Below, one piece after another: positions 1-64,000 of a stretch of 64,000 nt of DNA. The DNA is from Nitrososphaerota archaeon (lineage in GTDB: Archaea > Thermoproteota > Nitrososphaeria > Nitrososphaerales > UBA183), in the NCBI GenBank assembly GCA_029784795.1, contig JAFMAW010000002.1, positions 1-64,000 on the forward strand, written 5' to 3'. Below the pieces are notes generated by a model. The model ran no database searches and was not told the origin of the DNA. It saw only the letters and a list, made by a program, of their open reading frames with translations. The translations under genes were made by a program, and so were the position numbers. Numbering within the stretch: the first letter of the stretch is position 1; each line of letters begins with the position of its first letter.

Positions 1-366
1 AGCAACCTGATACTCTCGGAGGACTACGTGAGCGCGCTGTCCAAGTCCCCGGTCCCCGCATACCACTCGCTCGATCGGGGGCCCATCGAGACTGTCCTCG
101 CGAAGTTCGCGCCTGACGGCCTCGTCTTCAGGCTCGACGTATCCTCGCAGGAGCCGGCGGAGACCACCCTGGGGCGCATACTCTGGAACGACGCCTTCGC
201 GTCCGGGTACCCTGACTCCCTAAAGGTGGCGCACCACCTCTCGATCTTCTCCAGGGCGGACGACCAGGCGCTCAAGGCCTACGTCGCGAAGCGGTTCAGG
301 GTGAAGCAGCTCCACACCTTCCCCCTGCGGAAGATAGCACTGGGGAGCTTCAAGGGAGGGGCATAG
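1..366 (+). CDS. nurA: NurA domain nuclease, C-terminal part (cut by window edge)
   Basis: The frame is open from base 1 to TAG at 364-366, so this is the last 121 codons of a gene that begins outside the window. The C-terminus, with a GYPDSLKVAHH segment and a final basic stretch, resembles the end of NurA, the 5'-3' nuclease that works with HerA in resecting DNA ends. herA starts two bases after the stop, the classical NurA-HerA pairing. The catalytic acidic residues would be in the missing part, so the name rests mainly on the C-terminal resemblance plus the neighbour. Confidence 0.72.
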   Translation, partial: SNLILSEDYVSALSKSPVPAYHSLDRGPIETVLAKFAPDGLVFRLDVSSQEPAETTLGRILWNDAFASGYPDSLKVAHHLSIFSRADDQALKAYVAKRFRVKQLHTFPLRKIALGSFKGGA

Positions 367-367
367 G

Positions 368-1837
368 ATGAAGATACTCAAGAAAGAGTCGGACGACATC
401 CTGGTGATAGCCTCCCCCCGGGAGATGGTGAGGGTCGGGGACTACCTCGTCGCGTCCGAGCCCCAGCGCAGCCTGGTCCTCCAGGTGTACGACGAGAGGT
501 ATCTGGACGTCGAGGGGATAGAGGAGGAGATAGCCAGGGAGGAGGTGCTCTCGGCGTCGGCCCCGGGGGTCACGTCCGACCCCACCGAGCTGACGACCAT
601 CTCGACCATCATCCGGGACATGCGGATACTACTGTGCAAGGCCCGGGGGACGATATCTGACGGGCGGCTGACCCCTCGGGCCAACTGGATGCCGTCGAGG
701 GCGAGCTCGACGGTGACCCGCCTGCTGATCGAGGACCTGGCCGGGGCGGTGGCCCCTCTGGGCATCAGGAACATCAAGCTGGGGACCGTGGACGGAGAGT
801 CGTCCTTCGGGGTCCCCGCCGAGGCCCTGGACGGGAGGATCACTGTGATCACGGGGCGCAAGGAGTCGGGTAAGTCCCACATGGCCAAGATACTCCTCCG
901 GGGCCTCCTGGAGAACGGCGCCTACTCGGTGGTCTTCGACCTGAACGACGAATACGGGACCATAGGGCAGCTCGGAGACGGGACGGACGCCGGCCAGGGG
1001 CGCAAGGTGAGGGTGATGAGGCCAGGGAGGGAGCTCAAGTTCTCGCTGGCGAGCATGGGGCTGAGGCCGATCACCAGCCTCCTTTCGCACTCCCTCGAGA
1101 TGCCGGGGACCTCCCTCAGGGAGTTCGTGAAGATATGGGAGCACCTCGACAACAGGGACGAGCTGTCCCTCGCCACCCTGGAAGCGGCGATACAGCAGTG
1201 GCGGTGCAACGAATTCGTCAGGGACGCCCTCTTCGCCAGATACCACACCCTCGCGTCCTGTGGGCTCTTCACAGACTCCAGCCACCAGCAGTTCGACGTC
1301 CAGGACTTCTTCAACCTGAACAGGTCCGGGGGCGTCCTGGTGGTCTCCCTGAGCGGCGTCTCCCCGCTCAACAGGAAGATGGTGGTGGAGCTCATGCTCT
1401 CGAAGCTGGTGGAGCTCCTGGAGCGGAGGAAGATACCCCCTGTCTTCCTCTTCGCCGAGGAGGCGCACCTATACCTGCGTGACACCTACTGGGAGGACCT
1501 GATCACGCGGATGCGCCACTTCGGAGTCTTCACAGTCTTCGTGACCAACCAGCCCGACGCCATAGACCAGAAGATATACCGCCAGGTGGACAACATCTTC
1601 CTCTACAACTTCAGCAACGACTCAGACCTCGCCCTGGTCTCCCAGGCGTCCATGGCCGACGCCGACACGGTGAAGGCGATAGTGAGGACCCTCCCGCCGA
1701 GGATGTGCCTCCTCCTGGGGTACGCCGTCAGGAACCTCCCGGTGGTCGTGAGCGTCGACCCATTCGACTCGCCGGCCTCGGGGGCGACAAGGCGTTTCTT
1801 CGCTGACTCCATCGAGGTCGGCCCAGCCGCCAGGTAG
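368..1837 (+). CDS. herA: HerA-type bipolar DNA translocase/helicase ATPase
   Basis: A 489-residue hexameric ATPase of the HerA/FtsK superfamily that pumps DNA and drives NurA in double-strand-break end resection. The N-terminal ~100 residues would be the HAS-barrel. The P-loop GRKESGKS is near residues 161-169, and the Walker B strand VFLFAEEAH with its catalytic Glu is near 358-366. The length is normal for archaeal HerA. The ATG lies two bases after the nurA stop, so the two are surely co-transcribed. Rad50 and Mre11, the usual partners, would be upstream of the window. Confidence 0.9.
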   Translation: MKILKKESDDILVIASPREMVRVGDYLVASEPQRSLVLQVYDERYLDVEGIEEEIAREEVLSASAPGVTSDPTELTTISTIIRDMRILLCKARGTISDGRLTPRANWMPSRASSTVTRLLIEDLAGAVAPLGIRNIKLGTVDGESSFGVPAEALDGRITVITGRKESGKSHMAKILLRGLLENGAYSVVFDLNDEYGTIGQLGDGTDAGQGRKVRVMRPGRELKFSLASMGLRPITSLLSHSLEMPGTSLREFVKIWEHLDNRDELSLATLEAAIQQWRCNEFVRDALFARYHTLASCGLFTDSSHQQFDVQDFFNLNRSGGVLVVSLSGVSPLNRKMVVELMLSKLVELLERRKIPPVFLFAEEAHLYLRDTYWEDLITRMRHFGVFTVFVTNQPDAIDQKIYRQVDNIFLYNFSNDSDLALVSQASMADADTVKAIVRTLPPRMCLLLGYAVRNLPVVVSVDPFDSPASGATRRFFADSIEVGPAAR

Positions 1838-1840
1838 CCT

Positions 1841-3172
1841 TCACCCCTGATAGTAGACGACCACCAGGCCCGACCCGCCGACGCCCCCCCACGCGCCCTG
1901 GCGCGCCCCGCAGGCGGTCGTGCTGGAGTAGGATCCCCCGGCCCCTCCCCCGCCTCCACCGGTGTTCGGCGCGGCGCTCCCTCCGGCAGATCCCGACCCG
2001 CAGGCGCTCGCGCCGCCCCCGCCAGCCCCCCCGTCGGCGAAGGGGGACGCCGACCCTCCGCCGCCTCCGAAGGCGCAGAGGCCGCTCGCTCCAGGGAGTC
2101 CCGTATAGATTGCGCCAGAGTCCAGCGAGTCCGCAGGGCTCCCCCTCCCAGGGGGCGTATAGAAGTCCCCGCCGCCACCGCCACCGCCGCCGTAGGTGGT
2201 GTACTGGAGCGCGTCGCTCGCGACCCCCGATGCCCCGGGCGCCCCGCCGGGGACCCCATCGCCGCTCCCGCCGTGAGGTGCTCCGCTGGCTGCGCAGAAC
2301 GCCCCTCCTGCGCCGTTGTAGGCGAAATCCCCTCCTCCGCCCCCCTGACCTCCGCCACAGGACATGAACCCCCCGAAGGCGCTGGCTCCGCCGCTCCCTC
2401 CGCTCCCGCCGTTCGTGGTCGTCCCTCCGGCCGGCCCGCCTCCGCCCCCCTGTCCCACAGTGACAGCCACCGAGCTCGCTCCCTGCAGGTCGACGAACCC
2501 CTGGGCGAAGCTCCCTGCTCCCCCTCCTCCACCGCCGCCGCTCCCGGCCGGCCCCCCTGCGTCGGTTGCGCCCCCGCTCCCTCCACCTCCGCCCCCGCCT
2601 CCGATGCACATCACGTACGCCCAGCTGGCCCCGGAGGGGACGGACCAGGCCACGGACACCGTGAACCTCACCTCCGACCATCCGGGCTGAGCGCCTGAAG
2701 CGGTGTACCAGAAGACGTTGCCCAACGAAGTGAGCAGACCGACAGACGACCCGGGCGGGTTCCCCGACTCTATCTGTTCGTAGCGCGACGCGCATGTGGA
2801 GACCCCCGGGGAGCAGGAGCCCGCGGGGACGAGGGACGACACCGGCACCTCGCCGCCTGCAGGTATGGCTGCAGACGCCGCGAACGAGTATACCGTCCCG
2901 TTGGGGTAGCGCAGTATGACGTGGTTCACCGTCGCTGTGGCCCCGCCGCCGTTGACCGCCTCCAGCCCGGCGGAGGAGGCGCGGAAGCTCAGCGACTCAC
3001 CGGCCCTAAGCGCGTCGACCCCCTGGGCCTGCTGCTCCGCCTGGGACGCCTGCGACTGCAGCGCCGAGGAATAGGCGAGGGTCCCCAGTGCCAGCATGAA
3101 CACCAGGACGAAGATGATCGTCCCCACCACCGACGCCACCCCCTTCCGCCTGCGCGAGACGTTCGTCCCCAC
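1841..3172 (-). CDS. Pilin-like surface protein with long glycine-rich adhesin-like domain
   Basis: 443 residues from a GTG start at 3172. The N-terminus is a class III (type IV pilin) signal: RRRKG, then a ~22-residue hydrophobic helix starting VASVVGTII, expected to be cut after the Gly and assembled by the platform encoded upstream. Residues ~40-160 are an ordinary extracellular region with Cys pairs. From about residue 165 the protein becomes a glycine-rich domain that opens with a W-A-Y-V strand followed by a run of eight glycines. It then shows VTVGQGGGGG and SAFGGFMSCGGG units, a layout like the glycine-rich receptor-binding domains of phage tail adhesins. It is the last gene of a four-pilin operon. 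The gene appears intact despite its low complexity. Function as an adhesive tip or coat is inference. Confidence 0.75.
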   Translation of the reverse strand: MGTNVSRRRKGVASVVGTIIFVLVFMLALGTLAYSSALQSQASQAEQQAQGVDALRAGESLSFRASSAGLEAVNGGGATATVNHVILRYPNGTVYSFAASAAIPAGGEVPVSSLVPAGSCSPGVSTCASRYEQIESGNPPGSSVGLLTSLGNVFWYTASGAQPGWSEVRFTVSVAWSVPSGASWAYVMCIGGGGGGGGSGGATDAGGPAGSGGGGGGGAGSFAQGFVDLQGASSVAVTVGQGGGGGPAGGTTTNGGSGGSGGASAFGGFMSCGGGQGGGGGDFAYNGAGGAFCAASGAPHGGSGDGVPGGAPGASGVASDALQYTTYGGGGGGGGDFYTPPGRGSPADSLDSGAIYTGLPGASGLCAFGGGGGSASPFADGGAGGGGASACGSGSAGGSAAPNTGGGGGGAGGSYSSTTACGARQGAWGGVGGSGLVVVYYQG

Positions 3173-3179
3173 TCACTCC

Positions 3180-3677
3180 CTACGCGGGGACGACCTCGAC
3201 CTCGACGGCCTGCTGCGCCCCGTCGGCGGCGGTGACTGTCACCAGGTGGCTCGAGCCGATGGCGAAGGGGTCCCCCGAGACCACCACCTCTACCAACACC
3301 GCGGCACCTGACCCCAGGGGGGTCGCCACCCTGACCGAGGCGGGGTCTGAGCCGGCGGCTGGGCAGGCGGACGCCAGGAGCCCCTGGTCGGACGGGTCGT
3401 AGACTGAGTAGCAGTAGCCGGCGGAGCTCGGGGCGCCGCTGGTCGACACCACGAACGATCCAAGGGCGGTCCCCGACGTGTCTGTCACGAGCACCGTCTC
3501 CACCGCCGAGTACGGGCCCTGCCTGATGCTCGCCCCGGCGACGGACACCGACCCGCCGCCCATGGCGGCGAAGTACCCAAGGGCCGCTTCCATCACCAGG
3601 GCCGCGCCCCCCATGGCCACCGCGATGAGGATGAACACCTCCAGGAAGCCTGCGACCCCTCTGCGGTCAAGTCTCAA
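3180..3677 (-). CDS. Pilin-like protein with class III signal peptide
   Basis: 165 residues from TTG at 3677, overlapping the 3' end of the preceding pilin gene by 11 bases, so translation is probably coupled. The N-terminus MRLDRRG is followed by a hydrophobic helix of about 22 residues beginning VAGFLEVFILIAV, with a Glu near position +5 of the expected mature protein as in type IV pilins. The remainder is a beta-rich, Ser/Thr/Val-rich domain with two Cys (GYCYS and SACP). I recognise no named family beyond archaeal pilin-like. It probably forms part of the filament together with its three neighbours. Confidence 0.7.
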   Translation of the reverse strand: MRLDRRGVAGFLEVFILIAVAMGGAALVMEAALGYFAAMGGGSVSVAGASIRQGPYSAVETVLVTDTSGTALGSFVVSTSGAPSSAGYCYSVYDPSDQGLLASACPAAGSDPASVRVATPLGSGAAVLVEVVVSGDPFAIGSSHLVTVTAADGAQQAVEVEVVPA

Positions 3678-4161
3678 CTTGTACCTCTCCTCCCGCGGCG
3701 TCGAAGGCCACCACGGTCTGCCCAGATGGGTGGGCGCACCCTCCCAGGGTGATATGGAACGCCACGAGGGACCCTGGGTCGAGGGGAGGAAAGCCTCCGG
3801 AGATCAGCGTGGAGTTGACGACGAAGCCTGCCGGCGTGAAAGCCGCCGACCCATAGTCGTAGAGAGCCAGCGTGAGGTTGGGTCCCTCCTGGATCCCCTG
3901 ATATGCCGGGCAGGCTGACGAGGGGGAGACTGTGGAGTAGACCAGGGCGACCTGCGTCCCGGCTGAGCTCTCGCGCAGGGACGCTCCGACGGACGCAGAG
4001 CCTGAAGCGAGGCCGAACTGGCTGGTCGCGGCCGCGACCACCATGCTCCCAAGGGAGAGGGTCACGCCTATCATCAGGAGGGCCGCATAGAGCTCGCTGA
4101 CGCCTCGCCGAGCGCCCCGGGGGCGAAAAACACGGGAGGGAGCCGTGGTCCGGCCCCCTAT
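3667..4161 (-). CDS. Pilin-like protein, start codon non-canonical or frameshifted
   Basis: Encodes a clear class III signal (GARRG followed by the helix VSELYAALLMIGVTLSLG) and a ~125-residue extracellular domain with two Cys pairs. No ATG, GTG or TTG lies in frame between the upstream stop and the signal peptide. The start given here is an ATA at 4161-4159 that overlaps the upstream stop as ATAG (164 residues). Alternatively, a missing base in the run of five T on the coding strand (plus-strand AAAAA near 4126-4130) would put a GTG in frame just before FRPRGARRG. The next in-frame ATG upstream, at 4470, would read through the preceding gene in the wrong frame and is rejected. The gene is real; its first codon is not settled. 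Confidence 0.62.
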   Translation of the reverse strand: MGGRTTAPSRVFRPRGARRGVSELYAALLMIGVTLSLGSMVVAAATSQFGLASGSASVGASLRESSAGTQVALVYSTVSPSSACPAYQGIQEGPNLTLALYDYGSAAFTPAGFVVNSTLISGGFPPLDPGSLVAFHITLGGCAHPSGQTVVAFDAAGGEVQVET

Positions 4162-4709
4162 TGAGAAACCACTGTGACCTGGGCGGAGGCAGAGCCGAAG
4201 AGGATGTTGATCGTCACCGGGGTCCCCGGGGCCCAGAACACCCCGGACCCGGAGAATGTCAATGGGCCGTTGAGCGTGAACGAAGTCTCCCCGCCGGGAG
4301 GGAGGGTCGAGGGAGCGGTCGCCCGGAACGTCAGTGGGATGCTGGCAGCTGTGGAGACTGACCACGTCAGGTTGCCTCCGGAGGTGACCGGGCAGGTCGT
4401 GGAGCAGGTCAAGCCTGTCCCGGTGCTGGTCCCGGTGAAGACCACCTGGCACGAGGTGGCAGTGGTGCAAGTTATCGGCGTGCCGCCGTTGTTCTTGAGC
4501 GCGATTGAGATGGCCGCAGGTGAGTAGGAGGTCGCCGCCCCCGCCCTGAGAGACGCGCCGACCACCTCTATGCTGGAGTTCGCCGTCGCGCTGTTGATGA
4601 GGTTGTAGATCGAGGCCGTCACGACGCCGCCGACGCCGAGGACTGCGGCTATGATGATGAAGAGGTCGAGGCTCTGCGAAATGGCTTTCCGTCGTCTTGT
4701 GATTTTCAA
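4158..4709 (-). CDS. Pilin-like protein, first gene of the pilin operon
   Basis: 183 residues from TTG at 4709. The N-terminus has five basic residues (KITRRRK), then A and the hydrophobic helix ISQSLDLFIIIAAVLGVGGVV, a textbook archaeal class III signal with the cut expected after KA. The mature part is Thr/Ser-rich with two CxxxxxC-like pairs, consistent with a disulfide-stabilised pilin head. A TATA box 26 bases upstream of the TTG (4731-4738) makes this the leaderless first gene of the four-pilin operon. The specific subunit role is unknown. Confidence 0.72.
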   Translation of the reverse strand: MKITRRRKAISQSLDLFIIIAAVLGVGGVVTASIYNLINSATANSSIEVVGASLRAGAATSYSPAAISIALKNNGGTPITCTTATSCQVVFTGTSTGTGLTCSTTCPVTSGGNLTWSVSTAASIPLTFRATAPSTLPPGGETSFTLNGPLTFSGSGVFWAPGTPVTINILFGSASAQVTVVSQ

Positions 4710-4730
4710 CGTCCGACTATGCGGCCGGCG

Positions 4731-4738
4731 CTTATAAC
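4731..4738 (-). promoter_or_regulatory. TATA box of pilin operon
   Basis: GTTATAAG on the minus strand, centred about 26 bases before the TTG at 4709. The RNA should start at or next to the start codon (leaderless). It sits in the ~40-base gap after the platform gene, so the pilins can be transcribed separately from the ATPase and platform genes. Confidence 0.65.
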
Positions 4739-4748
4739 GCGCCCCCTT

Positions 4749-6419
4749 TCAGCGGAGGAGGAACCCGGAGAGTGAATGCGCGCCGGGGCCCGCGAGCAGC
4801 ACCACCGCGGCCGCGGCGAGGGCGACGTTGAGCGACGCCCGCCAGGTGTTCCTCACGGTGAGGTCGGCCACCTTCGCGCCGATCAGCCCCAGGGCGGCGG
4901 CCGACACGACGATGAGGAGGTCAGAGACCGTCGAGAGCCCCGGAGGCGCCGCGCCGATATGAAACGCGCCGAGGCGGACTGCGGAGAGGCCGGCGCGGGT
5001 CCTGGAGCTGAACGTCGAGAGGATGGCCCTGACGAAGGTCACGCCGAAGGCGAGGAGCAGGGGGGACGCGTACGAGAGGGCGAGGTAAGGCTTCATCTCG
5101 GCGGTCGCGTTCTTCCGCATCTGGATCATCCTGTCGGCGAAGCTCGAGACCTGGAAGACGGTGTCGACGCTGCCTCCCCCAGAGCGGCTCATCTCCCCCA
5201 GGAGCAGGAACGTGAGCCTCCCCAGGGCGCTCCTGCACGTCGGCTTCGCTTCGTCGAGGGGGATCCCGGCCTTGGCCCTGGCGGCTACCTTCGAGAGCAG
5301 GGCGGCGAAGGGGCGGGGGTAGCCGCCGTGGGCCTCCATGGCCACCACTGCTTTGGAGAGGTCGTAGTCGTGCCTCTTGTACTCGAGGAGGTCCTTCAGG
5401 AACCTCGACAGCCCCGCCTCGAGCTCCCTCGTCTCCGCCATCTGCCTCCGCACGGACGCGCCGTAGACGGTGAAGAAGACGAAGAGGGCCGCAGCCGCGG
5501 AGGCCCAGGGACCGCCGGCCGCGGCGCCGAGGGCGGCGAAGGGGAGGGCTGCCAGCGCGCTCCTCCCCGCCTTCCCGTGGGGCGCTTCCTCGGGGGAAGG
5601 CTGCATCCTCCCCGCCATGTAGAGCAGCGCCACGGTGAACGCAGGGACCCCCACCCCGGTGAAGAAGGCGAGGCCGACCACGGAGAATCCGGGGGAGAAG
5701 ACCCCCACCACCATGAGGAGGAGCGGGACGACCCCGAACACCGTTATCATCATGCTCCCTACGATCCCGACCCGGGTGACGTACCTGGCCCAGGCGTCCT
5801 CGAGCTCCCTCAGCAGCGAGCCGCTCTCGGCCGTGAGGTATGCCGAGACGTCCCCTCCGCTCCTGGCCTTGCTCGTGTACCCGAGGAGGAAGCTCCCCAG
5901 CTTCTTCGAAGGATGGAGGGAAGCGAGCCGCTCGAGGGAGTTGTTGGGGTCCATGCCGAATATCTCCACGTCACGGCGCACCAGCAGCGCCTCTTCCCTC
6001 ATCGACGGGAAGACGTCGCTGGCCGACACCCCCTTCAGTATCGAGTAGAGGGGGACCCCCGCGCCCCCCAGGACCCCGACCAGGACCGAGAAGAAGGGGA
6101 GCTCCCGCTCCACCCCCTCCATCCTCCTTGCGACCTGGTCCCTCAGCCGGACCTCAGGGGCGAAGAACGGTATCAGCGGCGCCAGCGAGATGAAGAAGAG
6201 CCATGGGGAGACCAGGGCGCCGGCGACGACGGCCAGGGGGATCGACGCCAGGGCCGCCTTCGCAGCCCCGTCCACAGATTCCCACGCGATGGCCGCGGGG
6301 TTGCCGACCCGCCCAGACCTCTTCAGCAGGTCTGACATCCTCTGGGACCTCCAGAGCGCCGCCTTCGCCAGAGAACGTGTCCCCCAGCGGCTCCCGCTCC
6401 TGGCAGGGACGTCCTTCAT
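4749..6419 (-). CDS. TadC/FlaJ-like membrane platform protein (T2SF domains)
   Basis: 556 residues from ATG 6419, six bases after the stop of the secretion ATPase gene. It carries two T2SF-like cytoplasmic segments (about 90-215 and 325-450) separated and flanked by hydrophobic helices (about 57-85, 215-265, 285-315, 450-470, 500-525 and 535-555). This is the arrangement of the inner-membrane platform of archaeal pili/archaella and Tad systems, on which the ATPase acts to extrude pilins. It is duplicated-domain and somewhat longer than FlaJ. Whether the filament is an archaellum or an adhesion pilus cannot be read here; the absence of other archaellum genes favours a pilus. Confidence 0.82.
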   Translation of the reverse strand: MKDVPARSGSRWGTRSLAKAALWRSQRMSDLLKRSGRVGNPAAIAWESVDGAAKAALASIPLAVVAGALVSPWLFFISLAPLIPFFAPEVRLRDQVARRMEGVERELPFFSVLVGVLGGAGVPLYSILKGVSASDVFPSMREEALLVRRDVEIFGMDPNNSLERLASLHPSKKLGSFLLGYTSKARSGGDVSAYLTAESGSLLRELEDAWARYVTRVGIVGSMMITVFGVVPLLLMVVGVFSPGFSVVGLAFFTGVGVPAFTVALLYMAGRMQPSPEEAPHGKAGRSALAALPFAALGAAAGGPWASAAAALFVFFTVYGASVRRQMAETRELEAGLSRFLKDLLEYKRHDYDLSKAVVAMEAHGGYPRPFAALLSKVAARAKAGIPLDEAKPTCRSALGRLTFLLLGEMSRSGGGSVDTVFQVSSFADRMIQMRKNATAEMKPYLALSYASPLLLAFGVTFVRAILSTFSSRTRAGLSAVRLGAFHIGAAPPGLSTVSDLLIVVSAAALGLIGAKVADLTVRNTWRASLNVALAAAAVVLLAGPGAHSLSGFLLR

Positions 6420-6425
6420 CCAGCT

Positions 6426-8081
6426 TCAGACGCTCCTGGCCTCTTGCACCGAGAACTCCTTGACCATCTTCGAGAGAGCCCCCGGGTCCAGCTCCCCGCC
6501 GGCGATCTGGCCCGAAAGGCGGGCCGCCCTGAGCGCCAGGCTGGCCTGGACCGCGGCCGGGGTCCACCCGAAGCTCTCCGCTATCTCGTTCAGCCTGAAC
6601 GAACGGTCGAGGACCTCGGCAGGGGTGGTCGGGGTGAACGAGTCGCCCGTCGGGTCGTACCTGAACACGTTGACGATCTCGTGCTCGTAGGGGCCGGAAG
6701 GCTTGAGCTCGTCGACGCTCACCACCCTCCGCACCACCCTCCCGTCCTGGAGGACGACCTTCCGCACTGTGGCTATGGCGGTGATGTCTCTGATGTGCCC
6801 CTCGGAGAACCTCATGGGCGGCGTGGTCAGCCTCTGGACGCACCTCTCCGCGTTCTCGGCGTGGATGGTGGCCATGGTGGAGAAGCCGAGGGTGATGGCC
6901 GCGGCCACGGTCTCCGACTCCTCCCCCCGCATCTCGCCCAGGCTGAGCACCGTGGGCGAGAACCGCAGGGCGAGCTTGAGGAGGTCTGCCAGGCCGTACT
7001 CGTAGCGCCCCGCGAGGGGGGACAGCCCGGCCCGGTAGGACCGCGTCTTCAGCCTCTGCCAGTGGAGGTGGTCCGGGAGGCTGATCTCGAGGACGTCTTC
7101 TGCGGTGACTATCTTGAACTTCGGGTTGGCGAGCGCCAGTATGGCGTTCATCAGCGTCGTCTTCCCGGAGTTTGCCTCCCCGCAGACCAGGACGTTGGTG
7201 GTCCTCTCGAGCAGGAGCCAGAAGTACGCGGCCATGAGCACCGACAGTGTCTTGTGGGCGTGAACCTCCTCGTAGGGGACCGGCGATCCAGCCGCCTCGC
7301 GGGCCCCCAGGGCCGGCCACCGTGCCTTCTCCGGCGACGCGAGCTGGGCCAGGGTTATGGGGCTCTCCCTCTGCTTCCTGATGGCGTAGGTGGACCCCGG
7401 CCTCGAGATCTCGTCCCCCAGGGTCGCGGTCACCCTCCTGTCAGAGGCCCCATGCAGCGTCACCTCAAGGGCCGGCTGGGCGAGGGAGACGGTGGTCCCG
7501 CCTAGTTGGGCGAGCCGCCGTATGAACGCCTGCAGCCTATCCTCGGACGGATATACGACGTCGGTCTCCATGAACATGTATTCCGAAAAGTTCCGATGGA
7601 TCACCCTGACCGGCCTGTCGTACCTGACCGCGGAGATCTCTTCGATGAAGTCGTCGCTCATCAGGGGGTCTATCTCCCAGAACCCCGCGAAGTCCCGCAG
7701 GAGGAAGTAGAGGAGCTTGTCGTGCGACTCCTGGGCCACGGCGACGAAGCCCGCCTGCTCCGCGGTCCGCCAGACGTAGTCTGCGACCACCTCCCTGGGG
7801 TCCCCGAACGAGCCGGTCGGGATCGAGTCCAGCAGGTTCACCCTCAGGACCTCGAGCGCCCTCGCCTCGTCCTCGCTCAGCTTCGGGGACCTGACGAGGT
7901 ATCTCCCGACCCCGTCCTGCTCCACCACGAACACCTCTGCGGACGCCTCAGGCTTCGCCCCGGCAGGGACCCTGTAGGTGTCGATGACGCCGGGGATCTC
8001 CTCTGGCGCTTCCACCCTGCGCTCCGGCTGCGCGTCTTTGGCCGGACCCTTCCTCCGAAGGAGTCCCCTCACGCGCGACAT
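6426..8081 (-). CDS. Type II/IV secretion system ATPase (FlaI/TadA/GspE-like)
   Basis: Powers pilus assembly with the downstream platform protein. Walker A GEANSGKT lies near residue 300, Walker B SLGEMRGEE near 378, and the region between and after has the His/Arg-rich boxes typical of the family (TMATIHAENAERCVQRL). The N-terminal ~130 residues carry the TPR-like or N1 region. ATG 8081 (551 residues) is preferred over an in-frame start at 8141 because a TATA box at 8104-8110 sits ~26 bases upstream of it and inside the longer version. The last ~100 residues form an additional C-terminal segment beyond the ATPase core. Confidence 0.88.
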   Translation of the reverse strand: MSRVRGLLRRKGPAKDAQPERRVEAPEEIPGVIDTYRVPAGAKPEASAEVFVVEQDGVGRYLVRSPKLSEDEARALEVLRVNLLDSIPTGSFGDPREVVADYVWRTAEQAGFVAVAQESHDKLLYFLLRDFAGFWEIDPLMSDDFIEEISAVRYDRPVRVIHRNFSEYMFMETDVVYPSEDRLQAFIRRLAQLGGTTVSLAQPALEVTLHGASDRRVTATLGDEISRPGSTYAIRKQRESPITLAQLASPEKARWPALGAREAAGSPVPYEEVHAHKTLSVLMAAYFWLLLERTTNVLVCGEANSGKTTLMNAILALANPKFKIVTAEDVLEISLPDHLHWQRLKTRSYRAGLSPLAGRYEYGLADLLKLALRFSPTVLSLGEMRGEESETVAAAITLGFSTMATIHAENAERCVQRLTTPPMRFSEGHIRDITAIATVRKVVLQDGRVVRRVVSVDELKPSGPYEHEIVNVFRYDPTGDSFTPTTPAEVLDRSFRLNEIAESFGWTPAAVQASLALRAARLSGQIAGGELDPGALSKMVKEFSVQEARSV

Positions 8082-8103
8082 CTCGCAGTGAGCACGCCGC
8101 GGA

Positions 8104-8110
8104 CATTTAA
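8104..8110 (-). promoter_or_regulatory. TATA box of secretion ATPase/platform operon
   Basis: TTAAATG on the minus strand about 26 bases before ATG 8081. Its position fixes the start of the ATPase gene and implies a leaderless transcript. Confidence 0.6.
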
Positions 8111-8187
8111 CGGGCCCCGCCGTCCGCGCAGGCTCCCGCACCCCCGGAGCGAAAGGATTTGATGTCGCGCCAGTGACGGGGGGCGCC

Positions 8188-8670
8188 GTGAAGATCGAAG
8201 AAGTTGAGGTGACCGTCCCCGAGGGGCATCAGCTCATCCTGGGGCAGTCCCACTTCATCAAGTCGGTCGAGGACGTCTACGAGGCGTTGGCGACGTCGAT
8301 GCCGGGGATCAGGTTCGGGGTCGCCTTCTGCGAGGCCTCTGGCAAGTCGTTGATCAGGTCAGACGGGTCGGACCCAGGATGCGTCCGTCTCGCGACGGAC
8401 TGCGCGGCCCGGATCGCCGCTGGGCACGTCTTCGCGGTCTTCCTCTCGGGTGCCTTCCCGATCAACGTGTTGAACCGCATCAAGGGGGTGGAGGAGGTGG
8501 CGCAGGTCTTCTGCGCGACGGCCAACCCCCTCACGGTGGTGGTCGCCGACTCGGGGAAGGGGAGGGGGGTGCTGGGGGTGATCGACGGGGGTTACCCGAA
8601 GGGGGAGGAGGGGCCAGAAGACAGGAAGGAGAGGTACGAGTTCCTTAGGAAGCTGGGCTACAAGCGCTAG
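8188..8670 (+). CDS. Adenosine-specific kinase family protein (DUF355-like)
   Basis: 160 residues. The N-terminus MKIEEVEVTVPEG...LILGQSHFIKSVEDVYEAL and the stretch FGVAFCEASGKSLIR, with a G-R-G-V-L-G-V-I-D-G glycine loop near the C-terminus, match the small archaeal/bacterial adenosine-specific kinase family (PF04008), for which adenosine binding and phosphorylation have been proposed. GTG 8188 gives the family's normal N-terminus. An upstream in-frame GTG at 8173 is possible, but the T/A-rich element GGATTTGAT at 8155-8163 fits 8188 better. It stands alone, between the pilus operon and a small zinc protein. Confidence 0.75.
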   Translation: MKIEEVEVTVPEGHQLILGQSHFIKSVEDVYEALATSMPGIRFGVAFCEASGKSLIRSDGSDPGCVRLATDCAARIAAGHVFAVFLSGAFPINVLNRIKGVEEVAQVFCATANPLTVVVADSGKGRGVLGVIDGGYPKGEEGPEDRKERYEFLRKLGYKR

Positions 8671-8791
8671 AGCCGATTTTCACCAAGCAGACGGTGAGAC
8701 GTGAATTCACTTTCGCGTCACCCCCGCTGTATCTTACCGGCTTCAGATGCATTTTCTTAAAAGCAAGTGCCCTTCACAATGGGCAGGTGAC

Positions 8792-8977
8792 GTGGGCGTG
8801 TACACGAGCACTGAGCAGCAGGCGGCCCCTACCTGCGAGGTCTGTGGGCGGAAACTCGGCATCGGCTACTATTATTCATGCCACGTCTGCTCCCGTACCT
8901 TCTGCTATGCCCATGCGCCGCTGAGGTGCGACCACCTGGCGGTCAAGCAACCGGCGAAGAACGTCCTCGTCAGATAG
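8792..8977 (+). CDS. Small Cys/His-rich zinc-binding protein
   Basis: 61 residues from GTG 8792. It contains CEVC, CHVC, then C, H, C and H in close succession (FCYAHAPLRCDH), a two-site zinc finger pattern resembling AN1-type or RING-like treble clefs. A TATA-like CTTAAAA at 8756-8762 places RNA start just before this GTG; a longer version from 8747 would begin inside the promoter. No further family is recognised; a nucleic-acid or protein-binding adaptor is plausible. Confidence 0.65.
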   Translation: MGVYTSTEQQAAPTCEVCGRKLGIGYYYSCHVCSRTFCYAHAPLRCDHLAVKQPAKNVLVR

Positions 8978-8978
8978 G

Positions 8979-8985
8979 GATAAAC
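8979..8985 (+). promoter_or_regulatory. TATA box, deoxyribosyltransferase-like gene
   Basis: GATAAAC about 27 bases before the TTG at 9009, giving a leaderless start. Confidence 0.55.
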
Positions 8986-9008
8986 CTGTCCCAGCGCTCT
9001 CCCCTGCG

Positions 9009-9404
9009 TTGAAGGTCTATCTTTCTGTCCCGATGATCGCGAACAGGGCGCTCCCGAGGGCCACGGAGATGGCCAGGGCCATCGCAGACGCAGGGCACAC
9101 GGTCACCTCCCCCTGGGTCCTGGGACCGATCGAGAAGCGGGACGGCGCCGCAGTCAACATCTTCCGCCGGGACAGGGACGCGACCGAGGCCTCGGACGCC
9201 ATCGTGGCCGACGTCACCGACCCGAGCATAGGGGTGGGGATGGAAATAATGGCGGCCTACAAGGCCGGGAAGCGCATCATACTCCTGGCCAAGAAGGGGA
9301 AGGTCACCTCAGGGATGCTCGTCCACATGGACGCCAAAGAGACCGTGGAGTACGAGAGGGAGGAGGACGTCTACCTCTCGCTCCTGCGTGCCCTGTCGCG
9401 CTGA
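9009..9404 (+). CDS. Nucleoside 2-deoxyribosyltransferase-like protein
   Basis: 131 residues from TTG 9009. The N-terminus VYLSVPMI, the central DAIVADVTDPSIGVGMEIMAAYKAGKRIILL and the general Rossmann-like order match the nucleoside 2-deoxyribosyltransferase family (PF05014), in which the Glu of GxE is the catalytic nucleophile. Members also include DNPH1-like 5-hydroxymethyl-dUMP hydrolases, so a nucleotide-sanitising role is equally likely. The length is normal for the short archaeal members. Single-gene unit with its own TATA box. Confidence 0.75.
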   Translation: MKVYLSVPMIANRALPRATEMARAIADAGHTVTSPWVLGPIEKRDGAAVNIFRRDRDATEASDAIVADVTDPSIGVGMEIMAAYKAGKRIILLAKKGKVTSGMLVHMDAKETVEYEREEDVYLSLLRALSR

Positions 9405-9553
9405 CCTGGAAGGCGGCCGGGGCTCCACCGCATACGCCGTCGCAGCCGGCGCAGGTCAGCGGCTCCGCCACCTCCTGCCTCGACTACCTGGGCACGGACG
9501 AGTGCGCGAGCTAGCAGCAACGCCCCCGCGCCGCCGTCCGCCGAAGAAGTATC

Positions 9554-9561
9554 GTTTTATC
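9554..9561 (+). promoter_or_regulatory. TATA box of ridA-like gene
   Basis: GTTTTATC centred 27 bases before ATG 9585; leaderless start expected. Confidence 0.55.
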
Positions 9562-9584
9562 CCCCGCCGTCCCCGGTCCGCGCA

Positions 9585-9956
9585 ATGAAGTCTGAGGTCA
9601 GGTCGAAGGGCGCCCCGGAGCCCATAGGGCCGTACTCACAGGGCGTCGACGCGGGCGCGGTCTACTGCTCGGGCCAGCTCGGGGCGGACCCCGCGACAGG
9701 GAAGCTCGAAGACGGGGTCGCGGCGCAGACCAGGCGTGCGCTCTCGAACCTGGGCCAGGTCCTCGGTGCCGCCGGGCTTGGCCTGCGCGACGTGGTGAAG
9801 ACGACTGTCTTCATGGCCGACCTGTCTGAGTTCGCGCAGATGAACGAGGAGTACGGGAAGCACTTCTCGCCCCCCTTCCCGGCGCGGTCCACGGTCCAGG
9901 CGGCGGCCCTCCCCAGGGGGGCGAGGGTGGAGATAGACGCCGTGGCGGTACGCTGA
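9585..9956 (+). CDS. RidA family (YjgF/UK114) reactive enamine/imine deaminase
   Basis: 123 residues, full length for the family. Signatures seen are GPYSQGVDAG near the start, YCSGQLGADP, ALSNLGQVLGAAGLGLRDVVKTTVFMADLSEF, and the C-terminal PARSTVQAAALPRGARVEIDAVA, which includes the conserved Arg (RSTV) that binds the carboxylate of the imine substrate. Known members hydrolyse reactive 2-aminoacrylate-type intermediates in the cytoplasm. Preceded by its own TATA box and convergent with the mrp operon. Confidence 0.9.
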   Translation: MKSEVRSKGAPEPIGPYSQGVDAGAVYCSGQLGADPATGKLEDGVAAQTRRALSNLGQVLGAAGLGLRDVVKTTVFMADLSEFAQMNEEYGKHFSPPFPARSTVQAAALPRGARVEIDAVAVR

Positions 9957-9959
9957 GCT

Positions 9960-10061
9960 TCAGCCCCGCGACCAGGATTTGCGGTAGGGCCCGCGCCTCC
10001 TCTTTCTCGCCTTCTTCTTCCGGGCCGACTCGGCCAGCAGGCTGTCCTGGTGGGCCTTCAC
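9960..10061 (-). CDS. Very small basic protein overlapping mrp stop
   Basis: A 33-codon frame that begins with GTG at 10061-10059, overlapping the TGA of the mrp gene as GTGA, the same kind of coupling used elsewhere in this window. The product starts MKAHQDSLLAESARKK and continues with a dense Lys/Arg tract ending GPYRKSWSRG; about 13 of 33 residues are basic. Codon choice in the frame matches the neighbours (AAG, CGC, CTG, GCC). A nucleic-acid or ribosome-binding role is suggested by composition only. No family name can be given. Confidence 0.55.
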   Translation of the reverse strand: MKAHQDSLLAESARKKKARKRRRGPYRKSWSRG

Positions 10062-11113
10062 TTTTTCATCTTGGCGTAGGCGACGATGCTGAGCATCCCA
10101 GCCACCTTGAACGCAAGCTCTTTGTAGACCAGGGCCTCCGGCGAGTCGGGCCGAGAGTTGACCACCGGGTCCCCCCTGTCGGTCTGCTCCCTCACGGCGA
10201 CGGCCAGCGGTATCTCGCCTAGGAAGTCAGCCCCCCTCTCCGCCGCTATCTTCCTGCCGCCGCCGCCTGAGAAGATCTCGGTCCTCTCGCCGCAGTGCGG
10301 GCAGACGAAGTAGCTCATGTTCTCGACCACTCCAAGTATGGGCGCGTCCAGCCGCTTGAACATGGCGAGGGCTTTCGCGGCTATGCTGAGGGCTGCGTCC
10401 TGGGGCGTCGTGACTATCAGGACTCCGCCGAGGGGGACCGTCTGCGCGAGGGTGAGGCTGGCGTCGCCGGTCCCCGGAGGGAGGTCGCAGATGAGGTAGT
10501 CGAGCTCCCCCCAGTCCACCTGAGTCAGCAGCTGCCTGACCGCTCCGGCCACGAGGGGGCCCCTCCAGATGACCGGGGTCTCCTCGTCGTAGAAGAACCC
10601 CAGGGACGCCACCTTCACGCCGTGGGCCACCGGAGGGATGACCATCTCGTCCCTGACCTCCGGCCTGGACTTCACTCCCATCATGAGCGGGATGTTGGGA
10701 CCGTAGACGTCCGCGTCGAGTATCCCGACCTTTGCCCCAGAAGCCGCCAGCGCGCAGGCCAGGTTGACCGCCACCGTGGACTTCCCCACCCCGCCCTTCC
10801 CGCTGGCCACGGCGATGATGTTCTTCACCCCCTTCAGCACTTCGGCTTCGGCGTAGTCCCTGGTGGCGTAGACCATGGAACCTGTCTTCATCTCCACCTC
10901 CTTCACCCCCGGGATGCCCTCCACCGCAGCCCTGGCCGCCTCCTCCAGCCTCGAGCGCAGGGGGCAGGCTGGGGTGGTGAGGTTGAGCGTGAACGTGACC
11001 CTGTCGCCGGCGACTTCGACCTCGTCGACCATGTGGAGGGAGACCAAATCCCTCCCCAGCTCCGGGTCCTTGACCGCGGCCAGCGCCCTGATCACGTCCT
11101 CCTTGTCTGCCAA
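10058..11113 (-). CDS. Mrp/NBP35 (ApbC) Fe-S cluster carrier ATPase with DUF59 domain
   Basis: 351 residues from TTG 11113. Residues ~1-85 form a MIP18/DUF59 domain (KDPELGRDLVSLHMVDEV). From ~95 comes a ParA/MinD-type P-loop, ASGKGGVGKST, with the deviant Walker A two-lysine signature, then a switch DADVYGPNIP, DLPPGTGD and a C-terminal CPHC that can hold a bridging 4Fe-4S cluster. This domain order is standard for archaeal and bacterial Mrp. The role is transfer of Fe-S clusters to apo-proteins in the cytoplasm. The 33-residue basic protein overlaps its stop. Confidence 0.9.
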   Translation of the reverse strand: MADKEDVIRALAAVKDPELGRDLVSLHMVDEVEVAGDRVTFTLNLTTPACPLRSRLEEAARAAVEGIPGVKEVEMKTGSMVYATRDYAEAEVLKGVKNIIAVASGKGGVGKSTVAVNLACALAASGAKVGILDADVYGPNIPLMMGVKSRPEVRDEMVIPPVAHGVKVASLGFFYDEETPVIWRGPLVAGAVRQLLTQVDWGELDYLICDLPPGTGDASLTLAQTVPLGGVLIVTTPQDAALSIAAKALAMFKRLDAPILGVVENMSYFVCPHCGERTEIFSGGGGRKIAAERGADFLGEIPLAVAVREQTDRGDPVVNSRPDSPEALVYKELAFKVAGMLSIVAYAKMKK

Positions 11114-11137
11114 CCTGGCGCGTGCTCCGGCCGGGGG

Positions 11138-11146
11138 CTTAAATTT
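11138..11146 (-). promoter_or_regulatory. TATA box of mrp
   Basis: AAATTTAAG on the minus strand, centred 29 bases before TTG 11113. It is about 25 bases from the cofE TATA on the other strand, so the two divergent promoters are packed back to back. Confidence 0.6.
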
Positions 11147-11162
11147 CCTCCCTCAGGCGGAG

Positions 11163-11170
11163 TCTTTATC
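11163..11170 (+). promoter_or_regulatory. TATA box of F420 operon
   Basis: TCTTTATC centred about 29 bases before GTG 11196 and 38 before ATG 11205; it supports 11196 as the start of cofE. Confidence 0.55.
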
Positions 11171-11195
11171 GCACCCGCGAGACGCGCCGCGCGAA

Positions 11196-11945
11196 GTGGG
11201 CATCATGGAGGTAATCCCGGTCCGCGGTCTCGCCGAGGTCAAGCCGGGGAAAGACCTGGGGGCGCTCATCGTCGCGGCCCTGCGCAGGGGGCGCCTCAGC
11301 CTGAAGCGCGGGGACGTCGTGGTGGTCAAGCAGAAGGCCGTCTCCAAGGCCGAGGGGAGGCTCGTCAGGCTCGCGGATGTCGTCCCCGGCGCCCGGGCGG
11401 AAAGACTGGCGAAGTCTCAGGGGAAGGACCCGCGCCTCGTCGAGCTCATCCTCAGGGAGTCTGTGAGGGTGGTCCGGGCCGGGCACGGCGTGATCATCAC
11501 GGAGACCAGGCATGGCTTCATCTGTGCGAACTCCGGCGTAGACCAGTCGAACGTGGGCAGAGGTGTGGCGGCGCTGCTCCCTGTGGACTCTGACAGGAGC
11601 GCCAGGGAGATCAGGGCCACCCTCGAGAAAGCCTCGGGGACTCGGCTCGCGGTCGTGGTCACTGACACGTTCGGGCGCCCCTGGCGGCTCGGCCAGACCG
11701 ACGTCGCCATAGGGTGCTCTGGTATCGACCCCCTCGTCCGCTACGCGGGGAAGCGGGACAAGTTCGGCTACACGCTAAGGGTGACCCAGCCAGCCGTGGT
11801 CGACGAGATCGCTGGCGCCGCGGAGCTCGTGCTGGGGAAGCTGGGCGGGACACCCGTGGCCATCGTCAGGGGCGCGAGCTACTCCAGGGGGGATACCGGG
11901 GTGAGGCCGCTCGTGATGCCCAGGGCGAGGGACCTGTTCAGGTGA
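11196..11945 (+). CDS. cofE: Coenzyme F420-0:L-glutamate ligase (CofE)
   Basis: About 249 residues; GTG 11196 is chosen from the TATA spacing, with ATG 11205 as the alternative. Family landmarks are IPVRGLAEVKPGKDL, GDVVVVKQKAVSKAEGR, the GTP/metal-binding region TETRHGFICANSGVDQSN, TDTFGRPWRLGQTDVAIG and the C-terminal RGASYSRGDTGVRPLV. CofE adds the gamma-linked glutamates to F420-0 using GTP. It is the first gene of a cofE-cofD-cofC run, so F420 synthesis can be inferred, although the FO synthase genes are not in this window. Confidence 0.92.
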   Translation: MGIMEVIPVRGLAEVKPGKDLGALIVAALRRGRLSLKRGDVVVVKQKAVSKAEGRLVRLADVVPGARAERLAKSQGKDPRLVELILRESVRVVRAGHGVIITETRHGFICANSGVDQSNVGRGVAALLPVDSDRSAREIRATLEKASGTRLAVVVTDTFGRPWRLGQTDVAIGCSGIDPLVRYAGKRDKFGYTLRVTQPAVVDEIAGAAELVLGKLGGTPVAIVRGASYSRGDTGVRPLVMPRARDLFR

Positions 11946-11949
11946 GCCC

Positions 11950-12861
11950 ATGAAGGTCGTCGTCCTGGCCGGGGGGACCGGCTCTGCCAAGCTCCTCCGG
12001 GGGGTCCAGGCGCTGGGCGTCGACATGACCGTCGTGGCCAACGTCGGGGACAACGCCTGGATCTACGGGGTCTACGTCTGCCCAGACGTCGACATCGCAT
12101 GCTACGCCCTCGCCGGGATGTCAGACAGCGCCCGGGGGTGGGGGATACAGGGGGACTCGTTCCAGGTGCTCGACCAGATGGCCCGCGCAGGGGTCGAGAC
12201 GTGGTTCAGGCTCGGGGACAGGGACCTCGCCACCTGCCTGGCGAGGACCCAGATGCTCAGGGACGGGCGCACCCTGACCGAAGCGACTGAGGCCCTGGCG
12301 GACAGGCTAGGAGCAGGGTGCGCCGTCCTCCCGGCCTGCGACGAGCCCGTCCAGACCATCATCTCCACCCCACAGGGAGAGCTTGACCTCCAGGAGTTCT
12401 GGGTGAGGGAGAAGGGCCGCCCGCGGGTCCTGGGAGTGAGGTACAGGGGCGCAGACCGCGCGCGTCCCACAGCCAAGGTCAGGGACGCCGTCAGGGGGGC
12501 GGACAGGGTGGTGGTCTGTCCCGCCAATCCGGTCACCAGCATCGGCCCGGAGCTGGCGGTCCCAGGGTTCGTCAGGCTGCTGAGGTCTGCGCGGAGGGTG
12601 GTGGCGCTCTCCCCAATGGTCGGGAACCGACCCTTCAGCGGGCCGGCCGGGAAGCTGATGAGGGCCACGGGGGTCCCCTCCAGCTCTCTGGGGGTGGCGA
12701 GGCTCTACTCCAAGTTCGCAGACGCCCTGGTGATAGCAAGCGAGGACAGGGGGATGGCCGGCGAGATCCGTCGCCTGGGGCTCGACTGCGCCGCCGCAGA
12801 CATTAGGATGAGGGGGCCGTCAGACGCGGCCAGGGTCGCCAGGGAGGTGCTGGCCGCCTGA
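11950..12861 (+). CDS. cofD: 2-phospho-L-lactate/PEP transferase (CofD)
   Basis: 303 residues from ATG 11950, four bases after cofE stops. The N-terminus VVLAGGTGSAKLLRGV and the segments NVGDNAWIYGVYVCPDVD, LGDRDLATCLARTQ and VCPANPVTSIGPELAVPG are typical of CofD. This enzyme moves the phospholactyl or phosphoenolpyruvyl group from the GDP/GTP-activated donor made by CofC onto FO. Asp residues in the GDxD-like motifs bind the metal. It is intact and of usual length. Confidence 0.93.
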   Translation: MKVVVLAGGTGSAKLLRGVQALGVDMTVVANVGDNAWIYGVYVCPDVDIACYALAGMSDSARGWGIQGDSFQVLDQMARAGVETWFRLGDRDLATCLARTQMLRDGRTLTEATEALADRLGAGCAVLPACDEPVQTIISTPQGELDLQEFWVREKGRPRVLGVRYRGADRARPTAKVRDAVRGADRVVVCPANPVTSIGPELAVPGFVRLLRSARRVVALSPMVGNRPFSGPAGKLMRATGVPSSSLGVARLYSKFADALVIASEDRGMAGEIRRLGLDCAAADIRMRGPSDAARVAREVLAA

Positions 12862-12872
12862 GAGGCCTGGCC

Positions 12873-13487
12873 TTGGTGATACCTGTGAAGTCGTCCGGGG
12901 GTAAGTCGAGGCTGTCCGGGTTCCTGTCGCAGCCGCAGAGGGACGAGTTCAGCAGGCTGCTCCTCGAGGACGTCCTCGACACGGTGGTGGAGGCCGGCCT
13001 CGCAGAGAGCTGCTTCGTGGTGTCCTCCGACCGCGGCGTCCTCGAGCTGGCAGAAAGCCGCGGGGCGCTGGGGGTCCTCGAAGAAGGAGACTCGGGGGTG
13101 AACGCCGCGGTGGAGGCGGGGGCGCGGGCGAGCGGGGCGGATACGGTCCTGGTCCTCCCATCGGATCTTCCGCTCCTGACCTCTGCCGACGTCGGCGCCA
13201 TCATCGGTCTGTGGGGCGGGGGGGCGGAGGTCGTCATCGCGCCGTCCGTTGCCTTCGACGGGACCAACGCCCTCCTGTATCCCGCGGCCGCGGGGCTCTG
13301 CCTGAGCTACGACCGCAACAGCTTCTGGAACCACCTCGCCTCGGCGGCGAGCTCGGGGCTCTCTGTCGGGGTCAGCACCAGGCCGGGGATAATGCTGGAC
13401 ATAGACTCCCCGGACGACTTCAGAGGGCTGGCTTCGTCCGGGTCCGACCGCAGGGCGGCCCGGTTCTCGAGGAGGGCCGTGGGTTGA
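12873..13487 (+). CDS. cofC: 2-phospho-L-lactate (PEP) guanylyltransferase (CofC)
   Basis: 204 residues from TTG 12873, eleven bases after cofD. It opens with VIPVKSSGGKSRLSGFL, the nucleotide-binding N-terminus of CofC, followed by LLLEDVLDTVV, VLPSDLPLLTSADV (the metal-binding Asp region) and SFWNHLASA. It makes the GDP- or GTP-derived donor used by CofD. The N-terminus is a few residues shorter than in most homologues, which start with one more strand before the VIPVK motif. Its stop overlaps the start of the downstream amidohydrolase. Confidence 0.9.
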   Translation: MVIPVKSSGGKSRLSGFLSQPQRDEFSRLLLEDVLDTVVEAGLAESCFVVSSDRGVLELAESRGALGVLEEGDSGVNAAVEAGARASGADTVLVLPSDLPLLTSADVGAIIGLWGGGAEVVIAPSVAFDGTNALLYPAAAGLCLSYDRNSFWNHLASAASSGLSVGVSTRPGIMLDIDSPDDFRGLASSGSDRRAARFSRRAVG

Positions 13488-15013
13488 AGGGGCTCCTCCT
13501 GAAGAACTGCACCTTCCTCGACTCCTCGGCCGGAGGGGTCTACTGCGAGGGTGGACGCATCGAGAAGATCTACCGGGGAGGGGAGCCCGCGGTCCCGCCC
13601 GACGCCGCGGTGGTGGACGCCAACGGAGGGACGGTCCTCCCCGGGCTCATCGACTCCCACTGCCACCCTTTCGAATACTCATGGCTGAAGCGGAACCTCG
13701 ACCTCCGAGGGACCAGCAGCGTAGTCGCCCTCCGCCTCCGGATCCAGGCCGGGGTGCTCAGGGCGAAGCCCGGAGAGTGGGTGGTGGGGATGGGCTGGGA
13801 CCAGGAGGCCTTCCCGGGCCGGAAGATGCCCGCCAAGGAGGACATCGACGGGGTCTCCCCGGCAAACCCGGTGGCCGTGACCAGGGTCTGCGGCCACGTG
13901 GCCCTGCTCAACAGCGCTGCCATCAGCCGGCTCGGCCTGGGGTCGAGGACCGGGCCTCTCTTCGAGCGCGGCCAGGGCGGCGAGCTGACCGGGATAGTGA
14001 AGGAGGGGGCCCTGACCGAGGTCGGCGCGAGCATCCCGAAGACCGCCGAGGAGCTCGCCTCCGGGCTGCAGGCGGTCGAGTCTGAGGGAGCCCGGCTGGG
14101 GCTCGCCGCCCTGCACACCATCGTCTCCCCTGACGGGTTCCGCGAAGAGCTCGCGGCTCTGGCCCTCCTCGCCACAGAGGGGAGGCTCGCCCTGCGGCAC
14201 AGGATCTACGTCCCCCCTGACTCCCTGGGGCTCCTGGGCGAAGGGAAGCTCGGGCCGAAGCTCGCGGGCCCCCGGGCGAGGATAAACGGGGTCAAGATAT
14301 TCGCCGACGGGTCCCTCGGCGCCAGGACTGCCGCCCTGCGCGAGCCCTACTCCGACGACCCGTCGAACTCGGGGCTTCTGGGGTACGGAGACGAAGAGCT
14401 CGCCGCCCTGGTCGAGCGGGTCGACTCCATGGGGCAACAGGCGATCATCCACGCCATCGGGGACAGGGCGGTCGAGCAGGCCATCGGCGCGCTCTCCAGG
14501 GTGACCGGGGCCACCAACCCGCGGAGGCACAGGATCGAGCACGCGGGACTCATCCCCCGGGACCTGAGGTCCAGGATGGCCAGGCACGGGATCAGGGCAG
14601 CGGTCCAGCCGTGCTTTGTGACCTCGGACACCTGGGCGCAGGAGAGGCTGGGTGAAGAGAGGATCCGCGACCTCTATCCCTTCCGGTCCATGCTGAGGGA
14701 GGGGCTGGTGGCCTCGGGGGGCTCCGACTGCCCGGTGGAGTCCCTGAGCCCCATCCTCGGGGTCTGGTCCGCCATGACCAGGGGCGGGATCGTCCCGGAG
14801 GAGGCCATCGGGATGGACGAGGCCCTGTCGATGTACACCTCCATGGCGGCTTCCAACGGGTTCGACGACCACCCCTTCGCCGAGGGGAGCCCAGCCGACC
14901 TTACGCTCCTCGACTCCGCCGTGGCCGGGATGCACCCGGCGCTCTTCCGGAAGGTGAAGCCCTTCGCCACGGTCGTGGACGGGGTGCCCGTCCACTCCTA
15001 CGGCTTCGGCTGA
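13484..15013 (+). CDS. Amidohydrolase 3 family metal-dependent hydrolase (YtcJ-like)
   Basis: 509 residues from TTG 13484, whose TTGA overlaps the cofC stop, so it is the fourth gene of the F420 operon. The family pattern is complete: LPGLIDSHCHP near residue 55 (metal-binding HxH), FADGSLGARTAAL, IHAIGDRAVEQAI, RRHRIEHAG, and SGGSDCPVESLSP with the last metal/catalytic Asp. The family includes N-substituted formamide deformylases and uncharacterised exoenzymes; the substrate is unknown. A link to F420 is suggested only by translational coupling. It converges with, and overlaps by 16 bases, the gene on the other strand. Confidence 0.85.
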   Translation: MKGLLLKNCTFLDSSAGGVYCEGGRIEKIYRGGEPAVPPDAAVVDANGGTVLPGLIDSHCHPFEYSWLKRNLDLRGTSSVVALRLRIQAGVLRAKPGEWVVGMGWDQEAFPGRKMPAKEDIDGVSPANPVAVTRVCGHVALLNSAAISRLGLGSRTGPLFERGQGGELTGIVKEGALTEVGASIPKTAEELASGLQAVESEGARLGLAALHTIVSPDGFREELAALALLATEGRLALRHRIYVPPDSLGLLGEGKLGPKLAGPRARINGVKIFADGSLGARTAALREPYSDDPSNSGLLGYGDEELAALVERVDSMGQQAIIHAIGDRAVEQAIGALSRVTGATNPRRHRIEHAGLIPRDLRSRMARHGIRAAVQPCFVTSDTWAQERLGEERIRDLYPFRSMLREGLVASGGSDCPVESLSPILGVWSAMTRGGIVPEEAIGMDEALSMYTSMAASNGFDDHPFAEGSPADLTLLDSAVAGMHPALFRKVKPFATVVDGVPVHSYGFG

Positions 15014-15516
15014 GCCTTCCTGAACTCCCCAGACTTCCCGTCGTAGCCCAGCAGGTCGGCATAGATTGCCCAGTGGATCAGGAGGGTCCGCACCAGCGCC
15101 TCGTTGAGGTCGGGCTTGTAGTGCCACTTCAGGCCGATCTCCGCAAGCGAGTCGGCGACGTCCTGGGCCGTGACGACCTTCTTCCTCGACACCAGGTCCA
15201 GGGCCGTGCGGAAGGGCTCGATGGTGGCGACTCTGTCCTTCAGCATCCTCATCTTGTTCCGCGTGGTCTTCTGGAACTTCAGGCCAAGCTCTGTGAGCAG
15301 CACGTCCCCCTTCTCGGTCCTCACCAGGCCGAGCATCTCGGCGGCGTCCAAGATAGGAAGCAGTACCGCGATGTCAGCTCCGAGTTCGTCAGCGAGCTTC
15401 GGGACGTCGACCTTCCCCCCGATGCTCCCGGCTATCTCGACCAGGCTGATCACCTGGCCGGCCCTCACGTTGCCTGGCATCATCAGCGCCGTCGGGAGGG
15501 GTCTCGTCTCGGTCAA
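14998..15516 (-). CDS. Stand-alone AAA-associated (NitT/TauT ATPase C-terminal) domain protein
   Basis: 172 residues from TTG 15514-15516. Residues 1-105 look like a winged-helix regulatory unit (VISLVEIAGSIGGKVDVPKLADELG, LDAAEMLGLV). The C-terminal part (RTLLIHWAIYADLLGYDGKSGEF) is the motif that ends the AAA-associated domain (PF09821-like), which is normally fused to the C-terminus of nitrate/sulfonate-type ABC ATPases. Here it is separate, 53 bases downstream of the ATPase gene. It has its own TATA-like CCTTAAATC around 15549-15557. A role in sensing and controlling the transporter is inference. Confidence 0.7.
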   Translation of the reverse strand: MTETRPLPTALMMPGNVRAGQVISLVEIAGSIGGKVDVPKLADELGADIAVLLPILDAAEMLGLVRTEKGDVLLTELGLKFQKTTRNKMRMLKDRVATIEPFRTALDLVSRKKVVTAQDVADSLAEIGLKWHYKPDLNEALVRTLLIHWAIYADLLGYDGKSGEFRKAQPKP

Positions 15517-15569
15517 CTACGCCGTTCTCCACAACGGTCCTGACTGTGATTTAAGGTGAGCACCAACGC

Positions 15570-16367
15570 TCATGATAGCAGGGTGTACACCTTGTCTACC
15601 CACTGGAAGAACTCTTCAGACTTCTTGTTCCGCGGCCTCGGCATCTTGACCTCCACCTCGCCCACCACCCGGGCCGGCCTGCCGGAGAGGACCACCACCT
15701 TGTCCGCGAGCTCGATTATCTCTTCGACGTTGTGGCTCACGAGTATCACACTCTGGACCGATGTCTGGGGGTTTATCAGGAGGGTGTACGTCTCCTTTCT
15801 CAGGCGCTCGGCGGTGAGGTCGTCGAGGGAGCTGAAGGGCTCGTCAAGGAGCATGACCCTCGGCTCCGTGGCTAAGGCCCTGGCGACCCCTACCCTCTGC
15901 TTCATCCCCCCGGAGAGCTCCCCCGGGTAGACATCCTCGAAGCCCGACAGCCCGGCTACCTCGAGGGCCGCCTTGGCTTTCTCCCGCTTCTGCTCCTCAG
16001 TGAGGTCCTTGCGGGGGCTCAGGCCGAAGAGCACGTTCTCGAGGGCCGTCCGCCACGGGAGGAGGACGAAGTTCTGGAACACCATGGACACGTCCGCCCG
16101 GGGGCCCTTGACCTCTGAGCCGAGGACCATCACCTTCCCCGCGGAGGGCCTGATGAGCCCGGCGACTATGCGCAGCAGGGTCGACTTTCCGCAACCCGAC
16201 GGACCGGTGATGGCCACCAGCTCGTCCCTCTTCGCGGTCATGGAGACGTCGACGAGGACAGGGAGCGGCTCCCGCTCCTTGTGGTAGTCTAGGTTCACGT
16301 GCTCGACCGCCACGATCGTCGTCCCCGCGAGCGGCTGGGCTTGCTGCTGCGACAACATCGCGGCCAC
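15570..16367 (-). CDS. NitT/TauT-family ABC transporter ATP-binding protein
   Basis: 265 residues from GTG 16367, six bases after the permease. Walker A GPSGCGKS is near 55, signature LSGGMKQRVGVARALA near 155, Walker B RVMLLDEPFSSLD near 175, and the switch His in ILVSHNVEEI near 212. It belongs to the nitrate/sulfonate/taurine importer group and energises the double permease next to it. The C-terminal regulatory extension seen in duplicated-permease systems is absent and encoded separately downstream. The substrate is unknown (anion or organosulfonate by family). Confidence 0.9.
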   Translation of the reverse strand: MAAMLSQQQAQPLAGTTIVAVEHVNLDYHKEREPLPVLVDVSMTAKRDELVAITGPSGCGKSTLLRIVAGLIRPSAGKVMVLGSEVKGPRADVSMVFQNFVLLPWRTALENVLFGLSPRKDLTEEQKREKAKAALEVAGLSGFEDVYPGELSGGMKQRVGVARALATEPRVMLLDEPFSSLDDLTAERLRKETYTLLINPQTSVQSVILVSHNVEEIIELADKVVVLSGRPARVVGEVEVKMPRPRNKKSEEFFQWVDKVYTLLS

Positions 16368-16373
16368 CTTCGC

Positions 16374-17900
16374 CTAGCGGTTATACGTATACCGCTTGGT
16401 GACGTTGTGGTAGAGCCTCCTCCAGACCGTGAGGTTGAATGCCACGATGAGGATGGTCATGCTGACCACCGCGAAGAACAGGACCTCGAGGTTCCCCGAG
16501 TCGGTCGCTATCGTAATCGTCTTCCCTATGCCGATCCCCACCTGGGTGATCGGCCCCTGCGAGGGATTAGGCTGGAAGTACTCCGCTATGATGAGGGCGT
16601 TCCAGGCGCCTCCCACAGCCGTGATGGCCCCTGTCACGAGCGCGGCCAGGGCGCTGGGGACGTAGACGTTCCTCCAGGCTGACAGCCTGCCGACCCCGAA
16701 GACGTGAGGCAGGTCCTTCAGGTCCCCCGGAATGGTCCTGACGCCGGCCATGACGTTGAACACGATGTACCAGAATATGGACAGGAAGATCACTATCCCG
16801 GCGACCGCTTCAGGCTCGTGTCCGATCACGGGTATCAGCACTATCAGGGGGAGGAGGATAGGGGCGGGGATCGAGGATATCACTTCCAGCAGGGGGGAGA
16901 CGGTGTCGTAGAGCTTGAAGTTGAGGGATATCGCGACCCCCATAGGAAGGCCGACGGCTATGCAGATCGCCACGACGTACCAGACCCTCACGAAGGAGTA
17001 CGCAAGGGCCACTAGGACCGACGACTCGGTGGCAGCCATAGACTGGAGGGAGGGGATGGCCCCCAGGTACAGGGTACCCGAAGACGCCGCGGCCACTAGG
17101 ATGAGGCCCAGGAATATGGCCGCGAATATAGCGACGGCGTACTTGAGGCCCCGGCTGAAACGCGAGATGGCGGAGGTGAACCTGGTCACCCCTCTCCCCT
17201 GGGTGAGCAGGAAGAGCTTCGAGACGCTCCTGGCGCTCACCCAGGAGTAGGCCCGCATGATCGGGTCCCTGTGCGTCTCTCTGGGCTCCTCCATCATCTT
17301 GAACCTCTCGGACCAGAGCGCGAACTCCCTAAGGAAGAGGAATCGCCACACGATCACCGCCCCGATTATCCCGACGACGAGGAGCACGTAGTTGCCATAT
17401 TCGAACGGGGGTCCCGTGAACTGTTCGACGGCCACGCCTATGCCGTACTGGATGGGGACGTTCTTGGTCCCAAGGCTGATTATCTCGCTGGCGACCAGGA
17501 AGAACAGTCCCACAGCCCAGGAGATCTGGGTGTTGTAGGCGACGCGGCTCATCGACGCGGGGATGTAGATGCTCCTTATCCTCTGCCAGGTCCCAGCCCT
17601 GGCGACGTCAAGAAGGTCGAAGTAGTCCTGAGGGATGGCCTTGACCGCCTCGTACACCCCGAATGCTATGTTCCAGGACATGCTCGTGAAGATGAGGATT
17701 ATCACCGCCAGGTTTGCCCCGATGAAGTCAGGGAACACCCCGTAGACCGCTGCTATGACGAATGGGAAGAAGCCGAGGACGGGTACCGACTGGAAGATGT
17801 CGAGGAGCGGGAGGATCACGCTCTCAGCCTTCTTGCTCCTGGCGGCCCAGATCCCCACTATGAGCGCGAAGATTATGCTGAGGCCTAGGGCGAGTATCAT
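16374..17900 (-). CDS. Duplicated ABC permease (NitT/TauT type, two BPD domains)
   Basis: 508 residues from the first canonical ATG at 17900. It consists of two binding-protein-dependent permease domains in tandem (about 1-200 and 260-500), each with an EAA-type loop (YFDLLDVARAGTWQRIRSIYIPAS; DLKDLPHVFGVGRLSAWRNVYVPSA). Homology appears to begin before this ATG: the same frame continues upstream with LDILASWTR, which fits the start of the first BPD helix, yet there is no ATG/GTG/TTG. An ATA at 17957, 32 bases after a TATA-like GTAAATAC (17986-17993), is a possible start. No substrate-binding protein gene is nearby. Confidence 0.85.
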   Translation of the reverse strand: MILALGLSIIFALIVGIWAARSKKAESVILPLLDIFQSVPVLGFFPFVIAAVYGVFPDFIGANLAVIILIFTSMSWNIAFGVYEAVKAIPQDYFDLLDVARAGTWQRIRSIYIPASMSRVAYNTQISWAVGLFFLVASEIISLGTKNVPIQYGIGVAVEQFTGPPFEYGNYVLLVVGIIGAVIVWRFLFLREFALWSERFKMMEEPRETHRDPIMRAYSWVSARSVSKLFLLTQGRGVTRFTSAISRFSRGLKYAVAIFAAIFLGLILVAAASSGTLYLGAIPSLQSMAATESSVLVALAYSFVRVWYVVAICIAVGLPMGVAISLNFKLYDTVSPLLEVISSIPAPILLPLIVLIPVIGHEPEAVAGIVIFLSIFWYIVFNVMAGVRTIPGDLKDLPHVFGVGRLSAWRNVYVPSALAALVTGAITAVGGAWNALIIAEYFQPNPSQGPITQVGIGIGKTITIATDSGNLEVLFFAVVSMTILIVAFNLTVWRRLYHNVTKRYTYNR

Positions 17901-18117
17901 CCTTGTCCAGGAGGCAAGGATGTCGAGGGCGACGACACCGAACTGTAGGGGTGCTATAGGAGCTCGGCGGCGCGCGACCGGAGACGTATTTACAGCTTCC
18001 CGGTCTTGTGCCCTCCGATTGGTGGAACCCTGACCCTCGGGCCCGCGGTTAGGGTCGACGGCAACGCATATCTAACAACCTTGAAGTCCGTCCACCGGTT
18101 GTCCGAGGAACAGTGAT

Positions 18118-18582
18118 GTGATAGAGAGAGAAGAAGAGAGCAAGGAGATGAGGGTTGCTGAGAGCAACAGCCTCCTCTTCAAGGGCCCGACCGTGGTGGC
18201 GGCACTGGTCTGCGCCGTCGCCGCGGTCTTCTTCTACGGCGTCGGCATAGGGATAATCTTCGCCCCGGTCTATCTTCAGGGGACCTTCCTGGTGGACCTC
18301 TCCACGGGGAACGCTCCATCGCAGGGGCTCTTGAACGTCGTCGGGGCGGTCATAGTCACCCTCGGTCTCGCCTACGTGATCTCGGCTTACCTGCTCTGGT
18401 CGGAGAAGCACTGGATCAAGGGGGTCTACGCGGGGATCGTGGTGTCCATCGTCGGGATGCTCGAGAGCGGGCTCGACACGACCTTCGCCCCCGGGATGGC
18501 GGCCGCGGGGATGATAGTGAACGTCCTGATAGTGACCCTCCTCGCCACGGAGACATGGGAGGCGCGGAGAAGGGCGCTATGA
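18118..18582 (+). CDS. Membrane protein, four predicted helices
   Basis: 154 residues from GTG 18118 (ATG 18148 also possible). A charged N-terminal tail rich in Glu is followed by helices at about 25-50, 70-92, 100-118 and 124-145, with a short C-terminal basic tail. No family is recognised. The next gene, for a Ser/Thr-rich surface protein, begins 10 bases after its stop, so the two probably form an operon. Function unknown. Confidence 0.62.
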   Translation: MIEREEESKEMRVAESNSLLFKGPTVVAALVCAVAAVFFYGVGIGIIFAPVYLQGTFLVDLSTGNAPSQGLLNVVGAVIVTLGLAYVISAYLLWSEKHWIKGVYAGIVVSIVGMLESGLDTTFAPGMAAAGMIVNVLIVTLLATETWEARRRAL

Positions 18583-18592
18583 TGGCGGCGGG

Positions 18593-19525
18593 GTGCACCA
18601 GATGCAGATGAAGATGGCGATGCCGACCCTCGTCATGGTCGGGATAAACATAGTCTCGGTCGTCGTAGTGGTCAGCAGCGTCATAATACCCTACTCGGGG
18701 GCTGCGGCCAGCAACTTCTCCTATGGCCATCACAGCGGACGGACGTTCACAGCCACCGGGTCCGTGGTCACCAGCGGCTCGTCCTCGTCGGCGACCACTG
18801 CATCCACCACGCTTGCAGTATCCAATCAGTCTTCGGGCGGGGGCCATTCCCAGACCACCGCGACGGTGCATGCCACTACTTCTTCCACGGTCACCAGCAC
18901 GAGCGACTCTACGAGCACCACCAACTCGACCAGCACCACCGCAACGGCGTCGACTGCTTCCACCACCCATACCGCCGTGGCCAGCAGCACGAACTCGACG
19001 ACCACCACCGAGAGTGTCACCACGACTTCCACTTCCCAGTCCACTTCCCAGTCCACTTCTACGTCCGAGACGTCGTCCACCGCGGTGACGACCTCCACCG
19101 CCAGCACCTCCACCAGCCAAACGTCCTGTGTCGTGACATTCGACCTCCCAACAGGGAGTTACGCCTCCGGCGCGACCGTCTCCGCGTCGATCACTCCGGA
19201 GTGCGGGGCGAGCGCGCGGTGGCAGCTCACCGACAACGGTACCAAGATAGCCGGGGCGACGAAGCCCTGCGCCAAGGGAGCGCAGTGCCTCCTGTACGCG
19301 TCGAGCCCCCCGTCCCCCGGGAGCTACGTCTTCAGCGTGACAGTCGACAGCGGACACCAGGTCAGCATCGTCTCTGAAAGCTCGAGCTTCACTGTGGCCG
19401 CAGGCCAGTCTGCCACCTCCATGATCGTCGTCGCAGCCGCAGGCTTCGCTCTGGTGGTGGCTGTGGCGACCAAGGACGAGTGGAGCGCCGCGAAGGTCGG
19501 ACGCGGTCCGGAAACCGAGGGCTAG
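18593..19525 (+). CDS. Ser/Thr-rich (mucin-like) membrane-anchored surface protein
   Basis: 310 residues from GTG 18593 (ATG 18602 also possible). It has an N-terminal signal/anchor helix (about 10-36), then roughly 140 residues composed almost entirely of Ser and Thr with scattered Asn, including NST glycosylation-type sequons and a short tandem QSTSQSTSTS. A compact Ig-like domain of ~90 residues with four Cys follows (about 178-270), then a C-terminal transmembrane helix (about 277-297) and a charged cytoplasmic end. The layout is that of a heavily glycosylated archaeal cell-surface protein. The low-complexity part shows many repeats at DNA level. Confidence 0.68.
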   Translation: MHQMQMKMAMPTLVMVGINIVSVVVVVSSVIIPYSGAAASNFSYGHHSGRTFTATGSVVTSGSSSSATTASTTLAVSNQSSGGGHSQTTATVHATTSSTVTSTSDSTSTTNSTSTTATASTASTTHTAVASSTNSTTTTESVTTTSTSQSTSQSTSTSETSSTAVTTSTASTSTSQTSCVVTFDLPTGSYASGATVSASITPECGASARWQLTDNGTKIAGATKPCAKGAQCLLYASSPPSPGSYVFSVTVDSGHQVSIVSESSSFTVAAGQSATSMIVVAAAGFALVVAVATKDEWSAAKVGRGPETEG

Positions 19526-19562
19526 CGCGCCGGGACCTTCCGCGGCTGCACGTCGGGGAGCG

Positions 19563-20057
19563 TCATGCGATATACGTGGTGCTCGACGAGTCGAAGCGGC
19601 TGACCGTCTCGTACTCTCCCTTGTCCCTGAAGAGCGTGAACCTGCCCAGGTCTGGGAAGAACCTGTCGAGAGGCGCGCTGGCCATCATCGCGGCCATGTG
19701 CCCCCGTCCCAGGTACTCGCCGCTGATCTGCTCACAGAGCTTCCTCACCTGATGGTCGCTGGTGTATCCGAGGCTGTGGAGGTACTCGTGGAGGAGGATC
19801 ATGAACACGTAGGAGTTCCGCTTCACCTTTGACCTGGAGACCCCCTCCACTATCCTGAGGAGGTTCCTGTTCATCACTATGGCGTTAGAGCCCATCTCGT
19901 GGTAAGCGCCCACCGAGTTGGGGATGTCCCCAAGCACCAAGGTCAGCCCTGCCCTGTGCATCCCCAGAGACCGCTCCGTGGCTGCCTTCACCATCTCGAA
20001 TATGTCGTCGAACCCGTCCGCCGCAGAGAGGGCTCGCTTGTTGCCGTAGACAGCCAT
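19563..20057 (-). CDS. Putative zinc metallopeptidase-like protein (HEYLHSLGY)
   Basis: 164 residues from ATG 20057, with a TATA box 26 bases upstream. The motif HEYLHSLGYTSDH around residues 90-102 contains HExxH followed by a Gly at the metzincin spacing and a possible third ligand (D or H two to three residues later than usual). No signal peptide, so probably cytoplasmic. The flanking sequence does not match a named peptidase family to me. It could be an active protease or a degenerate relative. Confidence 0.6.
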   Translation of the reverse strand: MAVYGNKRALSAADGFDDIFEMVKAATERSLGMHRAGLTLVLGDIPNSVGAYHEMGSNAIVMNRNLLRIVEGVSRSKVKRNSYVFMILLHEYLHSLGYTSDHQVRKLCEQISGEYLGRGHMAAMMASAPLDRFFPDLGRFTLFRDKGEYETVSRFDSSSTTYIA

Positions 20058-20078
20058 GTTGCCATGACGCGGCGGATG

Positions 20079-20087
20079 TAATTAAAT
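20079..20087 (-). promoter_or_regulatory. TATA box of metallopeptidase-like gene
   Basis: ATTTAATTA on the minus strand, centred 26 bases before ATG 20057. Confidence 0.6.
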
Positions 20088-20097
20088 CCCGTCCCCG

Positions 20098-20427
20098 TCA
20101 GATTCTCTTGGCCACGCGGACGCTCAGTACCCCGTTCACGTAGGTGGTCTTAGCCGTCGACGGGTCTACGACACAGTGCAACGGCTTGACTATCTTGAAG
20201 TCGTAAGACTCGACCCGGAGCCTGTCGTCTTCGGCTTTGACGTCGAGGTCCATCCTGGTCCGCCCCGGCGCCACCATGATGAAGGTCACTTCGTCGGCCC
20301 CTTCGATGAGCTCACCGGGGTCGCTCTCCACTTCGGGTCCAGGGTCGCCGGCTCCCCGTTGGGCCACCTTCGCGATCTCCTCGAGCATGTCCTCGAGGGG
20401 GTCCCCGTCACTTGTCGACGGCCGCAT
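20098..20427 (-). CDS. Hsp20/alpha-crystallin-like small heat-shock protein
   Basis: 109 residues from ATG 20427. After an acidic N-terminal region (~40 residues) comes a compact beta-sandwich pattern: VTFIMVAPGRTRMDLDVKAEDDRLRVE and, near the end, KTTYVNGVLSVRVAK, the YxNGVLxV signature of Hsp20 domains. The GRLVVxxxxR-type loop is reduced, and the C-terminal IxI motif is minimal (RI end). It may also be a gas-vesicle-H-like member. It follows and overlaps a 36-residue gene, and the pair is under a promoter that carries a strong palindrome. Confidence 0.68.
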   Translation of the reverse strand: MRPSTSDGDPLEDMLEEIAKVAQRGAGDPGPEVESDPGELIEGADEVTFIMVAPGRTRMDLDVKAEDDRLRVESYDFKIVKPLHCVVDPSTAKTTYVNGVLSVRVAKRI

Positions 20428-20518
20428 CCTCCAGCTCTATGTCGTACAGTTCGAAACCCAGGTCGTCCCACCGGAAGGGCCTTGATAAGACAGCGGGTGC
20501 CTGCGCCTGGGACGCCAC
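20408..20518 (-). CDS. Small acidic protein preceding the Hsp20-like gene
   Basis: 36 codons from GTG 20518, placed ~30 bases after the palindromic TATA GATATATC, and ending in TGA inside the first codons of the Hsp20-like gene (20-base overlap). The product includes RPFRWDDLGFELYDIELED, an acidic, aromatic stretch. A longer reading from ATG 20599 would run through the promoter and palindrome and is unlikely. Unknown function; it might bind or regulate the chaperone, by position only. Confidence 0.45.
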   Translation of the reverse strand: MASQAQAPAVLSRPFRWDDLGFELYDIELEDAAVDK

Positions 20519-20520
20519 GT

Positions 20521-20548
20521 TATCACCTGTGTAATTACACAGATGATA
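20521..20548. promoter_or_regulatory. 28-bp near-perfect palindrome, probable operator of the small heat-shock operon
   Basis: Arms TATCA(c)CTGTGTAA and TTACACAG(a)TGATA differ at a single position pair; the central CTGTGTAATTACACAG (20527-20542) is perfectly symmetric. It begins two bases upstream of the GTG at 20518 and overlaps the TATA element at 20545-20552, so a bound dimer would block the pre-initiation complex. The regulator is not identifiable here. Confidence 0.7.
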
Positions 20549-20552
20549 TATC
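20545..20552. promoter_or_regulatory. Palindromic TATA box GATATATC
   Basis: Symmetric element about 30 bases from GTG 20518 (minus) and 22-30 bases from TTG 20571 and ATG 20578 (plus). It clearly serves the minus-strand heat-shock genes; plus-strand activity is possible but the frames there look weak. Confidence 0.55.
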
Positions 20553-20763
20553 GTCTGCGAGCGAACCGAATTGACCGATGCCATGCCGGAAGTTGACAAG
20601 CCACGCCCTCAGAACCTGGCTTGCCGCACCGGCCGCCCTCAGCGGCCGTCCGTGGAGCGAGACGACAGGCTCAGGGAGGGCGGCCTGCCGTGCGCCGCCG
20701 GGGGGCCAGCAGCCTGTGTCTCAACTTGTTGACTCAAATCTACCAAAAAACATACCAACTGGC

Positions 20764-20772
20764 GTTTTTATC
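20764..20772 (+). promoter_or_regulatory. TATA box of AbrB-like gene
   Basis: GTTTTTATC centred 27 bases before GTG 20795. A small dyad TCAAC-tt-GTTGA lies upstream at 20721-20732. Confidence 0.55.
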
Positions 20773-20794
20773 GTCGTAATAACCAGCGGCATCA

Positions 20795-20998
20795 GTGCCA
20801 GTAATCTTCCGAGTCCTCCTCGGGAAGACCGGAAACAGCCTGAGGGTCACCCTCCCGCGGCCGATAGTCGAGGGGTTCCAATGGAAGGAGGGGGATGAGA
20901 TCGTGCTCTACGTCTCTGAGGGCCAGATCACCCTCGAGAAGGGGAGGGGCGCAGGGGAGCTGAAGAAGGGAGCCAAGGCCAAGGGCCAGAAGCCATAG
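20795..20998 (+). CDS. AbrB/SpoVT-type swapped-hairpin DNA-binding protein
   Basis: 67 residues from GTG 20795. Residues 1-48 carry the AbrB/MazE pattern: a GKTGNSLRVTLPRPIVEGFQWKEGDEI strand-turn-strand followed by VLYVSEGQITLEK. A Lys/Gly-rich tail follows. Such proteins act as dimeric regulators or as antitoxins. The gene downstream (21084-21365) could be its partner, but is not a recognised toxin. Leaderless promoter. Confidence 0.78.
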   Translation: MPVIFRVLLGKTGNSLRVTLPRPIVEGFQWKEGDEIVLYVSEGQITLEKGRGAGELKKGAKAKGQKP

Positions 20999-21083
20999 GC
21001 CGAGCCAAGGGCAGTCCTCGTGGGCGCATAGGGTCGAGGAGCGGGGTCCCGCCACCGACGCCTGGGCCAAGGAGCGGGAGCGA

Positions 21084-21365
21084 ATGATGCAGAAGTGGGA
21101 CGTCCCTCTTAGTCTTGGGAAGCTTCCTGAGATATTCGTCGATTTCGCCGGGTTGTATCTTGAAAGCGTGAGAATCAGAGCTCAGTACAAGCGTCCCGTC
21201 GAGAGCGACCCTCGTGAGCTTGGTGAGCTCGTTGCGCTCTTCGATGCGAAGCTTGTTAAAGCTGCGCAGGCATTGTATCGGAAGTCGCCTCAAGAGTTCG
21301 AGGGTATGCTTTCTAAAGTAAACGAGCTTCGCCAACTGGTCCGAAAAATGCCAACTGGACTCTGA
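21084..21365 (+). CDS. Hypothetical alpha-helical protein with atypical codon use
   Basis: 93 residues from ATG 21084. The product (KWDVPLSLGKLPEIF, FDAKLVKAAQALYRK, MLSKVNELRQLVRKM) reads as amphipathic helices. Codons end in T or A far more often than in neighbouring genes (CTT, GTT, GCT), which points to recent transfer. The frame is open upstream of the ATG without a canonical start, with plausible sequence (ATDAWAKERERM), so the true start may be earlier. Not recognised; it lies between an AbrB gene and a RelE-type pair, so a toxin-antitoxin-related role is possible. Confidence 0.5.
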   Translation: MMQKWDVPLSLGKLPEIFVDFAGLYLESVRIRAQYKRPVESDPRELGELVALFDAKLVKAAQALYRKSPQEFEGMLSKVNELRQLVRKMPTGL

Positions 21366-21373
21366 CGCTCTCT

Positions 21374-21643
21374 TCATTCCCGGTAAACTTCGGCATGAGC
21401 GCGCGTCCTGAGAAACAGTATCTCCCTGGTCCGTGGGTCCACCGCATAGAGGATCCTGCTAGAGCTGCCGAGCTCGTATGCGAACGTCCCTCTAAGCTGC
21501 CCGTGCTTGGGGACCCCGAACCTCCTCGGGTCCTCGGACGCCGAGAGGACGTGGATCGCCTCAAGAACCCGCCCCTTCATCCTCTCGTCTTTCTTCTTGT
21601 ACCCCCGCTTGAAAGTCGGGGTCAGGACGATGCTCCAAGCCAA
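21374..21643 (-). CDS. RelE/YafQ-type mRNA interferase toxin
   Basis: 89 residues from TTG 21643. The pattern is IVLTPTFKRGYKKKDERMKGRVLEAI, then the strands HGQLRGTFAYELGSSSRILYAVDP and EILFLRTRAHAEVYR, matching the RelE/ParE fold with its basic RNA-contact residues. It begins one base after the stop of the short upstream gene, the normal antitoxin-toxin order. Its target and activity are not tested by sequence alone. Confidence 0.75.
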   Translation of the reverse strand: MAWSIVLTPTFKRGYKKKDERMKGRVLEAIHVLSASEDPRRFGVPKHGQLRGTFAYELGSSSRILYAVDPRTREILFLRTRAHAEVYRE

Positions 21644-21644
21644 T

Positions 21645-21800
21645 CTAGGACGAGTCTAGCCACTTTGCCGCGTCCTGCGCTCTGTCGAATCTTCTGGCTT
21701 TGCCTGCCCCGATCTCCTTCCGGCTCGCCCTGGCCTCCTCGACCTCGGCCTCGGTGAGCTGGGGCGAACGTTCTTGCTTGGTCTCGACGGCCCTGGCCAT
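21645..21800 (-). CDS. Antitoxin of RelE-type pair
   Basis: 51 residues from ATG 21800 (in-frame starts at 21815 and 21845 are also open). The start is chosen because TATTAAG around 21826-21834 is ~30 bases upstream. It is hydrophilic and rich in Glu/Arg/Lys with a helix LTEAEVEEARASRKEIG, and its C-terminal half (FDRAQDAAKWLDSS) would wrap the toxin. No DNA-binding domain is obvious. Confidence 0.6.
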   Translation of the reverse strand: MARAVETKQERSPQLTEAEVEEARASRKEIGAGKARRFDRAQDAAKWLDSS

Positions 21801-21837
21801 GACTGGCGGCTTCATCCCTGCCCTTCTTAATAATCTA

Positions 21838-21943
21838 GTGCCCAAACTCCGGCGCCCCGAAAGTGCCGGCCTGACATGGGGGTTCTTTCCGCTTTGGGCA
21901 CAGTCTACCTGAGCGTGGGGATAGTCGGCCCCCGTGTCAGGCC
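21838..21943. repeat. Two interleaved inverted repeats
   Basis: Repeat A: GTGCCCAAA (21838-21846) with TTTGGGCAC (21893-21901), exact. Repeat B: GGCCTGACATGGGGG (21868-21882) with CCCCCGTGTCAGGCC (21929-21943), 14 of 15 complementary. The order is A-left, B-left, A-right, B-right, so the two stems cross like a pseudoknot. It lies between the antitoxin promoter and the heme O synthase promoter. Confidence 0.6.
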
Positions 21944-21989
21944 CCGTCCCCCTCTGCCCAGACTCGGTTTATCTAGAGGTTCCAATAAC

Positions 21990-21998
21990 GTTTTATCC
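21990..21998 (+). promoter_or_regulatory. TATA box of heme O synthase gene
   Basis: GTTTTATCC centred 26 bases before GTG 22020; it fixes the start against a longer open frame from 21876. Confidence 0.6.
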
Positions 21999-22019
21999 CC
22001 ACGGCCCTCAGCTCGCCAT

Positions 22020-22907
22020 GTGGATACGAAGGACCACCTGAGAGCCTATTGGAGGCTGACTAAGCCGCGCATCTGGGGCCTCCTGGTCTTCACAGGGGCG
22101 ATAGCGATGCTGGTCGCCTACAAGGCTACCCCTGGCGCCTCGCTCACGGCCGGCCTCTTCCTTTCGGGGGTGGTCGCCCTGGTCCTCGGGAGCGCCTCCG
22201 CGGAGGTTCTGACTAACTACCACGACAGGGACATCGACGGGATGATGAAGAGGACCATGAACAGGGAGCTCCCGGCGGGGAAGATCAGGCCACGCAGCGC
22301 CCTCGTCTTCGGCCTCGTGATGGCAGTTCTTTCTGTCCTCGTCCCGTTCTTGCTGATCAACGCGATTTCAGCCGGGTTCATGCTGCTCGGCCTCGTCGAC
22401 AACATCGTGGTCTACTCCCTCCTCCTCAAGCGGAGGAGCTGGCTGAGCATAATCCTAGGCGGGATCTCGGGCGGGATGCCTGTCCTCGTCGGCTACACGG
22501 CTGTCTCCGGCGCCGTCACCCCGCTGGCGCTCTACATGTCTGCCCTGGTCATAGTCTGGATCCCCACCCACATCTGGAGCCTCGCCATCTTCAACAGGAA
22601 CGACTACGAAGCGGCGAAGGTCCCCATGCTCCCGGTCGTGTTCGGGGACAGGGTGGCGTCCATCTGCATAGCCGGGACCAGCGCCCTGCTCACGGTCTTC
22701 TCCGTAGCCATCTTCCTCTTCACCCCGAGCGTCAGCATCTTCTACACCGCCACGGCCGTCGTCCTCGGCGGCGTGGTCCTGGTCTACAGCGGGAGGTTGG
22801 CGCTGAACCAGAGCCGGAAGACCGCCTGGACCCTCTTCAAGCTGACCAGCCCCTACCTCACGATAATCTTCCTCGTCCTCGGCGTGACCTTCTGGCTGGC
22901 CGCGTAG
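22020..22907 (+). CDS. ctaB: Protoheme IX farnesyltransferase (heme O synthase, UbiA family)
   Basis: 295 residues from GTG 22020. An integral membrane prenyltransferase with about eight or nine helices. The first Asp-rich motif is NYHDRDIDGMMKRTMNRELPAGKI, and the family block LLLKRRSWLSIILGGISGGMPVLVGY is followed by IPTHIWSLAIFNRNDYEAAKVPMLP with the second motif. It converts heme B plus a prenyl diphosphate to heme O for heme-copper oxidases, so aerobic respiration is implied. No oxidase subunits are in the window. Confidence 0.88.
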   Translation: MDTKDHLRAYWRLTKPRIWGLLVFTGAIAMLVAYKATPGASLTAGLFLSGVVALVLGSASAEVLTNYHDRDIDGMMKRTMNRELPAGKIRPRSALVFGLVMAVLSVLVPFLLINAISAGFMLLGLVDNIVVYSLLLKRRSWLSIILGGISGGMPVLVGYTAVSGAVTPLALYMSALVIVWIPTHIWSLAIFNRNDYEAAKVPMLPVVFGDRVASICIAGTSALLTVFSVAIFLFTPSVSIFYTATAVVLGGVVLVYSGRLALNQSRKTAWTLFKLTSPYLTIIFLVLGVTFWLAA

Positions 22908-23086
22908 GCCGACCTACTCTACTCGGGGCCCGCGCGGCGGGCTGGCTGTCCTTCCGTGCGCGCCCTTCCTGGGCAGACCGCTGCCGCGTCGCCCGGAACG
23001 CCGGTTGTTAACGCAGGGCGCATCATTTGGTTGCGCGCTTTTGAGCACCCTCTTCTAAGGCCCTCCGCCCTATCTGGACAGCACGG

Positions 23087-23806
23087 ATGGAACCCCTAGG
23101 CCAGCTGCGCAGGCCGCTGGAGATCGCACCCCGGGAAAGGCCGTACACGACCATAGCCAGCCTCCCTAAGAACAGCACCTCACTGGCGGTACGGGCGGTG
23201 GACGGGGGCGCGGACGCGATCATGCTCAACATCGAAGGGGATGACAACTCGCACCCCAGCCACTTCGGGAGCTACGACCTGCACGACGTCTACATCAACG
23301 ACGTCATCTCTACGGTGTCGGTCCCCTGCGGCATCTTCGTCGGAGGGGCGAGGCTCCTCACTGAAGAGTACTGGGAGCGGATAATGTCAAGCAACTTCAG
23401 CTTCGTGGAGATGTACGCCCACCAGATGCCCACATTCGTCCTCTCTGACTCGAGGGTGAAGAAGATCAGCGCTGTCTCGACCGGCTACATCCTCGAGCAG
23501 GTCAAGCAGCTCTCCGCGATGGACGGGATCGAGGCAATAGACATGGCCACTGTCCCGCACCAGATGCTGGGGGCCCCGTTCAGCGTCCTCGACTACGCCA
23601 CGCTGGGGGTGGTCACGGGACTCGCCGTCAAGCCGGTGCTTCTCCGGACCCAGAAGAGGCTCGCGCGGACAGACATCGACAGGGTCGTGGCCCTGGGCGT
23701 CAGGGGGCTGGTGGTGGACCCGTGCATCCTCTCAGGGGCGGACGAAGCGTATAAAGACGAAATAGCCAGCCTCGCCCCAAGGGGCGTTCTTGCTGAAGGA
23801 CAATAG
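23087..23806 (+). CDS. Conserved-looking TIM-barrel-like protein of unknown function
   Basis: 239 residues from ATG 23087, preceded by TTCTAAG about 31 bases upstream. The order of strands and helices (YTTIASLPKN, AVDGGADAIMLNIEGDDN, VPCGIFVGGARL, FVEMYAHQMP, GVVTGLAVKPVLL, VVALGVRGLVVDPCILSG) looks like a (beta/alpha)8 barrel of the phosphate-binding type, but I cannot assign a family. The following sugar nucleotidyltransferase starts 17 bases before its stop, so the two are tightly coupled and may work on the same sugar pathway. Confidence 0.65.
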   Translation: MEPLGQLRRPLEIAPRERPYTTIASLPKNSTSLAVRAVDGGADAIMLNIEGDDNSHPSHFGSYDLHDVYINDVISTVSVPCGIFVGGARLLTEEYWERIMSSNFSFVEMYAHQMPTFVLSDSRVKKISAVSTGYILEQVKQLSAMDGIEAIDMATVPHQMLGAPFSVLDYATLGVVTGLAVKPVLLRTQKRLARTDIDRVVALGVRGLVVDPCILSGADEAYKDEIASLAPRGVLAEGQ

Positions 23807-24527
23807 GCTGCAGGCGGTGGTCCTCGCCGGGGGGCTGGGGACGCGGCTCCGGCCGTACACCTTCTTGCTCCCCAAGCCCATGCTCCCGGTCGGCCCCAAG
23901 CCCATCATGGAGCACCTCCTAGAGTGGCTGAACAAGTGGGGAATAGAGGACGTGGTCGTCTCCACCGGGTACCTGGGGAAGATGCTCCAGGAGTACTTCG
24001 GCTCGGGCGCCGACTGGGGGATGAAGATTGCCTACGCCACCTCCGCACGGCCGCTTGGGACGGCCGGCCAGCTGAAGGCCGCGGAGAGCAAGATCAAGGG
24101 GCGTTTCGTCTGCGTCTACGGCGACCAACTGCTGGACTTCGACCTCGCCAAGGCGCTTGAGTTCCACCAGAAGAAGAAGGCGGCGGCCACCATGGTCCTG
24201 ATGAAGTACAGCACCGAGCTGAAGTACGGGTTCATGGAGACTGACAGGGATGGGCGTCTCACGGAGTGGAAGGAGAAGCCGACCATCTCCGGGTACATCA
24301 ACGTGGGCTGCTACGTCATGGAAAGGAGCTTCCTCCGCTTCATAAGCCCCGGGAGGGTGTACGAGATGAACGACGCGTTCAACGAGGCCAAGGCCGCGGG
24401 GGCGCGCCTCTACGCAATCAAGGTCGACGGGACCTTCACGGACATAGGGGACAGGCGGTCCTTCAAGGAAGCCAACAAGCTCTACACCAGGAACCTCGGG
24501 GAAGGGGACGACTCCGGACGAAGTTAG
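23790..24527 (+). CDS. NDP-sugar pyrophosphorylase (nucleotidyltransferase)
   Basis: 245 residues from TTG 23790. The N-terminal QAVVLAGGLGTRLRPYTFLLPKPMLPVGPKPIMEHLLEW is the nucleotide-binding signature of glucose-1-phosphate/mannose-1-phosphate nucleotidyltransferases, and VYGDQLLDFDL carries the metal-binding Asp. Further conserved parts are KYGFMETDRDGRLTEWKEKP and GTFTDIGDRRSFKEANKLY. It lacks a C-terminal left-handed beta-helix, which instead occurs in the next gene. The base preference (dTDP, UDP, GDP) cannot be decided. Confidence 0.85.
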   Translation: MLKDNRLQAVVLAGGLGTRLRPYTFLLPKPMLPVGPKPIMEHLLEWLNKWGIEDVVVSTGYLGKMLQEYFGSGADWGMKIAYATSARPLGTAGQLKAAESKIKGRFVCVYGDQLLDFDLAKALEFHQKKKAAATMVLMKYSTELKYGFMETDRDGRLTEWKEKPTISGYINVGCYVMERSFLRFISPGRVYEMNDAFNEAKAAGARLYAIKVDGTFTDIGDRRSFKEANKLYTRNLGEGDDSGRS

Positions 24528-25795
24528 TAGTCTTCGAAGACGAGCACCTCGGGGGCTTCGGCCCCCTGACCCGCCTGAGGCATGCCAGCCTCCTACGCTG
24601 GGGGACCAAGACAGTCCTCGAGGCCTTGGCCGAAAGCATCCCTGACGCCAAGGACATCGTCCTTTGGGGGAGGCCAGAGCTGGCTGCCGTCTCCAAGGGG
24701 GGCGGCCGCGGCCAGTACAACGAAAAGGTCCACGGTCAGGCTTTCTTTGTGAACGCGAGGGCAAGGCCCAGCCAGGGGCTCCTCTCCCCCGCCTCCGAAG
24801 GCGGCCCTTTCGCCATGGTTTCAGGGGGGGAGCTGGTCGCTGCGAAGCTGGACAGCGTCTGGTTCAGGCCGGGGGTCATCGCCAGGAGCGTCGCGGCCAG
24901 CATAGCCAGGAAGGCGAAGCGCGTCGCCCCTCCTCCAGACCCGCTCTTTGCAGGATACTGGGACATGGTGGCGGGCAACGGGCTCGCCATCGCCGAGCAG
25001 GCGCGGAGGTTCGAGGAGGCCCTCCCGCTCCCTAGGGCGGTCGCCACCATGGGCCCGGCGTCCAACCTGATGGTCGCCGAGGGGGCGGAGGTCGAGGTGA
25101 ACGTGACCCTCGACGGCAGGCTGGGGCCGATAGTCATAGAGAGCGGCGCATCCGTGGAGAGCTTCAGCAGAGTGATGGGCCCCTGCTACCTCGGGCCGAG
25201 GGTAAAGCTCCACTCAGCCCTGATCGGAGGGGGGACGTCTATCTTCGAGGCTTGCAAGGTCGGGGGGGAGGTGGAGAACTCCATCATGCTGCCGTACAGC
25301 AACAAGGCCCACCACGGGTATGTCGGCGACGCCTACGTCGGGTCATGGGTGAACCTGGGGGCCGGGTGCGACTTCAGCAACCTGAAGAACACCTACGGAG
25401 TCGTCCGGCCGCTGGTCGAGGGGAGGAAGGTGGACACCGGGATGGTGAAGCTCGGCCCCGCCATAGGGGACATGGCCAAGGTATCCATCGGGTCGCTGGT
25501 CTACGCCGGTAGGTGGGTGGGGACCGGGTCCTACGTGTCCGGGCTGATACAGGAAGATGTCCCGAGCTTCACCTACTACGACGGCGGCGCCGGGAGGAAG
25601 GTGGAGCTGGAGCTCGAGGCCGTCCTGGAGACCCAGAAGCGGATGATGGAGCGGCGCGGGCTGAGCCTGGGGAGGAGCGAGGAGGCGCTGGTACGCAGGG
25701 CCTTCGCGTCCACGTCCGCCGAGCGCAGGAGCGCCGGCGCGCGCAAGGGGAAGATAGCTGGGCAGGGCCTCGTTCCTGAGACGGCGAAACATTAA
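24518..25795 (+). CDS. GlmU-like sugar nucleotidyltransferase/beta-helix protein without canonical start
   Basis: About 425 residues. It begins KLVVFEDEHLGGFGPLTRLRHASLLRWG, like the putative GlmU-type sugar nucleotidyltransferases, and the C-terminal half has hexapeptide beta-helix repeats (LGPIVIESGASVES, CYLGPRVKLHSALIGGG, NLGAGCDFSNLKNTYG). No ATG, GTG or TTG precedes KLVVFED in frame. An ACG at 24518 is given as a nominal start, overlapping the upstream stop. A -1 frameshift from the preceding nucleotidyltransferase would fuse both into a GlmU-like bifunctional protein, since the frame is open far upstream. An indel in the assembly is a third option. Confidence 0.68.
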   Translation, partial: TKLVVFEDEHLGGFGPLTRLRHASLLRWGTKTVLEALAESIPDAKDIVLWGRPELAAVSKGGGRGQYNEKVHGQAFFVNARARPSQGLLSPASEGGPFAMVSGGELVAAKLDSVWFRPGVIARSVAASIARKAKRVAPPPDPLFAGYWDMVAGNGLAIAEQARRFEEALPLPRAVATMGPASNLMVAEGAEVEVNVTLDGRLGPIVIESGASVESFSRVMGPCYLGPRVKLHSALIGGGTSIFEACKVGGEVENSIMLPYSNKAHHGYVGDAYVGSWVNLGAGCDFSNLKNTYGVVRPLVEGRKVDTGMVKLGPAIGDMAKVSIGSLVYAGRWVGTGSYVSGLIQEDVPSFTYYDGGAGRKVELELEAVLETQKRMMERRGLSLGRSEEALVRRAFASTSAERRSAGARKGKIAGQGLVPETAKH

Positions 25796-25798
25796 TCA
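25790..25798 (+). promoter_or_regulatory. TATA box of PGI/PMI gene
   Basis: CATTAATCA centred about 23 bases before GTG 25817, overlapping the stop of the upstream gene. Confidence 0.5.
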
Positions 25799-25816
25799 TC
25801 GAAGCGGGAGGGCGGC

Positions 25817-26860
25817 GTGGGAAAGATGAGGGACCAGTTAGGCAAGCCGCTGATCTCCCGTGTGGACAGGTCTGACGTGTATTCTTCCTACGCCGAGTGG
25901 CCCGAGCTGGCGGCAAAAGGCTACTCGTCCGTCGCCTACAGGCCGATGCGGGAGCATCGGAGGCTGGCGATCCTCGGCATGGGCGGGTCGGCCTCCGCGG
26001 GGGACGTGATATCGGGGTGGCTCGCCGCCAGGGGGGGCCCGGAGACCGTCGTCTACAAGGGCTCCCTGCCTGAGATGGACATGAAGGACACCCTGGCCAT
26101 AGCATGCAGCGCGTCCGGAGGGACTCTGGAGACCATACAGATGACGGCGAAAGCACTGGCCAACGGCGCTGAGGTGGTCGGCGTCTCGAGCGGCGGGAAG
26201 CTGAGGGACGAGGTCGAGCGGGCAGGGATGGCGTTCATGCGGGTCCCCGAGGCCAAGGCCCCCCGCTACATGCTCCCCTACATGCTCTTCGCCTGCGTCG
26301 GCGTGGTCGACGCTGCATTCGGGCTGTCGTCCGATGGGGAGGCGAAGGAAGCCATCGCAGCGCTCAGGCGGGTCTGGGCGACCGCCAAGGCGGAGGTGCC
26401 CGCCCCGGAGAACTCACAGAAAGCGTTCGCCCTCAGGCTCTGGAAGCACGTCCCCAAAGTCTACGGGACGAGGGTGACCCGCGGGGTCGGGGTGAGATTC
26501 TGCAACGCCGTGAACGAGAACGCCAAGGCCAACGCCTTCTTCGAAGAGGCCCCGGAGGCGATGCACAACGACGTCGAGACCTGGGAGGTCCCTCACAGCT
26601 CCTTCATCCCGGTGATACTGAAGTGCTCGGCGGACGATCGGGTGCTGGCGGCCAGGCTCGGCTGGTTCGCGTCGGCCCTGCGAAGGAAGGGGGCCGTTGC
26701 GCTGACGGTCGAGGGGGAGAGCGGCCCCCTGCTCGCGGAGCTGGCGTCCATGGCCTACCGGCTGGACATGGTCTCCTACTACATGGCCATGGCGAAGGGG
26801 GTCGACCCGCTCCCGACGAAGATCCTGACCTCGCTCAGGCACAGGCTGGGCTCCAGCTAG
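25817..26860 (+). CDS. Bifunctional phosphoglucose/phosphomannose isomerase
   Basis: 347 residues from GTG 25817 (ATG 25826 is also possible). It has two SIS-type domains: LAILGMGGSASAGDVISGWL (~48-67), then ACSASGGTLETIQMTAKAL with the sugar-phosphate-binding Ser/Thr cluster. The catalytic region near the middle, NENAKANAFFEEAPEAMHND, has the Glu and His characteristic of archaeal PGI/PMI. It interconverts glucose-6-P or mannose-6-P with fructose-6-P, feeding the nucleotidyltransferases upstream. Convergent with a GalT-like gene. Confidence 0.85.
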   Translation: MGKMRDQLGKPLISRVDRSDVYSSYAEWPELAAKGYSSVAYRPMREHRRLAILGMGGSASAGDVISGWLAARGGPETVVYKGSLPEMDMKDTLAIACSASGGTLETIQMTAKALANGAEVVGVSSGGKLRDEVERAGMAFMRVPEAKAPRYMLPYMLFACVGVVDAAFGLSSDGEAKEAIAALRRVWATAKAEVPAPENSQKAFALRLWKHVPKVYGTRVTRGVGVRFCNAVNENAKANAFFEEAPEAMHNDVETWEVPHSSFIPVILKCSADDRVLAARLGWFASALRRKGAVALTVEGESGPLLAELASMAYRLDMVSYYMAMAKGVDPLPTKILTSLRHRLGSS

Positions 26861-26866
26861 GCTGCC

Positions 26867-27901
26867 CTACTTTATCCCGACGAGCTGGGCGAGCTCCTTC
26901 CGCGAGCTCGCACCCAGGACCTGGGCCGCCGCCTCAGGAGAGACGTCGTTGACGTAGATCCCTCCCCCGAGCTCGAGGCCTGTCCAGCGCTCCTTGCTGG
27001 GGAGTATCTCGATGTGCCAGTGTATCTGCTTCGTGGTCTTCTTCTCGGACGAGCTGTGGAACACCATGGTGAAGCTCCGCGAGTCGAGAGCCTTGGCCAG
27101 ACCGCCGAGGGTAGACCTGAGCATGAGCGCCAGGTCCATCATCTCCTTCTGCGACAGCTTCAGGATGCTAGTCATGTGCCGCTTGGGGTAGACCCAGAAC
27201 TCGAAGGGGTGGGTGGAGACCCAGGGGGTGAACGCGAGGAAGAAGTCGGTGGCGAGTATCTGCCTTGGGCCGCCGGTCTCGGCGGCCACGACCTGGCACA
27301 TGGGGCAGACCCCCAGGTCATTGAGCGACGTCTGGACCGTCTCGGCTTCGACCTCCACCGAGGGGGGGACCCGGGGCGTCGTCACCATCTGGATGCTCGG
27401 GTGTACGGCGGTGGGGGTCCCTTCCTTCTCGCTGTTGACGTAGACGAGCACGTAGCTGACCCCCTTCTGCGAGTAGAGCCAGCGGACCTTGTCCTGGAGC
27501 GAGGCGAGTATGTTGGTCCACTGCTCCGTGTCAATCTTCGAGAACGGCTGGTCGTGCCTCGGGGTCGCCACCAGCACGTAGTGGTGCCCCGTCGCCGGCT
27601 CGCTGTAGTGGGGGGCCTCGCCGTAGGAGGGAGGGGCCACCGGCGTCACCACGGGGGCCTTCGCCGGGAATATCCTGACCGACCAGTTCTTCACCACGTC
27701 CCCCTCGGAGTCCGTCTGCTTCAGCAGGGTGTCCCCACGCTTCACCAGCACCAGGTCAGCTGGGGGGGTCATCTCCTCGTTGCCCGCGCAGTAGTTGCAC
27801 TTCTCTACCCTCTGGGGTATGACCTGGCCGGGCCGCAGCCCCCTGTCGGGGAGGATGATAGAGAGCTTCTCCGTGAAGTAGTCCTTGCGAATCTCTACCA
27901 T
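26867..27901 (-). CDS. Galactose-1-phosphate uridylyltransferase-like protein
   Basis: 344 residues from ATG 27901. It has zinc-ligand-like CNYCAGN near the N-terminus (~35) and CPMC near the middle, AVHPSIQMVTTP, and the nucleophile region HWHIEILPSKER with the H-x-H pattern of the HIT superfamily. GalT moves UMP between UDP-glucose and galactose-1-P; archaeal relatives can act on other sugar phosphates. The start is set by a TATA box 27 bases upstream; a longer frame to 27967 is open but lies inside the promoter. Confidence 0.8.
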   Translation of the reverse strand: MVEIRKDYFTEKLSIILPDRGLRPGQVIPQRVEKCNYCAGNEEMTPPADLVLVKRGDTLLKQTDSEGDVVKNWSVRIFPAKAPVVTPVAPPSYGEAPHYSEPATGHHYVLVATPRHDQPFSKIDTEQWTNILASLQDKVRWLYSQKGVSYVLVYVNSEKEGTPTAVHPSIQMVTTPRVPPSVEVEAETVQTSLNDLGVCPMCQVVAAETGGPRQILATDFFLAFTPWVSTHPFEFWVYPKRHMTSILKLSQKEMMDLALMLRSTLGGLAKALDSRSFTMVFHSSSEKKTTKQIHWHIEILPSKERWTGLELGGGIYVNDVSPEAAAQVLGASSRKELAQLVGIK

Positions 27902-27923
27902 GGCCGCTCCGCGCGGGAGGGGC

Positions 27924-27932
27924 GGTATTAGC
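27924..27932 (-). promoter_or_regulatory. TATA box of GalT-like gene
   Basis: GCTAATACC on the minus strand, centred 27 bases before ATG 27901. Confidence 0.5.
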
Positions 27933-27987
27933 GTTTGGGTGACCTGCCGCGAAAGGATGAAATGCACCCCCGGCAGCCGTTGGAGCC

Positions 27988-29241
27988 TTGAAGTTCGGCT
28001 ACGTGTTGCTCGACGGGTGCGGGGACAGGCCCGTCCCGGCGCTCAACTACACCACCCCACTGGAGGCCGCCTACACCCCGAACCTCGACAGGATAGCGGC
28101 GAAGTCGAGGCTCGGGACGGTCACCACCGTCGGGAAGGGGATCGCTCCGGAGTCAGACATCGCTGTGTTCAACATGCTGGGCTACTCCTTCCGCAAGGGC
28201 TACCCGGGGAGGGGGGTGGTCGAGGCCGTTGGCGCGGGGCTCGAGGTGCGCGACGGCGACCTGGCGTTCAGGGCGAACTTCGCGTCGGCCAGGGGGAGGA
28301 GGATCGTCGACCGCAGGGCCGGGAGGGACCTCGCCCAGGAGGAAGGGGAGCTCCTGGCCGAAGAGGTCGGGAAAATCTCCCTGAAAGGCGCGAGCGTCAG
28401 CTTCAGGACGACCGTCTCCTACAGGGGCGTCTTGGTCATCAGGGCCCGGCGTCCGCTCTCCGCGTCCGTCTCCAACACCGACCCCGCCTACGTGCGCGTC
28501 GGAGGGTTCGGAGCGGCGAAGGCGGTCACCGGGGAGGACGAGGTGATGAGGTGCGTCCCGGAGGTCAAGACCGCTGGCGCGACCCTGGCCGCCGAGCTGG
28601 TCAACGAGTTCACCGCGAAGGCGCAGAAGGTGCTGGAGAAGAGCGAGGTCAACAAAGAGCGGACGGCTGCGGGGAAGCTCCCGGCCAACTGCGTCCTCCT
28701 GCGCGACGCCGGGGACCACCTTCCTGACCTCCCCTCCTTCGAGGAGAGGCACGGCCTGAAGGGGACCGCCCTGGTCGAGTTCCCAGCCGAAATCGGGATA
28801 GCGAAGCTCCTTGGGATGAAGATGGTCCCGATCGCAGACAGGCACGACATCAAGGAGAAGGCGACCAAGTTCTTGTCGGAGGTCAGGGAAGGGACTGTCG
28901 TGTACGTGCACATCAAGGGGCCGGACGAGTTCGGCCATGACGGCGACGCCCGGGGGAAGAAGCGGAGCATCGAGACCATCGACAGGGACTTCTTCTCCGC
29001 CGTCAAAGGGGCCGCGGAAGGCTTCACGCTCGGCGTGTCCTGCGACCATGCGACCCCCTGCGCCATCAAGATGCACTCTGACGACCCCGTCCCACTGCTG
29101 GTCACCGGCCCGAAGGGGGACGGGAGGAGGTTCACCGAGGCCAACGCCAAGCTAGGCTCGCTCGGGCGCCGGGCCGGAAAAGACGTCCTGGACCTGGTCA
29201 CGGAAGCGCCGGTCAGACGGAGTGGCGCTTCAGGCCCCTGA
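27988..29241 (+). CDS. apgM: 2,3-bisphosphoglycerate-independent phosphoglycerate mutase, archaeal type
   Basis: 417 residues from TTG 27988. It belongs to the alkaline-phosphatase superfamily: LLDGCGDRPVPALNYTTPLEAAYTPNLDRIA at the N-terminus, the catalytic Ser in GIAPESDIAVFNMLGY, and the metal-binding DEFGHDGDARGK and SCDHATPC toward the C-terminus. It interconverts 3- and 2-phosphoglycerate. Its 3' end overlaps the convergent uridine phosphorylase gene by 29 bases. Length and motifs are complete. Confidence 0.92.
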   Translation: MKFGYVLLDGCGDRPVPALNYTTPLEAAYTPNLDRIAAKSRLGTVTTVGKGIAPESDIAVFNMLGYSFRKGYPGRGVVEAVGAGLEVRDGDLAFRANFASARGRRIVDRRAGRDLAQEEGELLAEEVGKISLKGASVSFRTTVSYRGVLVIRARRPLSASVSNTDPAYVRVGGFGAAKAVTGEDEVMRCVPEVKTAGATLAAELVNEFTAKAQKVLEKSEVNKERTAAGKLPANCVLLRDAGDHLPDLPSFEERHGLKGTALVEFPAEIGIAKLLGMKMVPIADRHDIKEKATKFLSEVREGTVVYVHIKGPDEFGHDGDARGKKRSIETIDRDFFSAVKGAAEGFTLGVSCDHATPCAIKMHSDDPVPLLVTGPKGDGRRFTEANAKLGSLGRRAGKDVLDLVTEAPVRRSGASGP

Positions 29242-29983
29242 CGGCCTCGACCGCCACGTCGATGGCGTCGTCCACCCCCGCATGAATCACGAACTCGTTG
29301 GTGACCCTGTTGCCAACCACCGCGAGGACCGCTCCCGTCTTGAGCCCGAACAGCCTCCCCAGGGTGAATATCGTCGATGCCTCCATCTCGAAGCAGAGGA
29401 CCTTGGCTGCGGCGAGGTCGTCGACCAGATGAGCGCTCTCTCTGGCCGTGTACCCTCCGAAGGACGGCCGCCCCTGGCCGGTGTAGAATGAGTCGGTCGA
29501 GGCGGTGATGCCCACGGCCGCCTTCTTCCGGAGTGAGGCAGCGGCCTCGGCCAGGGCGACTGTCACCTCAGGGGTCGCCGCCGCCGGGTAGCCTGGGGCG
29601 ACATACTGGGAAGTGGTCCCGTCCATGCGGACTGCCGCGTCGGCGACCACCAGCGAGCCCACCCCCACCGCGCGCTGGATGGAGCCGCAGGTCCCCACCC
29701 TGATCATGACTTCGACCCCGAGCCCGGCCAGCTCTTCCACAGCGATGGCGGTCGACGGCCCTCCGATGCCGGTGCTCATGACGACCACGCTCTCGTCTCC
29801 TGCCTTCCCGCCGTAGGCGACGAACTCCCTGTTGGAGCCCAGGGGCTTCGCTCCCTGGAGCCTCTCGGCGACGAGCGGGACCCTCCCAGGGTCCCCCGGA
29901 AGGAGGGCGACGCGCCCGACGTCATGCTTTGCCAGCCTGATGTGGTATGGCCGTCCTGCTTCATCCTTTGGTTCCTGCGCCAC
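29213..29983 (-). CDS. udp: Uridine phosphorylase (PNP/UDP family)
   Basis: 256 residues from GTG 29983. Landmarks are LLPGDPGRVPLVAERL (phosphate-binding Gly/Asp/Arg), STGIGGPSTAIAVEEL, IRVGTCGSIQ with the phosphate-binding Arg, and FEMEASTIFTLG, which binds ribose with Glu-Met-Glu. It splits uridine with phosphate, a pyrimidine salvage step that links with Upp and thymidine kinase found in the same window. Substrate could extend to other nucleosides. Confidence 0.88.
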   Translation of the reverse strand: MAQEPKDEAGRPYHIRLAKHDVGRVALLPGDPGRVPLVAERLQGAKPLGSNREFVAYGGKAGDESVVVMSTGIGGPSTAIAVEELAGLGVEVMIRVGTCGSIQRAVGVGSLVVADAAVRMDGTTSQYVAPGYPAAATPEVTVALAEAAASLRKKAAVGITASTDSFYTGQGRPSFGGYTARESAHLVDDLAAAKVLCFEMEASTIFTLGRLFGLKTGAVLAVVGNRVTNEFVIHAGVDDAIDVAVEAVRGLKRHSV

Positions 29984-30040
29984 CTTACTCCACCCCCCCG
30001 CTGCGCCCTTGCTCCAAATTTTTCACTGGCTCCTGTCCCT

Positions 30041-30607
30041 CTAACTCGGCGGCGAGTAGCAGCTTCGACACCTGGGCTCGTACATCTCTTTCCCGCCGAC
30101 CGCTATCAGCGGGGAGTCCTTGGGGGCGGGCTTGCCTGCGGTCAGGCGCTGTGTCCTTGTCGCCTCCCGGCCGCACACCACGCAGACCGCGCTGAGGTAT
30201 CTGACCGTGTCTGCCCTGGCCGCGAGCTCCATTGTGGTCGGGAACGGCTCGGCCTTGAAGTTGAGGTTCAGGCCGCAGGCAATCACCCTCCTCGCGGCGG
30301 CTAGGCTGTCGAGGAGCCCTATGATGGAGTGGGGGAAGAAGTTCACTTCGTCCACTCCTATGGCGTCAAGGTCGCTCGACTCCGCGACCTCCTCGATCCT
30401 CCTGACGCCCTCGTCAGTCGACGCCACGGAGTAGGCGTCGTAGCGGAGCCCGTTGTGGGTCACGACCTCCTTCTCGCTGTACCTCCGGTCGAAGTCGACC
30501 TTGAATATCGCCCCCTTCTTCTTCGCATAGACCTCCCGCTCGACCAGCCTGATCAACTCCGAGGTCTTCCCCGAGAACATGGGGCCGATTATCACTTCGA
30601 GTGTCAC
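30041..30607 (-). CDS. tdk: Thymidine kinase (type II)
   Basis: 188 residues from GTG 30607. P-loop IIGPMFSGKTSELIRLVER at the N-terminus, Walker B-like IGVDEVNFF with the catalytic Glu, then the lasso region CGLNLNFKAEPF. The zinc site is CVVC...CRSC. It phosphorylates thymidine (or deoxyuridine) with ATP. A TATA box GATAAATC lies 28 bases upstream. It is in series with uridine phosphorylase downstream, suggesting nucleoside salvage. Confidence 0.93.
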   Translation of the reverse strand: MTLEVIIGPMFSGKTSELIRLVEREVYAKKKGAIFKVDFDRRYSEKEVVTHNGLRYDAYSVASTDEGVRRIEEVAESSDLDAIGVDEVNFFPHSIIGLLDSLAAARRVIACGLNLNFKAEPFPTTMELAARADTVRYLSAVCVVCGREATRTQRLTAGKPAPKDSPLIAVGGKEMYEPRCRSCYSPPS

Positions 30608-30631
30608 TCTTCCGGCGACCGCCCCGACGCC

Positions 30632-30639
30632 GATTTATC
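30632..30639 (-). promoter_or_regulatory. TATA box of thymidine kinase gene
   Basis: GATAAATC on the minus strand, centred 28 bases before GTG 30607. Confidence 0.55.
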
Positions 30640-30730
30640 GTTTCCCTCGGCTCGTTCGGGGGGCGTGCAGGGAGGCGCGTGCGTGCTTCGGTGCGGCTCC
30701 GCTCTGGCTGGAATAACAGTCGCTTCTGCG

Positions 30731-32050
30731 TTAGCTCGGGAGGCAGTCTCCGCCTTCGTCCGCGTAGAGCTTCTCCACGTCATGGGCCTTCCGGGCCACG
30801 AAGTACGACCCTTGGCCGTTCCGCATGAGGATCGGGGGCCTGGGCTGGCTGTGGAAAGGCATGTTCATGACCAGCGAGTATGCTCCGACCTCTCGGAAGA
30901 CGACCAGCTTCCCGATGCTGGCCCCGCCGAGCTTCGACCTGCTCGATATCGGGAAGACGTCCAGGGGGTCGCAGAGCCTCCCGACGAGGGCGACCTTCTG
31001 AGGCGACGGCCTCCCGCCGGGGACGACCTCCACCGGGTACTCGTGGCGCAGCAGAGCCGAGTCGAGGAGGACGTTGTATCCGGCGTCGACGTAGATGTAC
31101 TTCGCGTCGCCGAAGCTCTTGACGTTGACGACCCGGGTCACCAGGACCGTGGACTCGGCCGTGAGGAACCTGCCGCTCTCGGCCACCAGGGTGAACCTGT
31201 CCCCGATGCTCTCGATGAGACTGTTCAGCTGCCCCACTATCTTGGTCCCGAGGTCCTTAGGCGTGGGGACCTTCTTACCGTAGGGGACCGGGAGCCCGCC
31301 CCCGATGTCGAGGGTGCTCACCCGGAAGTCTCCGAGTTGCCTCCGCGCGCCCAGTATGAACGCCTCGAGCTTCTCTATCGCTTCGGCATAGCACGCCGGG
31401 TCTTCGATCTGGCTCCCGAGGTGGAAGTGGAAGCCTTCGAACTCAAGCAGCGGGGTCCCGAGGATCTTCTTCAGGACGTAGAGGGCGCTGTCGGCGCTCC
31501 CGCCGTTGAACTGCAGCCCGAACTTCCCGTGCCCCATCGACCCCCTGAGCTCCGCGTGGACGTGGACCTCGGGATTGACCCTGACCATCGTCTTGACCTT
31601 GACGTTGGCCCTGGCGGCGGCCTCGGCCAGGTTCACAAGCCCGTTGTAGCTTGCGACCACGACCTTCCGCACGCCGGCCTTCAGCACCTGCTCGTACTCG
31701 GACGCGGTCTCCGTGATGCTGGTGTATATGACGCTCTCCGAGGAGCCTCCTGACTTCTGCACGAAGGTGAGCTCGCTGGGGGCGGTGAGGTCGAACAGTA
31801 TCCCTTCGCTGGTGAACGCCTTGATCACAGAGGGGTTGAAGTTCGCCTTCACAGAATATGCGACACGGAAGACTCCCTTGTACTCGCTGAATCCCTGCTC
31901 CATCTCAGACACCTTCCTCCTCAGCGTCGCCTCGTCCACCAGGAAGTACGGAGTGCCGTGCTTCTCTGCTAGGCTGTACAGGTCCGAATCGGAAAACCTC
32001 GGCGCCGCTTCACCCGTGGGCGATACGGGCTGCGTGCGAGTGTCGACCAA
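30731..32050 (-). CDS. lysA: Diaminopimelate decarboxylase (LysA)
   Basis: 439 residues from TTG 32050. It is a PLP-dependent fold-III decarboxylase: TPYFLVDEATLRRKV, YSVKANFNPSVIKAF with the PLP Lys, HFHLGSQI, and DIGGGLPVPYG for PLP phosphate binding. The C-terminal barrel has a GRLCDPLDVFP stretch near the active-site Cys and YSLVMNMPFHSQPRPP near the end. It makes lysine from meso-DAP, so lysine synthesis by the DAP route is implied; the other DAP-pathway genes are not here. TATA-like CTTATAAG at 32082-32089. Confidence 0.9.
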   Translation of the reverse strand: MVDTRTQPVSPTGEAAPRFSDSDLYSLAEKHGTPYFLVDEATLRRKVSEMEQGFSEYKGVFRVAYSVKANFNPSVIKAFTSEGILFDLTAPSELTFVQKSGGSSESVIYTSITETASEYEQVLKAGVRKVVVASYNGLVNLAEAAARANVKVKTMVRVNPEVHVHAELRGSMGHGKFGLQFNGGSADSALYVLKKILGTPLLEFEGFHFHLGSQIEDPACYAEAIEKLEAFILGARRQLGDFRVSTLDIGGGLPVPYGKKVPTPKDLGTKIVGQLNSLIESIGDRFTLVAESGRFLTAESTVLVTRVVNVKSFGDAKYIYVDAGYNVLLDSALLRHEYPVEVVPGGRPSPQKVALVGRLCDPLDVFPISSRSKLGGASIGKLVVFREVGAYSLVMNMPFHSQPRPPILMRNGQGSYFVARKAHDVEKLYADEGGDCLPS

Positions 32051-32225
32051 CTTTTTGTTGAACGATACGGCCGAGAATTTTCTCTTATAAGATTATCTCC
32101 GCGCGAAAAAATTTCTTGCGTCGTACGTGTCGAGTTCAGTCGACGCCAAAGACGCCGGGCGCGCCTGCTTGCGTCGGAGGTCAGGCCGCAGGAGCGTTCT
32201 AATCACGCCGGCATGCGAGCTCGAC

Positions 32226-32501
32226 GTGCGCCGCTACTGGGTCTACATCCTCAGATGCTCTGATGGGTCGCTCTACACCGGCTACACCGTCGACCTGCGG
32301 AAGCGCGTCGCTCTCCATAACGCGGGGAGGGCGTCCAAGTACACACGAGCCAGGGTCCCCGTCGCCCTCGCATATTCCGAGGCAGCGCCAACCTTGTCCG
32401 GGGCGCTGAGACGGGAGGCAGAGATAAAGAAGCTGAGCAGGAGCGCGAAGCTCCTTCTCTGCTCAGGGAAGGCCGCGAGAGCGGGACAGGGCATCAGCTA
32501 G
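32226..32501 (+). CDS. GIY-YIG nuclease-like protein (YhbQ/UPF0213 type)
   Basis: 91 residues from GTG 32226. The motif WVYILRCSDGSLYTGYTVDLRKRVALHNAGRASKYTRARVPVALAYSE gives the Y-x-Y-I-L and Y-T-G-Y signature, catalytic Arg and the Tyr of the small stand-alone UPF0213 group. A TATA-like TTCTAATCA lies ~23 bases upstream. The longer frame from 32127 is not needed. The biological substrate of this group is uncertain; structure-selective DNA or RNA cleavage is likely. Confidence 0.85.
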   Translation: MRRYWVYILRCSDGSLYTGYTVDLRKRVALHNAGRASKYTRARVPVALAYSEAAPTLSGALRREAEIKKLSRSAKLLLCSGKAARAGQGIS

Positions 32502-32541
32502 GCTCTCCGGCGCAACAGATGAGTTGTCGCTGTGGCTGTTC

Positions 32542-32907
32542 TTACTTTCCGACGACTATTTCGATCGAGGAGATGTTCCTGGTCTCTGGCCCTTCGCCAA
32601 CGACCTCGGTGCTGATGCCGATGTCCTTGACCTTGAACTGGCCGTTCCCCAGCCGCTTCGTGACGATCTCTGCGACGTCTACAGCCCTGCTGATTGCCAT
32701 GCCTCTGGCTTTCACCACCACTTCGCCGGCGGAAGCGAGCTGGATGAGCGCGCTCATGGCGTAGTTCATCACAGGCTTCTGGCCCACGAATATGTGGTTG
32801 GTTGGTGCAGACCTCTGGGCTGGCGCGCTCGGCGCCGCTGGTGCTGTGGCCCGTTCGGGTGCCTTGTGTCCCTCTGACGAGTTTGTGTCGGATCTCTTCT
32901 TTGGCAT
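32542..32907 (-). CDS. albA: Alba chromatin protein with extended N-terminal tail
   Basis: 121 residues from ATG 32907; a GTG at 32928 is in frame, but the TATA box at 32943-32951 places RNA start after it. The Alba core starts near residue 36: IFVGQKPVMNYAMSAL (DNA-binding Lys of the K-P-V-M-N-Y motif), KARGMAISRAVDVAE, and a C-terminal strand ending IVVGK. Before it is a tail of ~35 residues rich in Ala, Pro, Lys, Arg, Ser. Alba binds DNA and RNA in archaea. The tail is longer than in classical Alba and is probably disordered. Confidence 0.92.
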   Translation of the reverse strand: MPKKRSDTNSSEGHKAPERATAPAAPSAPAQRSAPTNHIFVGQKPVMNYAMSALIQLASAGEVVVKARGMAISRAVDVAEIVTKRLGNGQFKVKDIGISTEVVGEGPETRNISSIEIVVGK

Positions 32908-32942
32908 TTGACTGACCTTGCTCGCCACGGCCCCCTAGTCGC

Positions 32943-32951
32943 GTATATAAC
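32943..32951 (-). promoter_or_regulatory. TATA box of alba gene
   Basis: GTTATATAC on the minus strand, centred ~40 bases before ATG 32907; RNA would carry a ~13-base leader, unlike most genes here. Confidence 0.55.
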
Positions 32952-32969
32952 CACATGGGTGCCGCGGGG

Positions 32970-33884
32970 CTAATACTCGCTGGGGTCGACGAGGTTCCTG
33001 GCGGTCCCGGTCTCAAAGTACATCCGCACGTTGGCGGCCGCAGCCGCCTTCATGTCCGAGAGGTCCTCGCCGAGCGGCGCCCCGGACATGTGGAAAGTCC
33101 CGGCGAAGTTGGGCAGGTCCCAGGCGGCCGTGTCGAATGACTCCCTCGCTCCCTTGACCCAGAAGACGTCGGTGGCGAACCTGCTCTCTGGCCGCTCCTT
33201 CAGCCAGCGGACGAGCCCCTCTTCGCTGACGCTCTCCCCCCTGCCGACGTTGACGACTATCACAGAGTCCTTGGCGGCCATGAGCGTGTCGTAGGTCACG
33301 ATCCCCCTGGTGCTCTTCGTGAGCGGCAGCGCCATCACGATGGCGTCCGCCTCCTTCACCTTCTCCGCGAGAGAGGCGATGGGCGCCCTCTCGTCGAAAG
33401 CTTCGGGGTCCCTGAACGACCTGGACACGCCCACCGTCCTCATCCCGAGGGACCTCGCCAGCCTGGCGACCTCTGTCCCTATCGAGCCGGCTCCGACGAC
33501 GACAATGGTCTTGCCCCGCAGCTTGCGGGGGGTCGTCCTCGCGTTGCGGACGTGGACCCCCTTCGCGGTGCCGAGGAGGAGCCCCCAGGCGTGCTCGGCC
33601 ACCGCCTCGGTGAAAGCGCCCGCGTTGGAAAAGAGCTTCGCCCCTGGCGGGAGCGACGAGAAGTCGAAGGCGTCGACCCCTGCGGACATGGCCTGTATCA
33701 TCTTCAGGCCTTTCATCTTTCCGAGAAGCCCAGGAGGTATGCGGTGGGGCCAGCAGATCAGAGCCTGGCAGCGGGCGAGGACGGCATCGTCGGCCCGGCC
33801 TTCTATGAGCTCGAACCCTTCAAGGGCCTCCTTGGCCTTCGGGGGCAGTGAATCAGTAGAGTAGACAGCGACCCGGGTGGACAT
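32970..33884 (-). CDS. D-2-hydroxyacid dehydrogenase family protein
   Basis: 304 residues from ATG 33884, 11 bases after the rpoK stop. Substrate-binding domain with MIQAMSAGVDAFDFSSLP; NAD-binding Rossmann motif VVGAGSIGTEVARLARSLGM; the catalytic Arg region VVNVGRGESVSEEGLV; Glu/His toward the C-terminus. It belongs to the group with phosphoglycerate, glyoxylate and lactate dehydrogenases. The substrate is unknown, and the operon partner (RNA polymerase subunit) gives no clue. Confidence 0.85.
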   Translation of the reverse strand: MSTRVAVYSTDSLPPKAKEALEGFELIEGRADDAVLARCQALICWPHRIPPGLLGKMKGLKMIQAMSAGVDAFDFSSLPPGAKLFSNAGAFTEAVAEHAWGLLLGTAKGVHVRNARTTPRKLRGKTIVVVGAGSIGTEVARLARSLGMRTVGVSRSFRDPEAFDERAPIASLAEKVKEADAIVMALPLTKSTRGIVTYDTLMAAKDSVIVVNVGRGESVSEEGLVRWLKERPESRFATDVFWVKGARESFDTAAWDLPNFAGTFHMSGAPLGEDLSDMKAAAAANVRMYFETGTARNLVDPSEY

Positions 33885-33895
33885 CGAGGCTCTGG

Positions 33896-34183
33896 CTAGC
33901 TCGCGAGCGCCTTGATAGGTATGTCCTGGGTGGTCCCGTTCGGCAGGGACCTCCTGATGGATATCGGGAGGGCGTCGGCTTCGAGCTCGAGCATCGCCGT
34001 CTGTATGGGTCCCCGATACACTCCTTCCAAAGAGACGAAGGCAGGGGCGCCCATCGCGAGCTGGAGCGACCTGGCTCCGACGATCCTCGCCCTTTCGAAG
34101 CGGGTGAGCTTCGGCGGGCCTATAGTGACTTCGAAGCTTACCGTTGGAGCTTTAGTCCTTTTCACAGTCTTTGCAGGGGGCAT
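33896..34183 (-). CDS. rpoK: DNA-directed RNA polymerase subunit K (Rpb6 homologue)
   Basis: 95 residues from ATG 34183. A Lys/Thr-rich N-terminus (~25 residues) is followed by the omega/RpoK signature KLTRFERARIVGARSLQLAMGAPAFV and a C-terminal ELEADALPISIRRSLPNGT. This small subunit supports folding and assembly of the largest polymerase subunit. The length fits archaeal RpoK with a modest N-terminal extension. It is the first gene of a two-gene unit with the dehydrogenase. Confidence 0.88.
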   Translation of the reverse strand: MPPAKTVKRTKAPTVSFEVTIGPPKLTRFERARIVGARSLQLAMGAPAFVSLEGVYRGPIQTAMLELEADALPISIRRSLPNGTTQDIPIKALAS

Positions 34184-34295
34184 CTATGAGACCAGGAGTT
34201 GTTCTCGCCCTTTTGGGTCGGGACATAAGTCTTTTCCTGTCCGTCCCCGACGGCGGACCGAAGACAGATTTACCCCCTGCAGGAAAGCGGTCAGC

Positions 34296-34694
34296 ATGGC
34301 CGCCGAAGCGCCGTCAGCAGGGTCAGTGTCCAAGCTGGACTGCGTCGCCTCGGTGGGGGGGAAGGGCGAAGGGAAAATATCGCTCTACCGCCACCTGGCG
34401 CCGACCACGGTCAACGCCGTAGTGAGGGTCCTCCCGCTTTCGAGCAGGGTCACGCTCCAGCCCGCGATGGTGTCGCTCTTCACCCAGCTCAGGATCGGGG
34501 TCGAGAAGCCCCGGCTGAAGTTCGCAAGAGGAGACGTGGCCTTCCTCCCGTCGGGGGGGCTGATCTGCGTGTTCCTGGGCGAGGCCAGGAGCGACAGGCC
34601 TCTGAATCCTATAGGGAAAGTGGAGTCAGGTCTGGAGCTCTTCGACTCTTTGAAGTCCGGGGATACGGTTAGGCTGGACGCGCCGCTGCAGTAG
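34296..34694 (+). CDS. Cyclophilin-like domain protein (DUF369/PF04126 type)
   Basis: 132 residues from ATG 34296, with AGATTTACC at 34266-34274 as TATA box 27 bases upstream. The segments VNAVVRVLPLSSRVTLQPAMVSLFT, FARGDVAFLPSGGLICVFLGEA and NPIGKVESGLELFDSLKSGDTVRL are those of the small archaeal/bacterial cyclophilin-like fold family. The peptidyl-prolyl isomerase active-site Arg set is not obvious. Function unknown. It converges back to back with the S25e gene, whose stop is the next base. Confidence 0.75.
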   Translation: MAAEAPSAGSVSKLDCVASVGGKGEGKISLYRHLAPTTVNAVVRVLPLSSRVTLQPAMVSLFTQLRIGVEKPRLKFARGDVAFLPSGGLICVFLGEARSDRPLNPIGKVESGLELFDSLKSGDTVRLDAPLQ

Positions 34695-35033
34695 CTACGC
34701 TTTCGACCAGACGCCGTGGCCGCTGAACCCGCCAGCCCTCTTCAGAGAACCTTTTGCTTCGAGGTCTCTGATCACTCCGGTGGCAACCGAAGCGTTCACC
34801 CCGAGCGCCCTGGCCGCAGTATACACGGTGATCGCCTTCAGAGGGGCGAGGCTCTTCAGCAGGTCAGCGTCGCTCATCTTCGGCGGCAGGAACGAAAACT
34901 GTCTCTTCTGTTGCGGCGCAGACTTCTCCTTCGACTTCTTTCCCTTCGACTGCGCCGTGTCTCCCTGAGCCGTCTCTTCGGAGTCCTGCGACTTCTCCAT
35001 CGATGCCAGGGACTTCTTCTTCACTCCGCCCAT
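34695..35033 (-). CDS. rps25e: Ribosomal protein S25e
   Basis: 112 residues from ATG 35033. After a Lys/Ser/Glu-rich N-terminal tail of ~50 residues, the winged-helix core reads KMSDADLLKSLAPLKAITVYTAARALGVNASVATGVIRDLEAKGSLKRAGG, the characteristic S25e pattern. S25e is present in TACK archaea and eukaryotes and absent from most Euryarchaeota, which supports the taxonomic reading. The tail is longer than in some Crenarchaeota. A TTAATTG element upstream (~35063-35069) may be the promoter. Confidence 0.85.
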   Translation of the reverse strand: MGGVKKKSLASMEKSQDSEETAQGDTAQSKGKKSKEKSAPQQKRQFSFLPPKMSDADLLKSLAPLKAITVYTAARALGVNASVATGVIRDLEAKGSLKRAGGFSGHGVWSKA

Positions 35034-35125
35034 GTGTCTCGAAGGAAGACCCCTTTCAATCACAATTAAGCCTTTCCGGGCGACTCGGCCGGATACGCGG
35101 CCGCCTAGCAGATCGCCATGGAGAG

Positions 35126-35726
35126 ATGCGGCTCACCAGGAGAACCGGTCCGCGTCGCCGCGCCGTCGCAGGTTCACCATTGTCTGCAAAGAAGCCCACA
35201 CCATTCAGGGGCGGGAAGAATTGCACCTGGGGGAAGCAGAAGACGTGCGTGAAGACCAAAGGGACGACCGTTAAGTTCAACGTTCCTCGCAACTGCAAGA
35301 TGTTCAAGCCGAAGGGCAGGAAGTTCAACAAGACGATGACCATCCCCTTCTTACCTCTTCCGAAGGATTCTCGAAGGACGATGCTTCGGCAACAGTATTG
35401 CGCTGAACAGGGTGGACGCCTACCACACGTCCAGGTGGTGTGCCCGCTGCGATGCAGCCGGGAAGGGACATGACGGTGGGAACTATTCCCTGTTCAGATG
35501 CAGAGAGTGTGGCCAGGCGGTGAACTCGGACCGCAAGGCGAGTCTCGCGGCGGCCGTCAAGACCTTCCTCGAGCGGAACGATCCCAACCAGGACACGTTC
35601 CAGATTTGGGGGAGAAGAGTCCCGGCAAGCGGGCCTATACGTGGCGTCTCAGATGCACCTGGGTCTTTGGCTGTGCCGGCGCCGGCTCAGGGAAGGGGAA
35701 AACCCACAGGCTCCAGCCGTGGGTAG
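35126..35726 (+). pseudogene. Decayed IS200/IS605-type TnpB (RNA-guided nuclease family)
   Basis: The last ~105 codons (35412-35726) encode a TnpB-like C-terminus: AYHTSRWCARCDAAGKGHD, then FRCRECGQAVNSDRKASLAAAVK, i.e. the four-Cys zinc finger followed by the region of the last catalytic Asp. Upstream, in another frame (35126-35473), a Lys/Arg-rich stretch (KTKGTTVKFNVPRNC) may be a remnant of the N-terminal part. Most of the RuvC core is missing, so the gene cannot be active. A strong hairpin marks the 3' end. No TnpA gene is seen. Confidence 0.65.
35702..35724 (+). repeat. End hairpin of the IS200/IS605-like remnant
   Basis: ACCCAC-a-GGCT-cc-AGCC-GTGGGT: two stacked stems (6 and 4 bp) with one bulged A and a 2-base loop, overlapping the TnpB stop codon. 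This is the expected place for the right-end hairpin, which in related elements also forms the base of the guide RNA scaffold. Confidence 0.6.
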
Positions 35727-35770
35727 CTTACCGATACGAAGATTAGTCCATCTTCACGGGTGCACGGCTG

Positions 35771-37525
35771 ATGCTCTACTCCGCGGTGGCGAAATGCTAC
35801 GCCGACCTCGAGGGGATGTCTGGGAGGAAAGAGATCACCGCGGTGCTCGCCGGCCTCCTGAAGGCCACTCCCGTGGCGGAGCTCCCCTCGCTGGTGTACA
35901 TGACGCAGGGGAAGCTCAGGCCCGACTACGAGGGGGTGGAGCTCGGCCTCGCGGAGAAGCTGGCTCTCAGGGCGCTGGCGGGCGCCTCGGGGGCCGAGCC
36001 TGCCAGGGTGTACTCGAGCTACGTCAAGCACGGCGACATCGGCGCGGCGGCCGAAGAGCTCCTGACTGACAGGAGCCAGGGGACGCTGTTCAGCGAAGCG
36101 CTCACCCTCAGGCGGGTCTACGAGACGCTGCTCAGGGTCGCGCGCCAGAGCGGCTCGGGGTCGGTGGAGGCAAAGCTCCGGGAACTGGCGTCGCTCCTCA
36201 ACGACGCCTCCCCCCTCGAGGCCAGGTATGTCATGAGGACCGTCGCCGGGGAGCTGAGGCTCGGCGTGGCGGACTACACCGTCCTCGACGCCGCGGCCAC
36301 CGCTTTCCTGGGGGGGAAGGAAGCCAGGCCGAGGATAGAGCGAGCCTACAACGTCCACCCTGACCTCGGCTTCGTGGTCGCCGCCGTGGCGTCTAGAGGC
36401 ATCGCAGGGGTCGACGACGTGAAGGTGGAGGTAGGGGTGCCCATCAGGCCGATGCTGGCCGAGCGCCTGAGCTCTGCCCAGGCGATAATAGAGAAGATGG
36501 AAGGGAAGGTGGTAGCTGCGGAGTACAAGCTGGACGGGGAGAGGCTCCAGATACACCGCAGCGGGGACGACGTGAAGCTCTTCTCGAGGAGGCTCGAAGT
36601 GGTGACGTCCCACTACCCGGACGCCGCCGACCTGGTAAGGGCGCACGTGTCCGCCAGGAATGCGATACTCGAGGCGGAGGTGGTGGCCATCGACGAGGAC
36701 ACGGGGGAGTACCTCCCTTTCCAGGAGCTGATGCACCGGAGGAGGAAGCACGGCATCCAGCAGGCGATTGCGGACTACCCGGTGGCGCTCAACTTCTTCG
36801 ACATCCTCCTCGCCGGGTCCTCGGACCTGACAGGCAAGCCGTACTCCTTCAGAAGGAAGAAGCTCAGGCAGACGGTCGAGGAGACCAGCAGGACCAGGCC
36901 CGTCCCTGCCCTCTCCACCTCAGACCCGGGGGAGCTGGAGAAGTTCATGGAGGACGCCATCACCGACGGCTGCGAAGGCCTGGTGGTCAAGGATCCAGAC
37001 TCGTCCTACAGGGCCGGCGCCAGGGAGTTCGCGTGGATCAAGCTGAAGCGCGAATACAGGAGCGAGCTGACAGACACCCTGGACCTGGTGGTCATCGGCG
37101 CCTTCCATGGGAGGGGTCGGAGGGCCGGTACCTTCGGGACCTTCCTCCTGGGGACCTACGACACGAAGAGAGGGGTCTACGCCAGCGTCGCCAAGGTGGG
37201 GACAGGCTTCTCGGACGAGGACCTGGCGAAGTTCCCCCGCCTCCTGGAGCCCTATGAAAGCCACGTCAGGCCGCCCGGGGTCGAGTCGAAGATGGTCCCC
37301 GACGTCTGGTTCAGGCCGCACCTGGTGATCGAGATAATCGCGGCGGAGTTGACCTTGTCCCCCATCCACACGGCCGCCATGGGGAGCGTGAGGCCCGAGG
37401 CTGGGATCTCGCTCCGGTTCCCCAAGTTCACCGGCAAGGTCAGGGACGACAAGCGCCCCGAGGACTCGACCTCGGTAGATGAGATAGTGGGCATGTATCG
37501 GCGCCAGGTCAAGCGGGTCGAGTGA
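35771..37525 (+). CDS. lig: ATP-dependent DNA ligase
   Basis: 584 residues from ATG 35771, with GATTAGTC (35741-35748) as likely TATA box. N-terminal DNA-binding domain (~1-210); adenylation domain with motif I EYKLDGERLQIHR (nucleophile Lys near residue 257), motif III VALNFFDILL, motif IV CEGLVVKDPDSSY, motif V FAWIKLKREY; C-terminal OB domain ending SLRFPKFTGKVRDDK. Seals Okazaki fragments and repair nicks. Length and domains are standard for archaeal LigI. The transposon remnant ends 45 bases upstream without harming the promoter. Confidence 0.95.
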   Translation: MLYSAVAKCYADLEGMSGRKEITAVLAGLLKATPVAELPSLVYMTQGKLRPDYEGVELGLAEKLALRALAGASGAEPARVYSSYVKHGDIGAAAEELLTDRSQGTLFSEALTLRRVYETLLRVARQSGSGSVEAKLRELASLLNDASPLEARYVMRTVAGELRLGVADYTVLDAAATAFLGGKEARPRIERAYNVHPDLGFVVAAVASRGIAGVDDVKVEVGVPIRPMLAERLSSAQAIIEKMEGKVVAAEYKLDGERLQIHRSGDDVKLFSRRLEVVTSHYPDAADLVRAHVSARNAILEAEVVAIDEDTGEYLPFQELMHRRRKHGIQQAIADYPVALNFFDILLAGSSDLTGKPYSFRRKKLRQTVEETSRTRPVPALSTSDPGELEKFMEDAITDGCEGLVVKDPDSSYRAGAREFAWIKLKREYRSELTDTLDLVVIGAFHGRGRRAGTFGTFLLGTYDTKRGVYASVAKVGTGFSDEDLAKFPRLLEPYESHVRPPGVESKMVPDVWFRPHLVIEIIAAELTLSPIHTAAMGSVRPEAGISLRFPKFTGKVRDDKRPEDSTSVDEIVGMYRRQVKRVE

Positions 37526-37564
37526 CCGCGCGCTCCGCAGGGGGGCGCGAATGTCGATGCGACC

Positions 37565-37852
37565 TCAAACGAACCTGGCCAGGCGCCCCAGGGCGACGGG
37601 GATCAGCTCCTCGGTCCGCTCCTTGAGGGAGGCGCGGTCCTTGCCCTCGACCACGAGCTCCACGCCTCTGAGCGCCGGGCCCTGGTAGTAGATGTGGTCG
37701 TCGTCGGCGACGTCGGGGTACTGCTCATCGCCCTTGGCCGCGAAGGTGAACCCTGAGTAGGGTAGGAGGTAGGCGCCATCCCACAGCGGGACCGTCCCCC
37801 CTGGGAGGCGCCCGAGGTCCTTCTCGTCATACCCGATGACTTTGGTCAACAT
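37565..37852 (-). CDS. Small conserved-looking protein of unknown function
   Basis: 95 residues from ATG 37852, whose ATGA overlaps the stop of the 40-residue gene before it. The sequence (DEKDLGRLPGGTVPLWDGAYLLPYSG; YPDVADDDHIYYQGPALRGVELVVEGKDRASLKERTEELIPVALG) reads as a compact alpha/beta domain with many acids. No family recognised. Possibly works with the 40-residue partner. Confidence 0.6.
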   Translation of the reverse strand: MLTKVIGYDEKDLGRLPGGTVPLWDGAYLLPYSGFTFAAKGDEQYPDVADDDHIYYQGPALRGVELVVEGKDRASLKERTEELIPVALGRLARFV

Positions 37853-37974
37853 CAGCCGTCCCAGTCGGGGGCGGAGTGCAGGCCGTACAGGTAGCTCTTG
37901 CCGCCGACGCGGACGTAGACGTTCTCTGCGACCAGCCCGCCCACGTGGAAGGCGCCGGTGGGCTTGCGGGCCAA
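37852..37974 (-). CDS. 40-residue protein coupled to the downstream unknown gene
   Basis: From TTG 37974, about 29 bases after the TATA-like TTCTAAAAC near 37999-38007. The product contains HVGGLVAENVYVRVGGKSYLYG, two predicted beta strands. The frame is open further upstream but has no ATG or GTG before the promoter element. Stop and next start overlap by four bases. Unknown function. Confidence 0.5.
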   Translation of the reverse strand: MARKPTGAFHVGGLVAENVYVRVGGKSYLYGLHSAPDWDG

Positions 37975-38032
37975 CTCGCGCCGCCGTGGCGTGGCGCGTT
38001 TTAGAATCTTCGAGGTCAGGGCCGCGTGCCCC

Positions 38033-38677
38033 TCACCGCGGGGTCCCGAACGACCTGTCCCCGGCGTCCCCAAGCCCGGGGACGATGTACCCGTGCTCGT
38101 CCAGTCCAGGGTCGACGGCGCAGGTGTAGAACTCGGCCCGAGGGAACGCCTTCGCCACGTAGTTGATGCCGGTCATGGTGGCGATCACCGAGAAGAAGGC
38201 CAGCCTCTTCGGCTTCCCCTGCTTCCCCACCCTCCTGGCTACCTCCAGCAGGGTGTGCCCGGTCGCGAGCATCGGGTCCGCTATCACTACCACGTCGTCC
38301 TTCTTGATCTGGGGGATCTTGGCGTAGGTCACTTCGATGGGGAAGTCCGGGGCCCCGCCCCTCCAGGCGCTGATGACACCTGTCCTCGCCATCGGGAAGT
38401 TCTTGTACATTCCCTCGACGAATGGGATGGCCGCCCTGAGGACGAGGATTATCACTATCTTGTCGTTCCCCTTCACCTTCCCTCCCCTCGTCAGCCCGAG
38501 GGGCGTCTCCACCTCCGACTCCTCGGTCTCCAGCGTCCGAAGGAACTCGTAGGCCATCAGCCGCCCCAGCCTGTAGATCGCCTTCCTGAATGCGACCTGG
38601 CTGGTCCGCTTGTCGCGCGCGAGGGTGAGCTGCTCCAGCACCATCGGATGGCTGACCACCGTGACTCTCGGCTTCAC
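38033..38677 (-). CDS. upp: Uracil phosphoribosyltransferase
   Basis: 214 residues from GTG 38677; the ATG at 38695 is in frame but lies only 17 bases from the TATA element at 38708-38716, so the shorter form fits the promoter better. VVSHPMVLEQLTLARDKRTS at the N-terminus, RAAIPFVEGM, the PRPP-binding IADPMLATGHTLLEVARRV and the uracil-binding end DAGDRSFGTPR are typical. It converts uracil plus PRPP to UMP, completing salvage with uridine phosphorylase. Confidence 0.93.
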   Translation of the reverse strand: MKPRVTVVSHPMVLEQLTLARDKRTSQVAFRKAIYRLGRLMAYEFLRTLETEESEVETPLGLTRGGKVKGNDKIVIILVLRAAIPFVEGMYKNFPMARTGVISAWRGGAPDFPIEVTYAKIPQIKKDDVVVIADPMLATGHTLLEVARRVGKQGKPKRLAFFSVIATMTGINYVAKAFPRAEFYTCAVDPGLDEHGYIVPGLGDAGDRSFGTPR

Positions 38678-38745
38678 CCTGACGACCGGGTGCATGCTCC
38701 CGACAGAGTATTTATGTGGGAGACGCGGTGCACGAAACAGTCCGC

Positions 38746-40062
38746 TTGAAGCTCTTCATGGCGCTGCTTGTGGCCGTAATCCTGGCGGCGTCCGCGGTCC
38801 AGATGGCCCCCGCCCACGCGCAGACGTGCGCGACGAAGAGCGGCTACTACGTCGCCTCTCTCGACGGGAACATAGACCCCGGAGCGGCGGACTTCCTGGC
38901 CTCCACGGTGAGCAACGCCGAGTCAGCCTGCGCCGCCAACGTGGTGTTCGTCCTGCAAACCAACGGAGGGGACAGCGCGAGCATGGAGTCCATGGTGTCC
39001 TCGGTCCAGGGGTACCAACAGTGGGGCGGGAATTTCGTCACCCTGGTCGCCCCGCAGGGGGCCTATGTCTTCTCCGCCGGATCCTACATAGCGGAGTCGT
39101 CGAATCAGATTTACATGGAGCCGGGGACCACCATGGGGTCGGCCACCCCCATTGTCTCCGGCATCCCTATCGGCGAGGCGAACACCACCATGACCAAGGA
39201 TATCAACGCCTTCTCATCCTACATGACGACGCTCACACAGGCTCACGGCAGGAACGCGACGGCGACCGCCCTGATGGTCACGAAGGGGGTCTCGTACCCA
39301 TACGACAGGGCCCTGCGCGACCACGTTGTGAACGGCGTGGTCAACTCGACCACCGTGGCAGGCGCACTCGCAGACCTGGGGGTCCCCTCGTCCGCGCAGA
39401 TCAACACTCCAGGGATAAGGTCGACGATGATCTCTGTCCTCAGCAACCCGAACGTGTCCAGCCTCCTCTTCCTCCTGGGCGTCTTCGCGGTCCTGGTGGA
39501 CGTCTACCACCCCACGCTGGTGCTGTCTGCGGTGGGGGTCGCGGTGATAGCGGCGGCCCTGTTCGGACTCGGCGTCTTCGGCGCCTCCCCGCTGGCAGTG
39601 ATACTGATGGTCGTCGGCGCGGCGTTCATCTTCTTGGAGGTGAAGATACAGCACGGCATCAGCGCCATCATCGGCGTGGTGGTCTTCATACTGGGGTTCG
39701 TCCTGATCTACCAGTTCCCCCCTGCCCCTGCTGGGAACCTCCCGGCCGCCAGCTTCTCCGGGATCCCGGAGACCACCTACGGGCTGCTCGTCGCCCTCGG
39801 AACCGCGGTGGTGATCGGGAGCCTCTTTCTCAGATCGGTCCGCGACGCCCTGAAGAACAGGCCGAAGGTCAACGACCCCTCGGCCCTGATCGGCCGCGAG
39901 GGGACCATGGAGTCAGACCTCAAGGGAGGCGGGAAGGGGATAGCCAACATAGCATCCGAAGAGTGGTCGGTCACTTCTGGCGAGGACCTCGGGCGCGGGG
40001 ACCGGGTAAGAGTTAAAGCTGTTCAAGGGAACACACTGGCGGTAGAGCGAGCGAAGAGTTGA
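38746..40062 (+). CDS. NfeD-family membrane serine protease (NfeD1b-like)
   Basis: 438 residues from TTG 38746, chosen because a TATA element at 38708-38716 precedes it; GTG at 38716 and 38728 are in frame. Signal helix (~1-22), ClpP-like domain with the catalytic Ser in FSAGSYIAESSNQIYM and a Lys in the VTKGVSYPYDRAL region, then 4-5 transmembrane helices (~210-345), and a C-terminal OB-fold (LIGREGTMES...). Such proteases pair with stomatin, encoded next with a four-base overlap. They act in membrane quality control. Confidence 0.88.
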   Translation: MKLFMALLVAVILAASAVQMAPAHAQTCATKSGYYVASLDGNIDPGAADFLASTVSNAESACAANVVFVLQTNGGDSASMESMVSSVQGYQQWGGNFVTLVAPQGAYVFSAGSYIAESSNQIYMEPGTTMGSATPIVSGIPIGEANTTMTKDINAFSSYMTTLTQAHGRNATATALMVTKGVSYPYDRALRDHVVNGVVNSTTVAGALADLGVPSSAQINTPGIRSTMISVLSNPNVSSLLFLLGVFAVLVDVYHPTLVLSAVGVAVIAAALFGLGVFGASPLAVILMVVGAAFIFLEVKIQHGISAIIGVVVFILGFVLIYQFPPAPAGNLPAASFSGIPETTYGLLVALGTAVVIGSLFLRSVRDALKNRPKVNDPSALIGREGTMESDLKGGGKGIANIASEEWSVTSGEDLGRGDRVRVKAVQGNTLAVERAKS

Positions 40063-40979
40063 GTCTACTGGGGTCGGCGTCACTAGCCATAAGCACGGGG
40101 GCCATAATCAACTATGCGATCTACCTCATCGTGGCGGTCATAGTCATCGCGCTCATAGGGGTGACTGTCAAGATAATCAAGGAGTACGAGCGCCTGGTCG
40201 TGTTCAGGCTCGGCAGGCTAGTCGGCGCGAGGGGGCCCGGGGTCATCTTCGTGTTCCCGTTCATCAACCGCGTCAGCAAGGTCGACCTCAGGGAGAGGTA
40301 CCTCGAGGTCCCCCACCAGACGTGCATCACCAAGGACAACGCGCCCGTCGACATAGACTTCCTGATCTACAACAAGGTGACCGAGGCTACCCAGAGCATC
40401 GTCCAGGTGCAGAACTTCGAAGGCGCGTCAATAGGCATAGCCACCACCACCCTCAGGGCCGTCGTGGGGGACATCCCCCTGGACGAGCTCCTCGCAAAGA
40501 GGGAGCAGATCAACCAGGTACTCAGGACGAAGCTGGACGAAGTCACGGAGAGGTGGGGGATCAAGGTGACCAACGTGGAGATACGCGAGATCACCCCTCC
40601 GAAGGACGTGCAGGAGGCGATGGTGCGTCAGATGTCCGCAGAGAGGACCAGGAGGGCCACCGTCACCGAGGCGGACGGCAAGAGGGAGGCGTCGATACTC
40701 GTGGCCGAGGGGGAGAAGAAGTCCAACATACTGCGCGCGGAAGGGGACAAGCAGGCCCAGATACTCAGGGCAGAAGGATACGCGGGGGCGCTGAGCCAGA
40801 TATTCGGGGCTGCCAAGGGAATCGACTCGAAGACCATGGTCCTCCAGTACCTCGACACGTTGAAGGCCCTCGGGGCTTCCCCGTCGACGAAGTACATCTT
40901 CCCGATGGAGTTCACTGGGCTCCTGACCAACCTGCGAGACCAGGTCAAGCAGTCGCAGTCCGACGCGGCTGGCAAGTAA
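40059..40979 (+). CDS. Stomatin/prohibitin (SPFH domain) protein
   Basis: 306 residues; TTG at 40059 overlaps the stop of the NfeD gene (TTGA). N-terminal membrane helix (~10-38), then the SPFH domain beginning KEYERLVVFRLGRLVGARGPGVIFVFPF, RERYLEVPHQTCITKDNAPVDIDFLIY, RAVVGDIPLDELLAKREQIN, and a C-terminal coiled coil with repeated ILRAEG units. It forms large membrane assemblies and is a known partner or substrate of NfeD proteases. Intact and of normal length. Confidence 0.92.
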   Translation: MSLLGSASLAISTGAIINYAIYLIVAVIVIALIGVTVKIIKEYERLVVFRLGRLVGARGPGVIFVFPFINRVSKVDLRERYLEVPHQTCITKDNAPVDIDFLIYNKVTEATQSIVQVQNFEGASIGIATTTLRAVVGDIPLDELLAKREQINQVLRTKLDEVTERWGIKVTNVEIREITPPKDVQEAMVRQMSAERTRRATVTEADGKREASILVAEGEKKSNILRAEGDKQAQILRAEGYAGALSQIFGAAKGIDSKTMVLQYLDTLKALGASPSTKYIFPMEFTGLLTNLRDQVKQSQSDAAGK

Positions 40980-41372
40980 AAGGCGGCCCCCTTTCTCGCC
41001 GGCTTCAGGGTGACGCGAGTCCAGGCAAGGACAGCAAGGACAGACGGGTGTTAGGGTTCGAAGCGAAGAAGAAGCTCTCAGACGGGGTCTCGGAGTTCCT
41101 GAAGTGGCACCTGGGGCGGGCCCCCCTAATGCAACATCCCGCGCTGGCCACCAGGGCCGTCCCCGCGCTCACGGGTCGGCTCCGGGCGCGCCCTTCTAAC
41201 AGGGGCAGCGACAGAAGCGGACACCGTCTAAGCTGGGGCGACTCCGGCTGTAGAGCCAGTCGGCGGGCTCCACGCCATGAACGAATTACAATCTCCTCTT
41301 CACCGAAGCAAAAATATTCTAGACCAGGCATCCAATTGCTGCCCCATTCTTAAATCCAGAGCCCAGGAAGGG
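40980..41372 (+). other. Gene-poor stretch between stomatin and PhoU-like genes
   Basis: No convincing gene. A short plus-strand frame near 41050 begins LGFEAKKKLSDGVSEFLKWHLG and looks protein-like for about 25 codons, then turns into low-quality sequence; it may be a remnant. The direct repeat CAAGGACAG occurs twice near 41024-41043. From about 41270 the sequence becomes A/T-richer and holds TCTTAAATC, the likely promoter of the next gene. Confidence 0.4.
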
Positions 41373-42044
41373 TTGAGGCGAGCATATCAAGTGTCTGGAC
41401 AAGAGGGAGAGATTCAAGCGAGGCGGCGGACTGTGGTCGTGCTGCAGGACGAGATGAGGCGGGTCCTGGACGCGACCCGGGTGCTCCTCGAGGAGTTCAA
41501 CGCGATAGCGGCCGGGGAGAAGGGCCAGGTGGACGCCTCGCTGGAGAACGTGAGGAGGGCGGAGGAGGACGTGATGACGCTCAGGACGGCGCTCATCCGT
41601 GAGCTGTCCCAGGTCGGGACCCTGCTGGTCAACAGGGAGGACGTCATGCGCGGGGCCTTCGCAGTCGAGGGGATATTCGGCCACATAAACGGGGTCGCCT
41701 TCAAGATGTCCCAGCTGCAAAGGGCGTCGGCTAAGAACAAAAAGTACCGGGACTGCATAGTCGAGCTGCTCGGCCTGCTCATCGACGGCGTCTCCAAGCT
41801 CAACGAGAGCATCAGGGCCCTCTCCATAAACACGGACCAGGCCATACACATGGCCGCCCAGGTCCAGCAGATAGAGAGCTCCATCGACACCAGGTACCGC
41901 GACGGCGTCGCGACGGTCATGAAGACAGCGACCAACGTCAAGGAGCTCATCACCGTCAAGGACGTCCTCGAATCCATAGAGGACTGCGCGGACGTCATGC
42001 TCGTCGCCGCCAACGCGAGCACGATACTCGCGCTGGGAATGTAG
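41373..42044 (+). CDS. PhoU-like (DUF47) protein
   Basis: 223 residues from TTG 41373, ~22 bases after the TATA-like TCTTAAATC (41347-41355); the frame is open upstream to 41277. The all-helical product ends with ITVKDVLESIEDCADVMLVAANASTILALG, the E-x-x-x-D metal-binding helix seen in DUF47/PhoU-related proteins. These commonly regulate phosphate transporters, but no Pit gene is adjacent. The tRNA endonuclease gene starts four bases after its stop. Confidence 0.72.
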   Translation: MRRAYQVSGQEGEIQARRRTVVVLQDEMRRVLDATRVLLEEFNAIAAGEKGQVDASLENVRRAEEDVMTLRTALIRELSQVGTLLVNREDVMRGAFAVEGIFGHINGVAFKMSQLQRASAKNKKYRDCIVELLGLLIDGVSKLNESIRALSINTDQAIHMAAQVQQIESSIDTRYRDGVATVMKTATNVKELITVKDVLESIEDCADVMLVAANASTILALGM

Positions 42045-42047
42045 GCC

Positions 42048-42605
42048 ATGCCCAAGGCCCGGGCCAGGGGCAGGCTCTTCGAGAACAGGATTGTCGTCTG
42101 GGACGTGGAAGACTCTAGGCGGCTCTTCAAGGAAGGATACTACGGCAAACCGCTCGGGATACCGAAACCGAAGGACTTCGAGTTCGACGCCCCGCTCATC
42201 TTAGACCTCATGGAAGGGTACTACCTCTCGACGCGCAAGGTGATCGACGTCGAGGACCAGGCAGGGAAGGCGCTCACCGCGAAGCAGCTCCAAGGGGTCT
42301 GCGAGGCCTCCTACCCTGAGTTCGCGGAGAAGTTCCTGGTCTACAGGAAGCTCAGGGAGGGAGGGTATGTCGTGACGCCGGGGATCAAGTTCGGCTCCGA
42401 CTTCGCCGTCTACGAGCACGGCCCTGGGATAGATCATGCCCCATACATCGTCCAGGTGATGCCCCCCGGCTCGAAGATGACCGCCACCGCAATGGTCAGG
42501 TCAGGGCGGCTGGCTACAACCGTGCGCAAGCAGTTCATCATAGCCATCCCGGACATGGAGAGGAAGTCCATAGAGTTCCTCCGCTACGACTGGTGGCGCG
42601 CGTAG
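42048..42605 (+). CDS. endA: tRNA-splicing endonuclease
   Basis: 185 residues from ATG 42048. N-terminal domain followed by the catalytic domain: YRKLREGGYVVTPGIKFGSDFAVYEHGPG holds the Tyr and loop residues, DHAPYIVQVMP the His, and VRKQFIIAIP the Lys of the Tyr-His-Lys triad. It cuts bulge-helix-bulge introns in pre-tRNA. The size is that of the single-domain homotetramer or heterotetramer catalytic subunit, as in TACK archaea; a second subunit is not in the window. Confidence 0.9.
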   Translation: MPKARARGRLFENRIVVWDVEDSRRLFKEGYYGKPLGIPKPKDFEFDAPLILDLMEGYYLSTRKVIDVEDQAGKALTAKQLQGVCEASYPEFAEKFLVYRKLREGGYVVTPGIKFGSDFAVYEHGPGIDHAPYIVQVMPPGSKMTATAMVRSGRLATTVRKQFIIAIPDMERKSIEFLRYDWWRA

Positions 42606-42614
42606 GGGCCTGGC

Positions 42615-43457
42615 ATGGGCTCGGCGGGGGTTTCGTTCGACCTGGGAGGCGCCCGGGCGGCGTCTTTCAATGTGGGGGACCTCTACCTGAGGCTTGACGA
42701 GGTCTTCGACCTGAGGGCCGACCTCGCGCCCTACTTCGGCGGGAGGGACCTGGCCGTCCCCGAGGCGTTCCCCACACAGTCGTTCTTCGTCGCGGCAGGT
42801 CCGCTGCGGGTGGTCGTGGACCCCAGCGACTACGGCAGGCTCGTCGCCCCGGACCACTTCAGGTCTCCGGAGGGCTATGCGCGCCCTCCTCCGCTGGACG
42901 CCCAGCTCTCAGCGGCCGGGGTCTCCCCCGGGTCGGTGACCCACGTGGTCGTGACCCACCTCCACTTCGACCACTACGCGGGGGTCACTAAAGGAGGCGC
43001 CCTCGCCTTCCCATCGGCGAGATACATCGTCCCTGCGAAGGACTGGGCGATGCCTGACATTGCCGAGGCCAGGAAGAAAGGGGACCGGGACGTCACCGAG
43101 ACACTCGGGGTCGTGGAGGCCGCGGGGAGGCTGGAGCTGCTCGATGGGCCCCTCGACCTGGGGGACGGCGTGACCGTGGAGCCGTACCCTGGCGAGAGCC
43201 CCGGACACCAGGTGGTGGGGCTCCGGTCCGCCCATGATTCCTGCTACTTCGTAGGCGACCTCTACCACCTGGCGGAGGAGGTGGAGCACCCGGAGCTCGC
43301 GGCCGCCTGGGCCGACGCCAGGGCGCTGACTGCCAGCAGGCGGCGCTTCTCCGAGCGCGCGGCGGCCGAGCGGGCACTTGTCCTCCCGGGGCATCTTCCG
43401 GCGGGGAGGATCGGCTTCAGGGGGTCGGCCCCGACCTGGACCGAAGAGCCCGCGTAG
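42615..43457 (+). CDS. MBL-fold metallo-hydrolase
   Basis: 280 residues from ATG 42615. The zinc motif VVVTHLHFDHYAGV (HxHxDH) is near residues 114-125, a further His is in ESPGHQVV, Asp in FVGDLYH, and the last His in VLPGHLPAG. An N-terminal region with TQSFFVAAGPLRVVVDPSDYG is similar to quorum-lactonase-like and other small-molecule hydrolases of this superfamily. Substrate unknown. It lies in a run of co-directional RNA-processing genes. Confidence 0.82.
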   Translation: MGSAGVSFDLGGARAASFNVGDLYLRLDEVFDLRADLAPYFGGRDLAVPEAFPTQSFFVAAGPLRVVVDPSDYGRLVAPDHFRSPEGYARPPPLDAQLSAAGVSPGSVTHVVVTHLHFDHYAGVTKGGALAFPSARYIVPAKDWAMPDIAEARKKGDRDVTETLGVVEAAGRLELLDGPLDLGDGVTVEPYPGESPGHQVVGLRSAHDSCYFVGDLYHLAEEVEHPELAAAWADARALTASRRRFSERAAAERALVLPGHLPAGRIGFRGSAPTWTEEPA

Positions 43458-43493
43458 ACGCAAGCATATAGAACTGACACCCAGGGGCCGGCC

Positions 43494-44276
43494 GTGGATT
43501 CGATCGGAGAAGACTCGTACCTGTTGGTGTACAGGGACAGGCGGAGGCGCTGGCTGGTCAGGCCCAAGGACACCCCGAAGCTTCACACCCACCTGGGGAT
43601 ACTCGACGTGTCGTCACTGATAGGGCGGGGATACGGGATAAAGGTCACGACGACTATGGGGGACGAGCTGACGATACTCAGGCCCACCATCGAGGACATG
43701 GTGATGAAGCTCGCCAGGAAGACGCAGGTAATCTACCCCAAGGACCTCGGCCTGATGGCGCTCAAGTTGGGGGTGCACTCAGGGTCGAAGGTGATAGAGA
43801 CCGGGACCGGGAGCGGTGCGACGACGGCCTTGATGGCCTACCTGGTACAGCCCAGCGGGATGGTCTACACTTACGACCTGAACCCTGAATTCCAAGGGGT
43901 GGCCAAGAAGAACATAGAGAAGCTGGGCCTGTCGCCCTATGTAACCTTCAAGGCCGGGGACTCGCGCCTCGGGTTCGAGGAGGAGGACTTCGACGCTGGG
44001 ATACTCGACGTCGGGGACCCCTGGGAGGTGGTGCAGAGCATGAAGCGCGCCCTCAAGCCCTCAGCTTCCATGGCCGCGGTGACGCCGACGACAAACCAGG
44101 CGGAGAAGCTTGTGGCGAAGATGAAGGAGGAAGGGTTCGTCGCCATCGAGACCATGGAGATACTCCTCCGCCACCTCGAGGCGAGGGTGGGCATGACCCG
44201 GCCCTCCAACATAATGGTGGGGCACACGGCCTACCTTACCTTCGGGAGAGCCACACGGTCGGCGGCCTCATCGTAA
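43494..44276 (+). CDS. trmI: tRNA (adenine-58-N1)-methyltransferase TrmI
   Basis: 260 residues from GTG 43494, with GCATATAG (43464-43471) 26 bases upstream. N-terminal beta domain; then RPTIEDMVMKLARKTQVIYPKDLGLMALKLGVHSGSKVIETGTGSGATTALMA, the SAM-binding Rossmann motif with the class-typical YPKD segment; a D at the end of strand 2 in YTYDLNPEF; and DAGILDVGDPWE for the active site. It methylates A58 (and A57 in some archaea) in the T loop of tRNA. Confidence 0.93.
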   Translation: MDSIGEDSYLLVYRDRRRRWLVRPKDTPKLHTHLGILDVSSLIGRGYGIKVTTTMGDELTILRPTIEDMVMKLARKTQVIYPKDLGLMALKLGVHSGSKVIETGTGSGATTALMAYLVQPSGMVYTYDLNPEFQGVAKKNIEKLGLSPYVTFKAGDSRLGFEEEDFDAGILDVGDPWEVVQSMKRALKPSASMAAVTPTTNQAEKLVAKMKEEGFVAIETMEILLRHLEARVGMTRPSNIMVGHTAYLTFGRATRSAASS

Positions 44277-44312
44277 TAGTTTTAAGCCCAACCCGGTCGC
44301 GCAGCCCAGTAA

Positions 44313-44939
44313 TTGAGCAGCAGGGAACGCAACGAAGACATCGCGACATTGCTCTACATGGTGCCGTTCGCTGTCAGCGGGGTCTACGGCCTCGCCGTCT
44401 GGTTCCAGCAGGGGATCTCTGCCATCCTCCCGTCGCGCGTGTATCTCGCGGTCACCCAGAGCCCCGAGGTCTTCGTCATCGGCTCCCTGGCGGTGCTGGC
44501 CGGCGTGGTGATGGAGATCCACGAGACAGACGCAACCCAGAGGCGCGCGATGGTGGGCTCGCTGGGGACTACCCTGCAGACGATAGCCGTGGCGAGCGTC
44601 TTCTTCGCCCTGGTGGGGACGTTCTACTCCAACGGCGCCAACGTCGCCGCCGCTGTGGGTGACTTCATGGGCGGGAAGTACAACCTCATCTTCCCTGCGA
44701 TAATGATCCTCATGAGCTACCTCATCACCGTCCCGCTCCGGTTCTCAGCCCTAGCCAAGAGTAAGACCCTGGGCCTGGTCCTGCTGCTCCTCGTCCCCGT
44801 CGCGATTTACGAGGTCGGGAAGCGCCAGATCTACGTGGGGCTGGGTCTGGCCTTCGCCCTCCTCATCATCGGCATCATGACGTACATTCTCCCTGAAAGA
44901 GAGAAGGGCGCGGAAGAGGCCCTGGCCCGGGCGACCTGA
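44313..44939 (+). CDS. Polytopic membrane protein of unknown function
   Basis: 208 residues from TTG 44313, GTTTTAAGC at about 44278-44286 serving as TATA box. Six predicted helices at roughly 12-30, 50-70, 86-108, 125-145, 152-168 and 172-190, with a short charged C-terminal tail. No family recognised. The gene downstream, 19 bases on, encodes a GDT1-like cation transporter, and the two may be co-transcribed. Confidence 0.6.
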   Translation: MSSRERNEDIATLLYMVPFAVSGVYGLAVWFQQGISAILPSRVYLAVTQSPEVFVIGSLAVLAGVVMEIHETDATQRRAMVGSLGTTLQTIAVASVFFALVGTFYSNGANVAAAVGDFMGGKYNLIFPAIMILMSYLITVPLRFSALAKSKTLGLVLLLLVPVAIYEVGKRQIYVGLGLAFALLIIGIMTYILPEREKGAEEALARAT

Positions 44940-44958
44940 CCGCAGACATACTGGGCCC

Positions 44959-45558
44959 ATGGCCGCCGCCATCCTGTCTCCCTTCGCCACGATCGCCGCC
45001 GCCATGTTCGTGACCGAGCTCACCGACAAGGACGCCATCCTGATCCTGGGCGTGTCGTCCAGGGGGAGGCCGGTGCTCACCTTCCTGGCGGGGGTGACGG
45101 CGTTCACCCTCACCACGGGGCTGTTCGTCAGCATCGGCTCGGTCCTGGTGCTCTACGTGCCTGTCGCGTGGATCCGCCTGGCCGGCGGGGCGATGATGCT
45201 CAGCTACGGCGCCTGGGAAGCCAGGGGCCTGGTTGGCGCGAAGGTCTCAGAGATGGAGGAGTCCAGGGTGGAGAAGCGGAAGTCGGCGGCCGGCTTCTTC
45301 CTCGCGCTCGTGGGGGCCCTGGTCTTCCTCGACGTCGCAGGGGACGCCACAGAGGTCCTCACAGTCGTCCTGGTCGCCCGCTACGCAGAGCCGCTGCTCG
45401 TGTTCGGCGCGGCGTGCGCCGGCCTCTATGCCGCCACGGCCATGGAGGCCGCCCTGGGGAGCAGGCTCGGCAGGCTGCTCAGTCCGCGGAGGCTGAGGGT
45501 CCTCTCTGCGGCCGTCTTCTTCGCCCTGGGGGGTTTCATATTCCTGACGAGCCTGTGA
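44959..45558 (+). CDS. GDT1/UPF0016 (TMEM165)-like cation transporter
   Basis: 199 residues from ATG 44959. Two homologous three-helix halves. The first carries TELTDKDAILIL in place of the usual E-x-G-D-K-[TS] motif, the second LDVAGDATEVLTVV. Both keep acidic residues in the membrane as expected for Mn2+/Ca2+ binding, though the motifs depart from consensus. A basic loop (about 95-110) links the halves. The family exports Mn or Ca; with the altered motif the ion preference is open. Confidence 0.65.
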   Translation: MAAAILSPFATIAAAMFVTELTDKDAILILGVSSRGRPVLTFLAGVTAFTLTTGLFVSIGSVLVLYVPVAWIRLAGGAMMLSYGAWEARGLVGAKVSEMEESRVEKRKSAAGFFLALVGALVFLDVAGDATEVLTVVLVARYAEPLLVFGAACAGLYAATAMEAALGSRLGRLLSPRRLRVLSAAVFFALGGFIFLTSL

Positions 45559-45604
45559 CCGGGGGCACCTTCATTAAGAGCAGGCGGGCATGGGACCACG
45601 TTCC

Positions 45605-47047
45605 ATGTCAGGGGCGAGCCAGGAGGGCATCACAACGAAGAAGGCCGACAACTTCGACGAATGGTACACCCAGGTCGTCCTGAAGTCAGAGGTAGCCGAC
45701 TACAGCCCCGTCTCCGGGTGCGTGGTCTACAGGCCGTCCGGGTACGCCATCTGGGAGAACATCCAGAGGGAGACCGACGCCCTCTTCAAGAAGGCTGGCA
45801 TCTCGAACACATACTTCCCGCTCTTCATCCCCGAGCGCCTCCTGAAGAAAGAGGCCGCGCACGTGGAGGGGTTCGCCCCAGAGGTCGCCTGGGTCACCGA
45901 GGCCGGGAGCTCGAAGCTAGACGAGAGGCTGGCCATACGCCCTACTTCGGAGTCGCTGATGTACGAGGTGGTCTCGCGCTGGATAAGGTCGTGGAGGGAC
46001 CTCCCCATGAGGCTGAACCAGTGGAACAACGTGGTCCGCTGGGAGTTCAAGAACCCGGCGTTCATACTCAGGTCCAGAGAGTTCCTCTGGAACGAGGGGC
46101 ACTCGCTCTTCGCGACCAGGGAAGAGGCTGAGGCCGAGCGCGACCAGATACTCGGGATCTACCGCAAGGTGACCGAAGAGTGCCTCGCCCTGCCGGGGTA
46201 CCTGGGGAAGAAGACCAGGGGGGAGACCTTCGCCGGGGCGGAGGGGACGTACAGCATCGAGCACCTATTGCCGGACGGCAAGGCCATCCAGGGGCCCGAC
46301 TGGCACGCCGACGGACAGAACTTCTCGAAGGCCTTCGGGATCGTCTTCATCGACAGAGAGGGGAACAAGCAGTTCGCCTACCAGAACACCTGGGCCATCT
46401 CCACCCGGGAGATAGGGGTCATGCTCGCTGTCCACAGCGACGACAAGGGGGCCGTGGTCCCCCCCAGGCTGGCGGCGATCCAAGTCGTCCTCGTCCCCAT
46501 AGTCAACGACGAGAGCAAGCAGGTCGTCCTCGCCGAGGCGAGGAAGCTGATGGACTCGCTCTCCGGGTTCAGGTCCCGCTTTGACGACAGGGACCACCTC
46601 ACCCCCGGCAGGAAGTTCAACGAGTGGGAGCTCAAGGGGGTCCCGCTGCGGATCGAGTTCGGGCCCAGGGACATGAGGGAGGGGCAGGCAGTCCTGGTCA
46701 GGAGGGACACCGGAGGGAAGAGGACCGTCAAGGCAGCCGCCCTGGCGGCCGAGGTCTCCAAGGAGCTGGAAGACATCCAGTCCAACCTGTTCGCCAGGGC
46801 TGCGGAGGCGCTCAGGAAGAACACCCACGACGCGCGGACCCTGGACGAGCTGAAGACGGTGATGGCGGAGGAAGGGGGGATCGTGCGCATCCGATGGTGC
46901 GGGGACGCCAACTGCGAGGCGAAGGCGCGGGGTGCGGCCGGGGGGAAGATACTCAACGTCCCGCTGGAGCAGGAGCCTGGGAAGGGGGGGTGCGTCGCCT
47001 GCGGCGAGCCCGCCCCGGTGGTCGCGCTCTACGGCAAGTCCTACTAG
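45605..47047 (+). CDS. proS: Prolyl-tRNA synthetase (archaeal/eukaryotic type)
   Basis: 480 residues from ATG 45605 (ATG 45590 is in frame, but only ~18 bases from the TTCATTAAG element). Class II core: motif 1 in ALFKKAGISNTYFPLFIPERLL, motif 2 VRWEFKNPAFILRSREFLWNEGH, the Pro-binding loop GTYSIEHLLPDGKAIQGPDWHADGQNFSKAFGI, motif 3 STREIGVMLAVHSDDKGAVVPP. Then the anticodon domain and the C-terminal zinc-binding domain ending KSYY-like (YGKSY). The Trp in GPDWHADGQ replaces a residue usually Ser or Thr. Confidence 0.95.
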   Translation: MSGASQEGITTKKADNFDEWYTQVVLKSEVADYSPVSGCVVYRPSGYAIWENIQRETDALFKKAGISNTYFPLFIPERLLKKEAAHVEGFAPEVAWVTEAGSSKLDERLAIRPTSESLMYEVVSRWIRSWRDLPMRLNQWNNVVRWEFKNPAFILRSREFLWNEGHSLFATREEAEAERDQILGIYRKVTEECLALPGYLGKKTRGETFAGAEGTYSIEHLLPDGKAIQGPDWHADGQNFSKAFGIVFIDREGNKQFAYQNTWAISTREIGVMLAVHSDDKGAVVPPRLAAIQVVLVPIVNDESKQVVLAEARKLMDSLSGFRSRFDDRDHLTPGRKFNEWELKGVPLRIEFGPRDMREGQAVLVRRDTGGKRTVKAAALAAEVSKELEDIQSNLFARAAEALRKNTHDARTLDELKTVMAEEGGIVRIRWCGDANCEAKARGAAGGKILNVPLEQEPGKGGCVACGEPAPVVALYGKSY

Positions 47048-47958
47048 GCCATCGGCACGGTGGCGACGGGGTCCGCGGCCGAATAGAGCCTGACCGAAGT
47101 CTCGTCGACGCTCATGGGGAGGTCCACCTTCGCCAAGGCTATCATCTGGAGCGAAAGGGAAGACGCCGCTATCCCGAAGCAGGCGCTCCGGAGGAAGTCC
47201 CTGCTCTTGAGGTACCAGGCGACGGTCGCGCCGCTCAGCACGTCGCCTGCGCCGGTGCTGTCGAGGACCGGGGACTTGGGGACCCCCACCCGGTAGACCC
47301 TGGAGCCGTCGAGGACGTAGCACGAGTCCCCGCCCTGGGTGACGATCCCTTTCCTTACCCCGAGGGCGGATATCTTGCCGAGGGCCTCCACCGGGTCCCT
47401 CCTCCCGGTGAGCATCTCCGCCTCGGTCCTATCCATCTTCACAGCGTGGACCCTGGAGAGCATCTTCGGGTCCCTTGGTGGGGCGAACGCCACCGTCCCG
47501 TCGGCGCCGAAGGACCTGACGAAGCCCTGCGGGTCGAGGAAGACGAACTCGCTGCGGGAGGCTATCTCGTCCAAGAGGGCCGGCGACACCTCTCCGGCGA
47601 CGGGGCTGACCAGGGCGGCGTTGAATCTCGTGTCCGGAGGGATCTGCGCGGAGCTCACGTCGTCGCACCTGCTGGTCAGCCTGAGGGTCCTCGTCCCGGC
47701 GCTGTTGCCTACGCTGAACCTCGTGGTCGGCTTCGTCGGGCTCCTGTCAGCGGCCCTGAGCACCACCCCGTTCCTCATCAGCCACACCGCCTGGTCGTCT
47801 GGGAAGTCGGCGCCCACCCTCGTCAGAGGGATCACTTCGTTGCCGAACCTGGAGCAGAGCAGTCCAGCGTAGGACGGCGGGCCGCCCACCGACATCACCT
47901 GGCGCGTCGGCAGCTGGATCGTGTCAATGGTTACGAAGCCGGCGACCAGGACCTTCAT
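47044..47958 (-). CDS. PfkB-family (ribokinase-like) sugar kinase
   Basis: 304 residues from ATG 47958; TTGATAAAACC (47979-47989) is the TATA region ~26 bases upstream. VGGPPSYAGLLCSRFG at the N-terminus, and the C-terminal signature DSTGAGDVLSGATVAWYL with the catalytic Asp and anion hole. The family covers ribokinase, fructokinase and nucleoside kinases; archaeal members often act on nucleosides. Substrate not assigned. Its last four bases overlap the end of proS on the other strand. Confidence 0.82.
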   Translation of the reverse strand: MKVLVAGFVTIDTIQLPTRQVMSVGGPPSYAGLLCSRFGNEVIPLTRVGADFPDDQAVWLMRNGVVLRAADRSPTKPTTRFSVGNSAGTRTLRLTSRCDDVSSAQIPPDTRFNAALVSPVAGEVSPALLDEIASRSEFVFLDPQGFVRSFGADGTVAFAPPRDPKMLSRVHAVKMDRTEAEMLTGRRDPVEALGKISALGVRKGIVTQGGDSCYVLDGSRVYRVGVPKSPVLDSTGAGDVLSGATVAWYLKSRDFLRSACFGIAASSLSLQMIALAKVDLPMSVDETSVRLYSAADPVATVPMA

Positions 47959-48105
47959 TCGGCGCGCACCGGCTTCTAGGTTTTATCAAGATTTACGAAA
48001 CGGCGGCGTGTTCCTGCCGGGGGCGCGGGGCGCTGTCCGTGAGAAGTCCGACGGAATCTTGGCGATTCGGCCACTTTATTAGACCGGCGGGGCACCACCC
48101 TGCGG

Positions 48106-49497
48106 TTGTCCTACTCCAGCAAACTGGAGGAATCAGCATGGACGTCGTCGCACAGTTGGATTTTCATCTCCTTCTCGGTGGGGATGTTGCTTGAGGCTTA
48201 CATCTACGGCTTGGGGAGTTTCGCGGCATACTGGTTCAGCGCGCTTCCTAGCCTCTTGGGCACGCTGGCCCTTGTCTGGTCCCCCCTGTGGCTGATAATC
48301 GGGATCGCGTTTGCCGGTCCACTCTCCGACGCCCTAGGACGCAGGACGACGTTCTTCCTCACGATGGCCCTTTACGCCGTAGGCTCTGTCGGAATGCTCA
48401 TAAGCGGGGCGTACCAGTCCGTACTATTCTTCCTCGCCCTATTGCTCTTCGCCGCGGGGGGCGAGATGAACACCATAATGGCGGCCAACCACGAGCTGAT
48501 GCCAAGGAAGTACAGGAGCAGGACCATGTTCTGGGAAATCAACTTCATCAACGTCGGGGGCGTCCTGCTCGGGATAGTGGGTATCGTCGCCGCCACCTCC
48601 TATGGCTCCCTCGACTACTCGAGGGACATGATTGCCGTCATCTTCCTTCCACTGCTCCTGCTACTGATATACAGCAGACTGAAGATCCCCGAATCAGTGC
48701 GCTGGCTCGAAGCGAAAGGCAAGACCGCGGAGGCGGCTGCCCTGGCCCAGAAGCTGTCTGCGGGGCCGGCCAAGGACGACCCCCCGGTAGCCGCACCGGC
48801 TTTGCAGGCTGCAGCGGGGGGGAGGCGTCCATCTACCGCGACAAAGATCTTCGTGGTGACAGCCATCGCCGGAGCCAACGCCGTCGGGTTCGGACTCATG
48901 ACCTATTCTCTCGGCTACTACTACTATGCCAGCCAGATCGCGAGCATCATCCTGGTGGCGAACCTGGTGGGCTTCTTCGCAGGCGCGGTCGTGTCCATCA
49001 TGGCGGAGAAGTGGAGCAGGAAGAAGGTGCTCACCTACTCGATGATAGGGACCTTCATAGTCACCTGGGGAATCTATTTCCTGAACATCTCCACCGCGGC
49101 GTTCTCTAACTCGCTGATAACATTCTACGTTGTCCTGGTCATCCTCAACGTGTTCGTGGGGGCCGGGTATCTGGCAGAAGACACCCTGAAGGGGGAGGTC
49201 TGGAACACCACGAGGAGGGGGACCCTGACGGCGCTCACCAGGTTCCTATCCATAGGGGCGGCCATCCCTGCCTACTACATCGGCCTGAGCCTCTCCGAGA
49301 ACAATTACATCCTGTTCAACGCGCTGGTCTGGACCGTCGGAATGGTCGCGGTCCTGGTCTGGCACTTCCGGGGGATCGAGACGGGCCAGGGGGTCAGCAT
49401 CGCCGTCGCTTCTGGGGAGGGGCCCGTGGTCTCGCCTTCCACGCCCGCCATGGGTACGCCTGAGGCGCGGGCGCTGAACCAGCCGGACGCAAAGTAG
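48106..49497 (+). CDS. MFS transporter, sugar-porter-like
   Basis: 463 residues from TTG 48106; CTTTATTAG lies ~30 bases upstream. Twelve helices in two halves with a central cytoplasmic loop of ~60 residues. Signatures are GPLSDALGRRTTFFL (loop 2-3), the RSRTMFWEINF segment, KIPESVRWLEAKGKTAEA before the loop, and EKWSRKKVLTYS in the second half. This is the sugar/organic acid porter pattern; the real substrate is unknown. Single gene. Confidence 0.82.
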   Translation: MSYSSKLEESAWTSSHSWIFISFSVGMLLEAYIYGLGSFAAYWFSALPSLLGTLALVWSPLWLIIGIAFAGPLSDALGRRTTFFLTMALYAVGSVGMLISGAYQSVLFFLALLLFAAGGEMNTIMAANHELMPRKYRSRTMFWEINFINVGGVLLGIVGIVAATSYGSLDYSRDMIAVIFLPLLLLLIYSRLKIPESVRWLEAKGKTAEAAALAQKLSAGPAKDDPPVAAPALQAAAGGRRPSTATKIFVVTAIAGANAVGFGLMTYSLGYYYYASQIASIILVANLVGFFAGAVVSIMAEKWSRKKVLTYSMIGTFIVTWGIYFLNISTAAFSNSLITFYVVLVILNVFVGAGYLAEDTLKGEVWNTTRRGTLTALTRFLSIGAAIPAYYIGLSLSENNYILFNALVWTVGMVAVLVWHFRGIETGQGVSIAVASGEGPVVSPSTPAMGTPEARALNQPDAK

Positions 49498-49595
49498 AAG
49501 CCGAGACGGGCTGAGCTTTAGGAACAGACTCCAGTTCCAGGTGGCGCACCTGCTCCATAGGTTTAAAGAGGGACGGCGCGGGCGCGGACTCTGCT

Positions 49596-49871
49596 TTGTC
49601 CAAGAAGAGGAAGAGTCGAGGACGTTCCAAGGGAGGGAAGGGGCGCAGCGACACCATCTACTGCAGCAACTGCGGGGCTTCTGTCCCCAGGGACAAGGCG
49701 AAGAAGGTCACCAAGCGGACCAGCCTAGTCGAGCCGACCCTCGCCAGGGAGCTCAGGGCCGCGGGGGCATACATTGCCTCCCCCACCCAGGTGGCTTACT
49801 ACTGCGTGTCCTGCGCAGTGCACTACGGGATCGTGAAGGTCAGGGCCAAGTCCGAGCGGCGGTCCTGGTAG
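49596..49871 (+). CDS. rps26e: Ribosomal protein S26e
   Basis: 91 residues from TTG 49596, with GGTTTAAAG ~32 bases upstream. Basic N-terminus KKRKSRGRSKGGKGR, then IYCSNCGASVPRDKAKKVTK (CxxC), and QVAYYCVSCAVHYGIVKVRAKSERR (CxxC), completing the zinc site. S26e is restricted to TACK/Asgard archaea and eukaryotes, which strengthens the taxonomic call. Confidence 0.92.
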   Translation: MSKKRKSRGRSKGGKGRSDTIYCSNCGASVPRDKAKKVTKRTSLVEPTLARELRAAGAYIASPTQVAYYCVSCAVHYGIVKVRAKSERRSW

Positions 49872-50031
49872 CATCCAGGCACCCGTTCTCCACCCACGCC
49901 GTCATTGCCATTCATCGCGCTGCCGCCTTAGTCGCCCGACGGCGGGCTTTCACTCGTCTCTGACTTGATCTGAGGCGCGAGCGGGGGGAGGTGCGGCCTT
50001 CCGCGGGCTGTGCCTATCTCTCGCCAGGGCG

Positions 50032-50748
50032 CTAGGGGCACGCGGTGAGGGCTTGCGGCGACGGGGCTTCGGAGGCCGGTATGATGGTGGCGTTGTTCAG
50101 CATCGCCTTGGACGGGTAGGCTGGCTGGGAGTAGTAGGGCGAGGAAGAAGACAGCGTGGGCTCGATCTTGCCATAGGTCGGGTCGGTCTTCGGGTTCGCC
50201 AGCGCGCAGACGGCGCTCATCCCGGATATCACCTTGGCGAAGACCGTGTAGTTGTCATTGAGACTGGGGTTGTTGACCAGGTTGATGAAGAACTGGGACG
50301 TCGACGAGCCCTTCGGCGAGGTGCTCGCCATCCCCAGATACCCAGCGTCGTTGTGGAGCGTCCCGCACCATTCGAACGGCACGGACTGGCTCGAGCCTCC
50401 CTGACCCCAGGTCGACCTGGTGCTGTTCACGGCGCCGCGGGTGTTCGGGTCGCCGGTCTGTATCACGAAGCCGGGCATGATCCTGTGCCAGACCAGGTTG
50501 TCATAGAACCCGGAGCTGGTCAGGTTGACGAAGTTCGCCACCGCCTTGGGGGCGCAGCTTGGGTAGAGCTCGAGGTAGATGTACCCCTGGCTGGTCCCGA
50601 GCTTCGCATAGACCGGGGGTGTCTGGTAGATGTACGTCCAGTAGATCTCCCACCCCGCGGCGCCGACCAGGAGCGCTATTATCACGACGCCGGCTACCTT
50701 CCCCCAAGGGGTCTTCTGCGCCTTCCGCCGGCCCGGCTTGTCGACCAA
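50032..50748 (-). CDS. Membrane-anchored cyclophilin-type peptidyl-prolyl isomerase
   Basis: 238 residues from TTG 50748. N-terminal basic stretch and a single transmembrane helix (~18-38), then an extracytoplasmic cyclophilin domain: GYIYLELYPSCAPKAVANFVNLTSSGFYDNLVWHRIMPGFVIQTGDPN, in which the HRIMPGFVIQTGD block and Arg are the active site, and GMASTSPKGSSTSQFFINLVNNPSLNDNYTVFAKVISGM. It probably folds exported proteins. The segment between catalytic blocks is expanded, with an NST-type sequon. Confidence 0.88.
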   Translation of the reverse strand: MVDKPGRRKAQKTPWGKVAGVVIIALLVGAAGWEIYWTYIYQTPPVYAKLGTSQGYIYLELYPSCAPKAVANFVNLTSSGFYDNLVWHRIMPGFVIQTGDPNTRGAVNSTRSTWGQGGSSQSVPFEWCGTLHNDAGYLGMASTSPKGSSTSQFFINLVNNPSLNDNYTVFAKVISGMSAVCALANPKTDPTYGKIEPTLSSSSPYYSQPAYPSKAMLNNATIIPASEAPSPQALTACP

Positions 50749-50865
50749 GTCTAGGCCGCAGGCGTTCCCGCGACCGTAGAAATACGCTTCGCTTGTCTGA
50801 GCGCCTGGACGGCCCTTGCGCGCTTCGCCCCGGCCTCAGGGTGAGTGATTCGCCCACGCGGGACC

Positions 50866-51468
50866 CTACGGAGAAGCCGCGGCCGGCTTCTGCCCCTCCG
50901 CCCCGAGCCCCTTGACCGCGGTGTAGCTCCTTTCGATGAAGGTGAACGCTGCCACCGCCACTACCAGAAGCAGCCCCCAGCCGAGGAGGCCCACCAGGGA
51001 GAAGACTGCAACTATCAGCAGCCTCTCGCTCCTCTCCCCTATCCCGACCCCTGCGAGCTTGACCCCGAGGGCGTCCCCTTTGGCCCTGGTGTAGCTGACC
51101 AGGAGGCTGAGCGAGAGCGCGAGGAGGACCGTAGCCGGGTCGGCGAACCCCCCCATGAGTATGCCTGTGAACAGGGCGACCTCGGCCACCCTGTCCAGGG
51201 TCGAGTCGAGGAACGCCCCCCTCCTGGATGTCCTGCCGGTCACCCGGGCGACCGCGCCGTCAACTATGTCGAACCACCCGCCCATGAGTATCAGCACCCC
51301 GCCGAAGAGCTCCCCGGAGTACCGCCCCGTGGAGTAGGAGGCGGCCGCAAGCACTGAGAGGACGAGGCCGACGGCTGTCCACGCGGTGGGGGACCCTTCC
51401 ACCTTCGCGAAGGCTCTCCCCACTGACCCTAGGGACGACTCGAGCCTCCCGCGCAGCCTGTCCAGCAC
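50866..51468 (-). CDS. CDP-alcohol phosphatidyltransferase (archaeal phospholipid synthesis)
   Basis: 200 residues from GTG 51468. The CDP-alcohol motif is GWFDIVDGAVARVTGRTSRRGAFLDSTLDRVAE (D-G-x2-A-R-x8-G-x3-D-x3-D), flanked by about six helices. Close relatives are archaetidylinositol-phosphate synthases, which join CDP-archaeol to inositol-1-phosphate. The C-terminal ~20 residues are Ala/Pro-rich. The promoter is shared with the divergent small zinc protein gene. Confidence 0.82.
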   Translation of the reverse strand: MLDRLRGRLESSLGSVGRAFAKVEGSPTAWTAVGLVLSVLAAASYSTGRYSGELFGGVLILMGGWFDIVDGAVARVTGRTSRRGAFLDSTLDRVAEVALFTGILMGGFADPATVLLALSLSLLVSYTRAKGDALGVKLAGVGIGERSERLLIVAVFSLVGLLGWGLLLVVAVAAFTFIERSYTAVKGLGAEGQKPAAASP

Positions 51469-51491
51469 GGTCCGGCGGTCTCCACCTTTTC

Positions 51492-51499
51492 TATATATA
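51492..51499. promoter_or_regulatory. Shared palindromic TATA box (TATATATA)
   Basis: Symmetric element centred at 51495.5: 27 bases from GTG 51468 (minus) and 29 from TTG 51525 (plus). No other TATA candidate lies in the 56-base divergent gap, so both leaderless genes appear to use it. Confidence 0.65.
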
Positions 51500-51524
51500 C
51501 CAAAGGGAGGCGGAGTCGGTAGCG

Positions 51525-51728
51525 TTGGGTAAGATAGACAAGGGGGTCAGCTGCGGAGTTTCTGGTTGCAAGAACCAGGCGGAACGCTCCCTCAGCAGGG
51601 AGGACATGGGGGGGAGCGGACTGTCCGTCGGGGGGGAAGGGCGGAGGGTCTACCTCTGCCGGGACCACTACAAGCAGTGGAAGAAGGCGACGAAGAAGTC
51701 GAGGACCCTAGAGAGGTCGCGCTGGTAG
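51525..51728 (+). CDS. Small Cys/His zinc-binding protein
   Basis: 67 residues from TTG 51525. C-x4-C near the N-terminus (SCGVSGCKNQAER) and C-x2-H near residue 46 (YLCRDHYKQWKKATKK) form a likely single zinc site, followed by a basic tail ending in RW. It starts 7 bases... upstream of thrS with a 7-base gap, so it is probably co-transcribed with ThrRS. A tRNA- or ribosome-linked role is suggested only by that context. Confidence 0.65.
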   Translation: MGKIDKGVSCGVSGCKNQAERSLSREDMGGSGLSVGGEGRRVYLCRDHYKQWKKATKKSRTLERSRW

Positions 51729-51735
51729 TGCGGCT

Positions 51736-53436
51736 TTGAAGATACTGCAGATGCACGCCGATTTCATAGAATACACCCCTGTCAAGAAGGAGATACGCGC
51801 GGCCGAGGAGGCTGACCCCCGGACGGTAAGGGAGGAAGACATCGTCGTCCTGTTCACTGCCTTCGAGGCCGGGGACGGACCCGCGCTGGTCAAACAGGCG
51901 GTGTCGGAGGCCAAGGGGTTCCTCGCCAAGCTCGGGACGACCAGGGTGATGATCTATCCGTTCGCCCACCTGAGCCAGAACCTGGCTCCCCCCGGCGAGG
52001 CGCTGCAGCTCCTGCTCCAGATGGAGAAGGACGCGGCCGACGCAGGCCTGGACGCCCGGAGGGCGCCGTTCGGGTGGACCAAGGCGCTGCAGATCAAGGT
52101 GAAAGGGCACCCGCTCGCCGAGATGTCCAGGAGCTACGGGGGAGCGGCCGCCCCCGTCCAGGTCCAGGCCAAGGGCAAGCCGAGGCGCGAGCTGACTGAC
52201 GCCGAGGCCATGGGGAGGCTGAGGCGGAGCGACTTCGTCGGTCTCCCGGAGGGGGACCACAGGGCCATAGGGGAGCGCCTCGACCTTTTCAGCTTCCAGG
52301 AGGTCTCGCCGGGGATGGTCTACCTCCACGCGAAGGGGCTGGTGCTGAGGAACCTGCTGGTCGACTTCCTGAGGGCCGAGCTCCTCCGAGACGGATACCA
52401 GGAGGTCAGCACCCCCGCCCTGGCCAACACTGCGCTCTGGCAGGTGAGCGGCCACTCCGCCCACTACAAGGACAACATGTTCCTCACCGCCCTGGGCGAC
52501 GAGGAGATGGGGCTCAAGCCGATGAACTGCCCTTCGCACTTCCTGATTTACAGGTCGAGAAAATGGAGTTTTCGGGAGCTCCCGGTCAGGTACGCCGCCT
52601 TCGACCCCCTCTACAGGAACGAGCTGAGCGGGGTGGCCAGCGGGCTGTTCAGGGTCAAGTCGCTCACCCAGGACGACGCTCACATCATAGCCATGGAGGA
52701 GCAGGCGGAGGGGGAGCTGGCCAAGATGCTCGACATGATGGGGAGGGTCTACGGCACCTTCGGGCTGCAGTACAAAGTGAAGATATCGACGAGGCCCGAC
52801 GACTCGATGGGGACCGACGACGAGTGGGAGAGGGCCACAGGAACCCTCATACGCGTGGTGAAGTCGAAGGGGTGGCCGTACGAGATCAAGGAGAAGGAGG
52901 GGAACTTCTACTCCCCGAAGATAGACGTGGACGTCAAGGACTCGCTGGGGAGGGAGTGGCAGTGCGGGACCTTCCAGCTGGATCTCCAGATGCCGAAGAG
53001 GTTCAAGCTCAGCTACACCGGGTCGGACGGCAAGGAGCACCTCCCGGTGGTCCTGCACAGGACAATACTCGGCTCCCTGGAGCGGTTCATGGGTGTGATC
53101 CTAGAGCACTACAGGGGCGCCCTCCCCGTCTGGCTCTCCCCGGTGCAGGCCCGGGTCATCCCGCTCTCAGACGAGCACCTGCCCTACGCCACAGCGGTCC
53201 TCTCCTCCCTCGCGTCGGCCGGGGTGAGGGCTGACGGGGACTTCGCCAGCGGGACCATGGGGGCGAAAATCCGCGACGCTCAGCTCCAGAAGATACCATA
53301 CATGCTGGTGGTGGGGAAGAAGGAGGAGGACTCGGGGACCGTGGCCGTGAGGACGAGGGGCGGGGAGCAGACCTTCGGCGTGAAGGTCAGCGAGTTCGTC
53401 GCCAAGCTGCAGGAAGAAGCCTCGGCTCACAGGTGA
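51736..53436 (+). CDS. thrS: Threonyl-tRNA synthetase, archaeal type
   Basis: 566 residues from TTG 51736. The N-terminal ~145 residues (KILQMHADFIEYTPVKKEI...) are the archaeal D-aminoacyl-tRNA-deacylase-like editing domain that removes Ser from tRNA-Thr. The class II core follows: LLRDGYQEVSTPALAN (motif 1), GLKPMNCPSHFLIYRSRKWSFRELPVRYAAFDPLYRNELSG (zinc Cys and motif 2), RTILGSLERFMGVILEHYRG (motif 3). C-terminal anticodon-binding domain from ~450. Its end overlaps the convergent agmatine deiminase gene by 10 bases. Confidence 0.95.
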   Translation: MKILQMHADFIEYTPVKKEIRAAEEADPRTVREEDIVVLFTAFEAGDGPALVKQAVSEAKGFLAKLGTTRVMIYPFAHLSQNLAPPGEALQLLLQMEKDAADAGLDARRAPFGWTKALQIKVKGHPLAEMSRSYGGAAAPVQVQAKGKPRRELTDAEAMGRLRRSDFVGLPEGDHRAIGERLDLFSFQEVSPGMVYLHAKGLVLRNLLVDFLRAELLRDGYQEVSTPALANTALWQVSGHSAHYKDNMFLTALGDEEMGLKPMNCPSHFLIYRSRKWSFRELPVRYAAFDPLYRNELSGVASGLFRVKSLTQDDAHIIAMEEQAEGELAKMLDMMGRVYGTFGLQYKVKISTRPDDSMGTDDEWERATGTLIRVVKSKGWPYEIKEKEGNFYSPKIDVDVKDSLGREWQCGTFQLDLQMPKRFKLSYTGSDGKEHLPVVLHRTILGSLERFMGVILEHYRGALPVWLSPVQARVIPLSDEHLPYATAVLSSLASAGVRADGDFASGTMGAKIRDAQLQKIPYMLVVGKKEEDSGTVAVRTRGGEQTFGVKVSEFVAKLQEEASAHR

Positions 53437-54461
53437 GGCGAAGGCACCTGCTGGGTGACGCAGTGTATCGTGCCGAGCCCATGGACCAGGGCCCTGCAGT
53501 CGACCCCCACGACCTCCCTTGACGGGAATAGCCTCCGCATGGCGCCGAGGGCCGCCCTGTCGCTCTCAGAGCCGAAGGTGGGGACCAGCACGGCCGCGTT
53601 GCCGATATAGAAGTTGAGATGGCTGGCGGGGAGGCGGCCGTCGGACGAGGCGACCGCGGGGGGCATGGGGACCTCTTCCACATGGAAGTCCCGTCCCTGG
53701 CTGTCCTTTTCGCCCCGCAATATCTTCAGGTTCTCGTCCAGCGCCACGTGGTTGCCGTCGGACACGTCGGCCTCGCTCGCGGCCGCGACGACGCGGGGGG
53801 CCACGAACCGGGCGATGTCGTCAACGTGCCCGTCGGTGTCGTCCCCTTCGATTCCCCTCTTCAGCCAGACCACCTCCTCGCCCCCGATGTAGTCTGCCAG
53901 CACCCTCTCTACCCCCTCTCTCCCCAACTGGGGGTTCCTGTTGGGGTTGAGGAGGCACTGCTCTGTGGTGAGGACCGTCCCCGCGCCGTCGGAGTCGATG
54001 GACCCGCCTTCGAGGATCACCCCCGGCCTGAACACCCGGAGTCCAGACCCAAGGGCGACGGCCTCCCCTGACCCGTCGTCCGGGAGGAGGTCCTCGTACT
54101 TCCCTCCCCAGGCGTTGAACCTCCACTTCACCATGGCGACGTCGCCCCCCCGGACGTAGGTGGGAAGGTAGTCCCTGGTCCAGACGTCGACCGTCCTGAC
54201 GCGGTGGAACGCGACCTCATCGGTGCTCCCGACCAGGCCAGACACCCTCTCTTCCGCCTTCGCGTCGTCCACCAGGATCCTCACCTCCTCTCCTGCCGCC
54301 AGCGCCCGCACCATCTTCACGTAGGCCTCCTCGACCTTGGGGAGTATCCCGCCCGGGAACGTGTTCGGGTCCTTGGGCCACGAGACCCAGGTCGCTTCGT
54401 GCCGTTCCCACTCGGCCGGCATCCTGTAGCCCAAGGACCTTGGGGTCTCCCCCAATGTCAC
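53427..54461 (-). CDS. aguA: Agmatine deiminase (peptidyl-arginine deiminase family)
   Basis: 344 residues from GTG 54461, which overlaps the amidase stop as GTGA. The guanidino-modifying fold shows RMPAEWERHEATWVSWP, VDVWTRDYLPTYVRGG, ILEGGSIDSDGAGTVLTTEQCLLNPNRNP (Glu and Asp contacts), EGDDTDGHVDDIARF (catalytic His) and, near the end, LVHGLGTIHCVTQQ with the nucleophilic Cys. It turns agmatine into N-carbamoylputrescine, the substrate of the gene before it. Confidence 0.92.
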   Translation of the reverse strand: MTLGETPRSLGYRMPAEWERHEATWVSWPKDPNTFPGGILPKVEEAYVKMVRALAAGEEVRILVDDAKAEERVSGLVGSTDEVAFHRVRTVDVWTRDYLPTYVRGGDVAMVKWRFNAWGGKYEDLLPDDGSGEAVALGSGLRVFRPGVILEGGSIDSDGAGTVLTTEQCLLNPNRNPQLGREGVERVLADYIGGEEVVWLKRGIEGDDTDGHVDDIARFVAPRVVAAASEADVSDGNHVALDENLKILRGEKDSQGRDFHVEEVPMPPAVASSDGRLPASHLNFYIGNAAVLVPTFGSESDRAALGAMRRLFPSREVVGVDCRALVHGLGTIHCVTQQVPSPHL

Positions 54462-55303
54462 CGCTTCCCTATGGCCGAGTACGTCCCTCTCTGCCTGTTC
54501 CTGAAGAACCCCCAGCCTGCCTCGACAGCCTTCCCCAGGCCGAGATCGCAGTCCGCGGTGAACACGCCCTCGCTGTCGTCCGCCCGGAGCATGACTCTCC
54601 CGAACTGGTCGCAGACGAACGATCCTCCCCAGAACGTGGTCGGGCCCTCTTTCCCCACCCTGTTCACCGCGCACACGACCACGCTGTTGGCTATGGCGTG
54701 GCCCACCTGGACCTCCTCCCAGGCCCGCTTCCAGTCCCCCTCGGCCATGTCGATCCCGTCCACCCAGCCGATGGCCGTCGGGTAGAGCAGGATGTCTGCC
54801 CCCATGATGCGGTTGACCCTCGCGGCCTCGGGGTACCACTGGTCGAAGCAGATGAGCGTCCCCAGGCGACCCTTGGCGGTCCGGGCGACGGAGTACCTGT
54901 CCCCCGGCTTGAAGTAGTCCTGCTCGTAGTAGTGCTCGTCCTGGGGGATGTGCACCTTCCTGTACTTGGACGCCCTCTTCCCCTTCTCGTCGTACACGAG
55001 GCACGTGTTGTACCTCCGCCTCCCGTCCTTCTCGAAGATGCTCCCACCGACGAGTATCACCCTGCTCTCCTTCGCCGTCTCCGAAAGCCATCTGCTCGTC
55101 GGGCCTGGGACCTCCTCGGCCTTCTCGAAGGACCCCCGGGCGCTGGGGAAGTAGCGGGACTGGAAGAGCTCCGGGAGGCAGACGATGTCGGCCCCCTGGG
55201 AGGCGGCTTCTCTGACGTACCACCGGGCCTTCCTCTGGTTGGACCTGCGGTCCGCACTCATCGACATCTGCACCAGGCCCAGCCTCACCTTGTCCTGCGT
55301 CAA
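54458..55303 (-). CDS. aguB: N-carbamoylputrescine amidase (nitrilase superfamily)
   Basis: 281 residues from TTG 55303; ACTATACAA near 55325-55333 is the TATA region 26 bases upstream. The catalytic triad is visible: Glu in DIVCLPELFQSRYF, Lys in KYRKVHIPQDEHYYEQDYFKPGD, and Cys in GTLICFDQWYPEAARV. The sequence details are those of N-carbamoylputrescine amidases, giving putrescine, CO2 and ammonia. With the coupled agmatine deiminase it completes the agmatine-to-putrescine route. Confidence 0.93.
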   Translation of the reverse strand: MTQDKVRLGLVQMSMSADRRSNQRKARWYVREAASQGADIVCLPELFQSRYFPSARGSFEKAEEVPGPTSRWLSETAKESRVILVGGSIFEKDGRRRYNTCLVYDEKGKRASKYRKVHIPQDEHYYEQDYFKPGDRYSVARTAKGRLGTLICFDQWYPEAARVNRIMGADILLYPTAIGWVDGIDMAEGDWKRAWEEVQVGHAIANSVVVCAVNRVGKEGPTTFWGGSFVCDQFGRVMLRADDSEGVFTADCDLGLGKAVEAGWGFFRNRQRGTYSAIGKR

Positions 55304-55375
55304 CCGTCCAGCCACCGCCTGCTCACTATACAAATCGAGCGCTCGCGCTCCCCCGGCGGAAGACAGGAGCCGGGG

Positions 55376-58300
55376 CTAACCGCCCCAGAAGAGGTCCAGA
55401 GTCGTGGCGCCCATTATCTCATCGAAGGAGAAGTCCAGGGCGTCAAGGAGCTGGTCGAACATGGAGTGGGCGTACTCGATGTACTTGTCCGCGTCGACCT
55501 CGTCGGTCCTGGCCAGCTTTGCCGGCTTCACATAGGGGGGGCTCTTGGTCTTGACGAAGGCGATTATCTCCCCCGCCTTGATTTCCTCCCCCTTCTCCTC
55601 GAGCTGCTTGGCGGCCCTCACGTGCTGGGGGGTGGTGCCGCTGTACTTGGCCGTGGGCTTGCTCATCATGACGGTGAACGCCAGCTCGGAGACCGGGATC
55701 CGCTTCCCCCTCAGGTCCGACACCATCTTGGTTAGGACCTCCCTTGTGCTGGTGCGGGCTCTCTCGAAGTCCTCCGGGTTCTTGACGGAGCTCAGTATCC
55801 CCAGGGTGTCGTAGAAGATCCGCTTCAGGTACTCCGGCGTCTGGCTGTTGTGCAGGAGGGTGGGCAGGTTGCCTGCCACAAACCTTTCGAAGGTTGGAAC
55901 AGAGAAGTCAAACATAGTCGCGCCACCGCGTAGTCTCCTTACAGAAATGACTTCGTCGAAAGTCACGTCTTTGACATTGAGCATCCTCGCAATTCTGATT
56001 AGGCCCTTTCTTTCTCCGCTGTTGGCCATCTGAAGGAGTCGCCCAAGCACAGAATTGTAGCGGTCCAGCAAAGACAGGTCGTAGTAGCGCGCATCGTGCA
56101 GATTCAGGTCCCTCTTGCGCTTGAGGCCGCGCCGTCCGAGCATCTGTGACTTGATATTCAGAAGCCCGTCGGTGGAGATAGGGATTAGCTCCTTGTTCCT
56201 TGGGGCCGTGCCCGCCTTAGCTCTGAATCTGCGTTGCATGAATCCGATGTACCGGTAGAAGCGCTCCCGGCTGAATGCCCCTATCACGCTCAACTGATGG
56301 TACCTCGTACCCTTCACCGAAATCTCTCTTATCCTCACATCGATATCGAAACGTGCCAGAAGATAGGCGACCTCCGTGAGTAGCGTCTTGCTCCTCGAAG
56401 CGATGTTCACTCTCCTTCCATCGCCGTATCCGCCTCCAGAGAAGACTGCCCTCAGGAACTCCGCTACGAACCCCCCATCTGCGTCGAAGACTATCCCTGG
56501 GACGTGCTTTGCCTCGCCGGACCCCCCGCAAAGAGCCCTGAAAAGCTCCGCGTGAAGCCTAGGGAGATGGTATGTGTTGACTCCCCCCCGCCGGCGCAAT
56601 GTCTTGATTGGCCTCTGAAACAGAACCTCCCAGCAGCGTTCTATCTCAGCACACACCTCTGGGTTCGCCAGCCAACTCTGGGTGATTGAGTTGTTCCTGG
56701 ACCTGTCGTCCTCCGAAGCACCCCCTCCAGACACGTACAGCCCGAGCATGGTGGCCAGCTCCCTCGACATCGGCAGGCTGCAAGGCAAAGGCGTCGATAC
56801 AGTCGCGTGGGCCCTGGCCGAGTACGCATGTCCGTCCCTGAACAGGAGCGGGCTCGTCAGGTAGTGCAACACAGGGAGGCGTGGACTGGGGTCGCGCGGA
56901 GGCACGTACTGGGCTCCAACGACCACGTCACCTGGTCTCAGCGTTTTCGTGCTTCTGTGGAACAGTCGCCCAAGCGAGTCCATGAGATACACGCTGTGGT
57001 CTCCCGACAGTCTCAGCTCCCTCCCTTTGCTCGTTCTGATTTCAAAGACATCAGACACCTCGTGCTTCATGGCATCTGAGATGTGCACCCATGCAGTGCT
57101 GAGCCCGTCAACCACTGTCACTACCTCAACGTCTTTCCCCGCCTTGAAAGCTTCGTACACCTCAGCCACTGCGGCCAGCCTGACTCTCTCGTCATAGCGG
57201 GCGAGCATGGGGGTGCTGCCGTGCACGGACTTCTTCCCCGTCAGTCCCTTTATGTCGACGGTCCCGTCCGGGAAGACGCCGAAGTAGTTCTTCTTCCTGC
57301 TGCTGAAGGCGACATACCTGTAGACCTTGTCGAGGTCGAGCTCGACCCCCAGCCCCGAATCGGCCCACCCTGATATGGTCGACACCTGCTCTTTCGACGG
57401 GCTGTGCAGGAACAGGCTGTCGGTGTCGGAGTAGAGGACATCCACCCCGAGCTCCTTGCACTTCGCTATCGTCCTGGTGATGGCGTCCCTGCCGAGGGCT
57501 GCGGTGGCTTCGGCGACCGGGAGGCAGTAGAACGCGAACGACTCGAACCCGAAGGAGCCGTAGGCGCCGTTGAGGTACACCTTGAGGCTCTGGGACACGA
57601 CCCCGTAGAGCTCCCTGTCCTGCTTCGACAGGGTGGGGTCCTTCGCCAGCTGCTTGTAGTGACCGACCCTCAGGTCCCTGAGCGAGCCTATCACGAGGCT
57701 CGTAATCCCCTTCTTCTTAGTGCACTCCCAGGAGTCTGTGTCGGGGATCTTGTTTGTCCTGCACTCCGGGTGGGGGCAGTTGACTGTCTCGTAGGAGAGG
57801 TTGTGCACCTTCATCAGCGAGGGGTACAGGCTGGCGAAGTCGAGCACGGAGACGTCGAAGTACACCCCCGGCTTGGGGTCGATTACGAGCCCGCCCTTGT
57901 ACTTCTTCCCCTTGATGATGGACTTGGAGGACGCGCCCCCCTTCTCCGCGAGCTCGTCCTGCCTCGGGATGAGCGCCCCCATCCTCCTGTGCTCGTAGAA
58001 CAGCATGCTCCGGATCCAGTTGGATATGCCGAGCCTCGAAACGTCGTTCATCGGCATCTTCCCGATCCTCGAGATCATCAGGAGGAGCTTCATGACGACG
58101 GAGTCGTTCATGGACGTCAGCTCGTAGGTCAACTGGGCGTCGTTCAGGCAGTACTCCCCCAGCTTCCGCAGGGGGAGGTCCCCGACCTCCCCTTCGAAGT
58201 CCACCTTCGACTTCCCGATAAGCGACTCCGAGATCCCTCCGAGGGTGTGATCGGTGTACTTGTTGCCGAACGCGTAGACCTGGATGGACCTGTTGCGGAA

Positions 58301-59299
58301 GAACTGGTAGAGGTCGATGTGGATTCCATGCTTCAGCGACGCCGCCACCCGCTCCAGCTGGATCGGGTCCTCCTCCTCCGCTATCCCTAGCCTCTTGCCC
58401 CTGTGCTGGATGTACCGCAGATCGAAGTCGTCCCCGTTGAAGGTGACTATCACGGGGTAGTCCATCACCTTGGAGAGGACCGCCCTCAGTAGGTCTGCTT
58501 CGCTGTCGAAGAGCCGGTACTCGAAGGGCGCACCTGAGAGCCCTTCCTCGCTCCGCGCACCCTTGAGCATGTAGACAGTCTTCTCCTTCTCATTGTAGAA
58601 CGACACGGCGATGACCTCCCTGTTGGGGTCTTCGACGTCGGGGAGCCTCCCCGGCTCGTTGTCGACCTCTATGTCGAGAGCGACCCTCTTGAAGTCCACG
58701 AGGGGCTCGCCCAACAGCTCCGCCCACTCCTTCAGGAACGGGGTGAAGGACGGCGGGCTTTTCGTCATGATCTCTTCGAGGGAGCGCGCGACCCTCTCCG
58801 GGACCGCGTGCCTGACGGGGACCATCTCGCCCCCGGCGACCTTGTAGTAGGTCCCCATGCGGAGGCCGCGGTCGTAGGCATAGTTCTCGTAGTACTTGAT
58901 GTCGGCCTCCCAGGCTTTGATCTGGTCGCGGATGCTGTCGTTCCCTCCGCCGATGGCCAGCGGGTCGGTGGTGATGATCTTCCTCAGCTTGGCCCTGGAG
59001 TCGGTGAGCAGGTCGAGCTTCTCCTCCTCGACTACGTCCAGGACGTCCTTGCGCGCCCTTACCGCCTGCAGCTCGTCCATGGGGAGCCTGGTATAGCAGT
59101 AGGGCTTGTGCCCGGTGTCGTCTTCCCAGAGCCAGAACATCCCGGCCTTCTGATCGTAGAACTTCAAGACCGCCTTCTTCCTGTCACCGTCGTAGGTCGC
59201 CGAGGCAAGGAGCGACTCTCCCATCTCCTTCACCGGCCTGGTCAGCCCGGCCAGCTTCTCTGCGAGGCCGGAGGTCTGGACCGAGGACTGGGAGGCCAT
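55376..59299 (-). CDS. polB: Family B DNA polymerase containing an intein
   Basis: 1307 codons; without the intein 846 residues, normal for archaeal PolB1. The exonuclease motif ALDIEVDNEPG (Exo I), TFNGDDFDLRYIQ (Exo II) and YCLNDAQLTYEL (Exo III) precede the polymerase motifs DFASLYPSLMKVHN (A, ~490), KVYLNGAYGSFGFE (B) and VLYSDTDSLF (C, ~621). The N-extein is residues 1-690 and the C-extein 1152-1307. The spliced junction would read GLTGKK-SQTPEYLKRIF. The start ATG 59299 follows CTTATTTGC by ~35 bases. Replicative or repair polymerase. Confidence 0.95.
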   Translation of the reverse strand: MASQSSVQTSGLAEKLAGLTRPVKEMGESLLASATYDGDRKKAVLKFYDQKAGMFWLWEDDTGHKPYCYTRLPMDELQAVRARKDVLDVVEEEKLDLLTDSRAKLRKIITTDPLAIGGGNDSIRDQIKAWEADIKYYENYAYDRGLRMGTYYKVAGGEMVPVRHAVPERVARSLEEIMTKSPPSFTPFLKEWAELLGEPLVDFKRVALDIEVDNEPGRLPDVEDPNREVIAVSFYNEKEKTVYMLKGARSEEGLSGAPFEYRLFDSEADLLRAVLSKVMDYPVIVTFNGDDFDLRYIQHRGKRLGIAEEEDPIQLERVAASLKHGIHIDLYQFFRNRSIQVYAFGNKYTDHTLGGISESLIGKSKVDFEGEVGDLPLRKLGEYCLNDAQLTYELTSMNDSVVMKLLLMISRIGKMPMNDVSRLGISNWIRSMLFYEHRRMGALIPRQDELAEKGGASSKSIIKGKKYKGGLVIDPKPGVYFDVSVLDFASLYPSLMKVHNLSYETVNCPHPECRTNKIPDTDSWECTKKKGITSLVIGSLRDLRVGHYKQLAKDPTLSKQDRELYGVVSQSLKVYLNGAYGSFGFESFAFYCLPVAEATAALGRDAITRTIAKCKELGVDVLYSDTDSLFLHSPSKEQVSTISGWADSGLGVELDLDKVYRYVAFSSRKKNYFGVFPDGTVDIKGLTGKKSVHGSTPMLARYDERVRLAAVAEVYEAFKAGKDVEVVTVVDGLSTAWVHISDAMKHEVSDVFEIRTSKGRELRLSGDHSVYLMDSLGRLFHRSTKTLRPGDVVVGAQYVPPRDPSPRLPVLHYLTSPLLFRDGHAYSARAHATVSTPLPCSLPMSRELATMLGLYVSGGGASEDDRSRNNSITQSWLANPEVCAEIERCWEVLFQRPIKTLRRRGGVNTYHLPRLHAELFRALCGGSGEAKHVPGIVFDADGGFVAEFLRAVFSGGGYGDGRRVNIASRSKTLLTEVAYLLARFDIDVRIREISVKGTRYHQLSVIGAFSRERFYRYIGFMQRRFRAKAGTAPRNKELIPISTDGLLNIKSQMLGRRGLKRKRDLNLHDARYYDLSLLDRYNSVLGRLLQMANSGERKGLIRIARMLNVKDVTFDEVISVRRLRGGATMFDFSVPTFERFVAGNLPTLLHNSQTPEYLKRIFYDTLGILSSVKNPEDFERARTSTREVLTKMVSDLRGKRIPVSELAFTVMMSKPTAKYSGTTPQHVRAAKQLEEKGEEIKAGEIIAFVKTKSPPYVKPAKLARTDEVDADKYIEYAHSMFDQLLDALDFSFDEIMGATTLDLFWGG
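55847..57229 (-). other. Intein in PolB with degenerate LAGLIDADG endonuclease
   Basis: 461 codons, from a Ser (codon 57229-57227, SVHGSTPMLARYD, block A) to the Asn of TLLHN (55849-55847, block G), followed by a Ser as the +1 residue. Block B-like LSGDHSVYLMDS with the conserved His is present. Endonuclease motifs LATMLGLYVSGGG and EFLRAVFSGGGY have Gly where the catalytic acidic residue normally stands. Base composition is lower in G+C than both exteins and codons differ, a sign of separate origin. The site lies downstream of motif C in the conserved KK motif. Confidence 0.88.
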
Positions 59300-59403
59300 T
59301 GATATGTGCGGAGCGGCCCTCCTACTGCAAATAAGGCTACCTCGGCCTCGTCCCGCCGGGCGCGGCGGACGATTTATAACAAGTGCCGGGGGCGCCCCCT
59401 CAG

Positions 59404-59766
59404 ATGACTGACGTCGGAGGCTTCCTGAGGGAATACTCCCCGTACCTCTTCTGGGTCATAGCCGCGGTCTGGGCCGTCGTGGGGGTGGACGGGAGGTCGG
59501 TCCTGATGGCCTGGCCGGTGGTCGCCTGCGCCCTCTCCGGGGTGCTGCTGAAGTTCAAGCCCGGGTGGAGGGTCACCTTCTCGTGGGCGGCTTCGACAGC
59601 CGTCATGGGCCTGCTGATATGCGTCTATCAGGTGTACGCCTGGTCCCCGCTGCTGGCGGGGGACTTCTCGGCCCTGGCGGCGTCAACCCTGGGAGCGTTC
59701 GCTGTCCTCGCCGTGGTCCACGTCTTCCTGCTGTATGCGGGGACCGCGAGACCCATCCAGGCCTAG
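59404..59766 (+). CDS. Small four-helix membrane protein
   Basis: 120 residues from ATG 59404, placed 28 bases after GATTTATAAC (59371-59380); an upstream in-frame ATG at 59383 falls inside the promoter. Helices at about 15-32, 38-56, 64-84 and 92-114. No family recognised. It converges with another membrane protein gene with a four-base overlap. Confidence 0.58.
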   Translation: MTDVGGFLREYSPYLFWVIAAVWAVVGVDGRSVLMAWPVVACALSGVLLKFKPGWRVTFSWAASTAVMGLLICVYQVYAWSPLLAGDFSALAASTLGAFAVLAVVHVFLLYAGTARPIQA

Positions 59767-60296
59767 ACCGAGCCGGACTTCGAGAACTTCCGCAGGTAGT
59801 AGACCGAGTAGCCGCTTATCACGAACAAGGCGCTGAACGCCCTGGTGGCGAAGACTAGGCTCCACTGCGACGGGTATGTCGTGGCTAGGGTGTCAGGGTT
59901 GCAGTTCCCCAGGCCCACCGGCGGAGGGGTGCAGGACACCGAGAAGAGCGCCCCCCACACCATGAAGTTGTACATCACCTCATAGGCCGCGGAGAAGGCG
60001 ACCACGAAGCCGAAGAGCTGGAGGAACATGAGGAGCCAGCGGGGCCACTTCGAGACCGTGTCCTCCCAGATCCTCAGCCCGCTGTAGAAGAGGGCCACGC
60101 AGGCGACACTGAAGTAGGTGATCGGCTGGGCGAAGTAGGGCGGGAAGGGGAAGTAGACGTCCACCAGGGCCTTGCCGATGGGCTCGTTGGTGAGGGAAAG
60201 CGACCTCGCGATGCCGTACACCGCTACCACGACGATTATGACGAAGGAGACCCAGGCTACAATCTTGTACATCCGCCTGGCCCCGGCTTCGCTCAT
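59763..60296 (-). CDS. Four-helix membrane protein of unknown function
   Basis: 177 residues from ATG 60296. Helices at about 10-32, 55-75, 85-108 and 140-162, with an extracellular loop of ~35 residues containing three Cys and a Pro-rich stretch between the last two. GCTTAAAG at 60326-60333 is a likely TATA box about 34 bases upstream. No family recognised. The upstream glycosyltransferase frame runs into this gene. Confidence 0.6.
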   Translation of the reverse strand: MSEAGARRMYKIVAWVSFVIIVVVAVYGIARSLSLTNEPIGKALVDVYFPFPPYFAQPITYFSVACVALFYSGLRIWEDTVSKWPRWLLMFLQLFGFVVAFSAAYEVMYNFMVWGALFSVSCTPPPVGLGNCNPDTLATTYPSQWSLVFATRAFSALFVISGYSVYYLRKFSKSGSV

Positions 60297-61329
60297 CGGA
60301 GCGGTGCGACCACTGATTCTGCTCTTTAAGCCTTGGGAAGGCGCTTCCTCGGAGCGCGTACCAGGCGGCCAGGAGCATCAGCGGGAGCTCGAAGTAGCTC
60401 CAGAAGGCGACCCCGGGGAGCAGGAAGAGGGCCACGGCTGCGAAGCACCCGGAGCCCAGGGCCAGGGCGCCAAGGCTGCCGTCGCAGCGCCAGAGCAGGA
60501 CCGCCAGGGCAGCGAGCGCTAGCAGCACCCTCAGCGCCGTCGGGGCCGAGCCGCCGAGGCTTACGAAGATTCCTTGGAGGCTGGGGTTCAGGGTCGGCCC
60601 GAACGCGCCGGCGTAGACGAGGGGGAGCGGGGAGCGCTGGAACTGGAACAGCACCGTGTCCAGGACGAAGGCTGCCGGGTCCCAGGCCAAGAACGGGAGG
60701 GCCACCGCAGTGGCCGTCAGGACGGAGAGCAGGGGGGGAATAGTCCGCCGCCTCCGGAGGGAGAACGCCGCATAGAAGGGGAACGCGAGCCACGCCTCGA
60801 CGCTGGCCCCGAAGGCGAGCCCCCAGAAGACCGCCGATGTCTTCGGCCTCCCTTTCGCCTCTGCCAGCATCGCCACGGCCACGAATGCGATGGCAGGGAG
60901 GGAGTCGTTGATCAGGTAGGTCGAGAAGAGGACCACCGGAGGGAAGAGGAAGTACGCCATGGACGAGAGTGGCCCCCTGGGACCGAGGAGGCTGAGCGAG
61001 ACGACGGTCACCAGGTCCGTCGCCACCATCCCCAGGGTGGCGGCGCCGAGGGCCCCGGCGGGGGCGATGAAGACGAAGATCCCCGGGAGATAGGCGAAGA
61101 CCTCCGCCGCCCCCGGGGTGGCGAGACCGCTCGGGGCAGCGTAGAAGGCGCCGTAGGGGTCCACGCCGCGGAGCAGGTAGCCGACCGCCTGGGCGTTGTA
61201 GTAGGACACGTCGGTGAAGTAGTGCGAGTTCGCGACGAGCAGGGTGACCCTAGCGGCCAGGCCGATGGAGAGGGCGAGGAGGACCCAGGGGGTGAGGAGG
61301 GTCCGTCCTCGGGGGGAGCTAGCTGCCAA
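59980..61329 (-). CDS. GT-C type membrane glycosyltransferase, 3' end uncertain
   Basis: 450 codons from TTG 61329. The first ~330 residues form a polytopic protein with the GT-C pattern: HYFTDVSYYNAQAVGYLLRGVDPYGAFY (acidic residue in the first loop), about ten helices, and FQRSPLPLVYAGAFGP. After LRGSAFPRL the frame continues through the next gene for over 300 bases in an arginine/histidine-rich, non-membrane sequence. A one-base change near 60335 would end the protein at TAA 60326. The true gene probably ends there. Likely part of cell-surface glycosylation with the DegT and GT2-like genes. Confidence 0.55.
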   Translation of the reverse strand: MAASSPRGRTLLTPWVLLALSIGLAARVTLLVANSHYFTDVSYYNAQAVGYLLRGVDPYGAFYAAPSGLATPGAAEVFAYLPGIFVFIAPAGALGAATLGMVATDLVTVVSLSLLGPRGPLSSMAYFLFPPVVLFSTYLINDSLPAIAFVAVAMLAEAKGRPKTSAVFWGLAFGASVEAWLAFPFYAAFSLRRRRTIPPLLSVLTATAVALPFLAWDPAAFVLDTVLFQFQRSPLPLVYAGAFGPTLNPSLQGIFVSLGGSAPTALRVLLALAALAVLLWRCDGSLGALALGSGCFAAVALFLLPGVAFWSYFELPLMLLAAWYALRGSAFPRLKEQNQWSHRSDERSRGQADVQDCSLGLLRHNRRGSGVRHREVAFPHQRAHRQGPGGRLLPLPALLRPADHLLQCRLRGPLLQRAEDLGGHGLEVAPLAPHVPPALRLRGRLLRGL

Positions 61330-61363
61330 ACTGGGCCGAAACCTGGCCCCGCCGGGGGTGCCG

Positions 61364-61373
61364 AACTTAAAAG
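61364..61373. promoter_or_regulatory. Shared TATA element between glycosyltransferase and DegT genes
   Basis: AACTTAAAAG (minus CTTTTAAGTT), centred ~30 bases before TTG 61399 (plus) and ~40 before TTG 61329 (minus). It is the only A/T-rich site in the divergent gap. Confidence 0.55.
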
Positions 61374-61398
61374 CGAAGCCGCCCCGGGGCGGGCTGCC

Positions 61399-62511
61399 TT
61401 GGCTTTCATCCCCGTGAACAAACCGCTCATCGGGGAGGAGGAGAAGAAGGCGGTCCTCGACGTGGTGTCCTCGGGCATGTTGGTCAACGCCTCCTACGAG
61501 GGAGGCCCCTGGGTGAGGGCGTTCGAGGGGAAGGCGAAGAGCCTGCTCGGGACGCGGCACGTGGTGGCGGTGAACTCGGGGACCGCGGCCCTGCACACGG
61601 TCCTGATGGCCCTGGGGGTCAAGCCCGGGGACGAGGTGATAGTCCCGTCGTTCACCTTCCTGGCGACGGCCAACGTGGTCCTCGCCTGCGGAGCCAAGCC
61701 GGTCTTCGTCGACATAAAGGAGGACTACAACATGGACCCGGCTGCGCTGAAGAGGGCGGTGACCGGGAAGACGAAGGCGGTCATACCGGTCCACATCTAC
61801 GGCTACCCCGCTGACATGGACGAGATACGCGAGGTCGCCGCGGAGAGATCGATACGGGTGGTCGAGGACGCCGCCGAGTCTCTGGGGGCGACCTACAGGG
61901 GGACCCAGACGGGCAAGCTCTCAGACGCAGGGTGCTTCAGTCTCTACGCCACCAAGGTGGTTACCTCCGGGGAGGGGGGCGCCATCTCGACGGACGACGA
62001 CGAGCTCGCCGACAGGCTCAGGCTGGTCAGGAACCACGGCCAGGTGCATGGCTACGACTCCAGGCACCTGGGGTACAACTACCGCCTGCCGGAGATGAGC
62101 GCTGCCCTCGCGTCGGTCCAGATGGACAGGCTGGACGGGTTCCTGAAGGCGAGGGCCAGGAACGCGAAGTACCTCGGCGAGCGCCTTGCAGGGGTGCGGG
62201 GGTCGAAGTTCACCCAGGCCTCCGCCGACAGGACGCACGTCTTCTATCTCTATACGCTGCACCTCGCGAAGAACAGGGACAAGGTCCAGCAGGCACTCAA
62301 GGCGGCGGGGGTCGGATCTGCCGTTTACTGGCCGACCCCGGTGCACAGGACTCCCCTGTACAGCGAGCTCGGCTACGCTGAGAAAGAGCTGCCTGTGACC
62401 GAAGACTCCGCGGGCCACGTCCTCTCCATCCCGGTCCACCCTGGCCTGACCCAGGACGAGCTCCAGACGGTGGCCGACTCGTTCCTGGCCGCAGCGCGCG
62501 AGCACCTGTAG
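61399..62511 (+). CDS. DegT/DnrJ/EryC1 family sugar aminotransferase
   Basis: 370 residues from TTG 61399. PLP enzyme: IPVNKPLIGEEEKKAVLDVVSSG, VAVNSGTAALHTVLMALGVKPGDEVIVPSFTFLATANVV, VEDAAESLGATYRG (Asp for the pyridine N), and FSLYATKVVTSGEGGAI with Lys in the LYATK motif binding PLP. C-terminal RLPEMSAALASVQMDRLD. It aminates keto-sugars attached to nucleotides for surface glycans. It lies with glycosyltransferases on both sides. Confidence 0.9.
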   Translation: MAFIPVNKPLIGEEEKKAVLDVVSSGMLVNASYEGGPWVRAFEGKAKSLLGTRHVVAVNSGTAALHTVLMALGVKPGDEVIVPSFTFLATANVVLACGAKPVFVDIKEDYNMDPAALKRAVTGKTKAVIPVHIYGYPADMDEIREVAAERSIRVVEDAAESLGATYRGTQTGKLSDAGCFSLYATKVVTSGEGGAISTDDDELADRLRLVRNHGQVHGYDSRHLGYNYRLPEMSAALASVQMDRLDGFLKARARNAKYLGERLAGVRGSKFTQASADRTHVFYLYTLHLAKNRDKVQQALKAAGVGSAVYWPTPVHRTPLYSELGYAEKELPVTEDSAGHVLSIPVHPGLTQDELQTVADSFLAAAREHL

Positions 62512-62524
62512 AGGGAGGGCCCGC

Positions 62525-63073
62525 ATGAAGACATTCGTATCCATGATGTGCCATCCGGAGCGGGAGCCGAAGATAGACGTCCCCCAGGACGAGAGGTACG
62601 AGCTCTACGTCAACAAGACCCCGAACTACGCCGAGGCGTACAAGCAGGCGATAGGGATGGCGCTGGAGAGGGGGGCAGACCTGGTGACGGCGGACACAGA
62701 CGGCTACCACCCTGCGGCCGAAATCGCCAAGCTCGCCGCGGGGGATTTCGGGGACGGGGCGTTCCTCGTCCTCCCATACCGGGAGAACATAGGGTTCCAG
62801 TCGAAGTCGTTTTCGTACTTCTTCTCCCTGCTCGAGAGGAGGCGGGTCAGGGACTCAACCAGCGGGCTCTGCAGGCTGTCGCTGGACCTGATGAGGTCCC
62901 TCCCGCCCCTGAAGGCGACGGACATGACGGTCCACATCGAGATACTGAAGCGCGCCCTGAAGTCAGGGGCGCGGCTGGTCCAGTACGGGTACCTGTCATC
63001 GGCCAACGACGAGGCGGAGTCGAGGAGGACGAAGTACTACCAGCTGAAGCTCATCGGGGCGGCCTTCAGGTAG
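62525..63073 (+). CDS. Short GT2/dolichol-phosphate-mannose-synthase-like protein
   Basis: 182 residues from ATG 62525. From about residue 40 it aligns in character with DPM-like GT2 enzymes: NYAEAYKQAIGMALERGADLVTADTDGYHPAAEIAKLA (DxD motif and acceptor region), then RVRDSTSGLCRLSLDLMRSLPP, the D-x-TSG block. The N-terminal nucleotide-binding half with the PTYNE-type strand and DDGS motif is absent and replaced by ~40 unrelated residues. It follows the DegT gene by 13 bases. It may be a pseudo-enzyme or act with a partner supplying the missing part. Confidence 0.6.
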   Translation: MKTFVSMMCHPEREPKIDVPQDERYELYVNKTPNYAEAYKQAIGMALERGADLVTADTDGYHPAAEIAKLAAGDFGDGAFLVLPYRENIGFQSKSFSYFFSLLERRRVRDSTSGLCRLSLDLMRSLPPLKATDMTVHIEILKRALKSGARLVQYGYLSSANDEAESRRTKYYQLKLIGAAFR

Positions 63074-63187
63074 CCCCCAGACGTTGCCCCGGCGGGGATG
63101 GACATCGGCGGGCCGCGACAGAAGGCGGTCGGGTGGAACCGGCGCGTCCCAGCACTCTCCTTGACCGAGGCGGAAGGGAGCTCCCGG

Positions 63188-63439
63188 CTACCTCTCGGCG
63201 CGGCTCCCAAGCAGCACGAGCTTCGACTTCTGTCCTCGCGACCCGTCGCCTTCGGGCGATGAGCACGGGCAGTCCCGTCTGCACTCAACGGTAATCACGT
63301 GCCCGGTCGGCCAGTGGGGGACGCCCAGCAGCCTGCTGCGGGTCACGTGGTGCTTCCAGCGTCCCCCCTCGAACACCACTTCGTGGCCGCAGTTCCTGCA
63401 GCGGCCGAACTCAAGCCTGGCGAACTCAAGCCTGGCCAT
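63188..63439 (-). CDS. Small zinc-ribbon-like protein with duplicated N-terminus
   Basis: 83 residues from ATG 63439, 26 bases after a TATA element (63461-63470). It begins MARLEFARLEFG, the result of an exact 15-base tandem duplication near 63410-63440, followed by CRNCGHEVVFEGGRWKHHVTRSR and later CRRDCPC, which may bind zinc. The basic C-terminal tail is not homologous to anything I recognise. Confidence 0.55.
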   Translation of the reverse strand: MARLEFARLEFGRCRNCGHEVVFEGGRWKHHVTRSRLLGVPHWPTGHVITVECRRDCPCSSPEGDGSRGQKSKLVLLGSRAER

Positions 63440-63460
63440 CCCCTCTGAGGGATGCTTGCG

Positions 63461-63470
63461 GCTTATTAGG
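63461..63470. promoter_or_regulatory. Shared TATA element, symmetric between divergent starts
   Basis: GCTTATTAGG centred at 63465.5, 26-27 bases from ATG 63439 (minus) and 27-28 from ATG 63493 (plus). Only A/T-rich site in the divergent gap. Confidence 0.55.
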
Positions 63471-63492
63471 CGATAGGCGCGGGATGCGGGTA

Positions 63493-63564
63493 ATGGTGCG
63501 GCGGGTCAGCTCTGCGGAGGTCGGCCCTTGCAAGGTCAGGGAAGCAGTCGGGCGGCTGGGATAA
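63493..63564 (+). CDS. Possible 23-residue leader peptide or small protein
   Basis: ATG 63493 to TAA 63562-63564: MVRRVSSAEVGPCKVREAVG then RLG. The start has the standard TATA spacing, and the next gene begins two bases after its stop (TAAG-ATG), suggesting coupling. In-frame ATG 63484 is also open. Short, with one Cys and several Arg; no homology can be judged. Confidence 0.35.
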   Translation: MVRRVSSAEVGPCKVREAVGRLG

Positions 63565-63565
63565 G

Positions 63566-63874
63566 ATGGAGCATGCGCGCCGGGGGGTTGGGTCCCTGGG
63601 ACGGTCGAAGTTGGTGCGGACGGTGGTCTGTCTTCTGGCAGCCGCGGGGTGCTTCGCGGTCGCGCTGAGCCAGTATGAAGTCTACGCGCAGCCTTCCACT
63701 CGGTACTGCACCAGCCCGGTTCTCAGCGCGCCGTTTCCCTGCGACATCGGGGCGGTCGGCGTGGCGTTCATCTTCGCGCTGGCTGCCCTGGCGCTCCTGG
63801 CGATGGGCGTCCGGGGGGCGCTGAGGAACATGAGGGGGTCGGGCCGGGTCCGCAGCGGGGGCGACTGGGCATGA
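63566..63874 (+). CDS. Small membrane protein with two helices
   Basis: 102 residues from ATG 63566. Basic N-terminus, helix ~18-38, an extracytoplasmic loop of ~28 residues with two Cys (RYCTSPV and PFPCD), helix ~65-85, basic C-terminal tail. No family recognised. It follows a 23-codon frame closely and shares its promoter. Confidence 0.55.
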   Translation: MEHARRGVGSLGRSKLVRTVVCLLAAAGCFAVALSQYEVYAQPSTRYCTSPVLSAPFPCDIGAVGVAFIFALAALALLAMGVRGALRNMRGSGRVRSGGDWA

Positions 63875-63970
63875 CCGCCAGCCGAGCCTTCGCTCCGAGG
63901 GCTGATGAGCCGTTCGACCCGGTCGCTAGCATAAGATAGAAATACGAGGGGAGGCGGGCGAATCAACGAA

Positions 63971-64000
63971 TTGAGCGAAGCTACCCCCGCGCCAGCCCCG
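63971..64000 (+). CDS. Start of a gene cut by the window end
   Basis: TTG 63971 opens a frame reading MSEATPAPAP to the last base. A TATA-like AGAAATACG is centred about 29 bases upstream, as for other leaderless genes here. Nothing can be said about the product. Confidence 0.4.
   Translation, partial: MSEATPAPAP

Follow-up and report, generated by a model that had tools for sequence, protein, structure and literature searches.

A 443-aa pilin with a glycine-rich domain over the greater part of its length, encoded near the beginning of the 64,000-nucleotide stretch of archaeal DNA analysed here (the window), raises the question of what a pilus would do with such a domain. To our knowledge, the ligands of archaeal pili, and the subunits that bind them, are open for most lineages. 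The protein is probably a modular type IV pilin, comprising an archaeal pilin and a receptor-binding head grafted onto its C-terminus, which would be displayed by the pilus and contact a partner. The genome to which the window belongs is 1.39 Mb in size, in 32 contigs, and 90.88% complete.

The pilin gene spans the coordinates originally given for it and lies, according to the ORF listing and its GTG start, on the minus strand, as the last of six minus-strand genes forming an operon, the others coding for a secretion ATPase, a TadC-like protein, and three small pilin-like proteins (Table 1). The small genes match no naming model in Pfam or NCBIfam, and are termed pilin-like on the basis of signals read by eye and of their conserved position. 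The ATPase matches the archaellum ATPase model (E 1e-67) and the BasE model (E 2.1e-58), in both cases under the cut-off. The TadC-like protein scores 210 bits against UpsF, the equivalog cut-off being 400, and the 443-aa pilin 18.4 bits against the UpsA pilin model, with a cut-off of 130, which makes Ups the nearest named family and not one to which this system belongs. Judged by these family matches, the assembly genes are those of a type IV pilus system of archaeal kind, to which the Ups and bindosome models come nearest; the new type of filament originally proposed was therefore an overstatement, the unusual part being the pilin head. In the genome a candidate prepilin peptidase is found under the family cut-offs (Peptidase_A24, 21.1 of 26.5 bits); T2SSE-type ATPases occur in three places of the genome and the Gly_rich_2 family in one, the 443-aa pilin gene.

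Table 1. Features of the pilus operon and of the adjacent gene, with positions in the window; a slash marks the end of a putative signal
Feature	Position	Strand	Remarks
HerA-like gene	368-1837	+	convergent with the 443-aa pilin gene
Predicted modular pilin, 443 aa	1841..3172	-	ORF, GTG start at 3172; last gene of the pilus operon
Predicted TNF-like and glycine-rich head, residues 161-443	1844..2692	-	64% of the protein
Predicted beta-rich pilin stem domain, residues 58-160	2693..3001	-	common to all head types; end near GNxFWY
Predicted long N-terminal helix, residues 12-57 (filament core in pilins)	3002..3139	-	AF2 helix 10-57
Putative class III-type signal, residues 1-11	3140..3172	-	ends RRRKG, by eye
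Pilin-like gene, 165 aa	3180..3677	-	signal DRRG/VAGF by eye; conserved position; no Pfam/NCBIfam match
Pilin-like gene	3667..4101	-	signal RRG/VSEL by eye; conserved position; no Pfam/NCBIfam match; upstream end uncertain, listed ORF extends to 4470
Pilin-like gene, 183 aa	4158..4709	-	signal RRKA/ISQS by eye; conserved position; no NCBIfam match, one chance-level Pfam row
TadC/UpsF-like membrane assembly protein	4749..6419	-	T2SSF E 5.2e-15; UpsF E 4.9e-62
Type IV pilus secretion ATPase	6426..8141	-	T2SSE E 1.6e-20

The HerA-like gene is preceded by a NurA-like one, the pair occupying positions 28-1837 (+) of the window (3853-6322 in L091). A HerA ORF is present in 18 of the 20 loci L021-L040, and a NurA-like end in 18 of the 21 loci L021-L041. 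The top NCBIfam match of the HerA-like gene is CedD, and a role in DNA import of the Ced type was considered and rejected, as this match amounts to only 33 of 600 bits and is tied with a HerA model. A HerA–NurA repair pair outside the pilus system seems likelier, because the preceding gene scores as NurA (20.6, with a cut-off of 21).

Type IV pilins are cleaved by a class III peptidase and extruded by an ATPase and a TadC protein, their helix lying in the filament core. In the 443-aa pilin such a signal was read by eye as RRRKG/VASVVGTIIFVLVF (also written RRRKG/VAS), and it is backed only weakly by family models, the TIGR02537 model of archaellin and pilin N-termini giving 17.0 bits, with a cut-off of 20. 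The predicted structure has a long N-terminal helix and a beta domain, an arrangement known from solved archaeal pili, and solved archaeal pilins are the closest match to the predicted fold of residues 15-159, in agreement with the pilin-type signal first claimed for the protein. It is unlikely that the protein is a membrane-anchored adhesin that stands on the cell surface and not in the filament, its pilin-like start being a signal anchor only. Such an arrangement would suit bulky heads, for which the body of a filament may have no room. The gene is encoded together with those for a pilus ATPase and a TadC protein, as that of an archaeal type IV pilin. In S. sanguinis PilB a bulky module on a pilin can be presented, in modelling only at the tip, and can bind ligands, according to the account in PMC8179133. 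As a modular pilin, the protein would have its signal cut off by the prepilin peptidase and its helix placed in the pilus by the ATPase and TadC protein of the operon, with the stem holding the head outwards, at the tip or on the side of the filament.

The head is predicted to have a TNF-like base with glycine-rich loops. Its link to phage fibres appears to lie mainly in folds, not in sequence profiles: 192 residues superpose on the Pam3 tail fibre gp24 (PDB 7ypx, 7yfw) at 2.4 A, with 33% identity, while no PDB sequence was matched by the full-alignment profile at E 0.1. Among the four glycine-rich relatives P0018-P0021, the two covered by a PHROG scan match tail families (P0018 with E 1.2e-21, P0021 with E 9.4e-21), and P0018 also matches the Bxb1 brush at E 0.0048. 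The phage-adhesin type of glycine-rich domain seen in the original prediction is upheld, with the difference that the predicted fold does not consist of glycine-rich layers alone and resembles instead the TNF-like domain with glycine-rich loops of the Pam3 fibre.

An alignment of 20 sequences, some of them near-copies, spans the whole glycine-rich part; identity to the window protein ranges from 56 to 82% in the remaining 19. The motifs named at the outset (VTVGxGGGGG and SAFGG-SCGGG) are present and largely conserved in it, and many non-glycine residues are invariant, among them W176, P179, C189, F266, C272, Y327, P377, and Y440-Y441, as are the cysteines C189, C272, C293, C366, C391, and C421. 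Conservation this high and the six cysteines would also suit a head that has no specific ligand and acts as a stable spacer or cap, stiffening the filament or initiating it. We regard such a purely structural role as quite improbable, since lectin-like jelly-roll heads, for which a simple cap would have no use, take the same place in orthologues, and since the closest solved head, that of Pam3 gp24, is described in PMC9608196 as receptor-recognising.

The domain, estimated originally at about 60% of the protein, contains 106 glycines in its 283 residues (37%), with 20 more in the first 160. The Gly_rich_2 model (PF21722) scores 21.5 in the window protein, under the Pfam cut-off of 24.3, and 25.2 in a genome search with neighbouring stretches included; all three orthologues scanned pass the cut-off (P0002 with 30.0, P0005 with 26.9, P0014 with 33.1). 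No tandem repeats were found in the DNA of the glycine-rich part. In local alignments with P0018-P0021 the head scores higher than every one of 300 full shuffles and of 300 shuffles with glycines fixed (against P0018, 460, the glycine-fixed shuffles having a mean of 329.6, a standard deviation of 17.4, and a maximum of 390); because the glycine-fixed shuffles are exceeded too, the likeness is not one of composition alone. A low-complexity tail that arose by repeat expansion and resembles phage proteins by chance, as the glycine content, the under-cut-off family scores of the window protein, and the low-confidence residues 296-356 might suggest, is very improbable, being largely refuted by the lack of DNA tandem repeats and by the shuffles. 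The disordered tail named originally as the contrary outcome did not appear, except in residues 296-356, with AF2 pLDDT mostly <50.

Among 5.8 billion clustered proteins, a search found the window protein and 13 near-full-length relatives, as well as P0015 and P0016, in which the head is cut short by a change of reading frame; when the head alone served as the query, the same 14 proteins were recovered, together with P0018. The frame of P0015 and P0016 is lost in G-rich stretches, while the heads of L023 and L022, with near-identical stems, are intact, and the loss is either an assembly error or a variation of the slippage type. The window gene itself contains G runs of 6-7.

Matches at E<=1e-3 occur in 28 of 46 genomes of the family, several of them to generic pilin N-termini only. 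The whole glycine-rich form is present in nine (G000, G022, G023, G026, G028, G030, G035, G036, G038), and G029 has a 227-aa glycine-rich fragment at a contig end, so that the fusion is kept in related genomes and its absence from all of them, named originally as a refutation, did not occur. The fragment (L010, on the 3.2-kb contig C155) is 99.6% identical to the window head, so that either the two strains are very closely related or the contig was binned wrongly. Of 398 genomes drawn from the phylum, 15 are matched by the stem model, G000 and G019, both of the genus of the window genome, strongly and the other 13 weakly (E 5.6e-7 or worse), and Gly_rich_2 matches three, the cut-off being passed only in the window genome. 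The count of 11 glycine-rich proteins among 85 in one relative set is no census, because the glycine-rich P0009-P0012 and P0014 fall outside those 85. In another genus of the family, L042 (6304-7848) and L048 (5829-7385) have a pilin-like N-terminus, after which come ca. 370 residues that, on inspection by eye, seem to be made of repeats, as in a propeller; L042 has no Pfam match at E 0.01.

Several alternative heads occur on one stem, the glycine-rich head among them, which suggests that the heads are an interchangeable recognition module of an archaeal pilus. The protein has the plan of a modular pilin of the PilB type, in which a pilin module precedes a domain that is not peculiar to pili, to judge by two-part models and by heads with non-pilus relatives. 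In the one-contig genome G019 there are two copies of the pilus operon (L034 and L037), the second with a PF18998 repeat between the stem and an apparent jelly-roll head.

On a tree of the machinery (ATPase and TadC, 18 rows, nine of them glycine-rich) the glycine-rich carriers do not form one clade, the jelly-roll loci L032 (G024) and L030 (G021) falling among them, and the AU test rejects a single glycine-rich clade (p 3.3e-8). This tree was built without L031, whose operon is incomplete in the stretch, L033 and L038, which lie on short contigs, L041, the weak matches L042-L049, and the G029 fragment; L037 was labelled 'other' in the first tree and jelly roll in the AU test, and is not glycine-rich. 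On the stem tree of 104 rows, its bootstrap not settled, the head label needs four changes, at least three of them forced by well-supported branches; the labels (T2b) of L039 and L041 were assigned by a crude pattern and prove wrong on inspection by eye, neither being glycine-rich. One glycine-rich clade on the stem has p 0.022 with all 20 glycine-rich rows and 0.063 without P0014 in an AU test on 49 of the 104 rows, namely 20 of the 22 glycine-rich ones (without P0015 and P0016) and 29 of the 82 others, picked by the author. Both AU tests followed inspection of the trees, with groups set by heads. P0014 is 45% identical to the window protein in the stem and 64% in the head, and its 12 nearest stems all bear other heads. 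Over 190 pairs the mean identity is 65.9% for heads and 58.3% for stems, the head being higher in 159, and in the head columns where the window protein has no glycine it is 53.2%. Given the AU results on the two trees, exchange of the whole gene and exchange of the head only are therefore supported about equally well.

The possible acquisition from a virus raised in the original prediction gained no support from searches of phage and viral sequences. A tblastn search of 50,697 phage records with the head gave no match, a result that the low-complexity filter makes uninformative. The head alignment matched at least 599 stretches of viral contigs, and among the matches listed one locus was confirmed, L062, 40% identical over head residues 16-118; the stem alignment matched 30 stretches, none of them confirmed. 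At L062 (5731-7367), on a viral contig read as cyanophage-like, two fibre-like genes lie in tandem, their glycine-rich heads having the ending GIVVVYEF. An archaeal viral donor of the head is conceivable, because haloarchaeal tailed viruses are described, in PMC8651126, with a glycine-rich tail-fibre adhesin as the key determinant of host range.

In the modular pilin the glycine-rich loops would project from the TNF-like base as in the Pam3 fibre, and their ends would touch the partner, which is most likely to be a surface or, on another cell, a glycan or an S-layer protein; in related archaea the same stem would present a different, lectin-like jelly-roll head. UpsA is described in PMC7064770 as an archaeal pilin that can decide cell–cell recognition, S-layer N-glycans being the proposed partner. 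By analogy with PilB, UpsA, and the glycine-rich adhesin of haloarchaeal viruses, the preferred function is to recognise another cell by one of its glycans or surface proteins. A more tentative and rather doubtful extension is that these archaea bear tail-fibre-like receptor-binding heads on their pili and swap them on a conserved stem, whereby particular partners are recognised. It would be reminiscent of phages exchanging fibre tips, and the partners would be their own kin, for contact or DNA exchange, or other cells. On this extended reading, a TNF-like trimer could be formed at the pilus end by three neighbouring subunits. The head is a concrete candidate for archaeal pilus binding, separately expressible and provided with natural controls in the head variants on one stem.

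Among known systems, the TNF-like lectins PLTL and the N-terminal domain of BC2L-C are bacterial and have no pilin part. The Bxb1 tail wing brush gp33 (PDB 9d93) is part of a phage tail, whereas the archaeal head is part of a pilin. The recognition fold of the head, known from phage fibres and ALK/LTK receptors, would now be tied to a cellular filament. Pam3 gp24, as described in PMC9608196, likewise has a TNF-like domain with glycine-rich loops distally and a helix at the opposite end; it is a trimeric baseplate fibre with the chaperone gp25, whereas here the head sits on a pilin stem, and no chaperone was recognised in the pilus operon. The adhesins of haloarchaeal viruses, likened here by description only, are also glycine-rich and address archaeal cells, but are virion parts, described as resembling T-even adhesins (PMC8651126). 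UpsA of Sulfolobales is likewise an archaeal pilin, recognising partner cells, and UpsF is the nearest family of the TadC protein found here; however, UpsA specificity was mapped, according to PMC7064770, to a short region inside the pilin and not to a grafted head. A parallel in plan, as presented in PMC8179133, is offered by S. sanguinis PilB (vWA) and PilC (lectin), in which a non-pilus functional module is grafted on a pilin; the bacterial proteins have the motif IPR012902 and other modules, whereas here the pilin is archaeal and its heads are TNF-like/glycine-rich or of the jelly-roll type, and the word archaea is absent from the main text of that article on modular pilins. Bacterial modular pilins and the glycine-rich TNF-like heads of phages are known; among the results listed from the open-access literature, searched with terms that may miss one, no paper dealt with a glycine-rich or TNF-like head borne by an archaeal pilin, or with the alternation of such heads with lectin-like ones at an orthologous locus. 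The idea of modular pilins, first described in bacteria, is extended to archaea.
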